A DNA stretch of 64,000 nucleotides from Amphirosellinia nigrospora (Eukaryota > Ascomycota > Sordariomycetes > Xylariales > Xylariaceae). The stretch covers positions 6,165,017 through 6,229,016 of the forward strand of contig SCHM01000004.1 in assembly GCA_004123355.1 (NCBI GenBank), written 5' to 3'. Below the pieces are notes generated by a model. It did no database searches. It saw only the letters and a list, made by a program, of their open reading frames with translations, and was not told where the DNA came from. A program made the position numbers and the translations under genes. Below are positions 1-64,000 of this stretch, in pieces; position 1 is the stretch's first letter; each line of letters begins with the position of its first letter.

Positions 1-80
1 TTCCTCGGCGAAATCCTCACCCGCGGGGAAAGACCCATTTTCGTCATCTCGGTATCCGTCTTCCTCTGAATTACAGTCTT

Positions 81-1607
81 CTAATACACTGCCACCTCCC
101 CCAAGTCGCTGTCTCCGGGTGTCGGGGGCGTGTATTCGTGGGGAAAATCACATTCAGAGTCAGAACACTCGGACTCATGCACATTGTAAGGATACCTCAT
201 AATATTCTCGTTGAACAACATCTCCTCGTCCTGTTGAGTCCATTCCCGATTTGCTTTGAGGATATTCACGACCTCCATGCGGTTTTCATTTTGGGCGAAC
301 TTGATGGCCCGAATGTATTGTCTCTGGCCAGTTCCTTCCGTCTTCGCACCGTTGCATAGGAGAAACTGGACCATATCAAGGTGACCATTCATAGATGCGG
401 CTTCTAGTGCTGTCACGCCTTTCTCCGTCGCGCGATGCGCGTTAACGTCGGCTGGTGGTTCATTGTTAATTAGTACTTTGGCAATTCCAATATAGCCATC
501 TTCGGCTGCGCGTTGCAATGCGGTCCTACCAATTCCCTTTTCTGGCTTCGCATTTGGAGATAGTCTATGATTTAGTAGCATATTCACCATTTCGAGGTTT
601 CCATGCATGACAGCACTTTGAATCGGATGCCTGAGCTCGCGATGTTCCAACCAGTCTTCGTCTGGCGAATCTTGTTCTAATAGCCATTGAATAACATCGG
701 TTCTGTTATGGGACGCTGCAATTTGGATAAGAAGTGAAAATCTGAGCGGAACATCTTGCTCAATCATAGAATGACACGAAGGAGCCTTGACGATTGAGTT
801 GTCAAGAATGCTGCTGTATATAAACCTGACCTGTTCCAGACTTCCATCCACAACTGTACGGAATAAAGTAGTTTCGTCCGGTTCGTAGCCACTCTTCAGC
901 ATCAGAGAAAAATGTTTTTCTCGCCCAGCTCCGACAGCATATGCTAGAGGAGACCCCTTAAGCCATCGTATGCTTCGCCAATAATTCCTAAAGCGGGGGA
1001 GAGATTCAGCTATACTACGAAGATGCGTCCAGGAAAGAGTGCTTTCGCAGAAATCACGGCAGAATAGATGTTCACTGTCAAGAATGTAATCGGGAGACGG
1101 AGGGATGACGGATAGCAAATCTTGAAGTATTTCTAGATTAGAGGTATGTGCTGCGATACCCACTGCTGTACTCTCTAGCATATCTGCGTCGGGTGTTTTT
1201 GGACGGCGCGCGAGTACGTCCTGATAGTAGAAACGGCAATTTTCTTTTCTCACTGTAACTGACAGCCGAGGCCCACGATGTGACACAAAGTCTGCGTGTG
1301 AGAGAGAAAAATCTATTTCCCTGCCATAAACGGATCGGCCACCTTTTGATGATAAGGAAGCTAGGTGTACCGCAGCACACAGTGCCCCAGAGTCGTAGTA
1401 TCCAGGATCAGCAGCAAATGCCCAGTTTATGGTGGCTGGGTCCCTACTCAAAATAGCCGCTTCCAGGAAAGAGGGATCCTCGGGTCGCTTTGTTTTGATA
1501 TCCACACCCAAGCTGAGTATTGATGCAGTTGTTTCAATGTCGCCAATTGGCTCACCTCGGCCGGTAAGGCGGATCTCTCTCCCTTCCAGATTCTTTACAG
1601 TTTCTCG
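81..1607 (-). CDS. Ankyrin-repeat protein, 5' end unresolved
   Basis: Ankyrin repeats are protein-interaction modules; the partner is unknown. Clear repeats lie in the C-terminal half, for example TALQRAAEDGYIGIAKVLI and TALEAASMNGHLDMVQFLL, and degenerate ones upstream. The tail is acidic and Ser/Asp-rich (SECSDSECDF) before a TAG stop at 81-83. The frame is open back to about 1607 but holds no ATG near its start; only a TTG lies at 1511, which is not a credible fungal start. The residues coded between 1512 and 1570 still read like an ankyrin helix, so the true start is further upstream. An ATG at 1681 opens a short hydrophobic stretch that could be joined by a ~56-base GT...AG intron (donor in the CTGCTGTAGCG stretch); this is a guess. 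Beyond the stop, another frame stays acidic to position 1, so the protein may run out of the window (see findings). Confidence 0.75.
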   Translation of the reverse strand, partial: RETVKNLEGREIRLTGRGEPIGDIETTASILSLGVDIKTKRPEDPSFLEAAILSRDPATINWAFAADPGYYDSGALCAAVHLASLSSKGGRSVYGREIDFSLSHADFVSHRGPRLSVTVRKENCRFYYQDVLARRPKTPDADMLESTAVGIAAHTSNLEILQDLLSVIPPSPDYILDSEHLFCRDFCESTLSWTHLRSIAESLPRFRNYWRSIRWLKGSPLAYAVGAGREKHFSLMLKSGYEPDETTLFRTVVDGSLEQVRFIYSSILDNSIVKAPSCHSMIEQDVPLRFSLLIQIAASHNRTDVIQWLLEQDSPDEDWLEHRELRHPIQSAVMHGNLEMVNMLLNHRLSPNAKPEKGIGRTALQRAAEDGYIGIAKVLINNEPPADVNAHRATEKGVTALEAASMNGHLDMVQFLLCNGAKTEGTGQRQYIRAIKFAQNENRMEVVNILKANREWTQQDEEMLFNENIMRYPYNVHESECSDSECDFPHEYTPPTPGDSDLGEVAVY

Positions 1608-1875
1608 CTACAGCAGCTCGACGAAGGTAATAAAAGGGAGCGCATTATCACAAGAACGAATGATAGCAGGACTGATTTCATAATAGTAGGAATAATCTTT
1701 TCTCCTTTTTCCTATGATGACTATTAGTCCTCCTTTATTTCTATAGCAAATGCGTTAAAGTACCCTGTTAGCTATTGTTACCGCCATAATCACCAGGCAA
1801 GGAGGGCACTCATGTTGGCCATGTGCCAGAAACTATTGACATCGAAGTCAACTAGACTCTGCAACTTTTAATTTG
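1608..1875. other. Intergenic spacer between two minus-strand genes
   Basis: This spacer holds the possible first exon of the ankyrin gene (ATG at 1681 on the minus strand) and the 3' flank of the F-box gene. It is moderately AT-rich. I see no further gene. Confidence 0.4.
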
Positions 1876-3593
1876 CTAAAATGCTGCATCTTCTGGCCCG
1901 AATTCCTCCTTCAGTACATCATAATACTTTTCGCCGACCCAAGCAGACCCGGTCACAACCGGCTTTCGGAAGCCGCCGTTATCTTCGACCGCGAAGAAAA
2001 CCTGTCCAATATGAAGGAACTCGAGCACTGGTAGCGTCTGAAAATACGCGACCGCATGTTGATACATGCGGGTTTCGTGGGAAGCCCAAAATCTGCCTTT
2101 TGGATTGAGAAAATCATAGTACCGCTTAGGGTCGAAAGCTCCCACGAACTCGTTAGTCGGGAGCAGGTAAGTGTCCCGTGTGATGATCAAGCGTCTCAAT
2201 TTGAGAAGGCGGCTAACATGTGTCCTAATTTTGTCATGATCAACAAACCAGTCGTGGGGCCCCCAAACTGATCTCCCGCGCTGATGTGAAGCATCTCAAT
2301 TGAAGACAGAAGTGAGACTTTTTCTAAAGACGTTTCGGGGATTTCTGTCTCTCGCCACTGAAGTGAGAGTCTCTTGAGATTCCCATGGTGGCGGTGGAGT
2401 GATTGTATGACACGTCCAAGAAACGCATCTGCCGCCGAAGAGACCACTAGTGATCTAATTTGCGTATTTGCTTCGATGAAATAAATCGGTGTCGAGCCAA
2501 TCGTTTCGAAACCTCCTAGTACAACAGTATCAAGCGTATATATCTGACCAGTTTCAGATAGAAATTGGGAGATGTCGCTGTCATTGTATGGAGTCCTCAA
2601 ATACGTCAATCCTTCCCGTACAAGACAGGACACTACCTGAGCGCCTACTGGTGTAAAGCCGCCGATGTTGAGCATCTTTAACTTTGGAAATTCCATATGA
2701 AAAGATAATGGTATATCAGCTGAGTCAATGTTTCTTGTAGAATGCTCGGCAGCTCTGTGCGAAAACTCCAATCGGCGAAGATTTGAACAGCATGAGGCTA
2801 ACAGCGTCTTGTAAAATCCAGATGGGTCCAACCCGGTGTTATTGTAGTCAAACTCGAATTCCCACCCCGTTTCGAGAATTAGTGTCTCTAGACTCATGCC
2901 TAGAGGGCACGAACTTCGTCCTTTTCGCATGTCAGGGACTCGTGAAAACTGTCCCCTCACTTCGAGATTTCGGATCGACAACCCCATCAAACAATCTAGA
3001 AGGCCATCGTCTAAAGTACACTCGGTCAAACAAAGAGACTGTAGGTTGGGAAGGGTGGAAATAACTTGGAGAGCAGTTGGCCAGTAGAGACGAGTTGAGA
3101 ATTCGGACAAAGTCGCCCCGATGCGGTGCACTCTTTCGCGTTCCTCATCATCCGGTTGTGTTGGCCCGGATGCGAGACCAGGAGGCAGCATGGTTTGATA
3201 GCGTGGCCAGTAATCCTCGCAGTTTACCTTGAGTCGGCGCACACAAGCTCCTAATGACGGTGACACAGTCGTTCTATCGGAGGATCGGTATCTTTGAAGG
3301 GCTTCTCCCTGAAGCATTGCTAGGATTTCGAGTGCCGTGGAACTATAATCAAGGTGGAGGTAGTTGAACTGATATGATCGGGCAAGCTGGCGACAAGTCG
3401 AGTTGACAAGTGCAAGTGAGGCCAGACTCGTCTTATGTGAAGCGGCGTAGCCGATGATCAAGTGCAGGATCTCGCGGGAATGGTGAACAGGATGGATGAT
3501 GGCGAGGCGACGTCCCTGCCCTCCATAACGCGATCGAGCAGCAGGGGAGGCATAGTTCTTAGAGGAGCCACCGTGGACACATGAATAAGGCAT
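1876..3593 (-). CDS. F-box/LRR-like protein with one apparent frameshift
   Basis: This is probably a substrate adaptor of an SCF ubiquitin ligase. Near the N-terminus (around 3490-3340) there is an F-box-like stretch, HSREILHLIIGYAASH followed by LALVNSTCRQLARSYQF. The middle has irregular leucine-rich segments (LQSLCLTECTLDDGLLDCL, NLRRLEFSH). I start it at the ATG at 3593; the frame opens further upstream only with a GTG. The frame stops at 2196, but coding continues in the neighbouring frame to 1876, with text such as WFVDHDKIRTHVSRLLKLRR. The two parts overlap at a plus-strand G4C5 tract at 2256-2264, where one missing base would restore a protein of about 572 residues. No intron signal explains the break. 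It is either a pseudogene or an assembly indel. F-box assignment is by pattern only. Confidence 0.65.
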
Positions 3594-4255
3594 AAATCCC
3601 ACGAATAGCGAGTGGGTATTCGTCTCTCGGTGGCAAGAGGGAAGAGAGGTGTTGGGTAAGGAGAGAGACAGAGTTGAAGTTTGAGATCAAATGAATGGTT
3701 TAGGTAATTACCTACCTTGAGGAGGTAGGTTACCTACTAAGTACTTACTTAGGTAGGTTACTGCCGTTCCCCCGCCGCACCGCGTGCCACAGTCTAATCC
3801 GACGGCATTCTTTTCAATCGGGTTACGGCGATTGCCCTGATCGATTCATTACACGAGTCACCATTACTCATAAATCGGGTTGTAATGCGCATTGCATTTG
3901 TTCAAGTCGGCGTAAGAATTATAAGTCGCATCTCTTCTGATGAATTGAATATAGGCTAGACTAACCTAGCTCAAAGGACCCGCAGTAGTAGTGACGGGTC
4001 GGATCGTACTAGTGACCACTACTGCTCAGTACAGGGAGTGTGGGTCCCTACGGGTACCTTAGGTAGTGTCTTTTCGATTTTCTGCGTTCCTTGCCTCCTA
4101 ATAGCGCCACATCGCCAAGACCGGCTCTTTAACCTTAATACCATTCGTTCTGTCACCACAATTTTCCGAGCCAACTTTTGAGCGCAGAGCAAGAAAGCCC
4201 ACTCGATTCTCGTAGATGGCAGTTTGTGTGTTGTTGTTGTTGTGGTATGAACTCT
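3594..4255. other. Intergenic region with TAGGTA-type palindromes
   Basis: It separates the F-box gene, whose promoter lies here, from the 3' end of the small secreted peptide gene. Between about 3700 and 3770 and again near 4050 there are overlapping inverted motifs of the type ACCTACCTAAGTAGGTA, which are common in ascomycete intergenic DNA. A (TTG)n run lies at about 4228-4243. No gene is evident. Confidence 0.4.
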
Positions 4256-4468
4256 CTACTCTTTGGCGATAGAGCGGTAGAGCTCTTTGTACGGTGGATC
4301 AGGGAGCGCTCGCTTTGGCTGAGGAGCGATGACGGCTCTGTCGGCGGGGCTGTATGGGTTTTGAGGAAGCAGCCGTTTATCCACAGTGCTTTCAGGTGAA
4401 CTGATTGGTGCAGCGGCGGTGATTCCAACGAAGGCCACAAGGGCAATCGGAAAGAGCTCGAAGCGCAT
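4256..4468 (-). CDS. Small secreted peptide precursor with KR sites and repeated motif (RiPP-like candidate)
   Basis: The product has 70 residues. Residues 1-20 form a signal peptide (MRFELFPIALVAFVGITAAA). Dibasic KR sites, the cleavage signal of Kex2-type proteases, lie at residues 31-32 and 52-53. The segments after each KR resemble one another: LLPQNPYSPADRAVI and ALPDPPYKELYRSI, sharing [LA]LPx[NP]PYxxxxR[AS][VI]. This layout (signal peptide, KR-separated imperfect repeats, Tyr in each repeat) is what precursors of Kex2-processed fungal RiPPs look like, though with only two repeats. The ATG has a strong context (CAAAATGC), a CT-rich leader and a TATA box upstream (4593-4600). It lies divergent to the UstYa-like gene at 5561, the enzyme family that acts on such precursors. 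It could instead be an unrelated secreted protein with a propeptide. The gene reading is fairly secure; the RiPP role is inference. Confidence 0.6.
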   Translation of the reverse strand: MRFELFPIALVAFVGITAAAPISSPESTVDKRLLPQNPYSPADRAVIAPQPKRALPDPPYKELYRSIAKE

Positions 4469-4592
4469 TTTGCTGTCGCGAGAGGTATCAAGATGAGACC
4501 GGTTGTAAGATGAACAGAAGGCGAAGTTCTAATGGGGCTAATGTGTGGGGATCGAGTGCTTGAAATCCATCTAGAAAGGGAATATTCGAGGG

Positions 4593-4600
4593 TATTTATA
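4593..4600 (-). promoter_or_regulatory. TATA box of the small secreted peptide gene
   Basis: The minus strand reads ACTATAAATACCC, a good TATA box, about 125 bases before the ATG at 4468. The sequence between them is CT-rich, as in well-expressed fungal leaders. Confidence 0.5.
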
Positions 4601-5560
4601 GTTTGAGTATATCAACAATCCAGCTTATAGTTCCCCGTCTATGTCTAAGCGACCTAACGCTGGCCAACATTGGCAAGCTTGCATCTGCCTACCTAATAAT
4701 GGGGAATGGCTTGACCTAGCTGATTGCCAATTATGGAGAGTAGTAACATAACGTCAGGGATCGATCCAGGACTCAAATCTACCGCGTGCCTTGAAACATC
4801 GCTATCGCCTTTCCTTCAGCTAATGAAATTATCACCCCGACCGAATGATTCGAATCGAAAAATGAAGCATTAATGTTGTTCCAAATGTAGTTCATTCTGT
4901 TCAAGATCGTCCGTCAATCGCAGGTTATGCTGCGAGTCCGGAGCTGGCTAATTAGCAAGCTTTTGTGGCCAAAATAAGCGCATTGTAATCGCTGAATGTG
5001 AACTCGCCAATCGGAATACCTGCATCCCGGGGGGAGCTGAGCGACCAAGGCAATTGCAACCACGAACGGCTGAACTGGCTTGCACGAAGGCTGCATTCAG
5101 CTTACTACCTTAGATGCCTAGGATAAAATTGCAGCTTCTTTGATCATGGCGAGCTCATGTAGGTTTCGGAACGACTCGGACAGCGACCGAACTCCACGTT
5201 TGTCGTACCATATTTAGGCGTCCCGTGCCCCTTTTAATCACCTGAAAAGAATGAGGCCACACCAATGATAACACGAAGTAACCGATACTGCTTAAACGAG
5301 CCGCCGAGTACTATTCATCTCGCCAATTATAGATAACTTTAGGACATACAGCTTTGATCATTGAAAGTTTTAATCGGAGATTTGGAATTATAATGATGAC
5401 GTGACTTGAGATACGGCCCCCGAAGGGTTTTAGAAATCGTTACACATGTTCGAGCGTTCAATGACTTATATCAAATTCTTCTTTCATCGCTAAGGCTTTA
5501 ACGCTCGCATCTCTTGCTTTGAAGGTGAATAGGGGATGACTCTAACATATCGTCGCTGAT
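4601..5560. other. Divergent intergenic region between peptide precursor and UstYa-like gene
   Basis: The region is about 960 bases long, of normal to slightly low GC, and should hold the promoters of both flanking genes. A minus-strand open frame at 4914-5096 has no family-like features and I treat it as chance. I recognise no specific operator. Confidence 0.4.
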
Positions 5561-6485
5561 ATGGACTGCCAATTCCAGTGCGATTCAACCGATCAAGAGT
5601 CGAAAGGGCTTCTCACTGATCTTCCGGTGCAAAACCGCGCACGCCAAAACATAAGTGGGATGAATCGGACCAATATAATTGTCCTGACCATATTTAACAT
5701 CATACTTTTCGGCCTCTCCCTTATATTTCTCGCAACAACTTGGTACTACCACAGCTATTTCATTAAAAATGTCGAACTCCGACGTACTTCTATATATAGT
5801 GAGCTTTCCATGACGCTCTTCCCTTCCTAAGTTACACCGGGCCTAATAAACCTTAGGTCCCGTCTACGACTTAATCGATCTTGGTCTTCATGAGACCCAG
5901 GTGAACGGTACACTGTATCCGCCGGAGCAGCCATCAATAGCGCGGCAAATGCCTAACCCCGCAGCGGACAGCGTGTGGGAAGATTACGAGCGAGTTCGTC
6001 CGCTACGACTGACCAAGTCTCAATTGATACGGATGGGAAGGACCCGTCCCAGGTGTCAAAATACAAAGACGAGGACTGGGGATTTGGTGATGACGCATAC
6101 GTGGGCGACCTAGATGTCTTTCACCAACTACACTGCTTGAATACTCTGCGCCAATACGCCTACGCCGATTATTATAACATAACCAAGCTCGATGCCAGCG
6201 ACAGCGACTCGTTGATGGCCGCCCACGTCAATCACTGCGTTGATATTCTTTTACAAGAAATCCGATGCTCTGGTAATGTTGGTTACATCACTTCTGGCTG
6301 GATTGAAAATATGCGGTATCCGCAACCTGATATGTAAGTGCTCGACTTTTCTTGATAGAGTTCGTAGCTTATGTGCTGGTAGGTCTATCAACCGCAAATG
6401 CATTGCCTTCGATCGTGTAGTTGCGTGGCGCGACGCTAACGGAATTGATATGACGAAGTATGAGAAACTCATGGTAGCGCCGTAA
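5561..6485 (+). CDS. UstYa-family (DUF3328) protein, three exons, one apparent frameshift
   Basis: UstYa-family proteins are membrane-anchored oxidases that cyclise fungal ribosomal peptides (ustiloxin, asperipin) and some other metabolites. Exons are 5561-5798, 5857-6333 and 6383-6485, with introns GTGAGC...TTAG and GTAAGT...GTAG. Splicing recreates the family's SPVYDLIDL motif after the first junction. A single transmembrane helix lies at residues 39-61. The two diagnostic HxxHC motifs are HQLHC (6122-6136) and HVNHC (6224-6238). Within exon 2 the frame changes at a GGG at 6035-6037; one missing base would restore about 272 residues. Because family signatures lie on both sides of the break, the gene is probably intact in the organism. 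It neighbours the KR-repeat peptide gene at 4256-4468, which is the natural candidate partner; that link is inference. Confidence 0.85.
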
Positions 6486-7129
6486 GGTTTAAGCCATGCC
6501 AGGATGGCAAGGTAGACAGTTATCTAGAAAGCAAACACTCGCGAATGGAATTGGGGAATTCTTTCTCTTTTACACAGCAGCAACAATATTTATGTACTCG
6601 TCTCCGGATCGCACAATGAGGTGACGGTGACTACCTAGGCACTGACCTTAGCATGAAGCTACGTACGTACTCTTAGGGGCTAAGTAATATTGCGAAGGGA
6701 GGTGTAACTACCTACTCATGATTCGGGCAATTTTCGGGGAGCTGGTGAGGCGATTACGTATATGTAGCCCATCATGTATCTGCATAACTATTTTCACATA
6801 TAATAGGCATTCGGAATTTCTAAAGCTCTCAATCGAACTATGGTTCGCAGTGGTTTCTGTGGCCATCCGCATTTTCCCGCTATTTGATACGTGCTTACCT
6901 AATACTAAGACCGCCATAGGGAATCCACTCCATCGGAAAGGTATTCAATTGGATCGTACGTGCTAGTAAGCTCAAGAACGAACCGGCCTTATAGCTCTCA
7001 ACAGAAATGAAAACGACGCCGTGAGTACGCCGTTAATACTCCGAGAGTATTAACCTACTTCCACGCGACATCCTCCCCTGGCTAGGACTATTCTCGTCGG
7101 TCTCTGAATCCGTAATAAGCATATGCACA
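6486..7129. other. Intergenic region 3' of the UstYa-like gene
   Basis: Open frames overlap here on both strands (6708-6966), but they lack recognisable domains and intron logic. I see no supported gene. Confidence 0.35.
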
Positions 7130-7400
7130 ATGTCTCATCAGTCCGAAGGCCTCCCGGGGCAAATCCAATCTAGCTTGACGAACCTTGAGGCCAACCTCGA
7201 ACAACGGCCTAATAAGATGACGATAAGATGACGATGAACTTTAAGACCGACCTCGAATAACGACTTAGTGAGACCTAACGTAGACTCGACGAGATAAGGG
7301 ATTGTGTCAATACGTTAAACAGAACATCAGACGCGCTAAAAGCGTTGCCTCTTAACACAATCGAAGAGCTAGAAAATCAATAAAAGAGTGTGTCACAGGG
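7130..7400 (+). pseudogene. Decayed coding remnant, family not recognised
   Basis: An ATG at 7130 opens 33 codons (text MSHQSEGLPGQIQSSLTNLE) that end in a TGA at 7229-7231. The stop lies in the second copy of an 11-base tandem duplication (TAAGATGACGA, 7213-7223 and 7224-7234). Coding-like text resumes in another frame from 7291 (RDCVNTLNRTSDALKALPLN). A 40-base segment near 7168-7210 is repeated near 7236-7275 with mostly transition differences. The pieces look like the alpha-helical N-terminus of a larger fungal protein, but I do not recognise it. Too short and broken to be functional. Confidence 0.3.
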
Positions 7401-8473
7401 ACCAGCCGCAGGTCATGGCCACAGGGGCTACACAGAGTCCTGGGAAGTCCTGGAGGCCGACTTCACTCCGATCATTTTCGTGGGCTGAGACATAGGCATG
7501 TTGGCAGAAAAGCCCCGACCCCTTTCGAGGAGTCATACACTCGGAGGCCTGCGAGGAGGATGATTAGCTGAATTGAACTCCAACTTACAAGCACTTGAGC
7601 ACAAGCCCTTGTCATATAGCGTCAGTCAGCTTCCTCGGACAGGAATCATCAGATAGCGAATAAGAGTACGACCCCCCCCTCCCCCCCCTCATCTAATACT
7701 GATGCCTATTAATTCTGACTCTTGCTATATTACGCTCGTAAAATCGTACCTCCTTTTCTCTATCTGTAGCATTTCATATATCCTTTAATATTCGGCAATA
7801 TTTACTCGCGTCTTTATTCTACTAGCATCATCGTAGTACTCTCTCTAAAAAACACTTGTGCACACAACTCTCTCGACATTTGAAATACCTAGCATCTGTT
7901 ACAGGTGGCCAATGCGTATTTTATTCGGATATTTCTGTATTCATCGTCGCCGAAAAGGGTAAACATCCAAGGCGCCGAGGACTTGTGAGGGCTCTTGTGG
8001 CTGACGAGGTTTCAAGGGAAGGACTATCTCATGGCCTATTTTGACGAGTCGTACCGCGTTTGTTCTTGATTGAATAAACGAGCCCGACCGAACGGAAATT
8101 TGAGCTGATGAGGAAGAAGCACATCTTTTCGTTGTCCTTGTCTTATGTCGGCTAATCCTAAACATGTAAAAAGTTAAGGCGCTGCGGGGTTATGAGACTA
8201 ACTAAAATAGGAGGATGTTATTCTACTTTGGCTAGCGTCTTTCTTTCCGCTGGCCTTTATTTTTCTCATGGATGGTCTAACTATATTTGGATAATGCCGG
8301 AATAATCTTACTGTTCCTAAATTACGTCAGCCGGCCTGAGTCGCGGAGCCCGACAACCAAGTCCAGGAGATGGGCTGTGACAGAAGAACAAAGTACTTAA
8401 GCCTCGCCAGGAACAACGTGATATTCCCGCAAACCACCCCGGCGTGAATTCGTGAGTTCAAGCACGTATCACA
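7401..8473. other. Intergenic or decayed region
   Basis: It holds a C8-T-C8 tract at 7672-7688 and some GC-rich stretches that may continue the decayed remnant. Open frames at 7856-8044 (plus) and 7941-8165 (minus) overlap each other and resemble nothing I know. The last 80 bases are the probable leader of the hydrolase gene. Confidence 0.35.
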
Positions 8474-9119
8474 ATGTTGCCCAAAATCCTATGTTTACAC
8501 GGTAGCGGCACGAGTGCCGACATCTTCCGCATCCAGGCTATCAGACTCGGCCGCCTTCTTCAGCCTCACTTCCAGCTGGTTTACGTTGATGGCTTCTTCG
8601 ACACAGGTCCGGGGCCCGGCGTTCTCCCATTCTTTGAGGGGATGGAACCCTATAAACGATGGCTCACAGACAAGGATGGCGAGACGGAGGGAAGCCGTGG
8701 GAGGATCTAGAACGGCTCGTCGAGGTGTTCAACAGCAAAGGGCCCTTCGTCGGCGTCATCGGATTTTCCCAAGGCGCCAAGGCAGCGACGCACCTCGTCC
8801 GCTGGCTCGAGCAGCGCGGGCAACAGCTTGACTTCGCGGCTTTGTTTGGGGCACCGTGCCTTCGCGACAATTGATTGGCACGGAAGAGTGGGCTGAGTTG
8901 GTCAAGCCCATAATCATCACAAGAAGTATACATGTCATCGGCGACGATGACCCATGGCGCTCCGAGAACGAGGCTTTGATGGACCACTACGACAAATCCA
9001 CTCGATGGCTCGTTCGCTTTAAGGGCGGTCATCACATGCCCGTCGATCCAGAGATCAACGAGAAACTGGCGAAACTCATCATTTCATGCCATGAAGAGAG
9101 CAACGATGACTATCCTTGA
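8474..9119 (+). CDS. FSH1-like serine hydrolase (alpha/beta hydrolase), two apparent frameshifts
   Basis: This is a small alpha/beta hydrolase of the FSH1/FSH3 (DUF341-type) family, esterase-like with unknown substrate; relatives often sit in fungal metabolite clusters. The N-terminus ILCLHGSGTSADIFR and the following FDTGPGPGVLPFF are typical. The catalytic triad is visible: Ser in GFSQG (8761-8775), Asp in VIGDDDPW, His in FKGGHHMP. The three parts lie in three frames: 8474 to about 8690, then to about 8870, then to the stop at 9119. One missing base at GGG 8689-8691 and another near 8866-8874 would join them into about 215 residues, close to family size. Every catalytic element is present, so the breaks are more likely sequence indels than decay. 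Start ATG at 8474 has a good context (CACAATG). Confidence 0.8.
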
Positions 9120-10750
9120 TACATACTCTTTTATTCTGACGGGCTACGGAGCGTTTCTTTGAAATGAAAGCACACAATAGACGAATAGAGACAAGGCACT
9201 ATAGAGCCATCATACTTGATATTGTTATTATTTCTAAGCCCAAGTTGAGCCCCTAATATTGACTCCTTAGTCTTTATTAGCATGCTCGGTAAACTTCAAC
9301 CTATCATTCCACCTAAAGAGACGAACAGTATTCAGAAATTAATGGTCCAGTGGCCTCACGAGCCCTAAATAATGTGGCAAGGGCTTAAATGTCTAAGGTG
9401 GAGGGAAGTGTACTCAGTGCACGGTTGGAAAGCCCTGATAGAAACCTGTCGAAGACCGTGAAATAGGTATTAGACCAAATCAAAATTTAAAGTCAGTCTT
9501 TCATAAATGAAATAGTTCTATATAAATAACAGATGCGCAAAGCCTTATAAATGGACTTTCAAGTCTTTGAGCTCATGGCAGCTCTAGCAGCGTTGTTTTC
9601 AACCCGCCATCTTGGCCGTGAGGCGTCTTTAATTTAGACCAGAACCGAAAAAGGGATCTATATAATTTGATATCAAACTCCATCGTAGCGCGGCAACTAT
9701 CATTAAACACTGCGGAAATTGTCATGATTATTGTGCTTTCGGTTTCTGTTGTCGCGGCGACGTAATATCATCTTTATTTCTCTTTGACGATGGGGCTAAG
9801 AATCGCAGCCGTTTTAACGATAGCTCTCAAGAATTTATGGGGGGTTTTTATTTTCTTTGATAGCAAACCCCCAACCCGTTGCTTTTGTGCCAGGAGGTTC
9901 TTATCAAGCCGACGCTCAACCCACTGAGCTAACCGGGCTCATAACCTGATGAAAACAAAAGTTCAGTTCTACGATTCAATTCGGTAAAGCAGTATTTCAA
10001 CACTTTTAGTACCTTGAACGAAAGCTACACAAATATGTAGATTCAAGAATGTGTCCCACAAGCGTAATGATAGACAGCAGCAAGGAATTAAGTGCAAATA
10101 TTTCTCATCGCTTGGAGGTAGGCTTTGACTTTTTATACTGTATAGAAATCATCAATTACTAAACTTATGTTTGGGTACCATGCAAGGGATTAAAACTCAT
10201 CCGCCGAAAGGCTCTAGAAACTGTCGCAGCTACGTAGAGGAATAGACCATCCCTGCGATACATAGTTGTGAGCCCCCAAAATCTCGCACCTCAATCTATT
10301 TCGCTGTGGCTGCGTCCCGTTTGTGCAACAATAATGTTATATCCAGATCCCTTGATACGCCACAAATCGTCAATCGATGCACTCCTTGTCCCTGGACTGA
10401 CATGGATGTTTCATTCTTTCTTAACCAATGCCAGATGCCAACGTTGTGTATGGTTTCACAATCAACATGTTTACAAAATCCGCTAGATCGTTCACTTTTC
10501 TTGCATTGACTTCTCTTGTCTCTCGATTTTTATAGTTACGAATATGCACCTTAACCGTCGCATTTGACAAAGCTTGGGGATTATAAGCCGTAAACCCAAA
10601 GGTACGTCGTTAGTACTCCATGTACTTACTTTCTGTTAACAAACCAATCTTGCTAGCCATATCCAATTCGTCTCTTCGCTGCTCATCAGCGCACCCCGTA
10701 GGCTTCCCCGCGCATTTCCGTCAACCCAGACCCACAAATACGCCTCCATC
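9120..10750. other. Intergenic region, 1.6 kb, no protein gene seen
   Basis: Apart from the tRNA-like fragment at 9862-9940, I see nothing supportable. Open frames at 10268-10509 overlap in two frames and show no conserved pattern. The 3' part is the probable promoter of the Cys-rich gene. Confidence 0.35.
9862..9940 (-). repeat. tRNA-like fragment (degenerate tRNA or SINE head)
   Basis: The minus strand starts GAGCCCGGTTAGCTCAGTGG, with an A-box-like TTAGCTCAGTGG and a GTTGAGCGTCGGCTTGATAA stretch like a D arm followed by an anticodon arm. A degenerate B box (GGGTTGGGGG) follows. The acceptor stem GAGCCCGG has no matching 3' partner and the anticodon stem does not close, so this is not a working tRNA. 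It is either a pseudogene or the tRNA-derived head of a SINE. Confidence 0.4.
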
Positions 10751-11005
10751 ATGTGCGTGAGGGCGTACAACACTCTTACTTGCCCACTGTGTGGTGCAGA
10801 TGTAAAAAAGCCAACGACTGCCTACATAGAGTGTGGTTGGGCTGCCAAAAAGAAGTCCCCTGAGTCAGTTTGCCCGATGGGCGTCCACGAGGAGAACGTC
10901 ACGAGGCATCGCCTTTGCAACTCTTGCAAGGCGGCAATAAAAGCCAAGAGTCAGGCAGCGATAGACGAGGCGGATTCATCGGAGGCGGACAGGAAAACGG
11001 AATGA
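10751..11005 (+). CDS. Small Cys-rich protein, possible zinc-binding
   Basis: The product has 84 residues from an ATG in good context (CCATCATGTG). Cysteines fall in a zinc-finger-like pattern: CPLC at residues 11-14, single Cys at 28 and 41, two His at 46 and 53, and CNSC at 56-59. The C-terminus is charged and Ala/Asp/Glu-rich. There is no signal peptide, so it is probably intracellular. I do not recognise a named family. No intron is needed. It stands alone between two spacers. Confidence 0.55.
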   Translation: MCVRAYNTLTCPLCGADVKKPTTAYIECGWAAKKKSPESVCPMGVHEENVTRHRLCNSCKAAIKAKSQAAIDEADSSEADRKTE

Positions 11006-11508
11006 CGGACATGACGTTGCTTGTTCAATTCGATTGAGTAATGCTCATTGGTATCTGTTTGATGATTTTGGCTCTCAGGGCCGTATAGGCAGGCTACTGA
11101 CTATAGTGCTTGAAGGCGAATAAATGGTAGCCAACTTCCTCTTATTAATAGCGTCTGAGGTGTAGGATTAAAACGGTATCTTTTCAAAGATATACCGATA
11201 ATGCCCCACTCAGCAAGGGAACTCTGAACACATGAGATAATCTGGCTACCTGTTATGCAAGGGTATCTAGAAACGGGTTTAATATACTACTTGTTGTCAT
11301 GCACATCGTCTAAACACCCTTATAGTGAGGGCTAGGCTCGGTTTCTGGCTATATACACATACGTGCTTTATCTCAGGGGATGTACGGCAAGCCAGGGCCT
11401 ATAGTAAGTCTAGCAAAGCCGCGGAGGTTTTTGTAGGCCTTTTCGCAGAACTAAAATTGTGTGAGATCTGTCTTCTGTGTAGGGATCCTGGGCCCCTATA
11501 TATCTGCT
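11006..11508. other. Intergenic region, convergent
   Basis: This is the shared 3' side of the Cys-rich gene (plus) and the DUF4246 gene (minus). I see no gene or repeat. Confidence 0.35.
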
Positions 11509-13739
11509 TTAATGTTCACAAAAGTTGTATCTATAGGAGAGCCATGATTCATCCGCCACATCATTAAAGGCTGTGCGTTCTTCCATGAGCTTCAGTCGAT
11601 GAGCTCTCGCATCTTCCTCGCTCATTACCGGCGATTCGCCAAGATAGTCCCGCACCATGTCCAGAAGTTCCACAGGCAAGTTCATTTTTGCGTGGCTTTG
11701 CTGCGTATTTTCAATCAACCCCTTTTCTATTAGCAATTGAACAAGATCTGCGGGAAGGTTGGCAAGCGATTCTTGCTGGGACTCGGCAGATCGTCCGAAT
11801 ACTGATTCTAACCACCAGTCTTGTTGCTGAGGAGGGACATTGGCAGTGGAAATAATACGTATGTGTGGATCGACAAGCCACAAGGCGATGAAACGACGGT
11901 GGCCAGGCTTCGTGGGATCAACCAATTGAAAGGGTGAGACGCGGTGCTGGCTAGACATCGCAGGCAATGTGTTAATGATTAACCGGAGTCGGATTTGCGA
12001 AAATAACTCACAAGACATTAGGGAATGCCAAAAGACGACTCTCCGGAGTTTCAACGTTCCCGTAGTTCTGCAGACAAGGACCACCAGACCCTCCCAACCT
12101 TATTCCATGTACCTTTTCGAGCCAATGATATTCGTCCTGTCCAACTCGAAATTGCACTGTCTCACTTATGTAAGGATCGGTCAGCATTCGGAAAGAAAGA
12201 TCACTTGTAGTGATATTTTCACTGTCCACATAATAAAGGGCAGTAGCGCAGATATGCTCGTTCATTTGCCCTTCAACCTGGAGTTCTCGGTTAGCAAGAA
12301 CATGATTAAAAAGTGAGATGTGTACACCTACGTGCCAAGATCCGGCGGGATAACTTGGTTTCTCTGGAGTTAGTTCAATCGAAACCATCTTCACAATGAC
12401 TTGAAGCCCAGTGTCTTTGAATTTTTGGAAAAGAGGACAAGGAGGAGAGTAGTTCACTTCCTCGAAAGGATCGGGTTCCGGTACTACTGGCTTGCGTACT
12501 TCTCGCCATTCTTCTTGTAGCCGTTCTTCCTCCGACTCGTCGTCGTATGAATCTTGCGAACCTACGTCTTCAGAGCCCGAGCCTTCCTCATCTTCAGCTA
12601 TGCCTGTCCCGTGTTCATCAGCCACATCGGATTTGGTTTTTCTCAATTCCTTCCACGACGAAGGACTCCAATTCGCCTCATTGTCGTCACTGTTTGGTAA
12701 TTTGGTAATTAGTGGCGCATGTTGTATATTCGATGTGTAATGGACTTACCCAGCATCCCAAGGAAGCGAAAAGCGAGGATGACGTCGTCCAGCGCACCCT
12801 GTCTCGTCATTGTCCATCGCCGGGTAAAGACACTGATCCCACAGAGGTAATGCTTTCTCTACAAGCTTTTCGATAGCGCTGTAGATTTCAGGATATTTTG
12901 TTGGATGCAAGTTATTTATGTAGCTCGTAAACTTCACGCTACCATCATTATGCGAAGCTACATTGGAAGGGAGCCATTGGTAGTCATCTGACCAGAACTT
13001 AGCCGGCACGTTAGCGCCCTCAGGTGGGAGTTGGTCACCAATGACTGTACCCTTACCTGCCCATTTTGCGATGGCATCTGTGACCCCAACGACCTCATCT
13101 CGGAACACTTTGGTGGATTTGATGACAAGTGGATACATCGAAGGATGCACAAGGTTCAGGACCTTTTCATCAGTCCCCGGATGCCAATCTGGGAGTCTGC
13201 TTGATCTGTTTTCAGCCGCTCAAAAGCTTGGCGTAGTTCATCCTTCAATGTGGGTGGGATGAGGCCATCCGACTTCGCAACGGCGGCCGTAGCGTCCAGA
13301 GTTTGAACAATACCGGTCTTCGCAAAATGCTGCGCCTTGTCCCGGAGCTCCTGAAGGCACTTTTGACATGTTAGCGCAACAGGAGCCGCGTGTCCTCATA
13401 TCATACTTACATAGTCGAACATCTTCTCGGTCATAATTCCTGTGATAGATATCCGGCCGTTAAACTTCAGCTTGTTGGCGGCCAACGTCCAAAGCGCCTC
13501 GTCTGGGTATGCAAGGGCTTCTGCTCGCCATTTAAGAACAATGGTGTCGTCGAATACTTTCTTATGCCAGTCCGGCTTGTCTGTTAGTCTGTCCATTATG
13601 TCATCATGGCGACTTCTCTAACTAGTAGCAGCTTCGATTGCGAACGGTCACAGCGTTGATGATGGCCTGTCGGGTAGAATCTGCCATACTCCTGGGGATG
13701 ATGCCGCAACGGCAAGCCGAGGCCAGGGTAAGAATGCAT
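11509..13739 (-). CDS. DUF4246 family protein, five exons, two apparent frameshifts
   Basis: This is a large fungal protein of unknown function (DUF4246). Exons, on the minus strand: 13739-13411, 13359-12750, 12689-12332, 12277-12012, 11950-11509; introns of 51, 60, 54 and 61 bases have GT...AG ends, and each junction gives family-like text (WDAG/DDNEANWSPSSWKEL, WH/VEGQMNEHICATALYY, LLAFPNV/FQHRVSPF). The 54-base intron is in frame and would be read through if missed. The protein ends in the family's usual FNFCEH. Frame breaks lie near 13597-13600 and at GGG 13191-13193, each repairable by one missing base, giving about 668 residues. An HxE pair (HVE) followed by His (QHRV) and Arg (HRRF) resembles the iron site of 2-oxoglutarate oxygenases; that role is inference. 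The start ATG at 13739 (MHSYPGLGLPLRHHP) is likely but not certain. Confidence 0.8.
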
Positions 13740-14430
13740 CCTCTCGTTTGAATGTAGACAATTACAATTATAGTGTCTGGTGTCGACTAAAAGCACTTTT
13801 AGTTTGAAGCCTGAGATGCTGCTATTATCAAAACTGGCAGAGAGCCGTGGCGAGTAAGCCCTCCCTGTATGAGAACTCGGGACAGATGTAGGGTCAATGG
13901 ATCTATATTTATGTTTGTTGTATTAAGGTAGTAAGCTGAATGGGTTGACTGATCTCAGGCAGCAGTGACGTTGCCTAGAGCTGAGCCAAGCTGAGCCGCA
14001 TGCCGAGCGCTAGCGAAGGAGCACAATTCAAGTGCTACAACGGAGCGACGCGAGACAACCATCCAAATTTCACTTGGCATAACAACACAAAAATTGGTAT
14101 CATTTCGGAATTCAATTGCACATAACTTTGAATGTTTTTATTTTTCTTTCTTTCTTTGTTTTTGTTTTGGCAGTCTTTTGGCAGTATAGGTTGAATTCTC
14201 CAGCTCAACCTTGATCTAATCTTATCGATAGCTGAGATATCTTTAGCTAGAGCTAGCTATACCTTAGTTCCGAATCAAAATGTCGCGCCCCACCTATCCT
14301 TATATATAAGTTCCCTTTGTTTTTAAGAAACATGTCGATAATAGTATTTTTTATTTATAAACTATTATAATTAATATTTAATTATTTAAAAATACGATTT
14401 TTTATTAAAAATAACGATTTTTATATATTT
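13740..14430. other. Transition from gene-bearing DNA to the AT-rich block
   Basis: GC is normal to about 14080, then falls, and from about 14335 the sequence is almost all A and T. The last 50 bases (ATACGATTTTTTATT, ATAACGATTTTTATA) resemble the satellite array that resumes at 21137, so the LTR element at 14431 probably split that array. Confidence 0.5.
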
Positions 14431-14700
14431 AGTTACGGATCTGCAAGCTTTGGTGGCTATACCCCACCACTAGCTACAGCACCCGTAATTTCTACTTGTA
14501 GTAATTACTATTTACAGTAAATATAGTTGTAGTAAATAAAAGCAAGCACTAGCAATAAATACAGCTGCTTTACGCGAATATTTAAGCAGCTGCTTATATT
14601 ATAAACTTAGACCTTTTTTCTTTTTTACTTTATTTATAGATTTTATATACAATATATTATATATATTAAAGCTTTATTTTTTCGAAATATAAATATAACT
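14431..14700. repeat. Left LTR of LTR element copy 1, weakly mutated
   Basis: 270 bases, much higher in G+C than its partner at 20873. It lies at the very edge of the AT-rich block. Confidence 0.85.
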
Positions 14701-17700
14701 ATTTATAAATTATTTAAAATACTATAAAATATTAGGACTACTTTTATAATATTTTTTAATTAAACTAAACTAAACGATTAATTTAACTTAAAAACATTAA
14801 AATATTTTTTAAAAAAAAACTAAAATAATAAGCGCGTATAGCCGTATATATTGAGACTTTTGTTAATATTTTAAACTTATTTACTTCGAATATTCGAAAC
14901 GATAAATTTTTTATAATAAAACTTTAGTAAATAATAAAAAATATATTTACTTTAACTTTTTAAACTACGCAAAAACTATAATAATAAGCCGTAAAAATTA
15001 ATTACTTTTAACTAATTTAATATAATAGTTTTATAATATTATTAATAACTATATATTTAAAAAATAAAAATTCGATATAAATATTGCTAGCTTTAATTAT
15101 ACGGTTTAATATTTAACTAATAACTATATAAAATTATAAATAAAAAAGCTAAACTTAGTTTTTATTTTAAACTAATAATATATATATAGCAAAATAATCT
15201 AGCTTAATTTTAATAAAAATATAAACTAAACTAATATAAATAATATATATAAAAACTTTACTATTATTTTTTAAAAAATAAAAATACGTATTTTTTAATA
15301 ATAGCTTATTATTATTTAATTATTAATTTATATATATTTATTAAAAAATTAAATAAATAAAACAAAGTTTTATTTAATTAAGCAAAAAAATAAAATAAAA
15401 TTATTATTTTTATAATAAAATATATTATATTAATATATACTATTAATATTTTTTAATTTATAACTAAAAATAATTTAGTTAATAATAAATTAACTAATAA
15501 ACTATTAATTGATTATTAAATAAACTATAAAAAATAATTAAATAATATAATTACGCTTAAAATAACCTAAATATTTTAAATTAATAAATAATTAATTTAT
15601 TAAATTATTATAAATAATTTTTATTTTATTAAATAATAAAAAAAAGCTAATATATAGCTAAAATATTAGTATTTATTTTTTATAATAATATAATTAAAAA
15701 TAAACTTAAATTTAAAATATAAATTTAAACTATATAAAATTATTTTAAATTTAATATTAATTAGTTTTATAATAATATAGCTAAAATAGTTAATATTAAA
15801 ATTTATATTAAAAATTATATAGCTAATAATTTTTTTTTTATTTTTTATTTAATTATTTTAACGTATTTATTAACTTAAAAGTTATTTTAAAACATTTTAA
15901 AAAAATTTATATTAATTTAATTATAATAAAAAAGCTAAAGCTAATTTTTAATTATTTAGTTTTAATTAATATATATTAGCTAAATTTTTTAAATTTTAAA
16001 CTATTTTATTTATTTAGCTAATAAAACTAAACTTAATAAAACTAAATAAAAAAAAAGTTTAAAAATAAATTATTTTTTTAATTAATAATTAAAGCTATAT
16101 TAAAATATTTAAAAAAAAATATTAATTTTAATATTTATACGAAATATTATTTTTAAATAGTTTATTATTTAATAATAACTAATTATAAATAAAATAAAAC
16201 TTATAAAAAAAAAATATAAAAGTTTATTATTATAATTTTTTTTTTTTTTTTTTTATTTTATTTAAATAATTTTTCGTTTTATTTTAAAACTAAATAATAA
16301 TAATAATAACTTTGTTTAACTATTTAAACCTAACGCTAATAAAATATAATAATTAATTTTTAATAATAAATATTTTAATTATTATTAATAAAAATATATT
16401 TTAAAAAAATATTTATTAAAAAATTAAACTTTAATAAATAAAAAAGTTTAAATTATTATTATTCTAGCTATATATAATATATTAAATATTAAGCTAGTTA
16501 ATATATAAAAAATAAACTTATAATAAATATAAAAAAAAAAAATAACTTTAAAAAAAATAACTTTTTTTTTAAAAAAAATATTTTTAAAAAATATTACTAG
16601 TTATAAAATAAATCTAATAAAAAAAATTTAAATAAAAATTTTATTATATATTTATATTTATATAATAATAAATTTTTTTTAACTATAAATAATTTTTTTA
16701 AAAATATAAAAATAAATATATATATAAATATAAACTAATAATTTATAGAAAAAATTATTAAATTATTTAATTTTATTATTATTATAAACTTTTTGCTAAA
16801 AAATTATAAAATATAATAATAAAAATAAAAAAATATTAATCGGGCTTTTTATTATTATTAAAAATATATAAAAAAACTTTTAAAAATAAATTTATAATTA
16901 TTATCGATTTAATATAATATATTTTTAAATAAGCTATAATTTAAATATTATAATATTTTTAAATTATTAATAAAACTATTTAATATTTTTATTTTAGTTA
17001 TTTTTTAATTATAATATAAAATATTATTTAATAATAAATAAAATAAATATATAATTATAATATTTAATTTATTAATTTAACGCTAATTAATAAAATTATA
17101 ACTTTAAAATCGAAAAAATATAGCATTAATAATAATAAAAAAAAATAAATAATATTTAAAAAATATAAAACCGAAAATATTTATTTTAAAATATAATAAT
17201 CTAATATAAAAAAATTTTAATAAAATAAAACAAATAATATTTAACTAGCTTTTATTAGAATTTATTTTTAAAAAATATAAACTACGCTTTTTTACGAAAA
17301 ATATAATTTTAATTTTTATTTAAAAATTTAACGAAAAAAGTTTTTATATATAAAATAAAACAATATTAATTAATATAAAAAAAACTAATAATTAAAATAT
17401 TTAGCTTAAATATAATTATTTTTAATATAATAATAAAAAAAACCGGGTAAAAAACGTTTATATTATTAATATTAATAAAATTAATAAAATAATTAAAAAT
17501 TAAAAAAAACAAAAATAACTTTTTAAAAAAAAAAATAAAAAGTTAAAATAAAAAACGTAAAAAAAATATTTAAAAATACTAAAACTTAGTATATATTTTA
17601 ACTAAATAAATTTTAATATATTATTATTATATTATTTATAAATAAACTATAAAAAAAATTTATTAAAAATAAATTTAAAGCTAATTTAAATTATTAATTT

Positions 17701-20700
17701 TTTATATAAAATATATTAAATAAACTAAAAATTATATAAGAATTTTTAATTAAAAACTTATATAAAAGTTTATTAAACTTAATAATATTTTTATAATATA
17801 TTTATTTATTTATAAAAAAAACAAATAATAAGCTTTTTTTATATAAATTATCGTAAACTAAATAAAATTATAAAAAAAAATTAATATTTATTTTTTTATT
17901 AAAAAAACTTTAGTTTATATTATTAAAGTAAAAATTTTTACCCGATTTAATATATAATAAATATTTAACTATATTATATATTATTTAAAAATAAAAATTA
18001 TATAATATTTTATATAAAATATAATATATATTAATTATTAATATTATTATTTAGTTTTATTAATAAACTTTTAATATTTTAATAATATATTAATAATATA
18101 TTATTTAATTTTTTAAATAATTTTTATAATATATATTAATAATATTATTATTTATTTAAAAATAAAAAAAAATATATTATTTATATATATTATATATTAA
18201 AATAATTAATTTAAGCTAGATTATAAATTAATTTAAAAAATCTAAATTTTATATTATTAAAACTAAGTTTTTAAGCTATATTATTAATATTAAAAAAATT
18301 TAAATAAATTTTATTAAAATTAACGTTATATTAAAATAAAAAACTTTTATATCGGTTAAAAATATATAATTTTTTTAAATTTTATAATTTTTATTATAAC
18401 TTTATTAATATTTAAAATTATATTATTATATTTTTAAACTAATTAATATAAAAAAATATACTTTTTATATAAACTAAAAAATATAAAAAATTATTTTATT
18501 AATTTAAAAAAGCTTTAATATATTTTTTTTATTAAAATATTTTAATTATAATTTATTAACGAAAATTAAAACCGATTTTTTTAATAGCGTTAATTTTAGT
18601 ATATTATTATAACTATATAATAAAAACTTAATATTTTTAATATATTTTTCGAAAATATTTTATAATATTAAATTAAATTATAATATTTATAATAAAAAAT
18701 TATTAATAATTACGCTATATTTTAAAAAATAAAAACTTAAACTAATTAATAGCTATAATAAATTTTTTTTAATATTTATTAATAATTAAATATTAAAATT
18801 TTTTAGTAAAAAATAATATTTTAATTTAAAATAAACTAAATAAATTAATTTTTTTTTAAAATATAATTTTTAATATTTATTATTTTAAAAAAAATAATAT
18901 ATTAGCTAACGTTTTATTATAAAAATAAAAAAACCTAATAATATAAAAAGCTAAAAAAAAAATATAATATTATTTTATAATATTTTAGCCGGTAAATAAT
19001 ATAATATAACTAATTTTATATAAATAAAATTATATTAAATAAATTTTATTAAAATATATAATAAATTAAATATTTTTATAAAATTATAATTAATCGAGTA
19101 AATTTTTAAAAAAACTATAAAAATATAAACATAAAAATTTACTATTAATAAATAAAAAATAATAAACTAAAAAACTTATAAAAACTAAAAAACAAATTAA
19201 TTATATTTTATAAACGTTTAATTATTTTTAACTTTTTATATTTAAAAATATATTTTATTAAAAAAATATATTATAAAATATTTATTATATATTTTAAAAA
19301 AAATAAAACGTATAAATTAATTATTAAACGTTATTAATAGTTTAAATTAAATAAAAATTATAATTATTATATAATAAACTATATAAAATATAAACTTATT
19401 AAAATATTTAAAAATAAAACTTTTAATAAATTTATATTTTTTTAATATTTAAATATATATAGCGCTATTTTATTATTAATTTTAAATAAATATTTAAAAA
19501 TAAATATAAATATAATAATATATTAATTATAATAAACTATTTAAATAAATAAATATAAATTTATTTTATATTATAAAAATAACTATAAAAAATACTACTA
19601 AAATATATTATAAAAAACTTTTCTAAGTTTTTAAAATATTTATAATTATAATATTAAACTATAAATTTTAGTTTATTTTTATTTTTATAAATAAACTATA
19701 TAAACTAATAAATATAAATATATACTAGTTATTATAAAATATTATAAAACTATTAAATAAATAAAATTATAAATAAATATATTAATTAAAAATTATAACT
19801 ATATATAAATTATTATTAAAATAATTAGTTTAAATATATATTTATAATAAATTACGCTTAAATATTAATTTTTTATGTTTTAATAAAATTATCGCTTTAT
19901 AAAATTAAAATAAATTTTTTAATATTATTTAATTTTAATTAAAAAAATCGGACTATAAAAAAAACTATAAAAGTTTTTAAAAAAAAAAAACGATTTAAAT
20001 AAATATATAAAAAAAATAAAAAAATAGCATAATTTATTAAATTAGCTAAAAAAAACCTATAATATATTAAAAACATATAATTAACTAAAGTAATAAAAAT
20101 TAATATAAACTTAATTTTAATATAAAAAACTATATATTAATTTTAAAAAAAAATAGTTTTAAAAAATAAACCGTTTATTAATAAATTAAACTTTTTATAA
20201 TATAATAAAAATTTAAAATATATAAAAAAATAGAAAATTTTTATATTAAACGTTTTATAACTTAAAAAATATTAAACTATTATTATATAAATTAACTATA
20301 AAAATATTTAAATAATTATTATTAAATTAAAAAATAGAAATTTAAAAAAAAAAAAATAAAATTTAAAAAAAAAAAAAATTTACTATTAAAAAAATATAAT
20401 ATTTTAACTTTATTATTAAAATTATAATATTAAATAAACTAAAAAAGTTAAAACTTTAATAATATATAATATTTAATAAAAAATTCTAAAAATAATATAA
20501 AAGTACTAAAAGATTTTTATAATTAAACTTTAATTTAACCGGACTTTTAATAAAATTATAAATATAGCTAAAATAACGTAAAAAAACGAATTTAATAAGC
20601 TATATTTAAATAATAATAAAACTATAGTATAAAAAAAAAAATAATAAAAAAAAAACGTATAAAATAAAAAAATATATAAATACTATATAAACTTAAATAT

Positions 20701-20872
20701 TATATTAAATAAAAAGAATTTTAAATAATGTATAAAAAGCTAATATAATAATTTAATAGTATAAAAGCTTTATAAAAAATTATATTAATAAAAACTTAAA
20801 GCGATTTTTTTTTTGCTAAAAAATAGTTATAATTTCGACCTTAGTTAAATTATTTTTTTTTTTAAAAAGGAT

Positions 20873-21136
20873 AATTATAATTATAAGCTTTAATAGCTAT
20901 GTTTACTACTAGCTATAACACTTATAATTTTTACTTATAATAACTACTATTTATAATAAATATAGTTATAATAAATAAAAACAAGCACTAATAGTAAATA
21001 TAGCTACTTTACGCGAATATTTAAACAGTTATTTATATTATAAACTTAAACTTTTTTTTTTTTTTTATTTATAATTTTATATATAATATACTATATATAT
21101 TAAAACCTTATTTTTTTAAATATATAAAGCGTAACT
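20873..21136. repeat. Right LTR of LTR element copy 1, heavily mutated
   Basis: 264 bases, matching 14431-14700 with C-to-T and G-to-A differences and a few small deletions. Confidence 0.85.
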
Positions 21137-21990
21137 TATTTAAAGCTTTTATAAACTTTAAAAATAACGTTTTTAATATTATTAGCTTTAAAATAACGAT
21201 TTTTATATTATTAGCTTTAAAATTATATTTTTATACTTTTAAAGCTTTTATAGCTTTTAATTATGCGTTTTTTATATTAATAACTTTAAATTAGCAATTT
21301 TTACGCTTTTAAAGCTTTTATAGCTTTTAATTATACGTTTTTTATATTAATAGCTTTAAATTAGCAATTTTTACGCTTTTAAAGCTTTTATAAACTTTAA
21401 AAACGTTGTTTTTATATTATTAGCTTTAAAATAGCGTTTTTTGCGCTAATAGTTTTAAAATAGCGTTTTTTATACTTTTAAAGCTTTTATAGCATTTAAA
21501 TATATATTTTTACGTTAATAGCTTTAAATTAACGATTTTTATAGTTTTAAAGCTTTTATAGCTTTTATAGCTTTTAAAAATAACGTTTTTTACTTTATTA
21601 GCTTTAAAATAACGTTTTTTATACTTATAATTTTAAATTAGCGATTTATACGTTTTTATAGCTTTTATAGCTTTTAAATATATTTTTTACGTTAATAGTT
21701 TTAAATTAACAATTTTAACGCTTTTAAAGCTTTTATAGCTTTTAAATACGCGTTTTATATACTAATAGCCTTAAAACAGCGTTTTTTGCGCTAATAGCTT
21801 TAAATTAGCGTTTTTTATATTAATAGTTTTAAATTAGCGTTTTTTATACTTTTAAAGCTTTTATAACTTTTAAATACACGTTTTTTGCGCTAATAGCTTT
21901 AAATTAACGTTTTTTATGCTTTTAAAACTTTTATAGCTTTTAAAGCTTTAAATTATACGTTTTTTATACTTTTAAAGCCTTTAAAGCTTT
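21137..21990. repeat. Tandem satellite-like array, unit about 70 bases
   Basis: Repeated blocks of the type CTTTTAAAGCTTTTATAGC, then ACGTTTTTTATATTAATAGC, then TTTAAATTAGCAATTTTTACG. Two well-preserved consecutive units lie at about 21237-21305 and 21306-21374. Others vary in length. A short stretch of similar text just left of 14426 suggests the array once continued there. Confidence 0.65.
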
Positions 21991-24423
21991 TAAAATAATA
22001 ATAAAACTTTATTTAATATTATTTTAACATATAAATATATTAACAATAATTATAAATAATAACTAATTAAATATTAAAATTAATTATTAGTTTAACTAAT
22101 ATAAAAACTATATAATTTATTAAAAATAATATAATTATTAAAGTTATATTAAATAGTTTTTAAAGTTATAAAATTAATATAATATATTAAAGCTATTTTA
22201 TAAGCTTTAAAAATATTAATTAAAAAATTAAATATTTATTTTAATTTATATTTTAATAAAATATAATAGTTTTTAATAATTTAATATAATATATATATAA
22301 TTATATAAATAATTTTTAATTAAAAAAAATCGATTAATTATAAAAAAAGCTAAAAATTAAAATAATATAATAAAACCTTATAAATAGCTATTTATATTTA
22401 TTAAATTATAAATTTTATTATTAATATATTTATTTTTATTAATAAATTTAATATTAATAAAAAATATAAACTATTAATATAGCTAAATATTTAAAAGTTA
22501 TATTTTTTTTTTTTAAAACTATTAAAATAAAATAATTAATTTAATATATTATTTATAATTATTATAAATAATATATTAAACAAAATAACGTTTATATATT
22601 AAAGCTTAATTAATATAAAAAACTTTAAAATTTAGCTTTAAAAAAAATATTATTTTTAATAAACTTATTTTTTAAACTTTAGTTAGTTTTTATAATAAAT
22701 AACGTTAATTTTTATTACTTTATAATTATATATAAATTAAAAATATACAAAATTAAACTATAATATTATTTTTATATTTATTAGATTTTAATTTTATTAA
22801 AGCTTTTTTTAATATATTAAAATATATATAAACGTTATAACAAATAAAAAAACTATAAATTCGCTAATAATTATAAATTTAATATTTTTTTATATATTAT
22901 ATAAAAAAAATCGGTAACAAAATAACGTTATATAAAAATATTTTAAAATAATAAATATAAAATATAATTTAAATTTATAGCTTAATTTATATATAACTTA
23001 AAATATTTTTTAGCGTTAATAATTTTATTTTTTATATTTAATATTATATTTAATTTTAACGTTATTATTTTTAATATTATTATTAATTACTTTAATTAAG
23101 AAAAAAGTTTTTACTAGTTAAAGCAATAAATTAAAAAAAAAAAAATAATTATTATAAAAAATAAAACTATTATAAATAACGTTAATAATATTATTTTTAT
23201 ATAATTTATATATTTATAATAACTTTAATAATATTATTATTAAAGTTTATATATATAATAATTGCTCGATTTTATTATTTTTATATATTTAAATATTAAA
23301 TTTAATTTTTATTTTTAAAAAAAATAATATAAAAATAATATAACTATATATATACGTTTTTAAGCATTTTATAATACTTGAACTAAAAAGCAAGCAGTTC
23401 GTAAATATTATAAAAATCGATATTTTATACGTTTAAAGTGATTTTTAAAGTTATAAATATATTTTATATATATATATTTTTTAAAAAATTGCTTAAATAA
23501 ATTAATATATAAATTTTAACGGTTTATATTTATTTTAAAAATAAAAAAATTTTATATTAATAGCTAAAAAAACTTTATATATATTTATAATTATTATTTA
23601 AAAAGTTAATATATATATATTTTTATAAAATTATTATATAAAATATTTATATAATTTATTTTAAAAAATATATATTAGCTAAATTTATTATTAGTTATAT
23701 TTTACTATAAATAATTTTTAATAAAAATAACTTTATATTATATTTTAAAAAAACTATTAATAGTTTAATTTAATAATAATGATATTTATAATTTTTAAGC
23801 TAAAATAAATATAAAAATTATTTATTATTAAATAGCTAAAAAGTATAAATTATTATAATAATAAATAAAATAAATATTAATATATATTAATTTATTTTTT
23901 AATTATTTATATAAAAGTTAAGCTTTTATATAAAGAATTTTTTTATATAAAAAAATTTTACTATAATATATTATATAATTAAATCGGGCAAATATATTAA
24001 CTTAACTTTTTTATATAAATAACTAATATTATAGTTAATAATTAGCTATTATATATAATTAATATTAATATATTAATTTATATATAAATAAATTATAATT
24101 ATAATATTACTTTTTTTTTTTTTTAGTTATAATATATTTTATACGATTATTTTTTTAATATAAAAAATCTAAACGTAAAAAAAATATTAAATATATTATA
24201 TAGCAAATATATAAATAAAAAGCGCTTAATAATAATATTATTATTTTTTTAAAATATTTAATATTTATATAATTATATAAAAAATTAATAAATATAAATT
24301 AAAAAGCTAATTATATATAATTATTATAGGTAATTTTTTATTTAATTTATTTAAATATTTTAAAAATTAAATAATATATTGTTTTTATATTATTATTATT
24401 ATATATAGTTAGGTTGTTTTTAT
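21991..24423. other. RIP-degraded DNA, content not identified
   Basis: Nearly all A and T, no open frames, no direct repeats that I could match elsewhere in the window. Probably decayed transposon. Confidence 0.4.
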
Positions 24424-24424
24424 A

Positions 24425-24447
24425 TTTTTTTTTTTTTTTTTTTTTTT
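24425..24447. repeat. T23 homopolymer
   Basis: A run of 23 T followed by ACGCGCG. It could be the poly-A tail of a minus-strand non-LTR element, or simple slippage. Confidence 0.6.
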
Positions 24448-24529
24448 ACGCGCGTATATTTATACTTATATATTTTAACTAATTTTATAAACTTATATAA
24501 TATTAAGTTTAATAATTATTATATAATAA

Positions 24530-24649
24530 TATAATTAATAATAATAATATTATATTTTATTATTATATTATTATTATTATTACTATTTTATTATTATTAT
24601 TATTATTATTATATATTATTATTATTATTATTTATTATTATTATTATTA

Positions 24650-24705
<56 letters not shown>
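24530..24705. repeat. ATT trinucleotide microsatellite
   Basis: Long, mostly uninterrupted (ATT)n, longest at about 24638-24704. It lies just left of the interrupted host element. Confidence 0.85.
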
Positions 24706-24711
<6 letters not shown>

Positions 24712-24823
24712 AACTTTTTAAGTTTTTTTAAATATTATATTAATAATAATTAATATAAAATCGTTATTAATATTAATAATAACTACTATTAAACTTATTA
24801 ACTTTATTAAGGTTTTTATTTAT

Positions 24824-25024
24824 TAAAACAAATATTATAAGTTATAAAATAAAGCTTAATTAAAAAAAAGAATTTATTATTAAATTTATATAGTAAATTT
24901 AATAAAATTCTTTAATTAATAATATATTAGCTGTTTATTTAAATATAAGTATTATTAAATAGCTTTTTTTTATGCTTTACGTAAAAAAGTTATTAATAAT
25001 ATAAACTTTTTAAAAGCTTTATTA
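24824..25024. repeat. Terminal repeat (putative LTR) of the host element, copy a
   Basis: It shares about 200 bases with 47571-47771 and 56280-56487, including an ACGTAAAAAA hairpin region (here TTTATGCTTTACGTAAAAAA). Confidence 0.6.
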
Positions 25025-25500
25025 AAATATTAAATATTAAAAAAGTTTTTGCTAACTTTAATAAATCGGTTTATTTAAGTTTAAATTATATTATAATTAT
25101 AATTTTATTTATATAGTATTAAATAATATTATTATTTGTTTTATTTTTTTTATTATTTATTATAAGTTATTATAATTTAAAATTTTATTAAAGTAAAAGT
25201 TTTACGGGCTTAAAATTAATTATAGGCGCGTTAAATATTAAAGTAATAATAATAAAAATATCGGCAAAAATTAATATTAAAATAAAAGCTTTAGTTATTT
25301 TTTATAGCTTTTTATTAAAACGTTTACTATATATAAATAATAGTTTTATAAAAGCTATTTTTTTTTTTAAGCAATATAAAGTAAAAACTATATTTAAACT
25401 AATATTTATTAATAAATTTTTATAAATATTAAAAGTAATATATTAAATATTAATAGTTATATTTATAATTTATTTTTTTATTTAATTAAATAATTAAAGT

Positions 25501-25816
25501 TATAAAAATAGTATTAATACTAAAGGGTAATATTAGGTTAATTAGCTTAATTAATATATTTATGCTATTATATATTTTTAGTGTTTTAGTTATAAACTAA
25601 GTAGGCTATTTTTTTATTAAATACTAGAGAATTTGCTTAAGTAGCTATAATAGCTTAATATTTTTTTATCCCGTATAAAAAAGGCTTTTTTTACGCGTAC
25701 TATATAATATTTAATATATATATAAAACTACGTGCTATTATATATATAGCTACTTAAATATTAATAATTATATAATTTATTACTAGGTTAATTAAGTATT
25801 AGATTTTATATTAATA
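25501..25816. repeat. Left LTR of the 7.2-kb element
   Basis: 316 bases; contains TTATCCCGTATAAAAAAGGC and GTAGCTATAATAGC-like text found also in the right LTR. Confidence 0.85.
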
Positions 25817-28800
25817 TTTTTTTTAGCTATAATATTATATATTATAAGCTTTAAAAGAAAAATAATAAAAAACTTTAAATTAATTTAATATTATAATTAA
25901 ACCTTTTTTTTTATAACTAAAAATATATAATTAATTAATTAAACTAAATATAATATTTATATATATATACGGGCTATATTTTTTTTAGAACGGATTTATT
26001 TTTATTTAGTTTAAAATTATTGTTTATAAACGCTTTTATTATTACTATAATTTTAGTATAATTTTTATTTATTTTAAAGTTTAAAAAAAAAACTTTTAAA
26101 ATATTTATTTTTATAAAGTATATAAATAAAATAATATTATTTTTTATATTTATCTAAGTATTTATTAAATAAATAATTAAATAGCGCTATTTTTTAAAAC
26201 CTCGGACTTTTTTTAAATTTAAACTTTTAAAACTTTTTTAGATCTAAAAAATAAATAAATAAACGCTAGTTATTTTAGCTAAATATTATTTTTTTAATAT
26301 TTAATAAATTTATTAATTATATAATAAAATAAATTAAATCGGTATATATAAAATTTATAAGTTTTAAAGCATTATAAATATTAAATATTAAATTAATTAT
26401 TTTTTAAAAAATTAATATATAATAATTTTTTTTTTAGTAATAATAAATAAGCTTAAGTTATTAATTATTTATTATATAAAGTTTTAAAAAAGTTTAGCTT
26501 GTTTTTTTTTTGCTAATTTTTTAATTTATAAATTAAATAAAAATAAAACTTTTAATATTTAGTTTTTTTTTAATAATTTAGTTAATTATTAGTTAAATTA
26601 TTTTTTAATTTATATATATTAGTTTAATATAATTAGTTTTATTTTTAATTAATATAATAATATATTATTTTTATATGCTATTTTTGTTTTAATATAGCTA
26701 TATATTTAAACTAATTTATAACTTTATATATTATTATATATAAAATAATAAAATTATTTAATAATATTTTAAGTTTATTTAAAAAGTTTTTTATTTATAC
26801 TAGATTATTTATTACTTTATTATTATAATATATTATTTAATAAAATTTTTTATTATAATTAATTATAGTTTAAATATATAATATTAATATATTATTTAAA
26901 AATATAATATATTTTATTAATAATTTATTATTTTATAAGTTTAATATTAAAATAGTATTAATAATAATAAAAAATTATTATTATAAATTTTTATATAAAT
27001 AGTTTTTTTTAGTTTATTATATTTAATTTTATATATTTAAAATATTTTTTATATATTTAGTTAATTATTTTATATTTTTAATATATTATTAAAAAAATTG
27101 CTATAAATTTTATTTAAATAAAAATAATAAAACTTATATTAAGTTTTATAATTTAAGCAAAAAAACTTAATTTATTAAATAAAAAAATATAATTAAATAT
27201 TTTATTTTTAAAAATAAGCTTTTTTTTACGTTTTATAATAAATTATTTTTTTAATATTATTAAATATAAAATATTTATATATTAAATTTAAGCTAATAAA
27301 ATTAAATATTTTAATTATATATTATTTTTAATTAAAGTTTATATATTATTAATTTTATTTTTATAATTTATATATTTAAAAATTAATTAGTTTAGTTTAA
27401 ATTATTCGTTAAAACTATTTTATTAATTTTTATAATAATATTTTTTAAATAATTTAAATTAAGTTTATAATTAAAAAATTATTATATAAATATTTAATTT
27501 TTTATTTCGTAATTATATATAATAATATTAAAAATTATAAGTTTAAATTTAATTATTTATATTTTTTTATTTTAATTTATTATTTATTTAATATTTTAAA
27601 AGCTATATAAAAGCTTTATTAATTTAATAATTTTTTAATTAATTAGTTATATATTTTTTTTGTTTTAATTTAAAAGTTTTAAAATATTTTTTTAATATTT
27701 TAAACTATTTATAAATATTTTTTATAAAAAACTTTATTAAAATATATTATTATAAAATCGATTTAAATAATATATTATTTTTAAATAGCTATTAAAACTA
27801 TTAAAATTTTTATAATATTATTTAAGCTATAAAAATAAAATTTTATTATAATTAATATTTTACGCTAAATAACTTATAATATAAATTTTAGCTTTATATT
27901 TATTTAGTTTATTAGTTAATAAATATTTTTTTTTAAATATTTATATAAAATTAATAAAATAGCTATAAATAGTTTTTATATATATTTTATAAATTTTAAA
28001 ATATTATGTTTAAATAAACTATATATTTTTAAATATAGTTTTAAGCTATTTTTTTTTATTTTTTTTTACGAATATTTTTTTTAAAATAATTTATTAAAAA
28101 TAAATATTTTATTATAAATTTTTTAATAATTTTTATAAATAATTTATATAAAAATAACTTTTTAAAAAATATAAAATAATTTAATTTATTTAATTTAATT
28201 TTTTATAAACTATAAATATTATATTAATTTTTTAAGTTTTAAATTTATTTATTTTAGTTTTATATTTTAAATTATTTATAAAATTATTTATATATATATT
28301 TTATTTTTTTTAGTTTAATATTATATTTAAAATATAAATTATATTAAATAATTTTTATTTATTTTATATAATAAATATAAACTTTTAATTAAGTTTTTTA
28401 AAGTTTTTTTTTATTATATTTAATAATAAAAATTAGTTTTATTATTTATTTTTTATAATTAGCTATATTTATTTAGTTTGTTTTTATTATTTATAATATT
28501 ATTTTTAATAATATTATAATTATAGTTTTAATTTTAAATAAAATTTTTAATTTTTTTAAATTTATTTTAAATTTATATTATATTTTAAAAAATAATAAAT
28601 ATATAATATTTAAAATTATAAACGTTATTTATATTTTTAATATTTTTATAAAAAGTTATATATAATATATATAAATTTTATTATTAATAAGCTAAATTAT
28701 ATAATTAAATATATTTTTATAATTTAAAAATATAATATTAGTTTTTTTAGCTTTTAGTTTTTTAGTTAATATATATATAAATTATTAATAAATATTATAT

Positions 28801-30490
28801 AACGTTATTTATTATTTTAAATTATTAAAATTAAGTTTATTATTTTTTTTTAATTTAAATAGTTAAAATATTTTTAGCTAAAGTTATTTTTTTTATTATA
28901 AATTAATTAGTTTTATTAAAAATATATATAATTATTAAAACTTTATATATTTAAAATATATTAATAATTTAGTTTATAAAATAAAGCTTTAATTTTATTT
29001 TAAATAAAATTTATCGATTTTTTAATTATATTATTTTAGTATTAATTTATAAATAATAAAATAATAATAATTATTTTTATTTCGTTATAAAATATTTTTA
29101 AATTTTTTTATACGAACTTTTTATTATTATTTATATATAAAATATAATATTTTTTAATAGTTTTTATTAAGTTAAAATATTTAAAATATTAATTTTTTAT
29201 TTATTTATTATAAATATATTTTAATAATATTTTTTATTTTATTTTTATTTTATATATTTTAAAAATATAATATTATTATTATTATTTACTATAAATAAAA
29301 AATATTTATATTTTTTAATCGAAATTAGTTTAATTTAGCTAAAATTTATTTAAGTTATTTTTTTTAAATAATCAGTTTTTTAATAACTTTTTTCGAAATA
29401 TATTTTTAGCTTTAGTTCGATTATAAATAAAATAAAAATATTTAATTTTTTAAATTTAATATTAATATTTATAGTATATTTAATTATTTATATTAACTTT
29501 TTAATATTAAAATAATATAGCTAATAATATTAAAAATTAGTTTATTTTAAATTTTAAAATTATTTTTATTTTTTTTTTTAATAATAATTTAAATAATATT
29601 TTTTTAACGTTTTAATTTTATTTACTATATTTAGCGCGAATTTTATAGCTTTTTTTAAAATTAATATATTATTTAAACTTTTTTTTTATTATTTATAAAA
29701 AAAAACCGCGGTATTATATATTTAAATTTATAATAGCTATTTTATAGTTATTTTTTATAATATATTTATTTAAATAATTTTTATTTTATATAATTATTTT
29801 TTTAAAAATATATTTAATAAAATAATAAAATAAATAAAATATATTTTACGTTTATATATATTTATTTTTATTAAAAGTTTTAAAGTTTTTATAATAGTAT
29901 TAATTTTTTAATTTATATAAGTTTATTTTTATATAAACTATATATTTTTTGTTTTTTTAATTAAATTTATTATTAATTTTTTTTCGAAATTAATTTTATT
30001 ATTATATATTTTATATTCGATTTTATATTAAATAAAATATAATGTTTATATATTAAAATATATATATTTTTAAAATATAAATATATTTAAAAATATATTA
30101 TTTTTTTATATAATAATTTTAATATTTAGTCCGTTATTATTAATAATTTTAATATTTAATATATTTTTTTAATTTAAATTGTTTAAAATTGCTATTAAAA
30201 ATAAAAATATAAAAATAAATATAGTTAAAAGTACTATATAATTTTTTACTTAATAATTAGTTTAATAATCGGTTTTAAATTATTAATAATAATTAGCTTT
30301 AAATTATTTTTAGATTTATTATTATTAAAGCTAGCTTTTATTTAATAAAAAAGTTTATTATTTTTTAATTAATAAATAAGCTTATTATAGCAAATCTCTA
30401 CGGTTGTTTTTTTTCCGTAAAAAAGTTTATAATATTTTTTTTAAAATAAATCTACTATTATTTTTTTTAATTTAATATAATTATTAAACT

Positions 30491-30593
30491 AAAGTTATTT
30501 TTTAAATTAAAATTTTTTAAGTTAAAGTTTTTTAAATTAAAGTTTTTTAAATTAAAGTTTTTTAAATTAAAGTTTTTAAATTAAAGTTTTTTA
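30491..30593. repeat. Short tandem repeat, unit about 15-16 bases
   Basis: Six consecutive units close to AAATTAAAGTTTTTT, inside the 7.2-kb element. Confidence 0.7.
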
Positions 30594-32402
30594 AGCTATA
30601 ATAACTTTTTAGCTTAAAGTTATTTATAAATATATTTATTTATAATTAATAATATTATAGTTATTTAAAATAAAAAAAAATAAACTAAATATAATAAAAA
30701 AAAAAATAATATTTTATAATTATAAAAATTTATTAAACTTTATAAATATTTATATTTATATAAATAAAATAACTAAAGTTATTTTTAAAGCTTATAAATA
30801 ATTTTTAATTTTTATAAATTTTATTATAAATATTATAAGTTTTTAATTATTTAAAGTTTTAATTCTAGTTATTATTATTTTTATTAAAGTAATTTTTAAT
30901 AATATAATTTTATTAGCTATATTTAAAATATTTAAGCTTTTTTTTTTATTATAGTTTTTTTTTTAAAATTAAATTTAAAGTTTAATTTATAATTTTTGCT
31001 TTTATTATTATTTTTGCTATAACTTTTATTTTTATTAGTAATATTATTAAACTTTTTTTTTTATAGTTTTTTAATTTAAGTTTTTTTTTATATAATTTTA
31101 AAATTATTATTAAATTTATATTAAATTTTAAATATAATATTTTTTATATTTTATAATTTTAATAATAATATTATATTAAACTATTATTTTTTTTTTATTA
31201 TAATATAAATATTATAATTTATTAGTTTATATTATTTTTTTTTTAGTTTTTTATATTATTTTATTTTTAAAAAATTTAAATATAAAAAATATAAAATTTT
31301 TTTTATTATTTATAATTAATAATATTATTTTATATATTTTTTTAATATATTTAGCTTATTATATTATAAGTTTACTAAAAATTTTAATATATATAACTTT
31401 TTTTAATATTTTTAACTAAGTTTAAAAAAGCTAGTTTTAACGTACTAATAATTATTTTATTAATATTAATTTTTTATATAAATTAATAAAATTTTTAAAA
31501 TTATATTTAATAGTTTTTATAATAAAATATAAATTATATTAATAATTAATTAATTTTAAGCTTTTTTTAAATAGTTTTTTTTATTAAATTTTAGTTTAAA
31601 TTTATATTATTTTAGCTTAGTTTTATTTTCTAAATAAAAGCTTTTTTAAATTTTTTATAATAAATAATACTTATATTTAATATAAATATTATTAAATTTT
31701 TTTAAATTTAATAATAATAATAATAATAATAAATCCGGGTTTAAATTTAAAATAAAAATAACTTTTTTTTTTTTTTGTTTTTAAACTTTTTTTAATAAAA
31801 TTATACTTCGGTTTTTTTTTTTTAAAATCGATCGATTTAAATTTTTTAAAAATTTATTTATTTTTTTTGCCGCTTTATCCGAAAAGTTTAATATTTTTTA
31901 ATTATTTTTTTAATAATATTATTTATTATTAAATATTTTAAATATATTTTTACTAGCTAAATTAATTTAATTAATTAAATTAATTAAATTAACTAAAATT
32001 AATTTTTATTTAACTTATTTAATTTTTTTAAATTATCGATAATTTTATTAAATTTATTTTTATAAGTTTTATTTTATATTTATAATTAATAAATTATTTT
32101 TCGATTTTTTTTTAAAATTTCCGGTAATTTTATTATATTTTTTTTTTTTAATATAGCTTGCTTTTATATATTTTAAAGTTATATATTATTACTTTTAGTT
32201 ATTATTAAATATTAATTTATTAATTAATTATTTTATCGAATAAATATTAATATTTTATTATTTTAATTTTTAAATTCGTAATAACTTTTTTTAATTTTTT
32301 TTTAGTTAATATTTATTAATTTAAATTAATAACTAAAATAGCTAAAATATACTAATTAAGCTTTTTAAAAGTTAATTAATCGTAAAAATATATTAATTAT
32401 TA

Positions 32403-32718
32403 TATAAAAATAATATCGATATTAAAAAATAATATTAAATTAATTAGCTTAATTAATATATTTATATTATTATATACTTTTAGTTTTATAGTTATAAACT
32501 AAATAAGCTTTTTTTATTAAATATTAAAAAATCTGCTTAAATAGCTATAATAGCTTAATACTTTTTTTATCCCGCGTAAAAAAGCTTTTTTTATATATAT
32601 AGCGTAATATTTAACGCATATATAAACCATGTATTATTATACTATATAGCTACTTAAGTATTAATAAATTATATAATTTATTATTAGGCTAATTAAGTAT
32701 TAGATTTATATATTAATA
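32403..32718. repeat. Right LTR of the 7.2-kb element
   Basis: 316 bases, same length as the left LTR; differences are mostly transitions. Confidence 0.85.
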
Positions 32719-33141
32719 AAAGTTATTTTTTTTTAATTAAAATAATATTTAAATATAATTTTAATTTATAAATATTATTTTATTATTATTATTAAAATAT
32801 TAGTTAATTTCGATAAATTTTAATAAAAATATTATTTATTTAAAAAAGTTTTTATTGTTTTTATATAATTATAATATATAATAAAAATAATAAAATATAT
32901 AATAATAATTAAAAAATTTAGTTTATAAATTAAATTATTAATTTTATATTTAATAATTTAAAATTTAACGTATTATTATAAATATTTTTTAAAAAGCTTA
33001 TTAAAAAATAATAATTATTATATAAATAAAAAAAAACTTTATTATTTAGTTTAAATTTTAATATTTAATATTTATTATTATAATATTTTTTCGTTATAAT
33101 AGCAGTAAAATTATAACTAATTTAGTATTTTATTATAAATA

Positions 33142-33364
33142 TATATAATTATATATAAAAAGCATTAGCCACGTAATAGTTAATAAGGACTTTAAAGCTA
33201 TAGCTTATAAACAAAGGCTTATATAACTTTATATAACCCGTATAAGTTTTATTTATATAAATAAATCCGTAGTAATAGCTTTTAACTATTATTACTATTA
33301 TTTATTTATAGATTATTATATAATATAATATAAATTATAGTATACTTTTTATATTTTTATATTA
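33142..33364. repeat. Left LTR of the miniature element, heavily mutated
   Basis: Almost all A+T, but aligned base for base with the GC-rich copies (AAAAAGCATTAGCCACGTAA against GGGGGCACTAGCCACGCAG). Confidence 0.8.
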
Positions 33365-34114
33365 AATAGTGCTTTTATTTTAGTAAATAGTTAAAACTAA
33401 GTTAATTCGAGTTTTTATTTTTTTTAAGCTTTATAAGTTGTTTTTTAAATTATTTTACGATTAATTTTTACGGTCGAAAATAACTTTATTAGTTTTTAAT
33501 AGCTTTATAAACAGTTGTTTATAAATCTTATACGCGGCAAATTTAAATATTTAATTTTAAGCAATTTTATTTATATATAATTAACGAATTTAAATATTTA
33601 ATTTTATATTATTATTATTACGTTACTATATTAACGTTTTTTTAACGTTATATTAACTAATTAATTAAACTATTTTATAAATCCTTTATTTATTTAAGCG
33701 TTATTTATATAATTAAAATATTAAAGTACGCTTTATTATAGCTATATAAAAAAACTGTTCGAATAAACTATTTAAAATTTTAAATAATATAATATAATAA
33801 TAACGTTTTTGCTAATAAATCGTTTTATTTTATAGTTAATATTATATTAATACTTTATCGATTTTTTTATTTCGACCTTTATAAACTTATACGCCTTTAT
33901 ATAAACTTATAAACCTTATAAATTTACGCGGACTTACGTGACCTATAAATTTATAAACCTTTATAAACCTTTACGGACTTATAAACCTTTATAAAAGCAA
34001 TAGTAAATATAGTAAATCTAAGGACTTATATGGCTAAAGCTATAGCTAGGGCTATGGCTTATAAGCTAAAGCTAAGCTATTAAGGTTAATAAATTTTGCT
34101 ATATATGTAATACT

Positions 34115-34333
34115 TAACACAATCACATATAGGGGCACTAGCCACGTAGTGCTAGTGGGGACCCCGGGCTATGGCTCGTGGGCAAGGGCCCACATGACCC
34201 CATATAACCCGCGTGGGTCCCACCTATATAAATAAATCTATAGTAGTGGCCTCCGGCCACTACTATTATTACTTACTTATAAATCATATAATATAATAAT
34301 AAATTATAGTATACTTTTTATATTTTTATATTA
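34115..34333. repeat. Right LTR of the miniature element, weakly mutated
   Basis: Keeps GC-rich text such as GGGGACCCCGGGCTATGGC and GTGGCCTCCGGCCACTACT. Its partner only 750 bases away has lost nearly all of it. Confidence 0.8.
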
Positions 34334-34672
34334 AAATAATTATATAAAAATTTTATATTTTTAAAGTTATATATATTATTTAGTTTATAAATATATTAAA
34401 AAAGCTAAAAAGTTTAAATTTAAATAATTATTTATATAAAATAAATTATAGCTTATAAAAATATAAAATTAAAGTTTTATTATAAATAAAAACTATATTA
34501 AACTAGTTTAATTTAAAATATATAATTATAAAAATATATTATAATTTAATTGTTTAGTTTTTTTTAATAAACTATTTTTTATAAATAATATATAATAATT
34601 ATTAATAATTTAATATTTAATATTTTTATATATTTTTTAAAAGTTAAAAATAAACTTATAATTATAATTAAT

Positions 34673-34931
34673 ATTATAGCCCCACTTTTTAACCTATTTA
34701 TCTAGGGCTATAGCTATATTATAGCTGCTTTATAAAAAATATATAATAATATTAAGCTAAGCAGTATAAAATAATAATATTAAGCGGTATAAAATATATA
34801 TTTATAAATATTTATTATTACTTATAAGTTAATATATTAATACTTTTTTCTTTTTTCTTTAAATAAAATATTAGCTTTTAATATAAAATAAATTAAATGT
34901 TTAAACTTTTACTTATGTTGTATTTATTATA
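34673..34931. repeat. 259-base insertion-like repeat (inverted partner at 59957-60213)
   Basis: It interrupts the host element: the copy near 57725-57745 is continuous (TTATAATTATAATTAAAAAT). It matches 59957-60213 in the opposite orientation. It keeps some GC (TATAGCCCCACTTTTTAACC). It could be a solo LTR or a MITE; its ends are not clear enough to decide. Confidence 0.6.
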
Positions 34932-36994
34932 ATTAAAAATAATTTTTTAAAAATATTTTAATTATTTAAAAATAATTATTTCATTAAACTATTATTTAAT
35001 TTTTAATAGTATATTTATATTATTAAAAATTATAAACGTTATTTAAATATAATAAAAAACTATTATTATATAATTATATATATTAAAGCTTTTTAATTAT
35101 TATAAAATATTTATAATTTAATTAAAAATAATATAAATAAAATTAATTATAATTATTTATATTAATAATATATTTTTAAGTTTAATTAATATAAACTATT
35201 ATTAGTTTTTATTTATTATTATAATTAATATTATATTTAAATAATATTTATAGTATTTTTTAATATATTATAATTTTTTATAAATTAAATATAGTTATAA
35301 AGTTTTTATTATTTAATTAATTTAAAATAATGTTTTTATTATATATAAAATATAAAATTATTTAATTTTTTATATTATTATAAATTAAACTATTTATAAT
35401 AAAAATAATATTTAAGTTTAAAAAAATAATAACGTTTTTATTATTATATAATTTACGAAATTAATTTTAATAAAATTTGTTTAAAATTTCTTTATAATAA
35501 AAATTTACTTTATATTTTAGCTTAAAATTACTTTTAACGTATTATTTATTATTATTTTATAATATATTTTATATATTTTATATAAAATTTAATATAATAA
35601 GTTTTTATAATTATTTTAATTTATTTTTTAAGTTTATAAATTTTATATTATAATAAATTAATTTAATATATTTAAAGTATAATTAAAACGTTTTAATAAA
35701 TAAAATATTTAAAAACTATATTATAATAAATATATAAATAAATAATAAGCTAATTATTTATTTATTAATAATAAAAATATTTAATAAAGTTTAATTAATA
35801 ATTTTTTATAGCTAAATAATTTATTAAAATAATTATATAATATTTATTCGAATAAATTATAATATAAAGCTTTTTATAGCTTATATAAAATATATTATTT
35901 TTATTTAAAAAAGCTATATTTAATTTTAATTTATAATAAATATTAATTTAAATATATAATTAGTTATATTTATATAAAAATATAAGTTTGCCCGGTTTTT
36001 ATTTAAAATTTAGCTTAATATAAAAAACTATAATATTAAAATTTTATTTAAAATATTTATTAATTTATAAATATAAAATATAATTTAAATTATAATAATA
36101 AAATATAGTTTTAAAATAAATAACGTTTAAAATAATATTAAAAAAACTATTTTAATTAATATAAATTATAATATATAATTTATATATATATATAATAATT
36201 TAAATTATTATTTATTATTTTTTTTTTTAATAATTTTTAATAAATAAAGTATTTTACGTTTTTATAAAAGCTTAGCTAATTATATATAAAAAAAAAATTA
36301 AAAAAATTTATTAGCGCTAAAATATTATTTAAAAATTTAAAAGTTTTTAAAAAATATAAATAATTTAAACGTTTATACGCGTTTAATAATAATAAATATT
36401 TTTAAAATATTAATATAAAATCCGAAAAATTTAATAAAAAAAAATTAATAAAAAACTTTTTAATAATATAATAATATTTTTTAATTAAAATAAACTAAAA
36501 ATAATATTTAAATATATTATATATTTTTTAAATATATTAAAAAATAATAATATATTATAAAATAATAATAAAAATAAAAATAAAAATAAAAAAACTTATT
36601 TATATATTTTAAATATAATTAATAAAATTTATATATTTTATTAATATAATATTAAATTATTTTATATTATAAAAATTAATAATAATAAATTTATTTTTAT
36701 AGTTAAAATAAATTAAAAATTAATAAAAAAAACCGGTTATATTAATATAATAATATAAACTTTTTTATAAAAGCTTTTAATTATTTTATTTTATAAAAAA
36801 AAAATAACTAAAAATAATAATTTTATTAAGCTATTATAAATTAATAACTATTTAATTTTTATTATAATAAATTTTTTTTAAATAATAAATATTAAATATA
36901 CGAAAAATATAGCTTTATTTATTTAAATTATATAATTTATTTTATAAAATTTATTATAAATTTTATTAAAAATTTTTATATTTTTTTAACTAAA

Positions 36995-39900
36995 AGTTAT
37001 AAATTTATAAGCTTTAATAATTATATTTTATTATTAGTTATAATACTTGTAATTTTTATTTATAATAATTATTACTTATAATAAATATATAATTATTATT
37101 TATAATAAATATAATATAATAAATAAAAACAAGCGCTAGTAATAAATATAACTACTTTATAAATATTTAAATAGTTATTTATAATATAAACTTAAACTTT
37201 TTTTTTATTTTTTTTTTTATAGATTTATATAATATATTATATATATTAAAGCTTTGTTTTTTTAAATATATAAAGTATAACTATTTATAAATTATTTAAA
37301 ATATTATAAAATATTCAAACTATTTTATAATATTTTTAATTAAATTAAACAATTAATTTAATTTAAAAATATTAAAATATTTTTTAAAAAAAAAACTAAA
37401 ATAATAAATATATATAGTTATAATATTAAAGCTTTTATTAATATTTTAAACTTATTTATTTTAAATATTTAAAATAATAAGCTTTTTATAATAAAGCTTT
37501 AATAAATAATAAAAAAATTATAATAATAAGCTATAAAAGCTAATTATTTTTAATTATTTAATATAATAGTTTTATAAATTATTAATAATATATATTTAAA
37601 AAATAAAAATTTAATAAAATATTATTAGTTTAATTAAATAATTTAATATTTAATTAATAACTATATAAACTATAAATAAAAAAATATTAAGCTAATTTTT
37701 ATTTTAAACTAATAATATTATTATAATAAATAATTTAGTTTAATTTTAATAAAAATATAAACTAAACTAATATAAATAATATATATAAAAACTTTATATT
37801 ATTTTTATAATAAAATATATATTATATTAATATATATATAATATTTTTTAATTTATAATTAAAAATAATTTTAGTTAATAATAAACTAATTAATAAACTA
37901 TTAATTAATTATAAATAAATTATAAAAAATAATTAAATAATATAATTATATTTAAAATAATTTAAATATTTTAAACTAATAAATAATTTATTATTAATAT
38001 TATAAAATAATTTTTATTTTATTAAATAAAAAAAAATAATTAATATATAATTAAAATATTAATATTTATTTTTATAATAATATAATTAAAAATAAACTTA
38101 AATTTAAAATATAAATTTAAACTATATAAAATTATTTTAAATTTAACGTTAATTAATTTATAATAATATAGCTAAAATAATTAATATTAAAATTTATATT
38201 AAAAACTATATAGCTAATAATTTTTTTTTTTTTTATTTAATTATTTTAATATATTTATTAATTTAAAAACTATTTTAAAATATTTTAAAAAAATTTATAT
38301 TAATATTAATTATAAAAAAACTAAAATTAATTTTTAATTATTTAGTTTTAATTAATATATATTAGTTAAATTTTTTAAATTTTAAACTATTTAATTTAAT
38401 TAATAAAATTAAACTTAATAAAACTAAATAAAAAAAAATTTAAAAATAAATTATTTTTAATTAATAATTAAAGCTATATTAAAATATTTAAAAAAAAATA
38501 TTAATTTTAATATTTATATAAAATATTATTTTTAAATAATTTATTGTTTAATAATAATTATTTATAAATAAAATAAAATTTATAAAAAAAAATATAAAAA
38601 TTTATTATTATAATTTTTTTTTTTTTTTTTTTATTTAAATAATTTTTTATTTTATTTAAAACTAATAAATAATTAATAATAATTTTATTTAATTATTTAA
38701 ACTTAATATTAATAAAATATAATAATTAATTTTTTAATAATATTTAATTATTATTAAAAAATATATTTCGAAAAAATATTTTTAAAAAAATTAAACTTTA
38801 ATAAATAAAAAACTTAAGTTATTATTATTTTAGCTATATATAATATATTAAATATTAAACCGGCTAATATATAAAAAAATAAACTTATAATAAATATAAA
38901 AAAAAAAAAAATTTTTTAAAAAAATAGCTTTTTTTTAAAAAAAATATTTTTAAAAAATATTATTAATTATAAAATAAATTTAATAAAAAATATTTAAATA
39001 AAAAACGTTTATATTATTTATATTTTATATAATAATAAACTTTTTTTAATTATAAATAATTTTTTAAAAATATAAAATAAATATATATATAAATATAAAT
39101 TAATAATTTATAAAAAAAATTATTAATTATTTAATTTATTATTATTATAAACTTTTTATTAAAAAAGTTATAAAATAATAAAATAAAAAAAAAAATATTA
39201 ATTAATTTTTTTTATTATTATTAAAAATATATAAAAAAACTTTTAAAATAAACTTATAATTATTATAATTTAATTTATAATAATTTTAAATAAATTATAA
39301 TTTAAATTATAATATTTATTAAATTATTAATTAAACTATTTAATATTTTTATTTTAATTATTTTTAATTATAATATAAAATATTATTTAATAATAAATAA
39401 AATAAATAATAATTATAATATTTAATTTATTAATTTAATATTAATTAATAAACATAATTTAAAATTAAAAAAATATAATATTAATAATAAAAAAAAAATA
39501 AAATAATATTTAAATAAATAAAACTAAAAATATTTATTTAAATATAATAATTTAATATAAAAAAATTTTAATAAATAAAAAAATAATATTTAATAGTTTT
39601 ATTAAAATTATTTTTAAAAAATATAAACTATATTTTTATAAAAAATATAATTTTAATTTTTATTTAAAAATTTAATAAAAAAATCTTTACTATATAAAAT
39701 AAAACAATATTAATTAATAAAAAAAAAACTAATAATTAAAATATTTAATTTAAATATAATATTTTTAATATAATAATAAAAAAAAACTAAATAAAAAATA
39801 TATATTATTAATATTAATAAAATTAATAAAATAATTAAAAATTAAAAAAAAATAAAAATAATTTTTTAAAAAAAAAAATAAAAAAAAAAATAAAAAATAT

Positions 39901-42900
39901 AAAAAAAACTACTTAAAAATATTAAAACTTAATATATTTAATTAAATAAACTTTAATATATTATTATTATATTATTTATAAATAAATTATAAAATAAAAT
40001 TTTTAAAAATAAATTTTAAACTAATTTAAATTATAGTTTTTTATATAAAATATTATTAAACAAAAAAAACTATATAAAAATTTTTAATTAAAAATTATAT
40101 AAAAGTTTTATTAAATTTAATAAATTTTATATATATATTATTTTATTTATAAAAAAAATAAATAATAAGTTTATTTTTATATAAATTATTATAAATTAAA
40201 TAAAATTATAAAAAAAAACTAATATTTATTTTTTTATTAAAAAAACTTTAGTTTATATTATTAAAATAAAAATTTTATTTAATTTAATATATAATAAATA
40301 TTTAATTATATTTATATATTATTTAAAAATAAAAATATATAATATTTATATAAAATATAATATATATTAATTATTAATATTATATTTAATTTTATTAATA
40401 AACTTTTAATATTTAATAATATATTAATAATATATTATTTAATTTTTTAAATAATTTATAATATATATATTAATAATATTATTATTATTTAAAATAATAA
40501 AAAAATATATTATTATATATATATATATTAAAATAATTAATTTAAACTAAATTATAAATTAATTTAAAAAATTTAAATTTATATTATTAAAACTAAATTT
40601 TTAATTATATTATTAATATTAAAAAATTTAAATAAATTTTATTAAATTAATATTATATTAAAATAAAAACTTTTATATTAATTAAAAATATATAATTTTT
40701 TTAAAATTTTATAAATTTATTATAATTTTATTAATTTTAAAATTATATTATACGTTTTTAAACTAATTAATATAAAAAAATATATTTTTTATATAAACTA
40801 AAAAATATATAAAATTATTTTATTAATTTAAAAAAACTTTAATATATTTTTTTTTATTAAAATATTTTAATTATAATTTATTAATAAAAATTAAAACCGA
40901 TTTTTTTAATAATATTAGCTTTAATATATTATTATAATTATATAATAAATTTAATATTTAATAATATATTTTTCGAAATATTTTATAATATTAAATTAAA
41001 TTATAATATTTATAATAAAAAATTATTAATAATTTATTATATTTTAAAAAATAAAAACTTAAGCTAATTAATAATTATAATAAGCTTTTTTAATATTTAT
41101 TAATAATTAAATATTAAAGTTTTTTAATAAAAATAATATTTTAATTTAAAATAAACTAAATAAATTAATTTTTTTTTAAAATATAATTTTTTAATATATA
41201 TTGTTTTAAAAAAAATATTATTAATATACTTTATTATAAAATAAAAAACTTAATAATATAAAAAATTAAAAAAAATATAATATTATTTTATAATATTTTT
41301 ATTAATAAATAATATAATATAATTAATTTTATATAAATAAAAATATATTAAATAAATTTTATTAAAATATATAATAAATTAAATATTTTTATAAAATTAT
41401 AATTAATTAAATAAATTTTTAAAAAAACTATAAAAATATAAATATAAAATTATTATTAATAAATAAAAATAATAAGCTAAAAAATTTATAAAAACTAAAA
41501 AAAATTAATTATATTTTATAAATATTTAATTATTTTTAATTTTTATTTAAAAATATATTTTATTAAAAAATATATTATAAAATATTATTATATATTTAAT
41601 AAAAATAAAATATATAAATTTATTATTAAATATTATTAATAGTTTTAAAATAAATAAAAATTATAATTATTATATAGCGAACTATATAAAATATAAACTT
41701 ATTAAAATATTTAAAAATAAAACTTTTAATAAATTTATATTTTTTTAATATTTAATATATATAGCGCTATTTTATTATTAATTTTAAATAAATATTTAAA
41801 AATAAATATAAATATAATAACGTATTAATATAATAAACTATTTAAATAAATAAATATAAACTATATTTTATATTATAAAATAATTAAATAAAAACGTTAT
41901 TAAAATATCTATAAAAACTTTTTAAATTTAAAATATTATAACTATTAAACTATAAACTTTAGTTTATTTTTATTTTATAAATAAATTATATAAACTAATA
42001 AATATAAAATATATATAATTATTATAAAATATTATAAAACTATAAAATAAATAAAATATAAATAAATATATTAACTAAAAATTATAATTATTATATAATT
42101 ATTATTAAAATAATTAGTTTAAATAATATAATATAAATATTTGTTTATATAAGCATTTTGTTTAATATTTTATTATTTTATACAAATAATTAAAATAATT
42201 TAACTATATAAAAAATCTATTAAATTTAATTAAAATTACTTTCGTTAAATGTTTTTATTTTTACTTTATATATACGCGTATTATTCCGGGCTTATTATAA
42301 ATTTATATATTTTTATTATAATATTTTTTTTTATATAATAATTATTTAACTATATTTTATTATTTATTTAGTTTTTAATAGTTTTTTTAATTTTTAATTT
42401 TATTTTTTTATATAATAAATATTTTTTTAATTTAAATCCGTTTATTTTTTATATAACGTTAGTTTAGTTATAATTTATTTTTTAAAGTTCGGCTATTTTA
42501 AATTAAAAAATATAATTTAATATTTAATATTTATTTTTTTTATAATTAAATTAATTATATTTAAAATAGCTTAAAAAAGCTATTTTAATATTATATAACT
42601 TTATATTTAATATATTAAGCTTATAATTTAATATTTTTTATATTATAAAATATTTATAACTTTTTAAATCTAAAATTTATTAAATAACTTTAAAAATATT
42701 TTAGTTAAATTTTTAAGCAAAAATTATAAAATAATATATTTTAAATCGTATAAAAATAAAGCTAGCTTTCGAAAGTTTGTTTTAATATTTTTTAATATTA
42801 TTATAATATTATATATAATATAAAATAATATAAAAAAATTTTTTTTTTTAATATAATAATATAAACTTAAGTTAATTTATCGATTTTTTATTATATAATT

Positions 42901-45233
42901 ATTTTAAAAAACTAAATAATTAATATTTAAAAATTAAAATTTATATAATAAATAAATAAATATATAAAAATAATAATTTTATATTTTTAGCGTACGATTT
43001 AAATTCGATAAAAAATACTTTTTATATAACGTATTATATAATAATTAAAATATTTAATTTAATTTAAACTTTTTTATTTATAGTTTAGTTATTTTTTATT
43101 ATTTTAATTTTTAATTAGTTAATAAATAGCTATTTTTATATTAAAATAATAAATAAATTAACCCGGCTAAAATAATATATAATAAAATAAAATAGCTATA
43201 TAATAAAATAATATAAATAATAATTATTTATTTTTAATTATTTTATTAAATAATTTTTAATTATTTATAACGTTTATATAATATTATAATTATTTTAAAT
43301 AATATTTAGTTTATTATAAACTTTATTTTGTTAAAATTATAAATATTTTTTTTTTAAATATTTTTAGCTATAATTATATTTTATATAAATTTAAACTATT
43401 TTTAATACGCGTTAAAATTTTTATATAAAACTTATTAATAATTAATTTAATAATTAAATATATTTAAAATTAAATAATTATTATATAAAATTTAAAGCTT
43501 AATTAATTTTAATAAATAATAATATTATATTTATAATAGTTAATTAGCTATATTTTTAATATTATTTAATTTAAATAAAAATTTTTATATATTTAAATTA
43601 AATATATATTATATAATTAATTTTTTTTGGAATTTTAATAATTTATATATTATTAGCTATTTATTTTATTTCGATAAATTTTATTATAATATATATAAAA
43701 AATCGAATAAAAAATATTATAAATTTTTATAATATATTATAGCAATAATTTTTCGTTATATTTAATAGCTTATAATATAAACTATAAATTATTTTTTTTT
43801 ATAATAATATTATTATTAATTATTAAAATATTTAAAAATAATAAAAAAAGTATAAAATAAAAAAAATAAGCAAAATGTTTATATAAATAAAATGCTTATA
43901 TATTACGTTATATATTTATTATAAATTATATTTAATATTAATTTTTTATATTTTAATAAAATTATTATTTTATAAAATTAAAATAAGTTTTTTAATATTA
44001 TTTAATTTTAATTAAAAAAATTAAATTATAAATAAAAACTATAAAAGCTTTTTAAAAAAAAACAATTTAAATAAATATATAAAAAAAAATAAAAAAATAA
44101 CATAATTTATTAAATTAACTAAAAATATTTATAATATATTTAAAAATATATAATTAATTAAACTAATAAAAATTAATATAAATTTAATTTAATATAAAAA
44201 ACTATATATTAATTTTAAAAAAATAATTTTTAAAAATAAACTATTTATTAAATAAATTAAATTTTTATAATATAATAAAAGTTTAAAATATATAAAAAAA
44301 TAAAAATATTTTTATATTAAATATTTTTTAATTTAAAAAATATTAAATTATTATTATATAAATCGATTATAAAAATATTTTAATAATTTTATTAAATTAA
44401 AAAGCGGAAAACTTAAAAAAAAAATAATAAAACTTAAAAATAAAAAAAATTTTATTAAAAAAATATAAATATTTCGATTTTATTACTAGAAATTATAATA
44501 TTAAATAAATTAAAAAAATTAAAACTTTAATAATATATATAATAAAAAACTTTAAAAATAGTATAAAAATATTAAAAAACTTTTATAATATAAACTTTAA
44601 TTTAGCTAAACTTTTAATAAAACTATAAATATAGCTAAAAACGGCGCAAAAAAACGAATTTAATAAGTTATATTTAAATAATAATAAAGCTATAATATAA
44701 AAAAAAAAACAATACGAAAAAAAAACGTATAAATAAAAAAAATATATAAATATTATATATATTTAAATATTATATTAACAAAAAAAAACTTTAAATAATA
44801 TATAAAAAAACTAATATAATAACTTAATAATATAAAAGCTTTATAAAAATTATATTAATAAAAACTTAAAATAATTATTTTTTCGCTAAAAAATAATTAT
44901 AACTTTAACTTTAGTTAAATTACTTTTTTTTTTAAAAAAAAATAATTATAAATTTATAAGCTTTAATAGCTATATTTTATTACTAGCTATAATACTTATA
45001 ATTTTTACTTATAATAACTATTATTTATAACAAATATATAACTATTATTTATAATAAATATAATATAATAAATAAAAGTAAATATTAATAATAAATATAA
45101 CTATTTTATAAATATTTAAATAATTATTATAACGTAAACTTAAACTTTTTTTTTTTTTATTTTATTTATAAATTTTATATATAATATACTATATATATTA
45201 AAGCTTTATTTTTTCGAATATATAAATATAACT
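36995..45233. mobile_element. LTR retrotransposon, RIP-degraded, copy 2, with nested DNA transposon
   Basis: Same family as 14431-21136. LTRs are 36995-37282 and 44944-45233. The target duplication is CTAAA (36990-36994) and TTAAA (45234-45238), one C-to-T apart. The interior aligns with copy 1 until 42126, where a 1.8-kb transposon is inserted, and again from 43909. Both LTRs here are heavily mutated. Confidence 0.8.
42127..43908. mobile_element. TIR DNA transposon, copy 1 (Tc1/mariner-like by size and TA target)
   Basis: It is absent from the paralogous position near 19832-19848, which gives exact ends. The target duplication is TA (42125-42126 and 43909-43910). The terminal inverted repeats are about 38 bases: left end ATATAATATAAATATTTG, right end (reverse complement) ACGTAATATATAAGCATTTT, both containing two copies of ATATAARCATTTT. 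Length 1782 bases and TA target fit Tc1/mariner-pogo (Fot1-like) elements; no transposase can be read. Confidence 0.75.
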
Positions 45234-47570
45234 TTAAAAAATAAGCTTTTATATTTAGTTTTATTTTTTATTAATTATTAATAAAAAAAATTTTAAATTA
45301 TTTTATTTTAAAAAATATTAATTTTTTTTATTTATTTAAATATTATAAGTTTTAATAATTTTAATAAATCTAGCTATTTTAAAAGTTTTTAATATAATAT
45401 AAATATTATTATTAATTATATTTTTAAAAAAATTTATAAACTTTTTAATATTTAAAATAAAATATATTTTTAAAAACTTAAGTTTAAAAAGTTTTTTAAT
45501 ATTAATATATATAGTTTTTTAATAATAATATATTTTAATATTTATAATAAAATTATATATTATATTAATAAAAAAAATATTTAAAAACTAAATATTAATA
45601 ATATTAATAATTAAAAATAAAAATATTATTTTTTATATAAAACTAATAATATAATTATTAGTTTTATTAAATATTATTATAAAAATAAATATAAATTAAT
45701 TCGTTTATAAATATTAATTTTATTATATTAATTATAATAATTATAATAATTAATATTATATTAAATTTAATATTAATAATAAATAAATTTAAAATAATTA
45801 AAAATTTTAAACTAATTATTTTAACTAATAATATTATTAAAATAATTATTATAATAGCTAAAATTTTTATAATTAATTTTTATAAATTAATATATATAAA
45901 TTATAATTTTTATAAATTTATTTTTATTTAATATTTTTATTTATTTTAATTAAAATATTTATAATATTAATAATTAAAATAATTTTAAAAGTTTTATATT
46001 TATTATAATATTTATTATATTTTTATATATTATTATAAAATAAAAATTATAATTAATAAATAATAACTTATATTTAATTTATAAATATATATTTTATTAG
46101 CTATAATAGTTATAATATATATATTAATAATTTTTATATATATTTATAATTATAAACTAAAACTTTAAAATTAATAATAAAATTATTAAAATTATAAAAA
46201 ATTATAATATTTTTAAAATAATTAATAATAGTTTTATAAAAATAAAAAAAATTATTATTAATTAATATATTTAATTATAATTTTTTATTTATAATTTAAT
46301 TTTTTTTTTATATTTTATAATTTTAAACTATTTATTATTATAAATTTTTTAAATAAAAAACTTAAATATAGTTTAATGTATTATTTTTATATATTTATTT
46401 TTAATAGTAATTATTTAATTTTTATATTTTTTATTATATATTTTAATATATTAAAATATTTATTATTAATTATAATTTTATTTATATTTAAATTAATATA
46501 TATTTTTATATTTTAACCGGTTAATAAAACGTATATATAAAACTAAAATATATATAATTTAAATATAAAGTTTTATTATATATATTTATATTTAACGTTT
46601 TAAATATAAATATTTTTAATTTAAAAATTTTATTTAATTTATTTAATATAAATAATAAATTATTATTAAAAATATTTTATTTTTAATTATATTTTTTTTA
46701 ATTAATTTATATTAGTTTAAATATTAAAAAAGTTTATTTTATAAAAATAATATTTAAATATAAATTATTATATATTATTTAAAAATAATAAAAAAATATT
46801 AATATATATTATACGTTTTAATAAAATATATAGCTTATTTTTATATATATAAAATAAAAATATTAAATAATTTATATTTTTTATAATATTTATAATAAAT
46901 AAAAAAATATTATTATAATATTTTTTATTAATATTATAATTAAATTTTTTTTATTTAAATATATATTATTAATTTAATATATATTATAATAATTATTATA
47001 TTTTTATTATAATAACGTTTATAATTACTACTATAATTATAATTATAATTATAATTATAATTTTAATTATAGCTATAGTTTTAACTATTATTATAACTAT
47101 TATTATATTTTTTATTTTTATTATTATATTCTTTATTTTTATAAGCATTTTTTTATTTTTTTTTATAATAGCTATAATTTTTATTATAATCGTTATTATA
47201 TTATTTATTATATTTATTATTAAAATAATAATAATATTATAATAAAATTAATATTTATTTTTTAATTAATAATAATTAAAATATTTATAATTATTATATT
47301 TAAAATATAAATTCTAAAAGTTTTTTTATTATTTTCGAATAATTAAAAAAGTTTAATGTTTAAAAATTTATACTTTATTTTTTATTTTAATTTATAATAT
47401 ATTTTATTAATTTTTTTTATATATTATTTAATATACTTTTTTTTTAATAAATAAATATAATTAATAATATTTTAGTTTATTAATTATAAATATTTTTATA
47501 ATATTTTATTAATTTAAATTATTTTATATTAAAGTTTTATTTTTATAAGCATATTATAGCTTATATTAAA
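45234..47570. other. RIP-degraded segment assigned to the host element
   Basis: A+T nearly throughout; a TATAAT-type microsatellite lies at about 47030-47075. No reading frame. Assignment to the host element rests only on the terminal repeat that follows. Confidence 0.4.
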
Positions 47571-47771
47571 TAAATTAAATAAATATATTTTATTTTATGC
47601 TATATTAAAAAAAAAAAAATCTATTATAAAATTTATATAATAAATCTAATAATAAATTTTTAATTAATAATGTGCTAGCTATTTATTTAAATATAAATAT
47701 TGTTAAATAGCTTTTTTTACGTTTTACGTAAAAAAACCACTAATAATACAAACTTTTTAAAGGCTTTATTA
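47571..47771. repeat. Terminal repeat (putative LTR) of the host element, copy b
   Basis: It matches 24824-25024 and 56280-56487. It carries a perfect hairpin, TTTTTTTACGT, three bases, ACGTAAAAAAA. Confidence 0.55.
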
Positions 47772-47776
47772 TTTAT

Positions 47777-50700
47777 ATTTTATATTTTTTATTTTCGGTA
47801 GTATTATATAATTTTAAAACTTTATATATTTAAAAAATAACAGCGCTAAAAAACTTATAGCTTTTTAATTAAAAGCTAAATTTATAAAGCTTTTATATTA
47901 ACGTTATATATAAATATATATATATTTTTATTTATTTATTTTATTATATAATAAATAAAAAAAATATAATTATTTTTATTTTTTTATATAATATTATTTT
48001 TAAATATTTTTAACTATTATTTTTATTAATATATAAAAAATTTATCCGTTAAAAAGAATATTTTTATATACTTTTTATTTAATTAATTATATAGTTTTAA
48101 GTTTTTAAAATAATATTTTTAATATTTATATATAATAATTATATAATATTTATTATTTTTATTATATATAGTTTAAGTTTAAAAAAAAAAGAAAAATTAA
48201 TTATATATATTTTTTTAAAGTATATATTTTAGTTATTATCTTTTTATAATTTTTTAATTTTTTCATTATTTATATATAATATTTATTTTTTAAATATTTA
48301 TATATAATATTTATTTTTATATATATTTAGCTTATTTATTTATATAAGCGTATTTTTTATAGTTTTTTAATAAATATTTTAATTTATATAAATAATTTAT
48401 TTATAAAAACCAAAGTTTTTAATATTTAGTTTAATATATATATAATAAATATATTAGTTAAATTATTATTATTATTAATTTATTATATTTTAAAAAAAAA
48501 TCTTTTATATAATTTTTTAAAAATATAATATTTATTATTAATTTTTTTTTAAAATTATTTTTAGCTTAATTAAACAATTATATAATAATTTAAAATTTTA
48601 AAATAAAATAATAAATATTAAAAATAAAATAAATATTTTTATAATTTTTTTAAATATTATATAAAAAATAATAATATTATTAAAACTATTAATTATATTA
48701 TATAATTTATTAGTTAAAATATTTTATATAATTTTTTATATTTATTTAAATTTTAATAATAATTTTTTTTCGATTTTAAACTTTAAGTTTATTATATTTT
48801 TTATATAAATTTTAATTATAAATATAATAATAAATTTAAACTATAAAATTATATTTATATTATTTACGAATAATTTATTTATAAAAATAAAAAGCTTTAT
48901 ATAATAAAAATTAAAAAAAAAAATATAAACTTTTTAATAAATTATTTTTTATTATTTAATTTATTTATTTAATATTTTAATATTATATAATTATAGCTTA
49001 ATAATTTAAGCTATAAAAATAAAATTATATATAGTTTTAAATTAATATATATTATTAATATATATTTTTTTAGTTTATTAAAAAATATAAACTTAAACGA
49101 ATTTTTTATATAAAAATTAATTTTAATTAAATTTTTAGTTTAGTTTTTTAAATTATTATAATTTTATTTATATAAAAAATTTTTTATTATTAAACTTAAA
49201 TAAATATTTAAAAAATAAAGTTTTTTTTAGTTTTATATAAAATTTTATTTATTTAAGTTTTTTTTTTTTATATAATAAAAGTTTAATATAATAAAACTTA
49301 ATATATTATTTATTTATATTTTAATTATTTTAAAAATATTTAAACTATTATATATAATTAATAAATATAATTATATATAAATATTTATATTTTAAGTTTT
49401 TTATAATAATTTTAATAATATATTTTAAACTAATATAGTTTAAATTTAATTAAATTATATAAAAATTATATAATATATAAAATAATTTTTAAAAAATATT
49501 TTTTTTAATTTTAAAAATAAATAAATATAAATATTATATAATAGTTTATTTTTAATTAAATATAAATTTAAATAATATTTTTAAGTTTATATAAAGTTTT
49601 AAAATTTTATATTAAAATAAATTAAATATTAAAATTAATTATTAATTTATTTATTAAATTATTAATAATTAAATTAAAATAATATTTTTTTAATAATTTA
49701 TTATTTTTATAATAAGTTTAAACTTTTTATATAATTTTATAGTTTTTTTTTTTAATTTTATATATAAAATAAACTTAAAAAAATATTTTTTTATAAATAT
49801 TTAAATTATATATAATAAATTTAAAAACGTTTTATATAATAAATTTATTTTTATTATATTTAATTTTTTAAAAAGTTTATAAAAAAATTATAATAATTTT
49901 ATTTATATATAGCTTAATTATTAGCTTAAAAGTTTGTTTTGTTTTTTTTATTAAAAAAATCTATAATATTTAAATATTATATAATAAAATATATTTAAGC
50001 GTTATATAATAATAAAATTAAGTTTTTTTTTTAACTAGTTTTTTTTAATAATTATTAATTATATAAATTATATATTATTTTAGTTATTAAAAGTTATAGC
50101 TTTAAAGCTAAAAATATTGTTTATTAATTATAATAAAAAAGAAAAGAATTTATACGTATTAACATATATAAAAAACTACTATATATAGTTTTAATTTAAA
50201 GCTAAAATTATAACTTAAGTTATAAGTTTATTAGTTTAATTAACTTATAATTTTTTTTTTTTTTTTGCTTATAAGCATAAATATAACTAATAAAATATAA
50301 AAAATAATTTTTGTTATTAAGCTTTATTTAATAATATATTATTATTTTATATTATTTGTTATTAATATTGTTGTTTTATATTATTTTTATTTAATTATAT
50401 AAAAAAAAAGGTTTTTTTTTAGCTTTTTTTTTTTTTTTTTTTTTTTAACTTATTATTTTATAAGTTTTATATTTAAACGCTTAATTTATAATTAAAATAT
50501 AAGCTATTTTTTATTTATATTAAAATAATAAAAAATTATTTATTTTTAATATATTTTAAAATAAATATAAATTTTAAACTAATATAACTATTAATTAGCT
50601 ATTTATTAGCTATTTTTATTTTATTTTTATTTTGTTTTTATTTTTATTTTAAAAAAAAAACTAATTATTATAAACTTAAATAGATTTTTTTTAGTTTATA

Positions 50701-51804
50701 CGTTATTTATTTATTTATTTAATAAAGCTTAAGATTTTTTATATTATAAAATAACTATTTAGCTATTTTTATCCGTTTAATAGTTATTAATAATAATATA
50801 ATAATATTTTTTATTTAGCTAAAAATTTTTAAGTTTTTTATATTAATGCTGAAAATATATAATAGTTTATTTAATATTTTTAATTATTTTTAAGCTTTAT
50901 TTATTTAAAGTTAATTTTTTTTATTAATACGCTATTAAATATTAATAAACGTTATAACGTTTATATTAACCTAAATAAAAAGTTAAAATATATATATTTT
51001 TTATAAATATTTTATATTTATTTTTATTTTTAACTATTAATAAACTATTTTATAATTATTTTATATTATTAATATAATTAAAGCTTTTAATAAATTATAT
51101 AAAGCTATATATATTTTTAATAATTAAAATAAAAATAAATATTTATATATTATATTAGTTTAATAGCTATTAATTTTTTATTTAAATATTTATATAGTTT
51201 AAAAAGCTATTAATATATCCGCTATATAAATTATAAGTTTTTATAGTTTAAAGCTATTATTTTTTATTAATAAACTATTTAAACGTTAAAAAAAAACTTT
51301 AACTTTTATATTTATTATTTTTTATAAGTTTAATAGTTTTATATTTATAAATAAAAAGCTTATTATATAATAAAAAATAAATAAATATTTATAAACTATT
51401 AATAATTTTTTTATATTATTAAATATATATTATATAATATTTATAATTTTATAAAAAGCGTTAAATTATTTTTAAAATAGTTATTTTTAAGCTTATTTTA
51501 TTTTTTTTTTTTAGTTAAAACTTTTATTTAATAAAAAAATAATATAAAAATTATTTTTAAGCTATATAATTATAATATTAATTATAACGCTTTTATTAAT
51601 AATAATAATATTATAAATAAAAATATTAATATAAAATTTAATTAATAGTTTTATTTTTATTTTTTATAAATTTATTAATAGTTTTTTATTTATTTTTAAT
51701 AAAATAATTTAAACTTTTTATAATTTAAACTTTAATTATATACTATTTTTTTTTCGTAAACTATTTGTTTTTTTTTTTTAAATAAAATAAACTAATTTAA
51801 TATT

Positions 51805-51847
<43 letters not shown>

Positions 51848-52126
51848 AAATAATATATTTTATATAACTAGCTATATAATATTTAGCTAATAAATTATTA
51901 TGTAATTATTTTTAGTTATTTTTTAAATATTTTTTAAAAATATATTTTAAAAATATTTTTATTTTATTATTTAATAGCGTAAGTTTTTTTTTTTTTATTA
52001 ATAGTTTAATATATTTATTTATAACCTTATAATAACGTTTAAATAATTTTAACGCTTTTATTTTTTTAAAGTTATAAATTAGCTTTTATATAAACTATTA
52101 ATAACTTTTTTATTTTATTAAAATTT
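47777..52126. other. RIP-degraded DNA, content not identified
   Basis: About 4.3 kb, nearly all A+T, no open frames. It contains the A38 run at 51809-51846 and a T22-24 run near 50424-50446. The A-run may mark the 3' end of a plus-strand non-LTR retrotransposon, but I could not confirm one. Confidence 0.4.
51809..51846 (+). repeat. A38 homopolymer
   Basis: 38 consecutive A, the longest mononucleotide run I see in the window. Confidence 0.9.
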
Positions 52127-52344
52127 TGACATAGTCACGTACGGGGGCACTAGCCACGCAGTGGCTAATAGGGACCCCGCGGCTGTGGCTCGTGGCAGGG
52201 GCCCACGTGACCCCACGTGACCCCACGTGGGACCCACCTGTGTAGATAGATCCGTGGCAGTGGCCTCCGGCCACCACCACCACACTTACTACACATCACC
52301 ACACAATATGACATAGATTCTAGCACCTCTAGAATCTCGTGTTA
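52127..52344. mobile_element. Solo LTR of the miniature element family, not RIP-mutated
   Basis: A 218-base GC-rich island in an otherwise A+T desert. It starts TGACATAGTCACG and ends CTCGTGTTA, flanked by AATTT on both sides (52122-52126 and 52345-52349). It aligns over its full length with the LTRs at 33142 and 34115. Its intactness means it inserted after the surrounding DNA was mutated, or was too short to be a RIP target. Confidence 0.8.
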
Positions 52345-52650
52345 AATTTATTAATAAATTAAGCTTTTTTTATTTTTATATATTTTTTATTTAAAATATA
52401 TTTTTTATTTAATATTTATTTTATTTAAATATTATTATTAAAAATTAAACGTTTAAATTTAATTATAAATAAAAATTTAATAATAATTTATTATAATAAA
52501 TCGATATAAAAATAAAAATATATTTTTTTAAAAATATTAAACTTTATTATATATAAACTAATAATTTTAATAACTTTATATTTTAAATATAATTAAATTA
52601 ATTTTTAAAAAAGCTAGTTTATACTAATATTTTTTAAATTTAATTATATT

Positions 52651-54254
52651 AAAGGCCTTTTAATTTAGGGGCAAAAATACTTAAGTTTTTAAGAACTATA
52701 TATTTAGGTTAATAAATAAGTTATAGTTGCTAGTATATTAGTTCGCTTTTTTTTAATAAATTATATATAGTAAAACTTGCTATTTATTTTAATTTATTAA
52801 CTATAATATTTTGTTTTTTTATATAACTATATAATTATTTATAAAAATATTCGGCCGTTTAGTTAATAATAGTAATAAATTTATTTATAAATATAAACGT
52901 TAGTATATAATATTTTTATATATTTATTTTATTAATAATAGCAATATATATTAAAGTTATATTATTATTTTATAATTAAACTATAATTTCGAGCTATAAA
53001 GTAAAATTAAAAAATTAAATATTATAGCGAATAATTAATTTTTATTTTAAATAAAAAAAACTTACTACGATATTAAAATTTTTAAAAGGATTTTTAATTT
53101 AAATAAAATTAAAAAAATTTTTTAATAAGTATAAATTATTATTTTAAATTTTAAATATAATTATAAAATTTTTTAATTTTAAATATAATTATAAGCTATT
53201 TTTAATTTTAAATATAATTACGAATTTTATATTTTAAATAATAGCGCTATTATAAAATATATTAATTTTTATAACGTATTAAATTTTTATTTTTTTTAAA
53301 AAAAGCTTAAATTTATCGATAAGTTTAAAAAAAACTTTATAAATTAGCTAAAACGTTTAAAAAAAAAAAACTTTTTAAAAAAAGCTTAAACTTGTTAATA
53401 AATTTAAAAAAAACTTTATAAACTAGCTAAAACGTTTAAAAAAAAGAACTTTTCGAAAAAAGCTTAAGCTTGCTAATAAATTTAAAAAAAACCTTATAAA
53501 CTAACTAAAACGTTTAAAAAAAAAAAACTTAAAAACTTAAAAAATACGTTTATTACGATTAATCTAAAGCTTTAAAATCTTTAAAAATTTAAAAACTACG
53601 CTTAAAATATTATAATAAAAAATAAAAAATAAATAGAAAAAGTTATAAATAAATATTATATAAAAAATGCTGCTATATTTATTATATTAATATAACGGCT
53701 AATTTTATAGCAACTATAGTTTTTTTAAAAAATAGCTTAATAAAAGTTATATTTAAGCAAAGTTTATAATAATAGTACTAGTTTATAACTTAAAATAATA
53801 AATATTTAAATTAATATTAAATTAAAAAATAAAAAAATAAAATAACTATAAATATAATTAAATAAATAATATTAAATAATTGCGTTTAATATAACGTATA
53901 ATTATTAAATAATCGGGTTTAATAAAACGTATAACTATTAAATAATTAAATTTAGTATAAAATTAAATTTAATATAATTTATAATAAAAAAAAATTAAAA
54001 ATAAAATTTTATAATTTATTTATATTATATTATTTTTTTAATATAAATATTTAATTTAAATTATTTTATTAAATTTATAATTATTTATATAATAAAAAAT
54101 AAATACTAAAAACTAAGTATATATAAATAGGTAAAAATAGAAGGGTTTTAATTAGGTAAAAGAATTTCTTATTTAGGATATAAAAAACAAAAATTTTTTT
54201 ATCGATAAAAAAACTTTTTTTATTTAGTTATACTTTTTTTATAAAACTTAAGTA
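52651..54254. repeat. 1.6-kb direct repeat, copy 1
   Basis: It starts AAAGGCCTTTTAATTTAGGG and is repeated in the same order at 54648-56234, about 2.0 kb downstream. It includes three ~35-base tandem units (TTTTAAATATAATTA, 53133-53225) and three ~75-base tandem units (53295-53525, with AGCTAAAACGTTTAAAAAAA). No open frame. It could be a DNA transposon or Helitron-type element; I found no clear ends. Confidence 0.7.
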
Positions 54255-54647
54255 TTTAATTATTTATTTTATAATATTTAATAAAAAATTATTTAATATT
54301 AGTTGTTTTTATTTTTATTACGTATTATTTATATTATTTAAACGAAATTAAATAAATTTTAAATAAAGCTTTAGCTTATAAGCAAATATAAATAAATATT
54401 TATTTTATAAGTTTAATATAATATTTTATTAATAAAAAAAAACTTAATTTTATAATTAATAAGTTTTTATTATTAATTATTAATATTATTTTTAAAAATA
54501 AGTTTTTTTAGTTAAACTATATATAAGCTATAAAAACATAAAAATAAAATAGTATTTTTTAATTTATTTATTTTATTATTTTATTAGTTTTTAAATAATA
54601 AACTATATTTAATTTTAATTTAATATTAATTAATTTATATAATTACT

Positions 54648-56234
54648 AAAAGCCTTTTAATTTAAGGGCAAAAATGCTTAAGTTGTTAAAAACTACGTAT
54701 TTAAATTAATAAATAAATTATAGTTACCGGTTATACTAGTTCGCTTTTTTTTAATAAATTATATATAATAAAACTTATTTTTTTATTTTAATTTATTAAC
54801 TATAATATTTTGTTTTTTTATATAATTATATAATTATATTTAAAAATATTCGGCTATTTAATTAATAATAGCAATAAATTTGCTTATAAATATAAGCGTT
54901 AATATATAATATTTTTTATATATTTGTTTTATTAATAATAGCAATATATATTAAAGTATATATTATTTTATAATTAAATTATAATTTTAAGCTATAAAAT
55001 AAAATTAAAAAGTTAAATATTATAATAAATAATTAATTTTTACTTTAAATAAAAAAAACTTATTATAATATTAAAATCTTTAAAACGATTTTTAATTTAA
55101 ATAAAATTAAAAAATTCTTTAATAAATATAAATATTATTTTAAATTTTAAATATAACTATAAACTATTTTTAATTTTAAATATAATTATAAACTATTTTT
55201 AATTTTAAATATAATTATAAATTTTATATTTTAAATAATAATATTATTATAAATATATTAATTTTTATAATATATTAAACTTTTATTTTTTTTTAAAAAA
55301 AACCTAAGCTTATTAATAAATTTAAAAAAAACTTTATAAATTAGCTAAAATATTTAAAAAAAAAAACTTTTTAAAAAAAGCTTAAACTTATTAATAATTT
55401 AAAAAAAACTTTTTAAAAAAGCTTAAACTAAAACGTTTAAAAAAAAAAAAACTTTTTAAAAAAACTTAAACTTATTAATAAATCTAAAAAAACCTTATAA
55501 GCTAGCTAAAACGTTTAAAAAAAAAAAACTCGAAAACTTAAAAAATACGTTTATTATAATTAATTTAAAGCCTTAAAATCTTTAAAAACTTAAAAACTAC
55601 GCTTAAAATACTATAATAAAAAATAAAAAAACAAATAAAAAAAATTATAAATAAACACTTTATAAAAAATACTGCTATATTTATTACGCTAATATAATAG
55701 CTAATTTTATAACTATAGTTTTTTTAAAAATAATTTAATAAAAATTATATTTAAATAAAGTTTATAATAATAATATTAATTTATAACTTAAAAATAATAA
55801 ATATTTAAATTAATATTAAATTAAAAAAACAAAAAAATAAAATAACTATAAATATAATTAAATAAATAATATTAAATAATTATAATTAATATAATATATA
55901 ACTATTAAATAATTAAGTTTAATAAAATATATAACTATTAAATAATTAAATTTAATATAAAATTAAATTTAATATAATTTATAATAAAAAAATTAAAAAT
56001 AAAACTTTATAATTTATTTATATTATATTATTATTTTTAATATAAATATTTAATTTTAAATTATTTTATTAAATTTATAATTATTTATATAATAAAAAAA
56101 ATATTAAAAACTAAATATATATAATAATAAATAAAAATAAAAAATTTTTATTTAAAATATAAAAAATAAAAAAAAATTTTATTAATAAAAAAACCTTTTT
56201 TTTATTTAGTTATATTTTTTTTATAAAACTTAAA
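54648..56234. repeat. 1.6-kb direct repeat, copy 2
   Basis: Starts AAAAGCCTTTTAATTTAAGG; same internal tandem blocks as copy 1 (about 55285-55530). Slightly more mutated than copy 1. Confidence 0.7.
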
Positions 56235-56279
56235 TATAAAAAAAATTAAAAATAAAACTTTATAATTTATTTATATTAT

Positions 56280-59200
56280 TAAGAAAAATATTATAAGTTA
56301 TAAAATAAAGCTTAATTTAAAAAAAAAAAAATCTATTATTAAATTTATATAATAAATTTAATAATAAATTCTTTAACTAATAATATATACTAGTTGTTTA
56401 TTTAAATATAAATATTATTAAGTGGCTTTTTTTTACGTTTTACGTAAAAAAACTACTAATAATATAAACTTTTTAAAAGTTTTATTAAAATATTAAAATA
56501 TAAAAAAATCTTTATTAACTTTAATAAATTAATTTAATTAATTTATATTATAATTATAATTTTTTTATATAATATTATATAATATTATTATTTTTTTTAT
56601 TTTTTTTATTATTTATTTATATTTATTATAATTTAAAACTTTATTAAAACAAAAGTTTAAAAAACTTTAAAGCGTTTAAAATTATTATAAATATAAGCTT
56701 AATTATTAATATATTAAATAACGTATTAATTATTAAAATATTAATAATTATTTTATATAATTTATTATAAAAACGTTTAATTTTTATTTTTATTTTTTTA
56801 TATATAAAATTTAATATAAACTTTAAAAAAAACTTTGTTTTTTTTTATAAAACAAAAACTATATTTAGCTTAATATTTTTAATAAGTTTTTATAAATATC
56901 GAAAATAATATATTAAATATTAACGGTTATAATTATAATTTTATTTTTTTTATTTAATTAAATAATTAAAGTTATTTTTTTTTAATTAAAATAATATTTA
57001 AATATAACTTCGATTTTATAAACGTTATTTTTAATATTATTATTAAAATATTAATCGGTTTTAATAAACTTTAATAATAATATTATTTGCTTAAAAAAGT
57101 TTTTATTATTTTTATATAATTATAACTATATAATAAAAATAATAAAATATATATAATAATATTTAAAAGAATTTAATTTATAAGCTAAATTATTAATTTT
57201 ATATTTAATAATTTAAAGTTTAATATATTATTATAAATATTTTTTAAAAAGTTTGCTAGAAAAATAATAGCTATTATATAAATAAAAAAAACTTTATTAT
57301 TTAGTTTAAATTTTAATATTTAATATTTATTATTAAAATGTTTTTTTTATATAATAATAAAATTTATAATTAATTTAAGATTTTATTATAAATAATTATA
57401 TATAAATTTTATATTTTTAAAATTATATATATTTATTTATTTTATAAATATTTTAAAAAAACTAAAAAGTTTAAATTTAAATAATTATTCGTATAAAATA
57501 AATTATATAGTTTATAAAAACGTAAAATTAAAGTTTTATTATAAAACGAAAATTATATTAAATTAATTTAATTTAAAATATATATAATTATAAAATATAT
57601 TATAATTTTAATTATTTAGTTTTTTTTTAAATAAACTATTTTTTTATAAATAATATATAATAATTATTAATAATTTAATATTTAATATTTTTTATATATT
57701 TTTTAAAAGTTAAAAATAAATTTATAATTATAATTAAAAATAATTTTTTTAAAAATATTTTAATTATTTAAAAATAATTATTTAATTAAAACTATTATTT
57801 AATTTTAAATAATATATTTATATTATTAAAAATTATAAACGTTTGTTTAAATATATATTAAAAAACTATTATTATATAATATAATATATAAACATTTTAT
57901 ATATATAAGCATTTTATATACTTTTTTGTATTTTTATATAAATAATTAATATAATTTAATAATAATATAAAAAATTAATTAAAACTAATTAAAATTATTT
58001 TTACTAAATATTTTTATTTTGTTTTAATATATACGCGTATTATATTTAAGCTTGCTATAAATTTTATAATATTATTTATTTATAATATTTTTTTTATATA
58101 ACGATTATTTAATTATATTTTATTATTTATTTAGTTTTTAATAGTTTTTTTAGTTTTTTAATTTTATTTTTTTTATATAATAAATACTTTTTTAATTTAA
58201 ATCTATTTGTTTTTTATATAATAATATTAATTTAGTTTATAATTTATTTTTTAAAGTTTAGCTATTTTAAATTAAAATAATATAATTTAATATTTTAATA
58301 TATTTATTTTTTTTTACGATTAAATTAATTATATTTAAAATAATTATAAAAAAGCTATTTTAATATTATATAATTTTTAATTTAATATATTAAGCTTATA
58401 ATTTATTTTTTTTATATTATAAAATATTTATAACTTTTAAATTTAAAATTTATTAAATAATTTTAAAAGCGTTTTAGTTAAATTTTTAAGCAAAAATTAT
58501 AAAATAATATATATTAAATCATATAAAATAAAACTAGCTTTTTAAAAACTTTTTTTAATATTTTTTAATATTATTATAGTTTTATATAATAAAAAATAAC
58601 GTAAAAAAATCTTTTTTTTAATATAAATAATATAAACCCGGGCTAATTTATTAATTTTTTTATTATATAACCGTTTTAAAAAACTAAAATAATTAATATT
58701 TAAAAACTAAAATTTATATAATAAATAAATAAATATATAAAAAATAATATTATATTTTTTAATATATAATTTAAATTTAATAAAATAATAATTTTATAGC
58801 TATTTAAAATTAAAAAATAATAAATATTTTTTATATAATATATTATATAGTTATCGAAATATTTAATTTAATTTAAACTTTTTTTATTTATAGTTTAGCT
58901 ATTTTTTATTATTTTAATTTTTTAATTAATTAATAAATAGCTATTTTTATATTAAAATAATAAATAAATTAATTTAGCTAAAATAATATATAATAAAATA
59001 AAATAACTATATAATAAAATAGCGTAAATAATAGTTATTTATTTTTAATTATTTTATTAAATAATTTTTAATTATTTATAACGTTTATATAATATTATAA
59101 TTATTTTAAATAATATTTAGTTTATTATAAACTTTATTTTATTAAAATTATAAATATTTTTTTTTTAAATATTTTTAGTTATAATTATATTTTATATAAG

Positions 59201-59956
59201 CTTAAACTATTTTTAATATTTATTAAGATTTTTATATAAAATTTATTAATAATCGATTTAACGGTTAAAATATATTCGAAAATTAAATAATTATTATATA
59301 AAGTTTAAAACTTAGTTAATTTTAATAAATAATATATTATATTTATATAATAATTAATTAGTTATATTTTTAATATTATTTAATTTAAGCGGAAATTTTC
59401 GTATATTTAAATTAAATATATATTATATAATTAATTTTTTTTAAATTCTAATAATTTATATATTACTAACTATTTAGTTTGTTTAAATAAAATTTTATTA
59501 TAATACGTACGAAAAATTAACTAAAAAACGTTATAAATTTTTATAGCACGTTATAATAATAATTTTTCGTTATATTTTATAGCTTATAATATAAGTTATA
59601 AATTGTTTTTTTATATAATAACGTTATTATTAATTATTAAAATATTTAAAAATAAAAATAAAAAGTATAAAAATAAAAAAAATATATAAAATATTTATAT
59701 ATATAAAATATTTATATATTACGTTAATTATATATATTAAAATTTTTTAATTATTATAAAATATTTTAATTTAATTAAAAATAATAATAAAATAAAATTA
59801 ATTATAATTATTTATATTAATAATATATTTTTAAATTTTATTAAATATAAACTATTTATTAGTTTTTATTTATTATTATAATTAATATTATATTTTAAAT
59901 AATATTTATAATATTTTTTAATATATTATAACTTTTTATAAATTAAATATAGTTTT
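56280..59956. mobile_element. Second copy of the host element, 5' part, with nested DNA transposon
   Basis: It begins with the ~208-base terminal repeat (56280-56487) and follows the sequence of the element at 24824 without the insertions found there. It therefore serves as empty-site reference at about 56978, 57390 and 57740. It is itself split by the transposon at 57879-59724. Matching ends near 59956, where the 257-base repeat begins. Confidence 0.55.
57879..59724. mobile_element. TIR DNA transposon, copy 2
   Basis: Same family as 42127-43908 and aligned with it throughout. It is absent from the paralogous site near 35060-35090. TA target duplication at 57877-57878 and 59725-59726. Left end ATATAATATATAAACATTTT; right end ...TATATTACGT. 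1846 bases, no open frame. Confidence 0.75.
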
Positions 59957-60213
59957 TATAATAAATATAATATAAGTAAAAAGTTTAAATATTTAATTTA
60001 TTTTATATTGAAAGCTAATATTTTATTTAAAAAAAAAAGAAATACTAATATATTAATTTATAAATAATAATAAATATTTATAAATATATACTTTATATTA
60101 TTTAATATTACTATTATATATTATTTAGCTTAATATTGCTATATATTTTTTATAAAGCAACTATAATATAACTATAGCTATAAATAAATAGGTTAAAAAA
60201 ATAAAGCTATAAT
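59957..60213. repeat. 257-base repeat, inverted partner of 34673-34931
   Basis: It matches the reverse complement of 34673-34931 over its whole length, with mostly transition differences. Confidence 0.65.
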
Positions 60214-63200
60214 AACTTTGTTTTTTTAAAAAAGATTTAACTTAAGTTTATTAGTATATATAAAGCTTTAAAACTATAAGTTTGTTTGTTTTATATATAA
60301 AAAATTAAACAATAAGTTTTTAAAATTAATATTTTTAAACTAAAAAGTTTTTTTTAATTTTTAATAGCTATAAAATTTATAAAGCTTTTTATATTTTTAT
60401 TATATTATTAGTTATTTAAATAATCGATTATATAATAATTATATTATTTAATATATTTTATTAGCTATTATATAAGCTTTTTATTTTTTTTGCATTTTTT
60501 ATACGTTTATTTTTTATAAAATAGTTTTATTATTATTTTTATATTTTATTATAAATTTATTTTTTTTATAGTTTTTAGTTATTTATTTTATTATAATAGT
60601 AAATTTATTTTTTTAAGTTTATTTTATATATTTTTTTAGTTTTTTTATAAATTTTTTAAATTTATAATTAAATATTATTTATTATTATATTTTTAGTTTT
60701 TTTATATTATTTATAATATAATTTATAATAATAAATATATAAAAATAGTATATTTTTAATTTTTTTTTTTTTTTTTTCGAAACTAAAGTTTATTATTTTG
60801 TTTTTTAATTGTTTATACTTTTAGTTTAATAAAAAGTTATTCGAATATTTATAAAACAATTAATATAAAATTATTTATTTTTACGCTAGTTATTAAATAG
60901 TTATAGCTAAAAAATATTAAAATTATTTAGTTATATTTTTTTAATTTTATAATAATTTTTTTATAAAATAAATTAAGTTATTATTAAAACGGTTAGTTTG
61001 TTTATTTTTTTTATATAATATAAAATATAATTTCCGATAATAAAATTAAAGTTTTTTTTATATTTATTAGCTTAAATAATTATTTTTTTTATATTTTTTT
61101 ATATTTTATTTAATAATTTTAACGTATTTTTATATATATTATATAAATATTTAAGTTTTTTTTTAGTTTAGTTTTTTTTTAGTTAAATAGTTAATTAGTT
61201 TTTAGTTTTAAACTTTTAATTAAAAATTATTTTATTAGTTAGCTTATAAAAACTTTTTTTAACATTAAATTATTAAAAAACTTATAAAATAAAAATATTT
61301 ATATTATATTTAAAATAAATAACGTTTTTAATTAATTTCTTTAAAAATAGTTTATAAAAAATTATAACTTTTAGTTTATTTATTAATATATAATTTTAAT
61401 TTATTTAATAGTTTATTTATATTTAATAAAAAAAAATTTAATTTTATTTTATATATTTTAAAAAGTTTATTTATAAAATTAGCTATAAATTATAACTTTT
61501 AGTTATTTATAAATAATTTTAGCTATTTAAAAATTTAATAAAAGCTTTAATAATATATTTTAGCTATTTTTTTAATAATAACTTCGTTTTATATATAATT
61601 ATTTTAAAAATTTTAATTAATTAGTTAATAATATAAAAAATTATATTATTTTATATTTATTTTTAAAAAAACTTTTAAAATTAATAATAATATTATTAAA
61701 AATATTTTAAAACTTTTAATAATATTAGTTTATTAAAAGTTTTATTATATAATATTTTAAATAGCTAATAATAATAGTTTATAATATAGCGTTTAATATT
61801 ATTATATAGTTTTAGCTATTAATATTTTTATAATATTATATAATATATTTTATTTTTATTTAAATATATTATTATTAATTAACTATATATTTTTTTAATA
61901 ATATATATTTTTAAATTATTAGCTTTTAATATTATAAACTTATTTTTATATAAAAAAAATCGTTTAATATTATTTAATTAAAATATATATTAATATAAAC
62001 TTATAGCTAATATTTATTAAAGCTAGTATTTTTACAATTAATAATTAAAATAATATTAATTAATATTATTTTTAATAATAATACCAGTTTAAAATTTTTA
62101 AAAATATAAACTATTATATTTTTTAATAATTATATATTTATAATAAATTTAAATATAATTATTATCCGCTATTTATTTTATTTTATTTTATATTTTTATA
62201 TTTTTATAAAAATAAAATAAAATATTAGTTATAGTTTTTTTTACTTTTAGTTAATAAATAATTATAAAATTATATTATATAATTAGTTTAATTTATTTAG
62301 TTTATTTTAAGCTTAAAACTTTTTTCGTACTAAAATATTTTAATATAATATAATTAATAATTATAATAAAAAGTTTTTATTTTTAAAGTTTTATAAGTTT
62401 AGCTTTTTAATATAAAAAGCTTTTAATTATTATTAATATTTTTTATTAAATATATTATAATTTAATTTTTTATTTTATAACGTTTTTAAATAAAAAATTA
62501 TTAGTTTTTAAAAGTTATTAAGCTTATTATATTATAATAATACGTTTATAATAATATTATTTAATAAATTAGTTTTTATTTAAGTTTTAAATTTATATAA
62601 AAAATATCGGAAAATAAAAATTAAAATTAAAGCTTTTTTTAACGTATTAAAAGCTTATTAATATTTTTTAGTTTATATTAAGTCCGCTTTTATTATAGTT
62701 AATTTTTTAATAGTTTAACGATTTATTTATATTTTTTAATAAAACGTTTATAAAAGTTATAAAATTTAAAAAATAATCGGATTTTTTTTAATATAGTTTT
62801 ATTGTTTTAATTAATAATTATTAATATCGGATAATTTTAATTTTATTTAGTTAATTTTAATACTTTTAATATTTATAATAAAGTTTAAAAATTTCGTTTA
62901 AATAATTAAAAATTCGTACTTTTTTAAGTTAGTTTATAGCTTAGCTTTTTATAAACAAATTAATATTTTATTTATATATATTTTATGTTTTAATTTATTT
63001 ATAAAATAAATTAAAATTATTAATATATATTATATAAAAAATATTTAAATATTTTTTTAAAATATTATTAATAAAATATTAAAATATAAACAGTTTATTT
63101 ATAAATTTAAATAATAATATTTTAAACTAATAAAGATATATAAATATAAAAAATTATTAATTATTTATTATTTTTAACAATATAAATATAATAAAAAGCT

Positions 63201-64000
63201 TAATAAATATTAATTTTAATATAAACTTTAGTTTTAGCTAATTAAAACAATATTTTTTTTATTAATAAAAAAAGTACTAATTTTTTTAAGTTATATTATT
63301 TAATTTTTAATAATTTATATAAAAATATAATAATTTATTATTTTTTATAGCGAATAATACTGGCGTAATTTATAATATATTTATTAGCTCGATAAAAATT
63401 TTAAATAAGTTTTTTTATATATTTTTAATAACTTTAGTTTTATTTAATAATATTTTATATAATACGTTATATTTTAAAAATTCTAGTTTTTTTTCGATAA
63501 TAATTTTATAGTTTACTTTTAATTAACGTAAAAAAAGTTTATTTAAACTTATTTTACTAAAAATATTTAAATATTTATAATATTATTTAAATATTTTATA
63601 ATAAGCTTTTTTATATAGCTTTGCTTTATTTTTAAATATTAGTTTTTTTTTTTTATTAATTATTTTTTTAATTTTATATAAAAATATAATATTATATATT
63701 ATTATATTATTTTAATATAAAATAATAATAAAAGCAAATATATTAATAATAATAATTTATATTAGCTTTTATTTATATTAATTAATAATGTTTTTTTTAT
63801 AATATATAATTTATATTTATTTTTATTTAAAGCTTTATTATATAATTAACTTTTTATTATATATAGTTATTTTTTAAGTTAAAATTAGTTTATAAAAATT
63901 ATAAAATCGTAATAAATATTTTATAATAATAAACTTTTAATAAAAGCTTTTTTAAAAGTTTTTTAGCTTTTTATTTTAATTTTATAATTTTATTATATAA
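60214..64000. other. RIP-degraded DNA, content not identified
   Basis: Nearly all A+T to the end of the window, without open frames or repeats that I could match. The AT-rich block therefore continues beyond the window. Confidence 0.4.

Follow-up and report, generated by a model that had tools for sequence, protein, structure and literature searches.

A candidate minimal two-core UstYa-type RiPP pair in Amphirosellinia nigrospora

UstYa enzymes close peptide macrocycles by unusual oxidative chemistry. Few of their products are known, five of them being named in a 2022 review (PMC10512285), and proteins of the family are also described to perform other chemistry (PMC12048977). The stretch of Amphirosellinia nigrospora DNA analysed here, 64,000 nucleotides in length and referred to as the window, lies on contig C6 (8.2 Mb), one of the 11 contigs that make up a 48.1-Mb genome, has gene content fitting a filamentous ascomycete (UstYa genes, many ketoacyl-synthase genes, introns) and poses the question whether a UstYa gene and a short open reading frame (ORF) divergent to it form a minimal RiPP pair, as the initial annotation had proposed. 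If this were true, two short Pro-Tyr cores and one enzyme would represent one of the simplest substrate–enzyme pairs for studying ring formation.

The ORF annotated with a 70-residue product was confirmed at positions 4256..4468 of the minus strand as an open frame without intron, and makes up the candidate RiPP precursor. Its residues 1–20 (4409..4468, minus) form a signal-peptide-like N-terminus with a hydropathy of 2.58 over 11 residues. Direct reading bears out the KR dipeptides described at residues 31–32 (4373..4378, minus), a predicted Kex2 site, and at residues 52–53 (4310..4315, minus), as well as the similar segment after each, both of which fit the pattern [LA]LPx[NP]PYxxxxR[AS][VI]. 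These segments begin with the core candidates LLPQNPY (core 1, residues 33–39, 4352..4372, minus) and ALPDPPY (core 2, residues 54–60, 4289..4309, minus), Tyr being residue 7 after KR and preceded by Pro in both copies, and are unequal in length with 19 and 17 residues. As had been noted, there are only two such repeats. A TATAAA element on the minus strand (4595..4600), 132 bases 5′ of the precursor ATG, is a weak feature, since TATAWA occurs 23 times within 14 kb when both strands are counted, and TATA boxes, found for three of the five precursors tested in this genome, are too common to carry weight. At E up to 10, a search of the genome with the precursor returned only the precursor itself and a search of the PDB no match; Pfam gave none at E up to 1, nor did Rfam for the window.

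Several measures make it very likely that the 70-residue ORF is a real gene. Its coding score of 0.277 bits/codon is the highest of the six frames and was reached by none of 3000 overlapping intergenic frames of the window (stop codons skipped), although this measure is noisy, as the UstYa pieces attain just 0.02–0.14 bits/codon despite being coding beyond doubt. The 17-residue segments after KR are identical at five positions with a BLOSUM62 score of 23, and upon shuffling of the second segment this score is reached with p = 0.0013 and the identity with p = 0.016. Codons for K, R, the conserved Leu and the second conserved Pro differ between the two copies at the third base only; over all 18 aligned codons there is no third-position excess, the differences amounting to 11, 7 and 11 at positions 1, 2 and 3. 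A degenerate DNA pattern for KR-x-LPxxPY, in which the third residue is loosely constrained, matches twice in 48.1 Mb, both times in the precursor at the two core candidates, in frame and 63 bases apart; since the reversed pattern used as a control matches five times in the same genome, it is the pairing of the matches and not their number that is unusual. Dinucleotide-shuffled window sequence amounting to 2.1 Mb gave 288 signal-peptide-like starts; among these, five ORFs also contained two KR sites, and none of the five reached the repeat score of 26 obtained for the precursor (best prefix, up to 14 residues).

The neighbouring gene lies on the plus strand and consists of exon 1 with a TM-like helix (5561..5798), intron 1 of 58 nt with GT..AG borders (5799..5856), exon 2 carrying PVYDL, HQLHC and HVNHC (5857..6333), intron 2, again GT..AG (6334..6382), and exon 3 encoding the C-terminus (6383..6485). 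Its assignment to the UstYa family with two HxxHC motifs is upheld by the Pfam family PF11807, which the main piece of the protein matches at positions 108–200 with 96.3 bits (cut-off 25), and by HQLHC and HVNHC, both in one exon; the annotated SPVYDL motif is likewise present, being formed across intron 1. A smaller piece in another frame matches PF11807 at positions 59–109 with 21.9 bits, which is below the cut-off when taken alone. Against the PDB, the main piece found no match beyond two annexin entries at E 0.65. The divergent layout with a gap of about 1.1 kb also proved right, as 1092 bases (4469..5560) separate the two ATGs, and in view of the recurrent head-to-head layout described below this region may hold a shared promoter.

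While domain and motifs stand, an intact frame does not: the continuous reading frame expected of a UstYa family gene is broken in this assembly within exon 2 at ~6038–6047, which the initial annotation had missed. The break is deduced from the two PF11807 pieces, which abut on the DNA. By eye, an intron was also weighed as a source of the shift and rejected, since the abutting profile pieces leave no space for one and splicing there would remove conserved sequence. Further downstream, at a distance of 2 kb from the UstYa gene, the gene for an FSH1 serine hydrolase (8474–8871) shows a similar frame break (~8685). As a control for such breaks, 120 ketoacyl-synthase matches were grouped within 1000 bases into 52 loci with 68 junctions, and a junction was counted as a frame break if the profile gap was at most 30, the discrepancy at most 30 bases and the frame changed. 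This rule classed 21 junctions, spread over 17 of the 52 loci and too short to hold an intron, as frame breaks and 44 as intron-like, and left three unclassified; the net discrepancy is exactly one base in 13 of the 21, whereas three with discrepancies of 20–28 bases are less sure. Given how often such breaks turn up among the ketoacyl-synthase loci (17 of 52), we read the break in the UstYa gene as an assembly error, which is a simpler cause than decay. Frame breaks in conserved domains are common across the assembly (window ~6040 and ~8685, ketoacyl-synthase loci), so that gene models derived from it need care.

To place the locus within its genome, all 65 UstYa matches, some of them below the cut-off alone, were grouped by hand into 39 loci, and 35 of these were scanned for repeat precursors (207,965 bases in 28 stretches; less than 1.5 kb on the 5′ side in four of the 35), the remaining four being without sequence. 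An earlier scan at threshold 22 had given 37 pair matches in 268,676 partly overlapping bases, including arginine-rich frames of L044, and an intermediate repeat scan at threshold 24 comprised three loci. The final scan required similar segments separated by KR, RR or KK with a score of at least 26 and was filtered against K/R-rich segments; since 26 is the score of the window ORF itself, the recovery of this ORF is not independent evidence, only its place and orientation are. Six matches were obtained, consisting of four clear Kex2-repeat precursors, the window ORF and one artefact, the antisense shadow of the C5:7.724M array. By exact-pattern count, the four precursors contain nine cores AQPIWVNELE (C4:1.072M; L045 2350–3103), four cores TNWYSDSA (C5:1.797M; L050 3390–3960), six cores (II)DAPDVAKPY (C5:7.724M; L052 2858–3410) and eight cores DND[DE][IV]WLW (C1:13.388M; L049 3754–4300). 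All of them, like the window ORF, are encoded 5′ of a UstYa gene on the opposite strand and thus head-to-head with it, the distances between the start codons, which were chosen by eye, being, in ascending order, 533–590, 618, 797 and 1074 bases for the four precursors and 1093 bases in the window. Five of the 35 scanned loci have such a head-to-head match, and at one further UstYa locus, C1:13.389M, the C1 array is located 3′ of the gene; no match was found within 4 kb in the other 29, some of which have a flank of ~1.5 kb or less.

The four precursors share with the window ORF a hydrophobic N-terminus and KR or KK between the cores, but differ from it in having 4–9 near-identical cores, unrelated core sequences and, in three of the four, Trp. 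Their signal peptide and repeats are found in different frames or split by a stop, probably owing to an intron. Among the loci fetched, the best match of the main window UstYa piece is C1:1.567M (40 % over 100 aa), followed by C4:1.074M beside the nine-core precursor (38 % over 100 aa), and the smaller piece has no good match among them (best E 0.02). Opposite the C1:1.567M UstYa gene, inspection by eye of the divergent side only revealed a seemingly secreted protein whose gene appears to have one intron (C1:1.570M; L046 6577–6940), with 1653 bases between the starts. This protein is free of KR repeats, ends in GWSHPIWPYE, has PIW in common with the C4 core and may be a one-core precursor.

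Recurrence of the layout within the genome makes it probable that we are dealing with a small peptide natural-product locus whose general kind is known. The more specific proposal of a minimal two-core UstYa-type RiPP pair is the reading we favour with moderate confidence. It gains from the four precursors of this genome standing head-to-head with UstYa genes, from the closeness of the window UstYa to the C4:1.074M gene, from the presence of a kexin-type P-domain in the genome and from published small clusters such as those of asperipin-2a and gigA, and it loses from the broken UstYa frame and from a short, diverged repeat, two copies with 5 of 17 residues identical set against 4–9 near-identical cores in the other four.

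The pathway that we envisage would build on what can be read directly from the DNA, namely the ORF, its KR sites and repeat, the UstYa motifs and the head-to-head layout. The precursor would enter the ER via its signal peptide and be cut by Kex2 after KR32 and KR53, releasing two peptides, one of 19 residues followed by KR at its C-terminus and one of 17 residues, each starting with its seven-residue core, LLPQNPY or ALPDPPY. A membrane-anchored UstYa protein, expressed from the far side of the 1.1-kb region, would then oxidatively link Tyr7 to a side chain near the N-terminus of the core, presumably that of residue 1 or 2, of which only Leu2 is conserved between the cores. Residues behind Tyr would act as a follower that is trimmed by proteases encoded elsewhere. 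A ring between Tyr7 and residue 1 or 2 is a natural guess by analogy to the heptapeptide ring of the epichloecyclins, which is closed on Tyr as described in PMC6514808 and whose Tyr corresponds to Tyr7 of the window cores.

Epichloecyclins offer the nearest parallels in other respects as well, as their precursor GigA is described as a secreted protein with kexin sites and a few imperfect repeats, encoded with one UstYa-like gene in a four-gene cluster (PMC7317419, PMC6514808, PMC8982410, PMC9233826). GigA of one Epichloe strain is reported to have two identical core repeats (PMC7317419), and the products are reported to carry Ile at the N-terminus and Tyr internally (PMC9233826). Unlike the window precursor, GigA has repeats of 27 aa, the likeness being one of architecture, and the gigA cluster encodes a kexin (kexB; PMC7317419), whereas the only kexin-type P-domain found in the genome studied here lies on a contig other than that of the window. 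Asperipin-2a (aprA/aprY) likewise involves a single UstYa homologue, its four-gene cluster being listed in PMC6514808 without a tyrosinase, but it derives from a six-residue bicyclic core and its cluster also holds transporter and reductase genes. Ustiloxin and phomopsin, the dikaritins in the strict sense, share with the window locus Tyr-containing cores separated by KR and UstYa proteins and have a signal peptide where the window precursor has a signal-peptide-like start, and differ, according to the sources consulted, in having at least two UstYa genes, a tyrosinase, a methyltransferase and in some cases a peptidase; the ustiloxin precursor comprises 16 repeats compared to the two found here.

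Whether the locus can be called a dikaritin locus depends on the definition. The five-gene definition given in PMC12048977 comprises a repeat precursor, a tyrosinase, a methyltransferase, multiple DUF3328 genes and a transporter or peptidase, and the window locus falls outside it with one UstYa gene. The absence of a tyrosinase and a methyltransferase from the window had already been remarked upon, and indeed neither of them, nor a peptidase, was detected among the window ORFs scanned by Pfam; the tyrosinase matches on the contig of the window lie at 4.38 and 2.23 Mb, the nearest ~1.8 Mb away. A transporter gene (MFS) ~5 kb left of the precursor shows no sign of belonging to the locus. The looser sense, a 2021 redefinition cited in PMC12048977 by which a DUF3328 protein with two HxxHC motifs acts on a ribosomal precursor, could fit, as the UstYa enzyme and a candidate precursor are both present. 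Published surveys of Kex2-repeat proteins (KEPs) ask for a signal peptide and for at least three repeats between Kex2 sites (PMC7329392, PMC6339444); with two repeats and a hydrophobic start judged by hydropathy alone, the window precursor would go unlisted in them because of its repeat number. Low-repeat precursors are nevertheless already suspected in print, since a lichen study describes UstYa clusters with Kex2-site signal-peptide genes lacking repeats and raises the idea of a single-core precursor (PMC12048977). We regard UstYa-linked Kex2 precursors as a known kind to which the window locus quite plausibly adds a new one; a literature search for six strings taken from cores or repeats in this genome, the window locus supplying two, gave no match.

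Other explanations have to be weighed against the two-core RiPP pair. The precursor might give rise to a linear secreted peptide, such as a signal, a hormone-like peptide or an effector, that is processed by Kex2 next to an unrelated UstYa gene, an account we hold to be rather unlikely. In its favour, 6120 of the 7878 KEPs surveyed in PMC7329392 are without DUF3328 among the 15 closest genes, the other 1758 being neighboured by DUF3328, most frequently as the adjacent gene, and two diverged cores within peptides as long as 19 and 17 aa would suit a linear peptide well. The head-to-head position common to the four clear UstYa-linked precursors speaks against an unrelated neighbour, as does the conserved Tyr, this residue being enriched in UstYa-linked repeats with 65.6 % compared to 38.2 % (PMC7329392). 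An uncut small secreted protein, in which the KR-linked similarity arose by chance, appears improbable to us by a wider margin of doubt still: only 5 of 17 residues are identical, segment lengths differ, and the combination of a hydrophobic start with a dibasic site is not rare near UstYa genes, as 19 other ORFs (45–300 aa) in the scanned loci have at least one dibasic site behind such a start, but chance accounts poorly for both genome-wide KR-x-LPxxPY matches falling in frame into this one ORF and for a repeat and architecture that exceed the shuffles.

The locus could also be the remnant of a RiPP locus near a centromere-like AT block, with repeats decayed to two and a UstYa gene that is truly frame-broken. 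The breaks in the UstYa gene and in the FSH1 gene 2 kb away, the AT block from ~14 kb onwards and the weak repeat would agree with decay. This is opposed by the ketoacyl-synthase control, in which 13 of 21 breaks amount to exactly one base and thereby point to assembly error, by the open frame and coding bias retained in the precursor and by nearby ORFs of 366 and 465 aa that are open as well, and we judge a remnant to be unlikely.

Returning to the minimal pair, the recurrence of its head-to-head layout elsewhere in the genome invites the tentative and rather speculative thought that the fungus generates diversity among its ribosomal cyclic peptides through a recurrent cassette in which one UstYa gene stands head-to-head with one precursor gene. 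In such cassettes, related enzymes would be paired with unrelated cores, the number of which would range from one (C1:1.570M) over two (window) up to nine. If the minimal pair is real, one- and two-core precursors are missed by surveys requiring at least three repeats, and should the cassette hold true, UstYa RiPPs would be undercounted because such members escape these surveys.

Two features of the surroundings deserve mention. Positions 14000–64000 of the window form a gene-poor block of ~50 kb with ~2–17 % GC that reaches the window end; it resembles a regional centromere in size and composition and is even more AT-rich than the centromeres of F. graminearum, for which 56–65 kb and 86–88 % AT are reported (PMC4511438). 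Adjoining this block on the minus strand is a DUF4246 gene (11509–13219), which has at least one intron or break, as its match is spread over more than one frame. Apart from the window, three contigs of the genome are small, C8, C9 and C10 with 1.41, 1.33 and 1.30 Mb, and as C9 alone carries 12 of the 39 grouped UstYa loci, this suggests that they are accessory chromosomes rich in UstYa genes.
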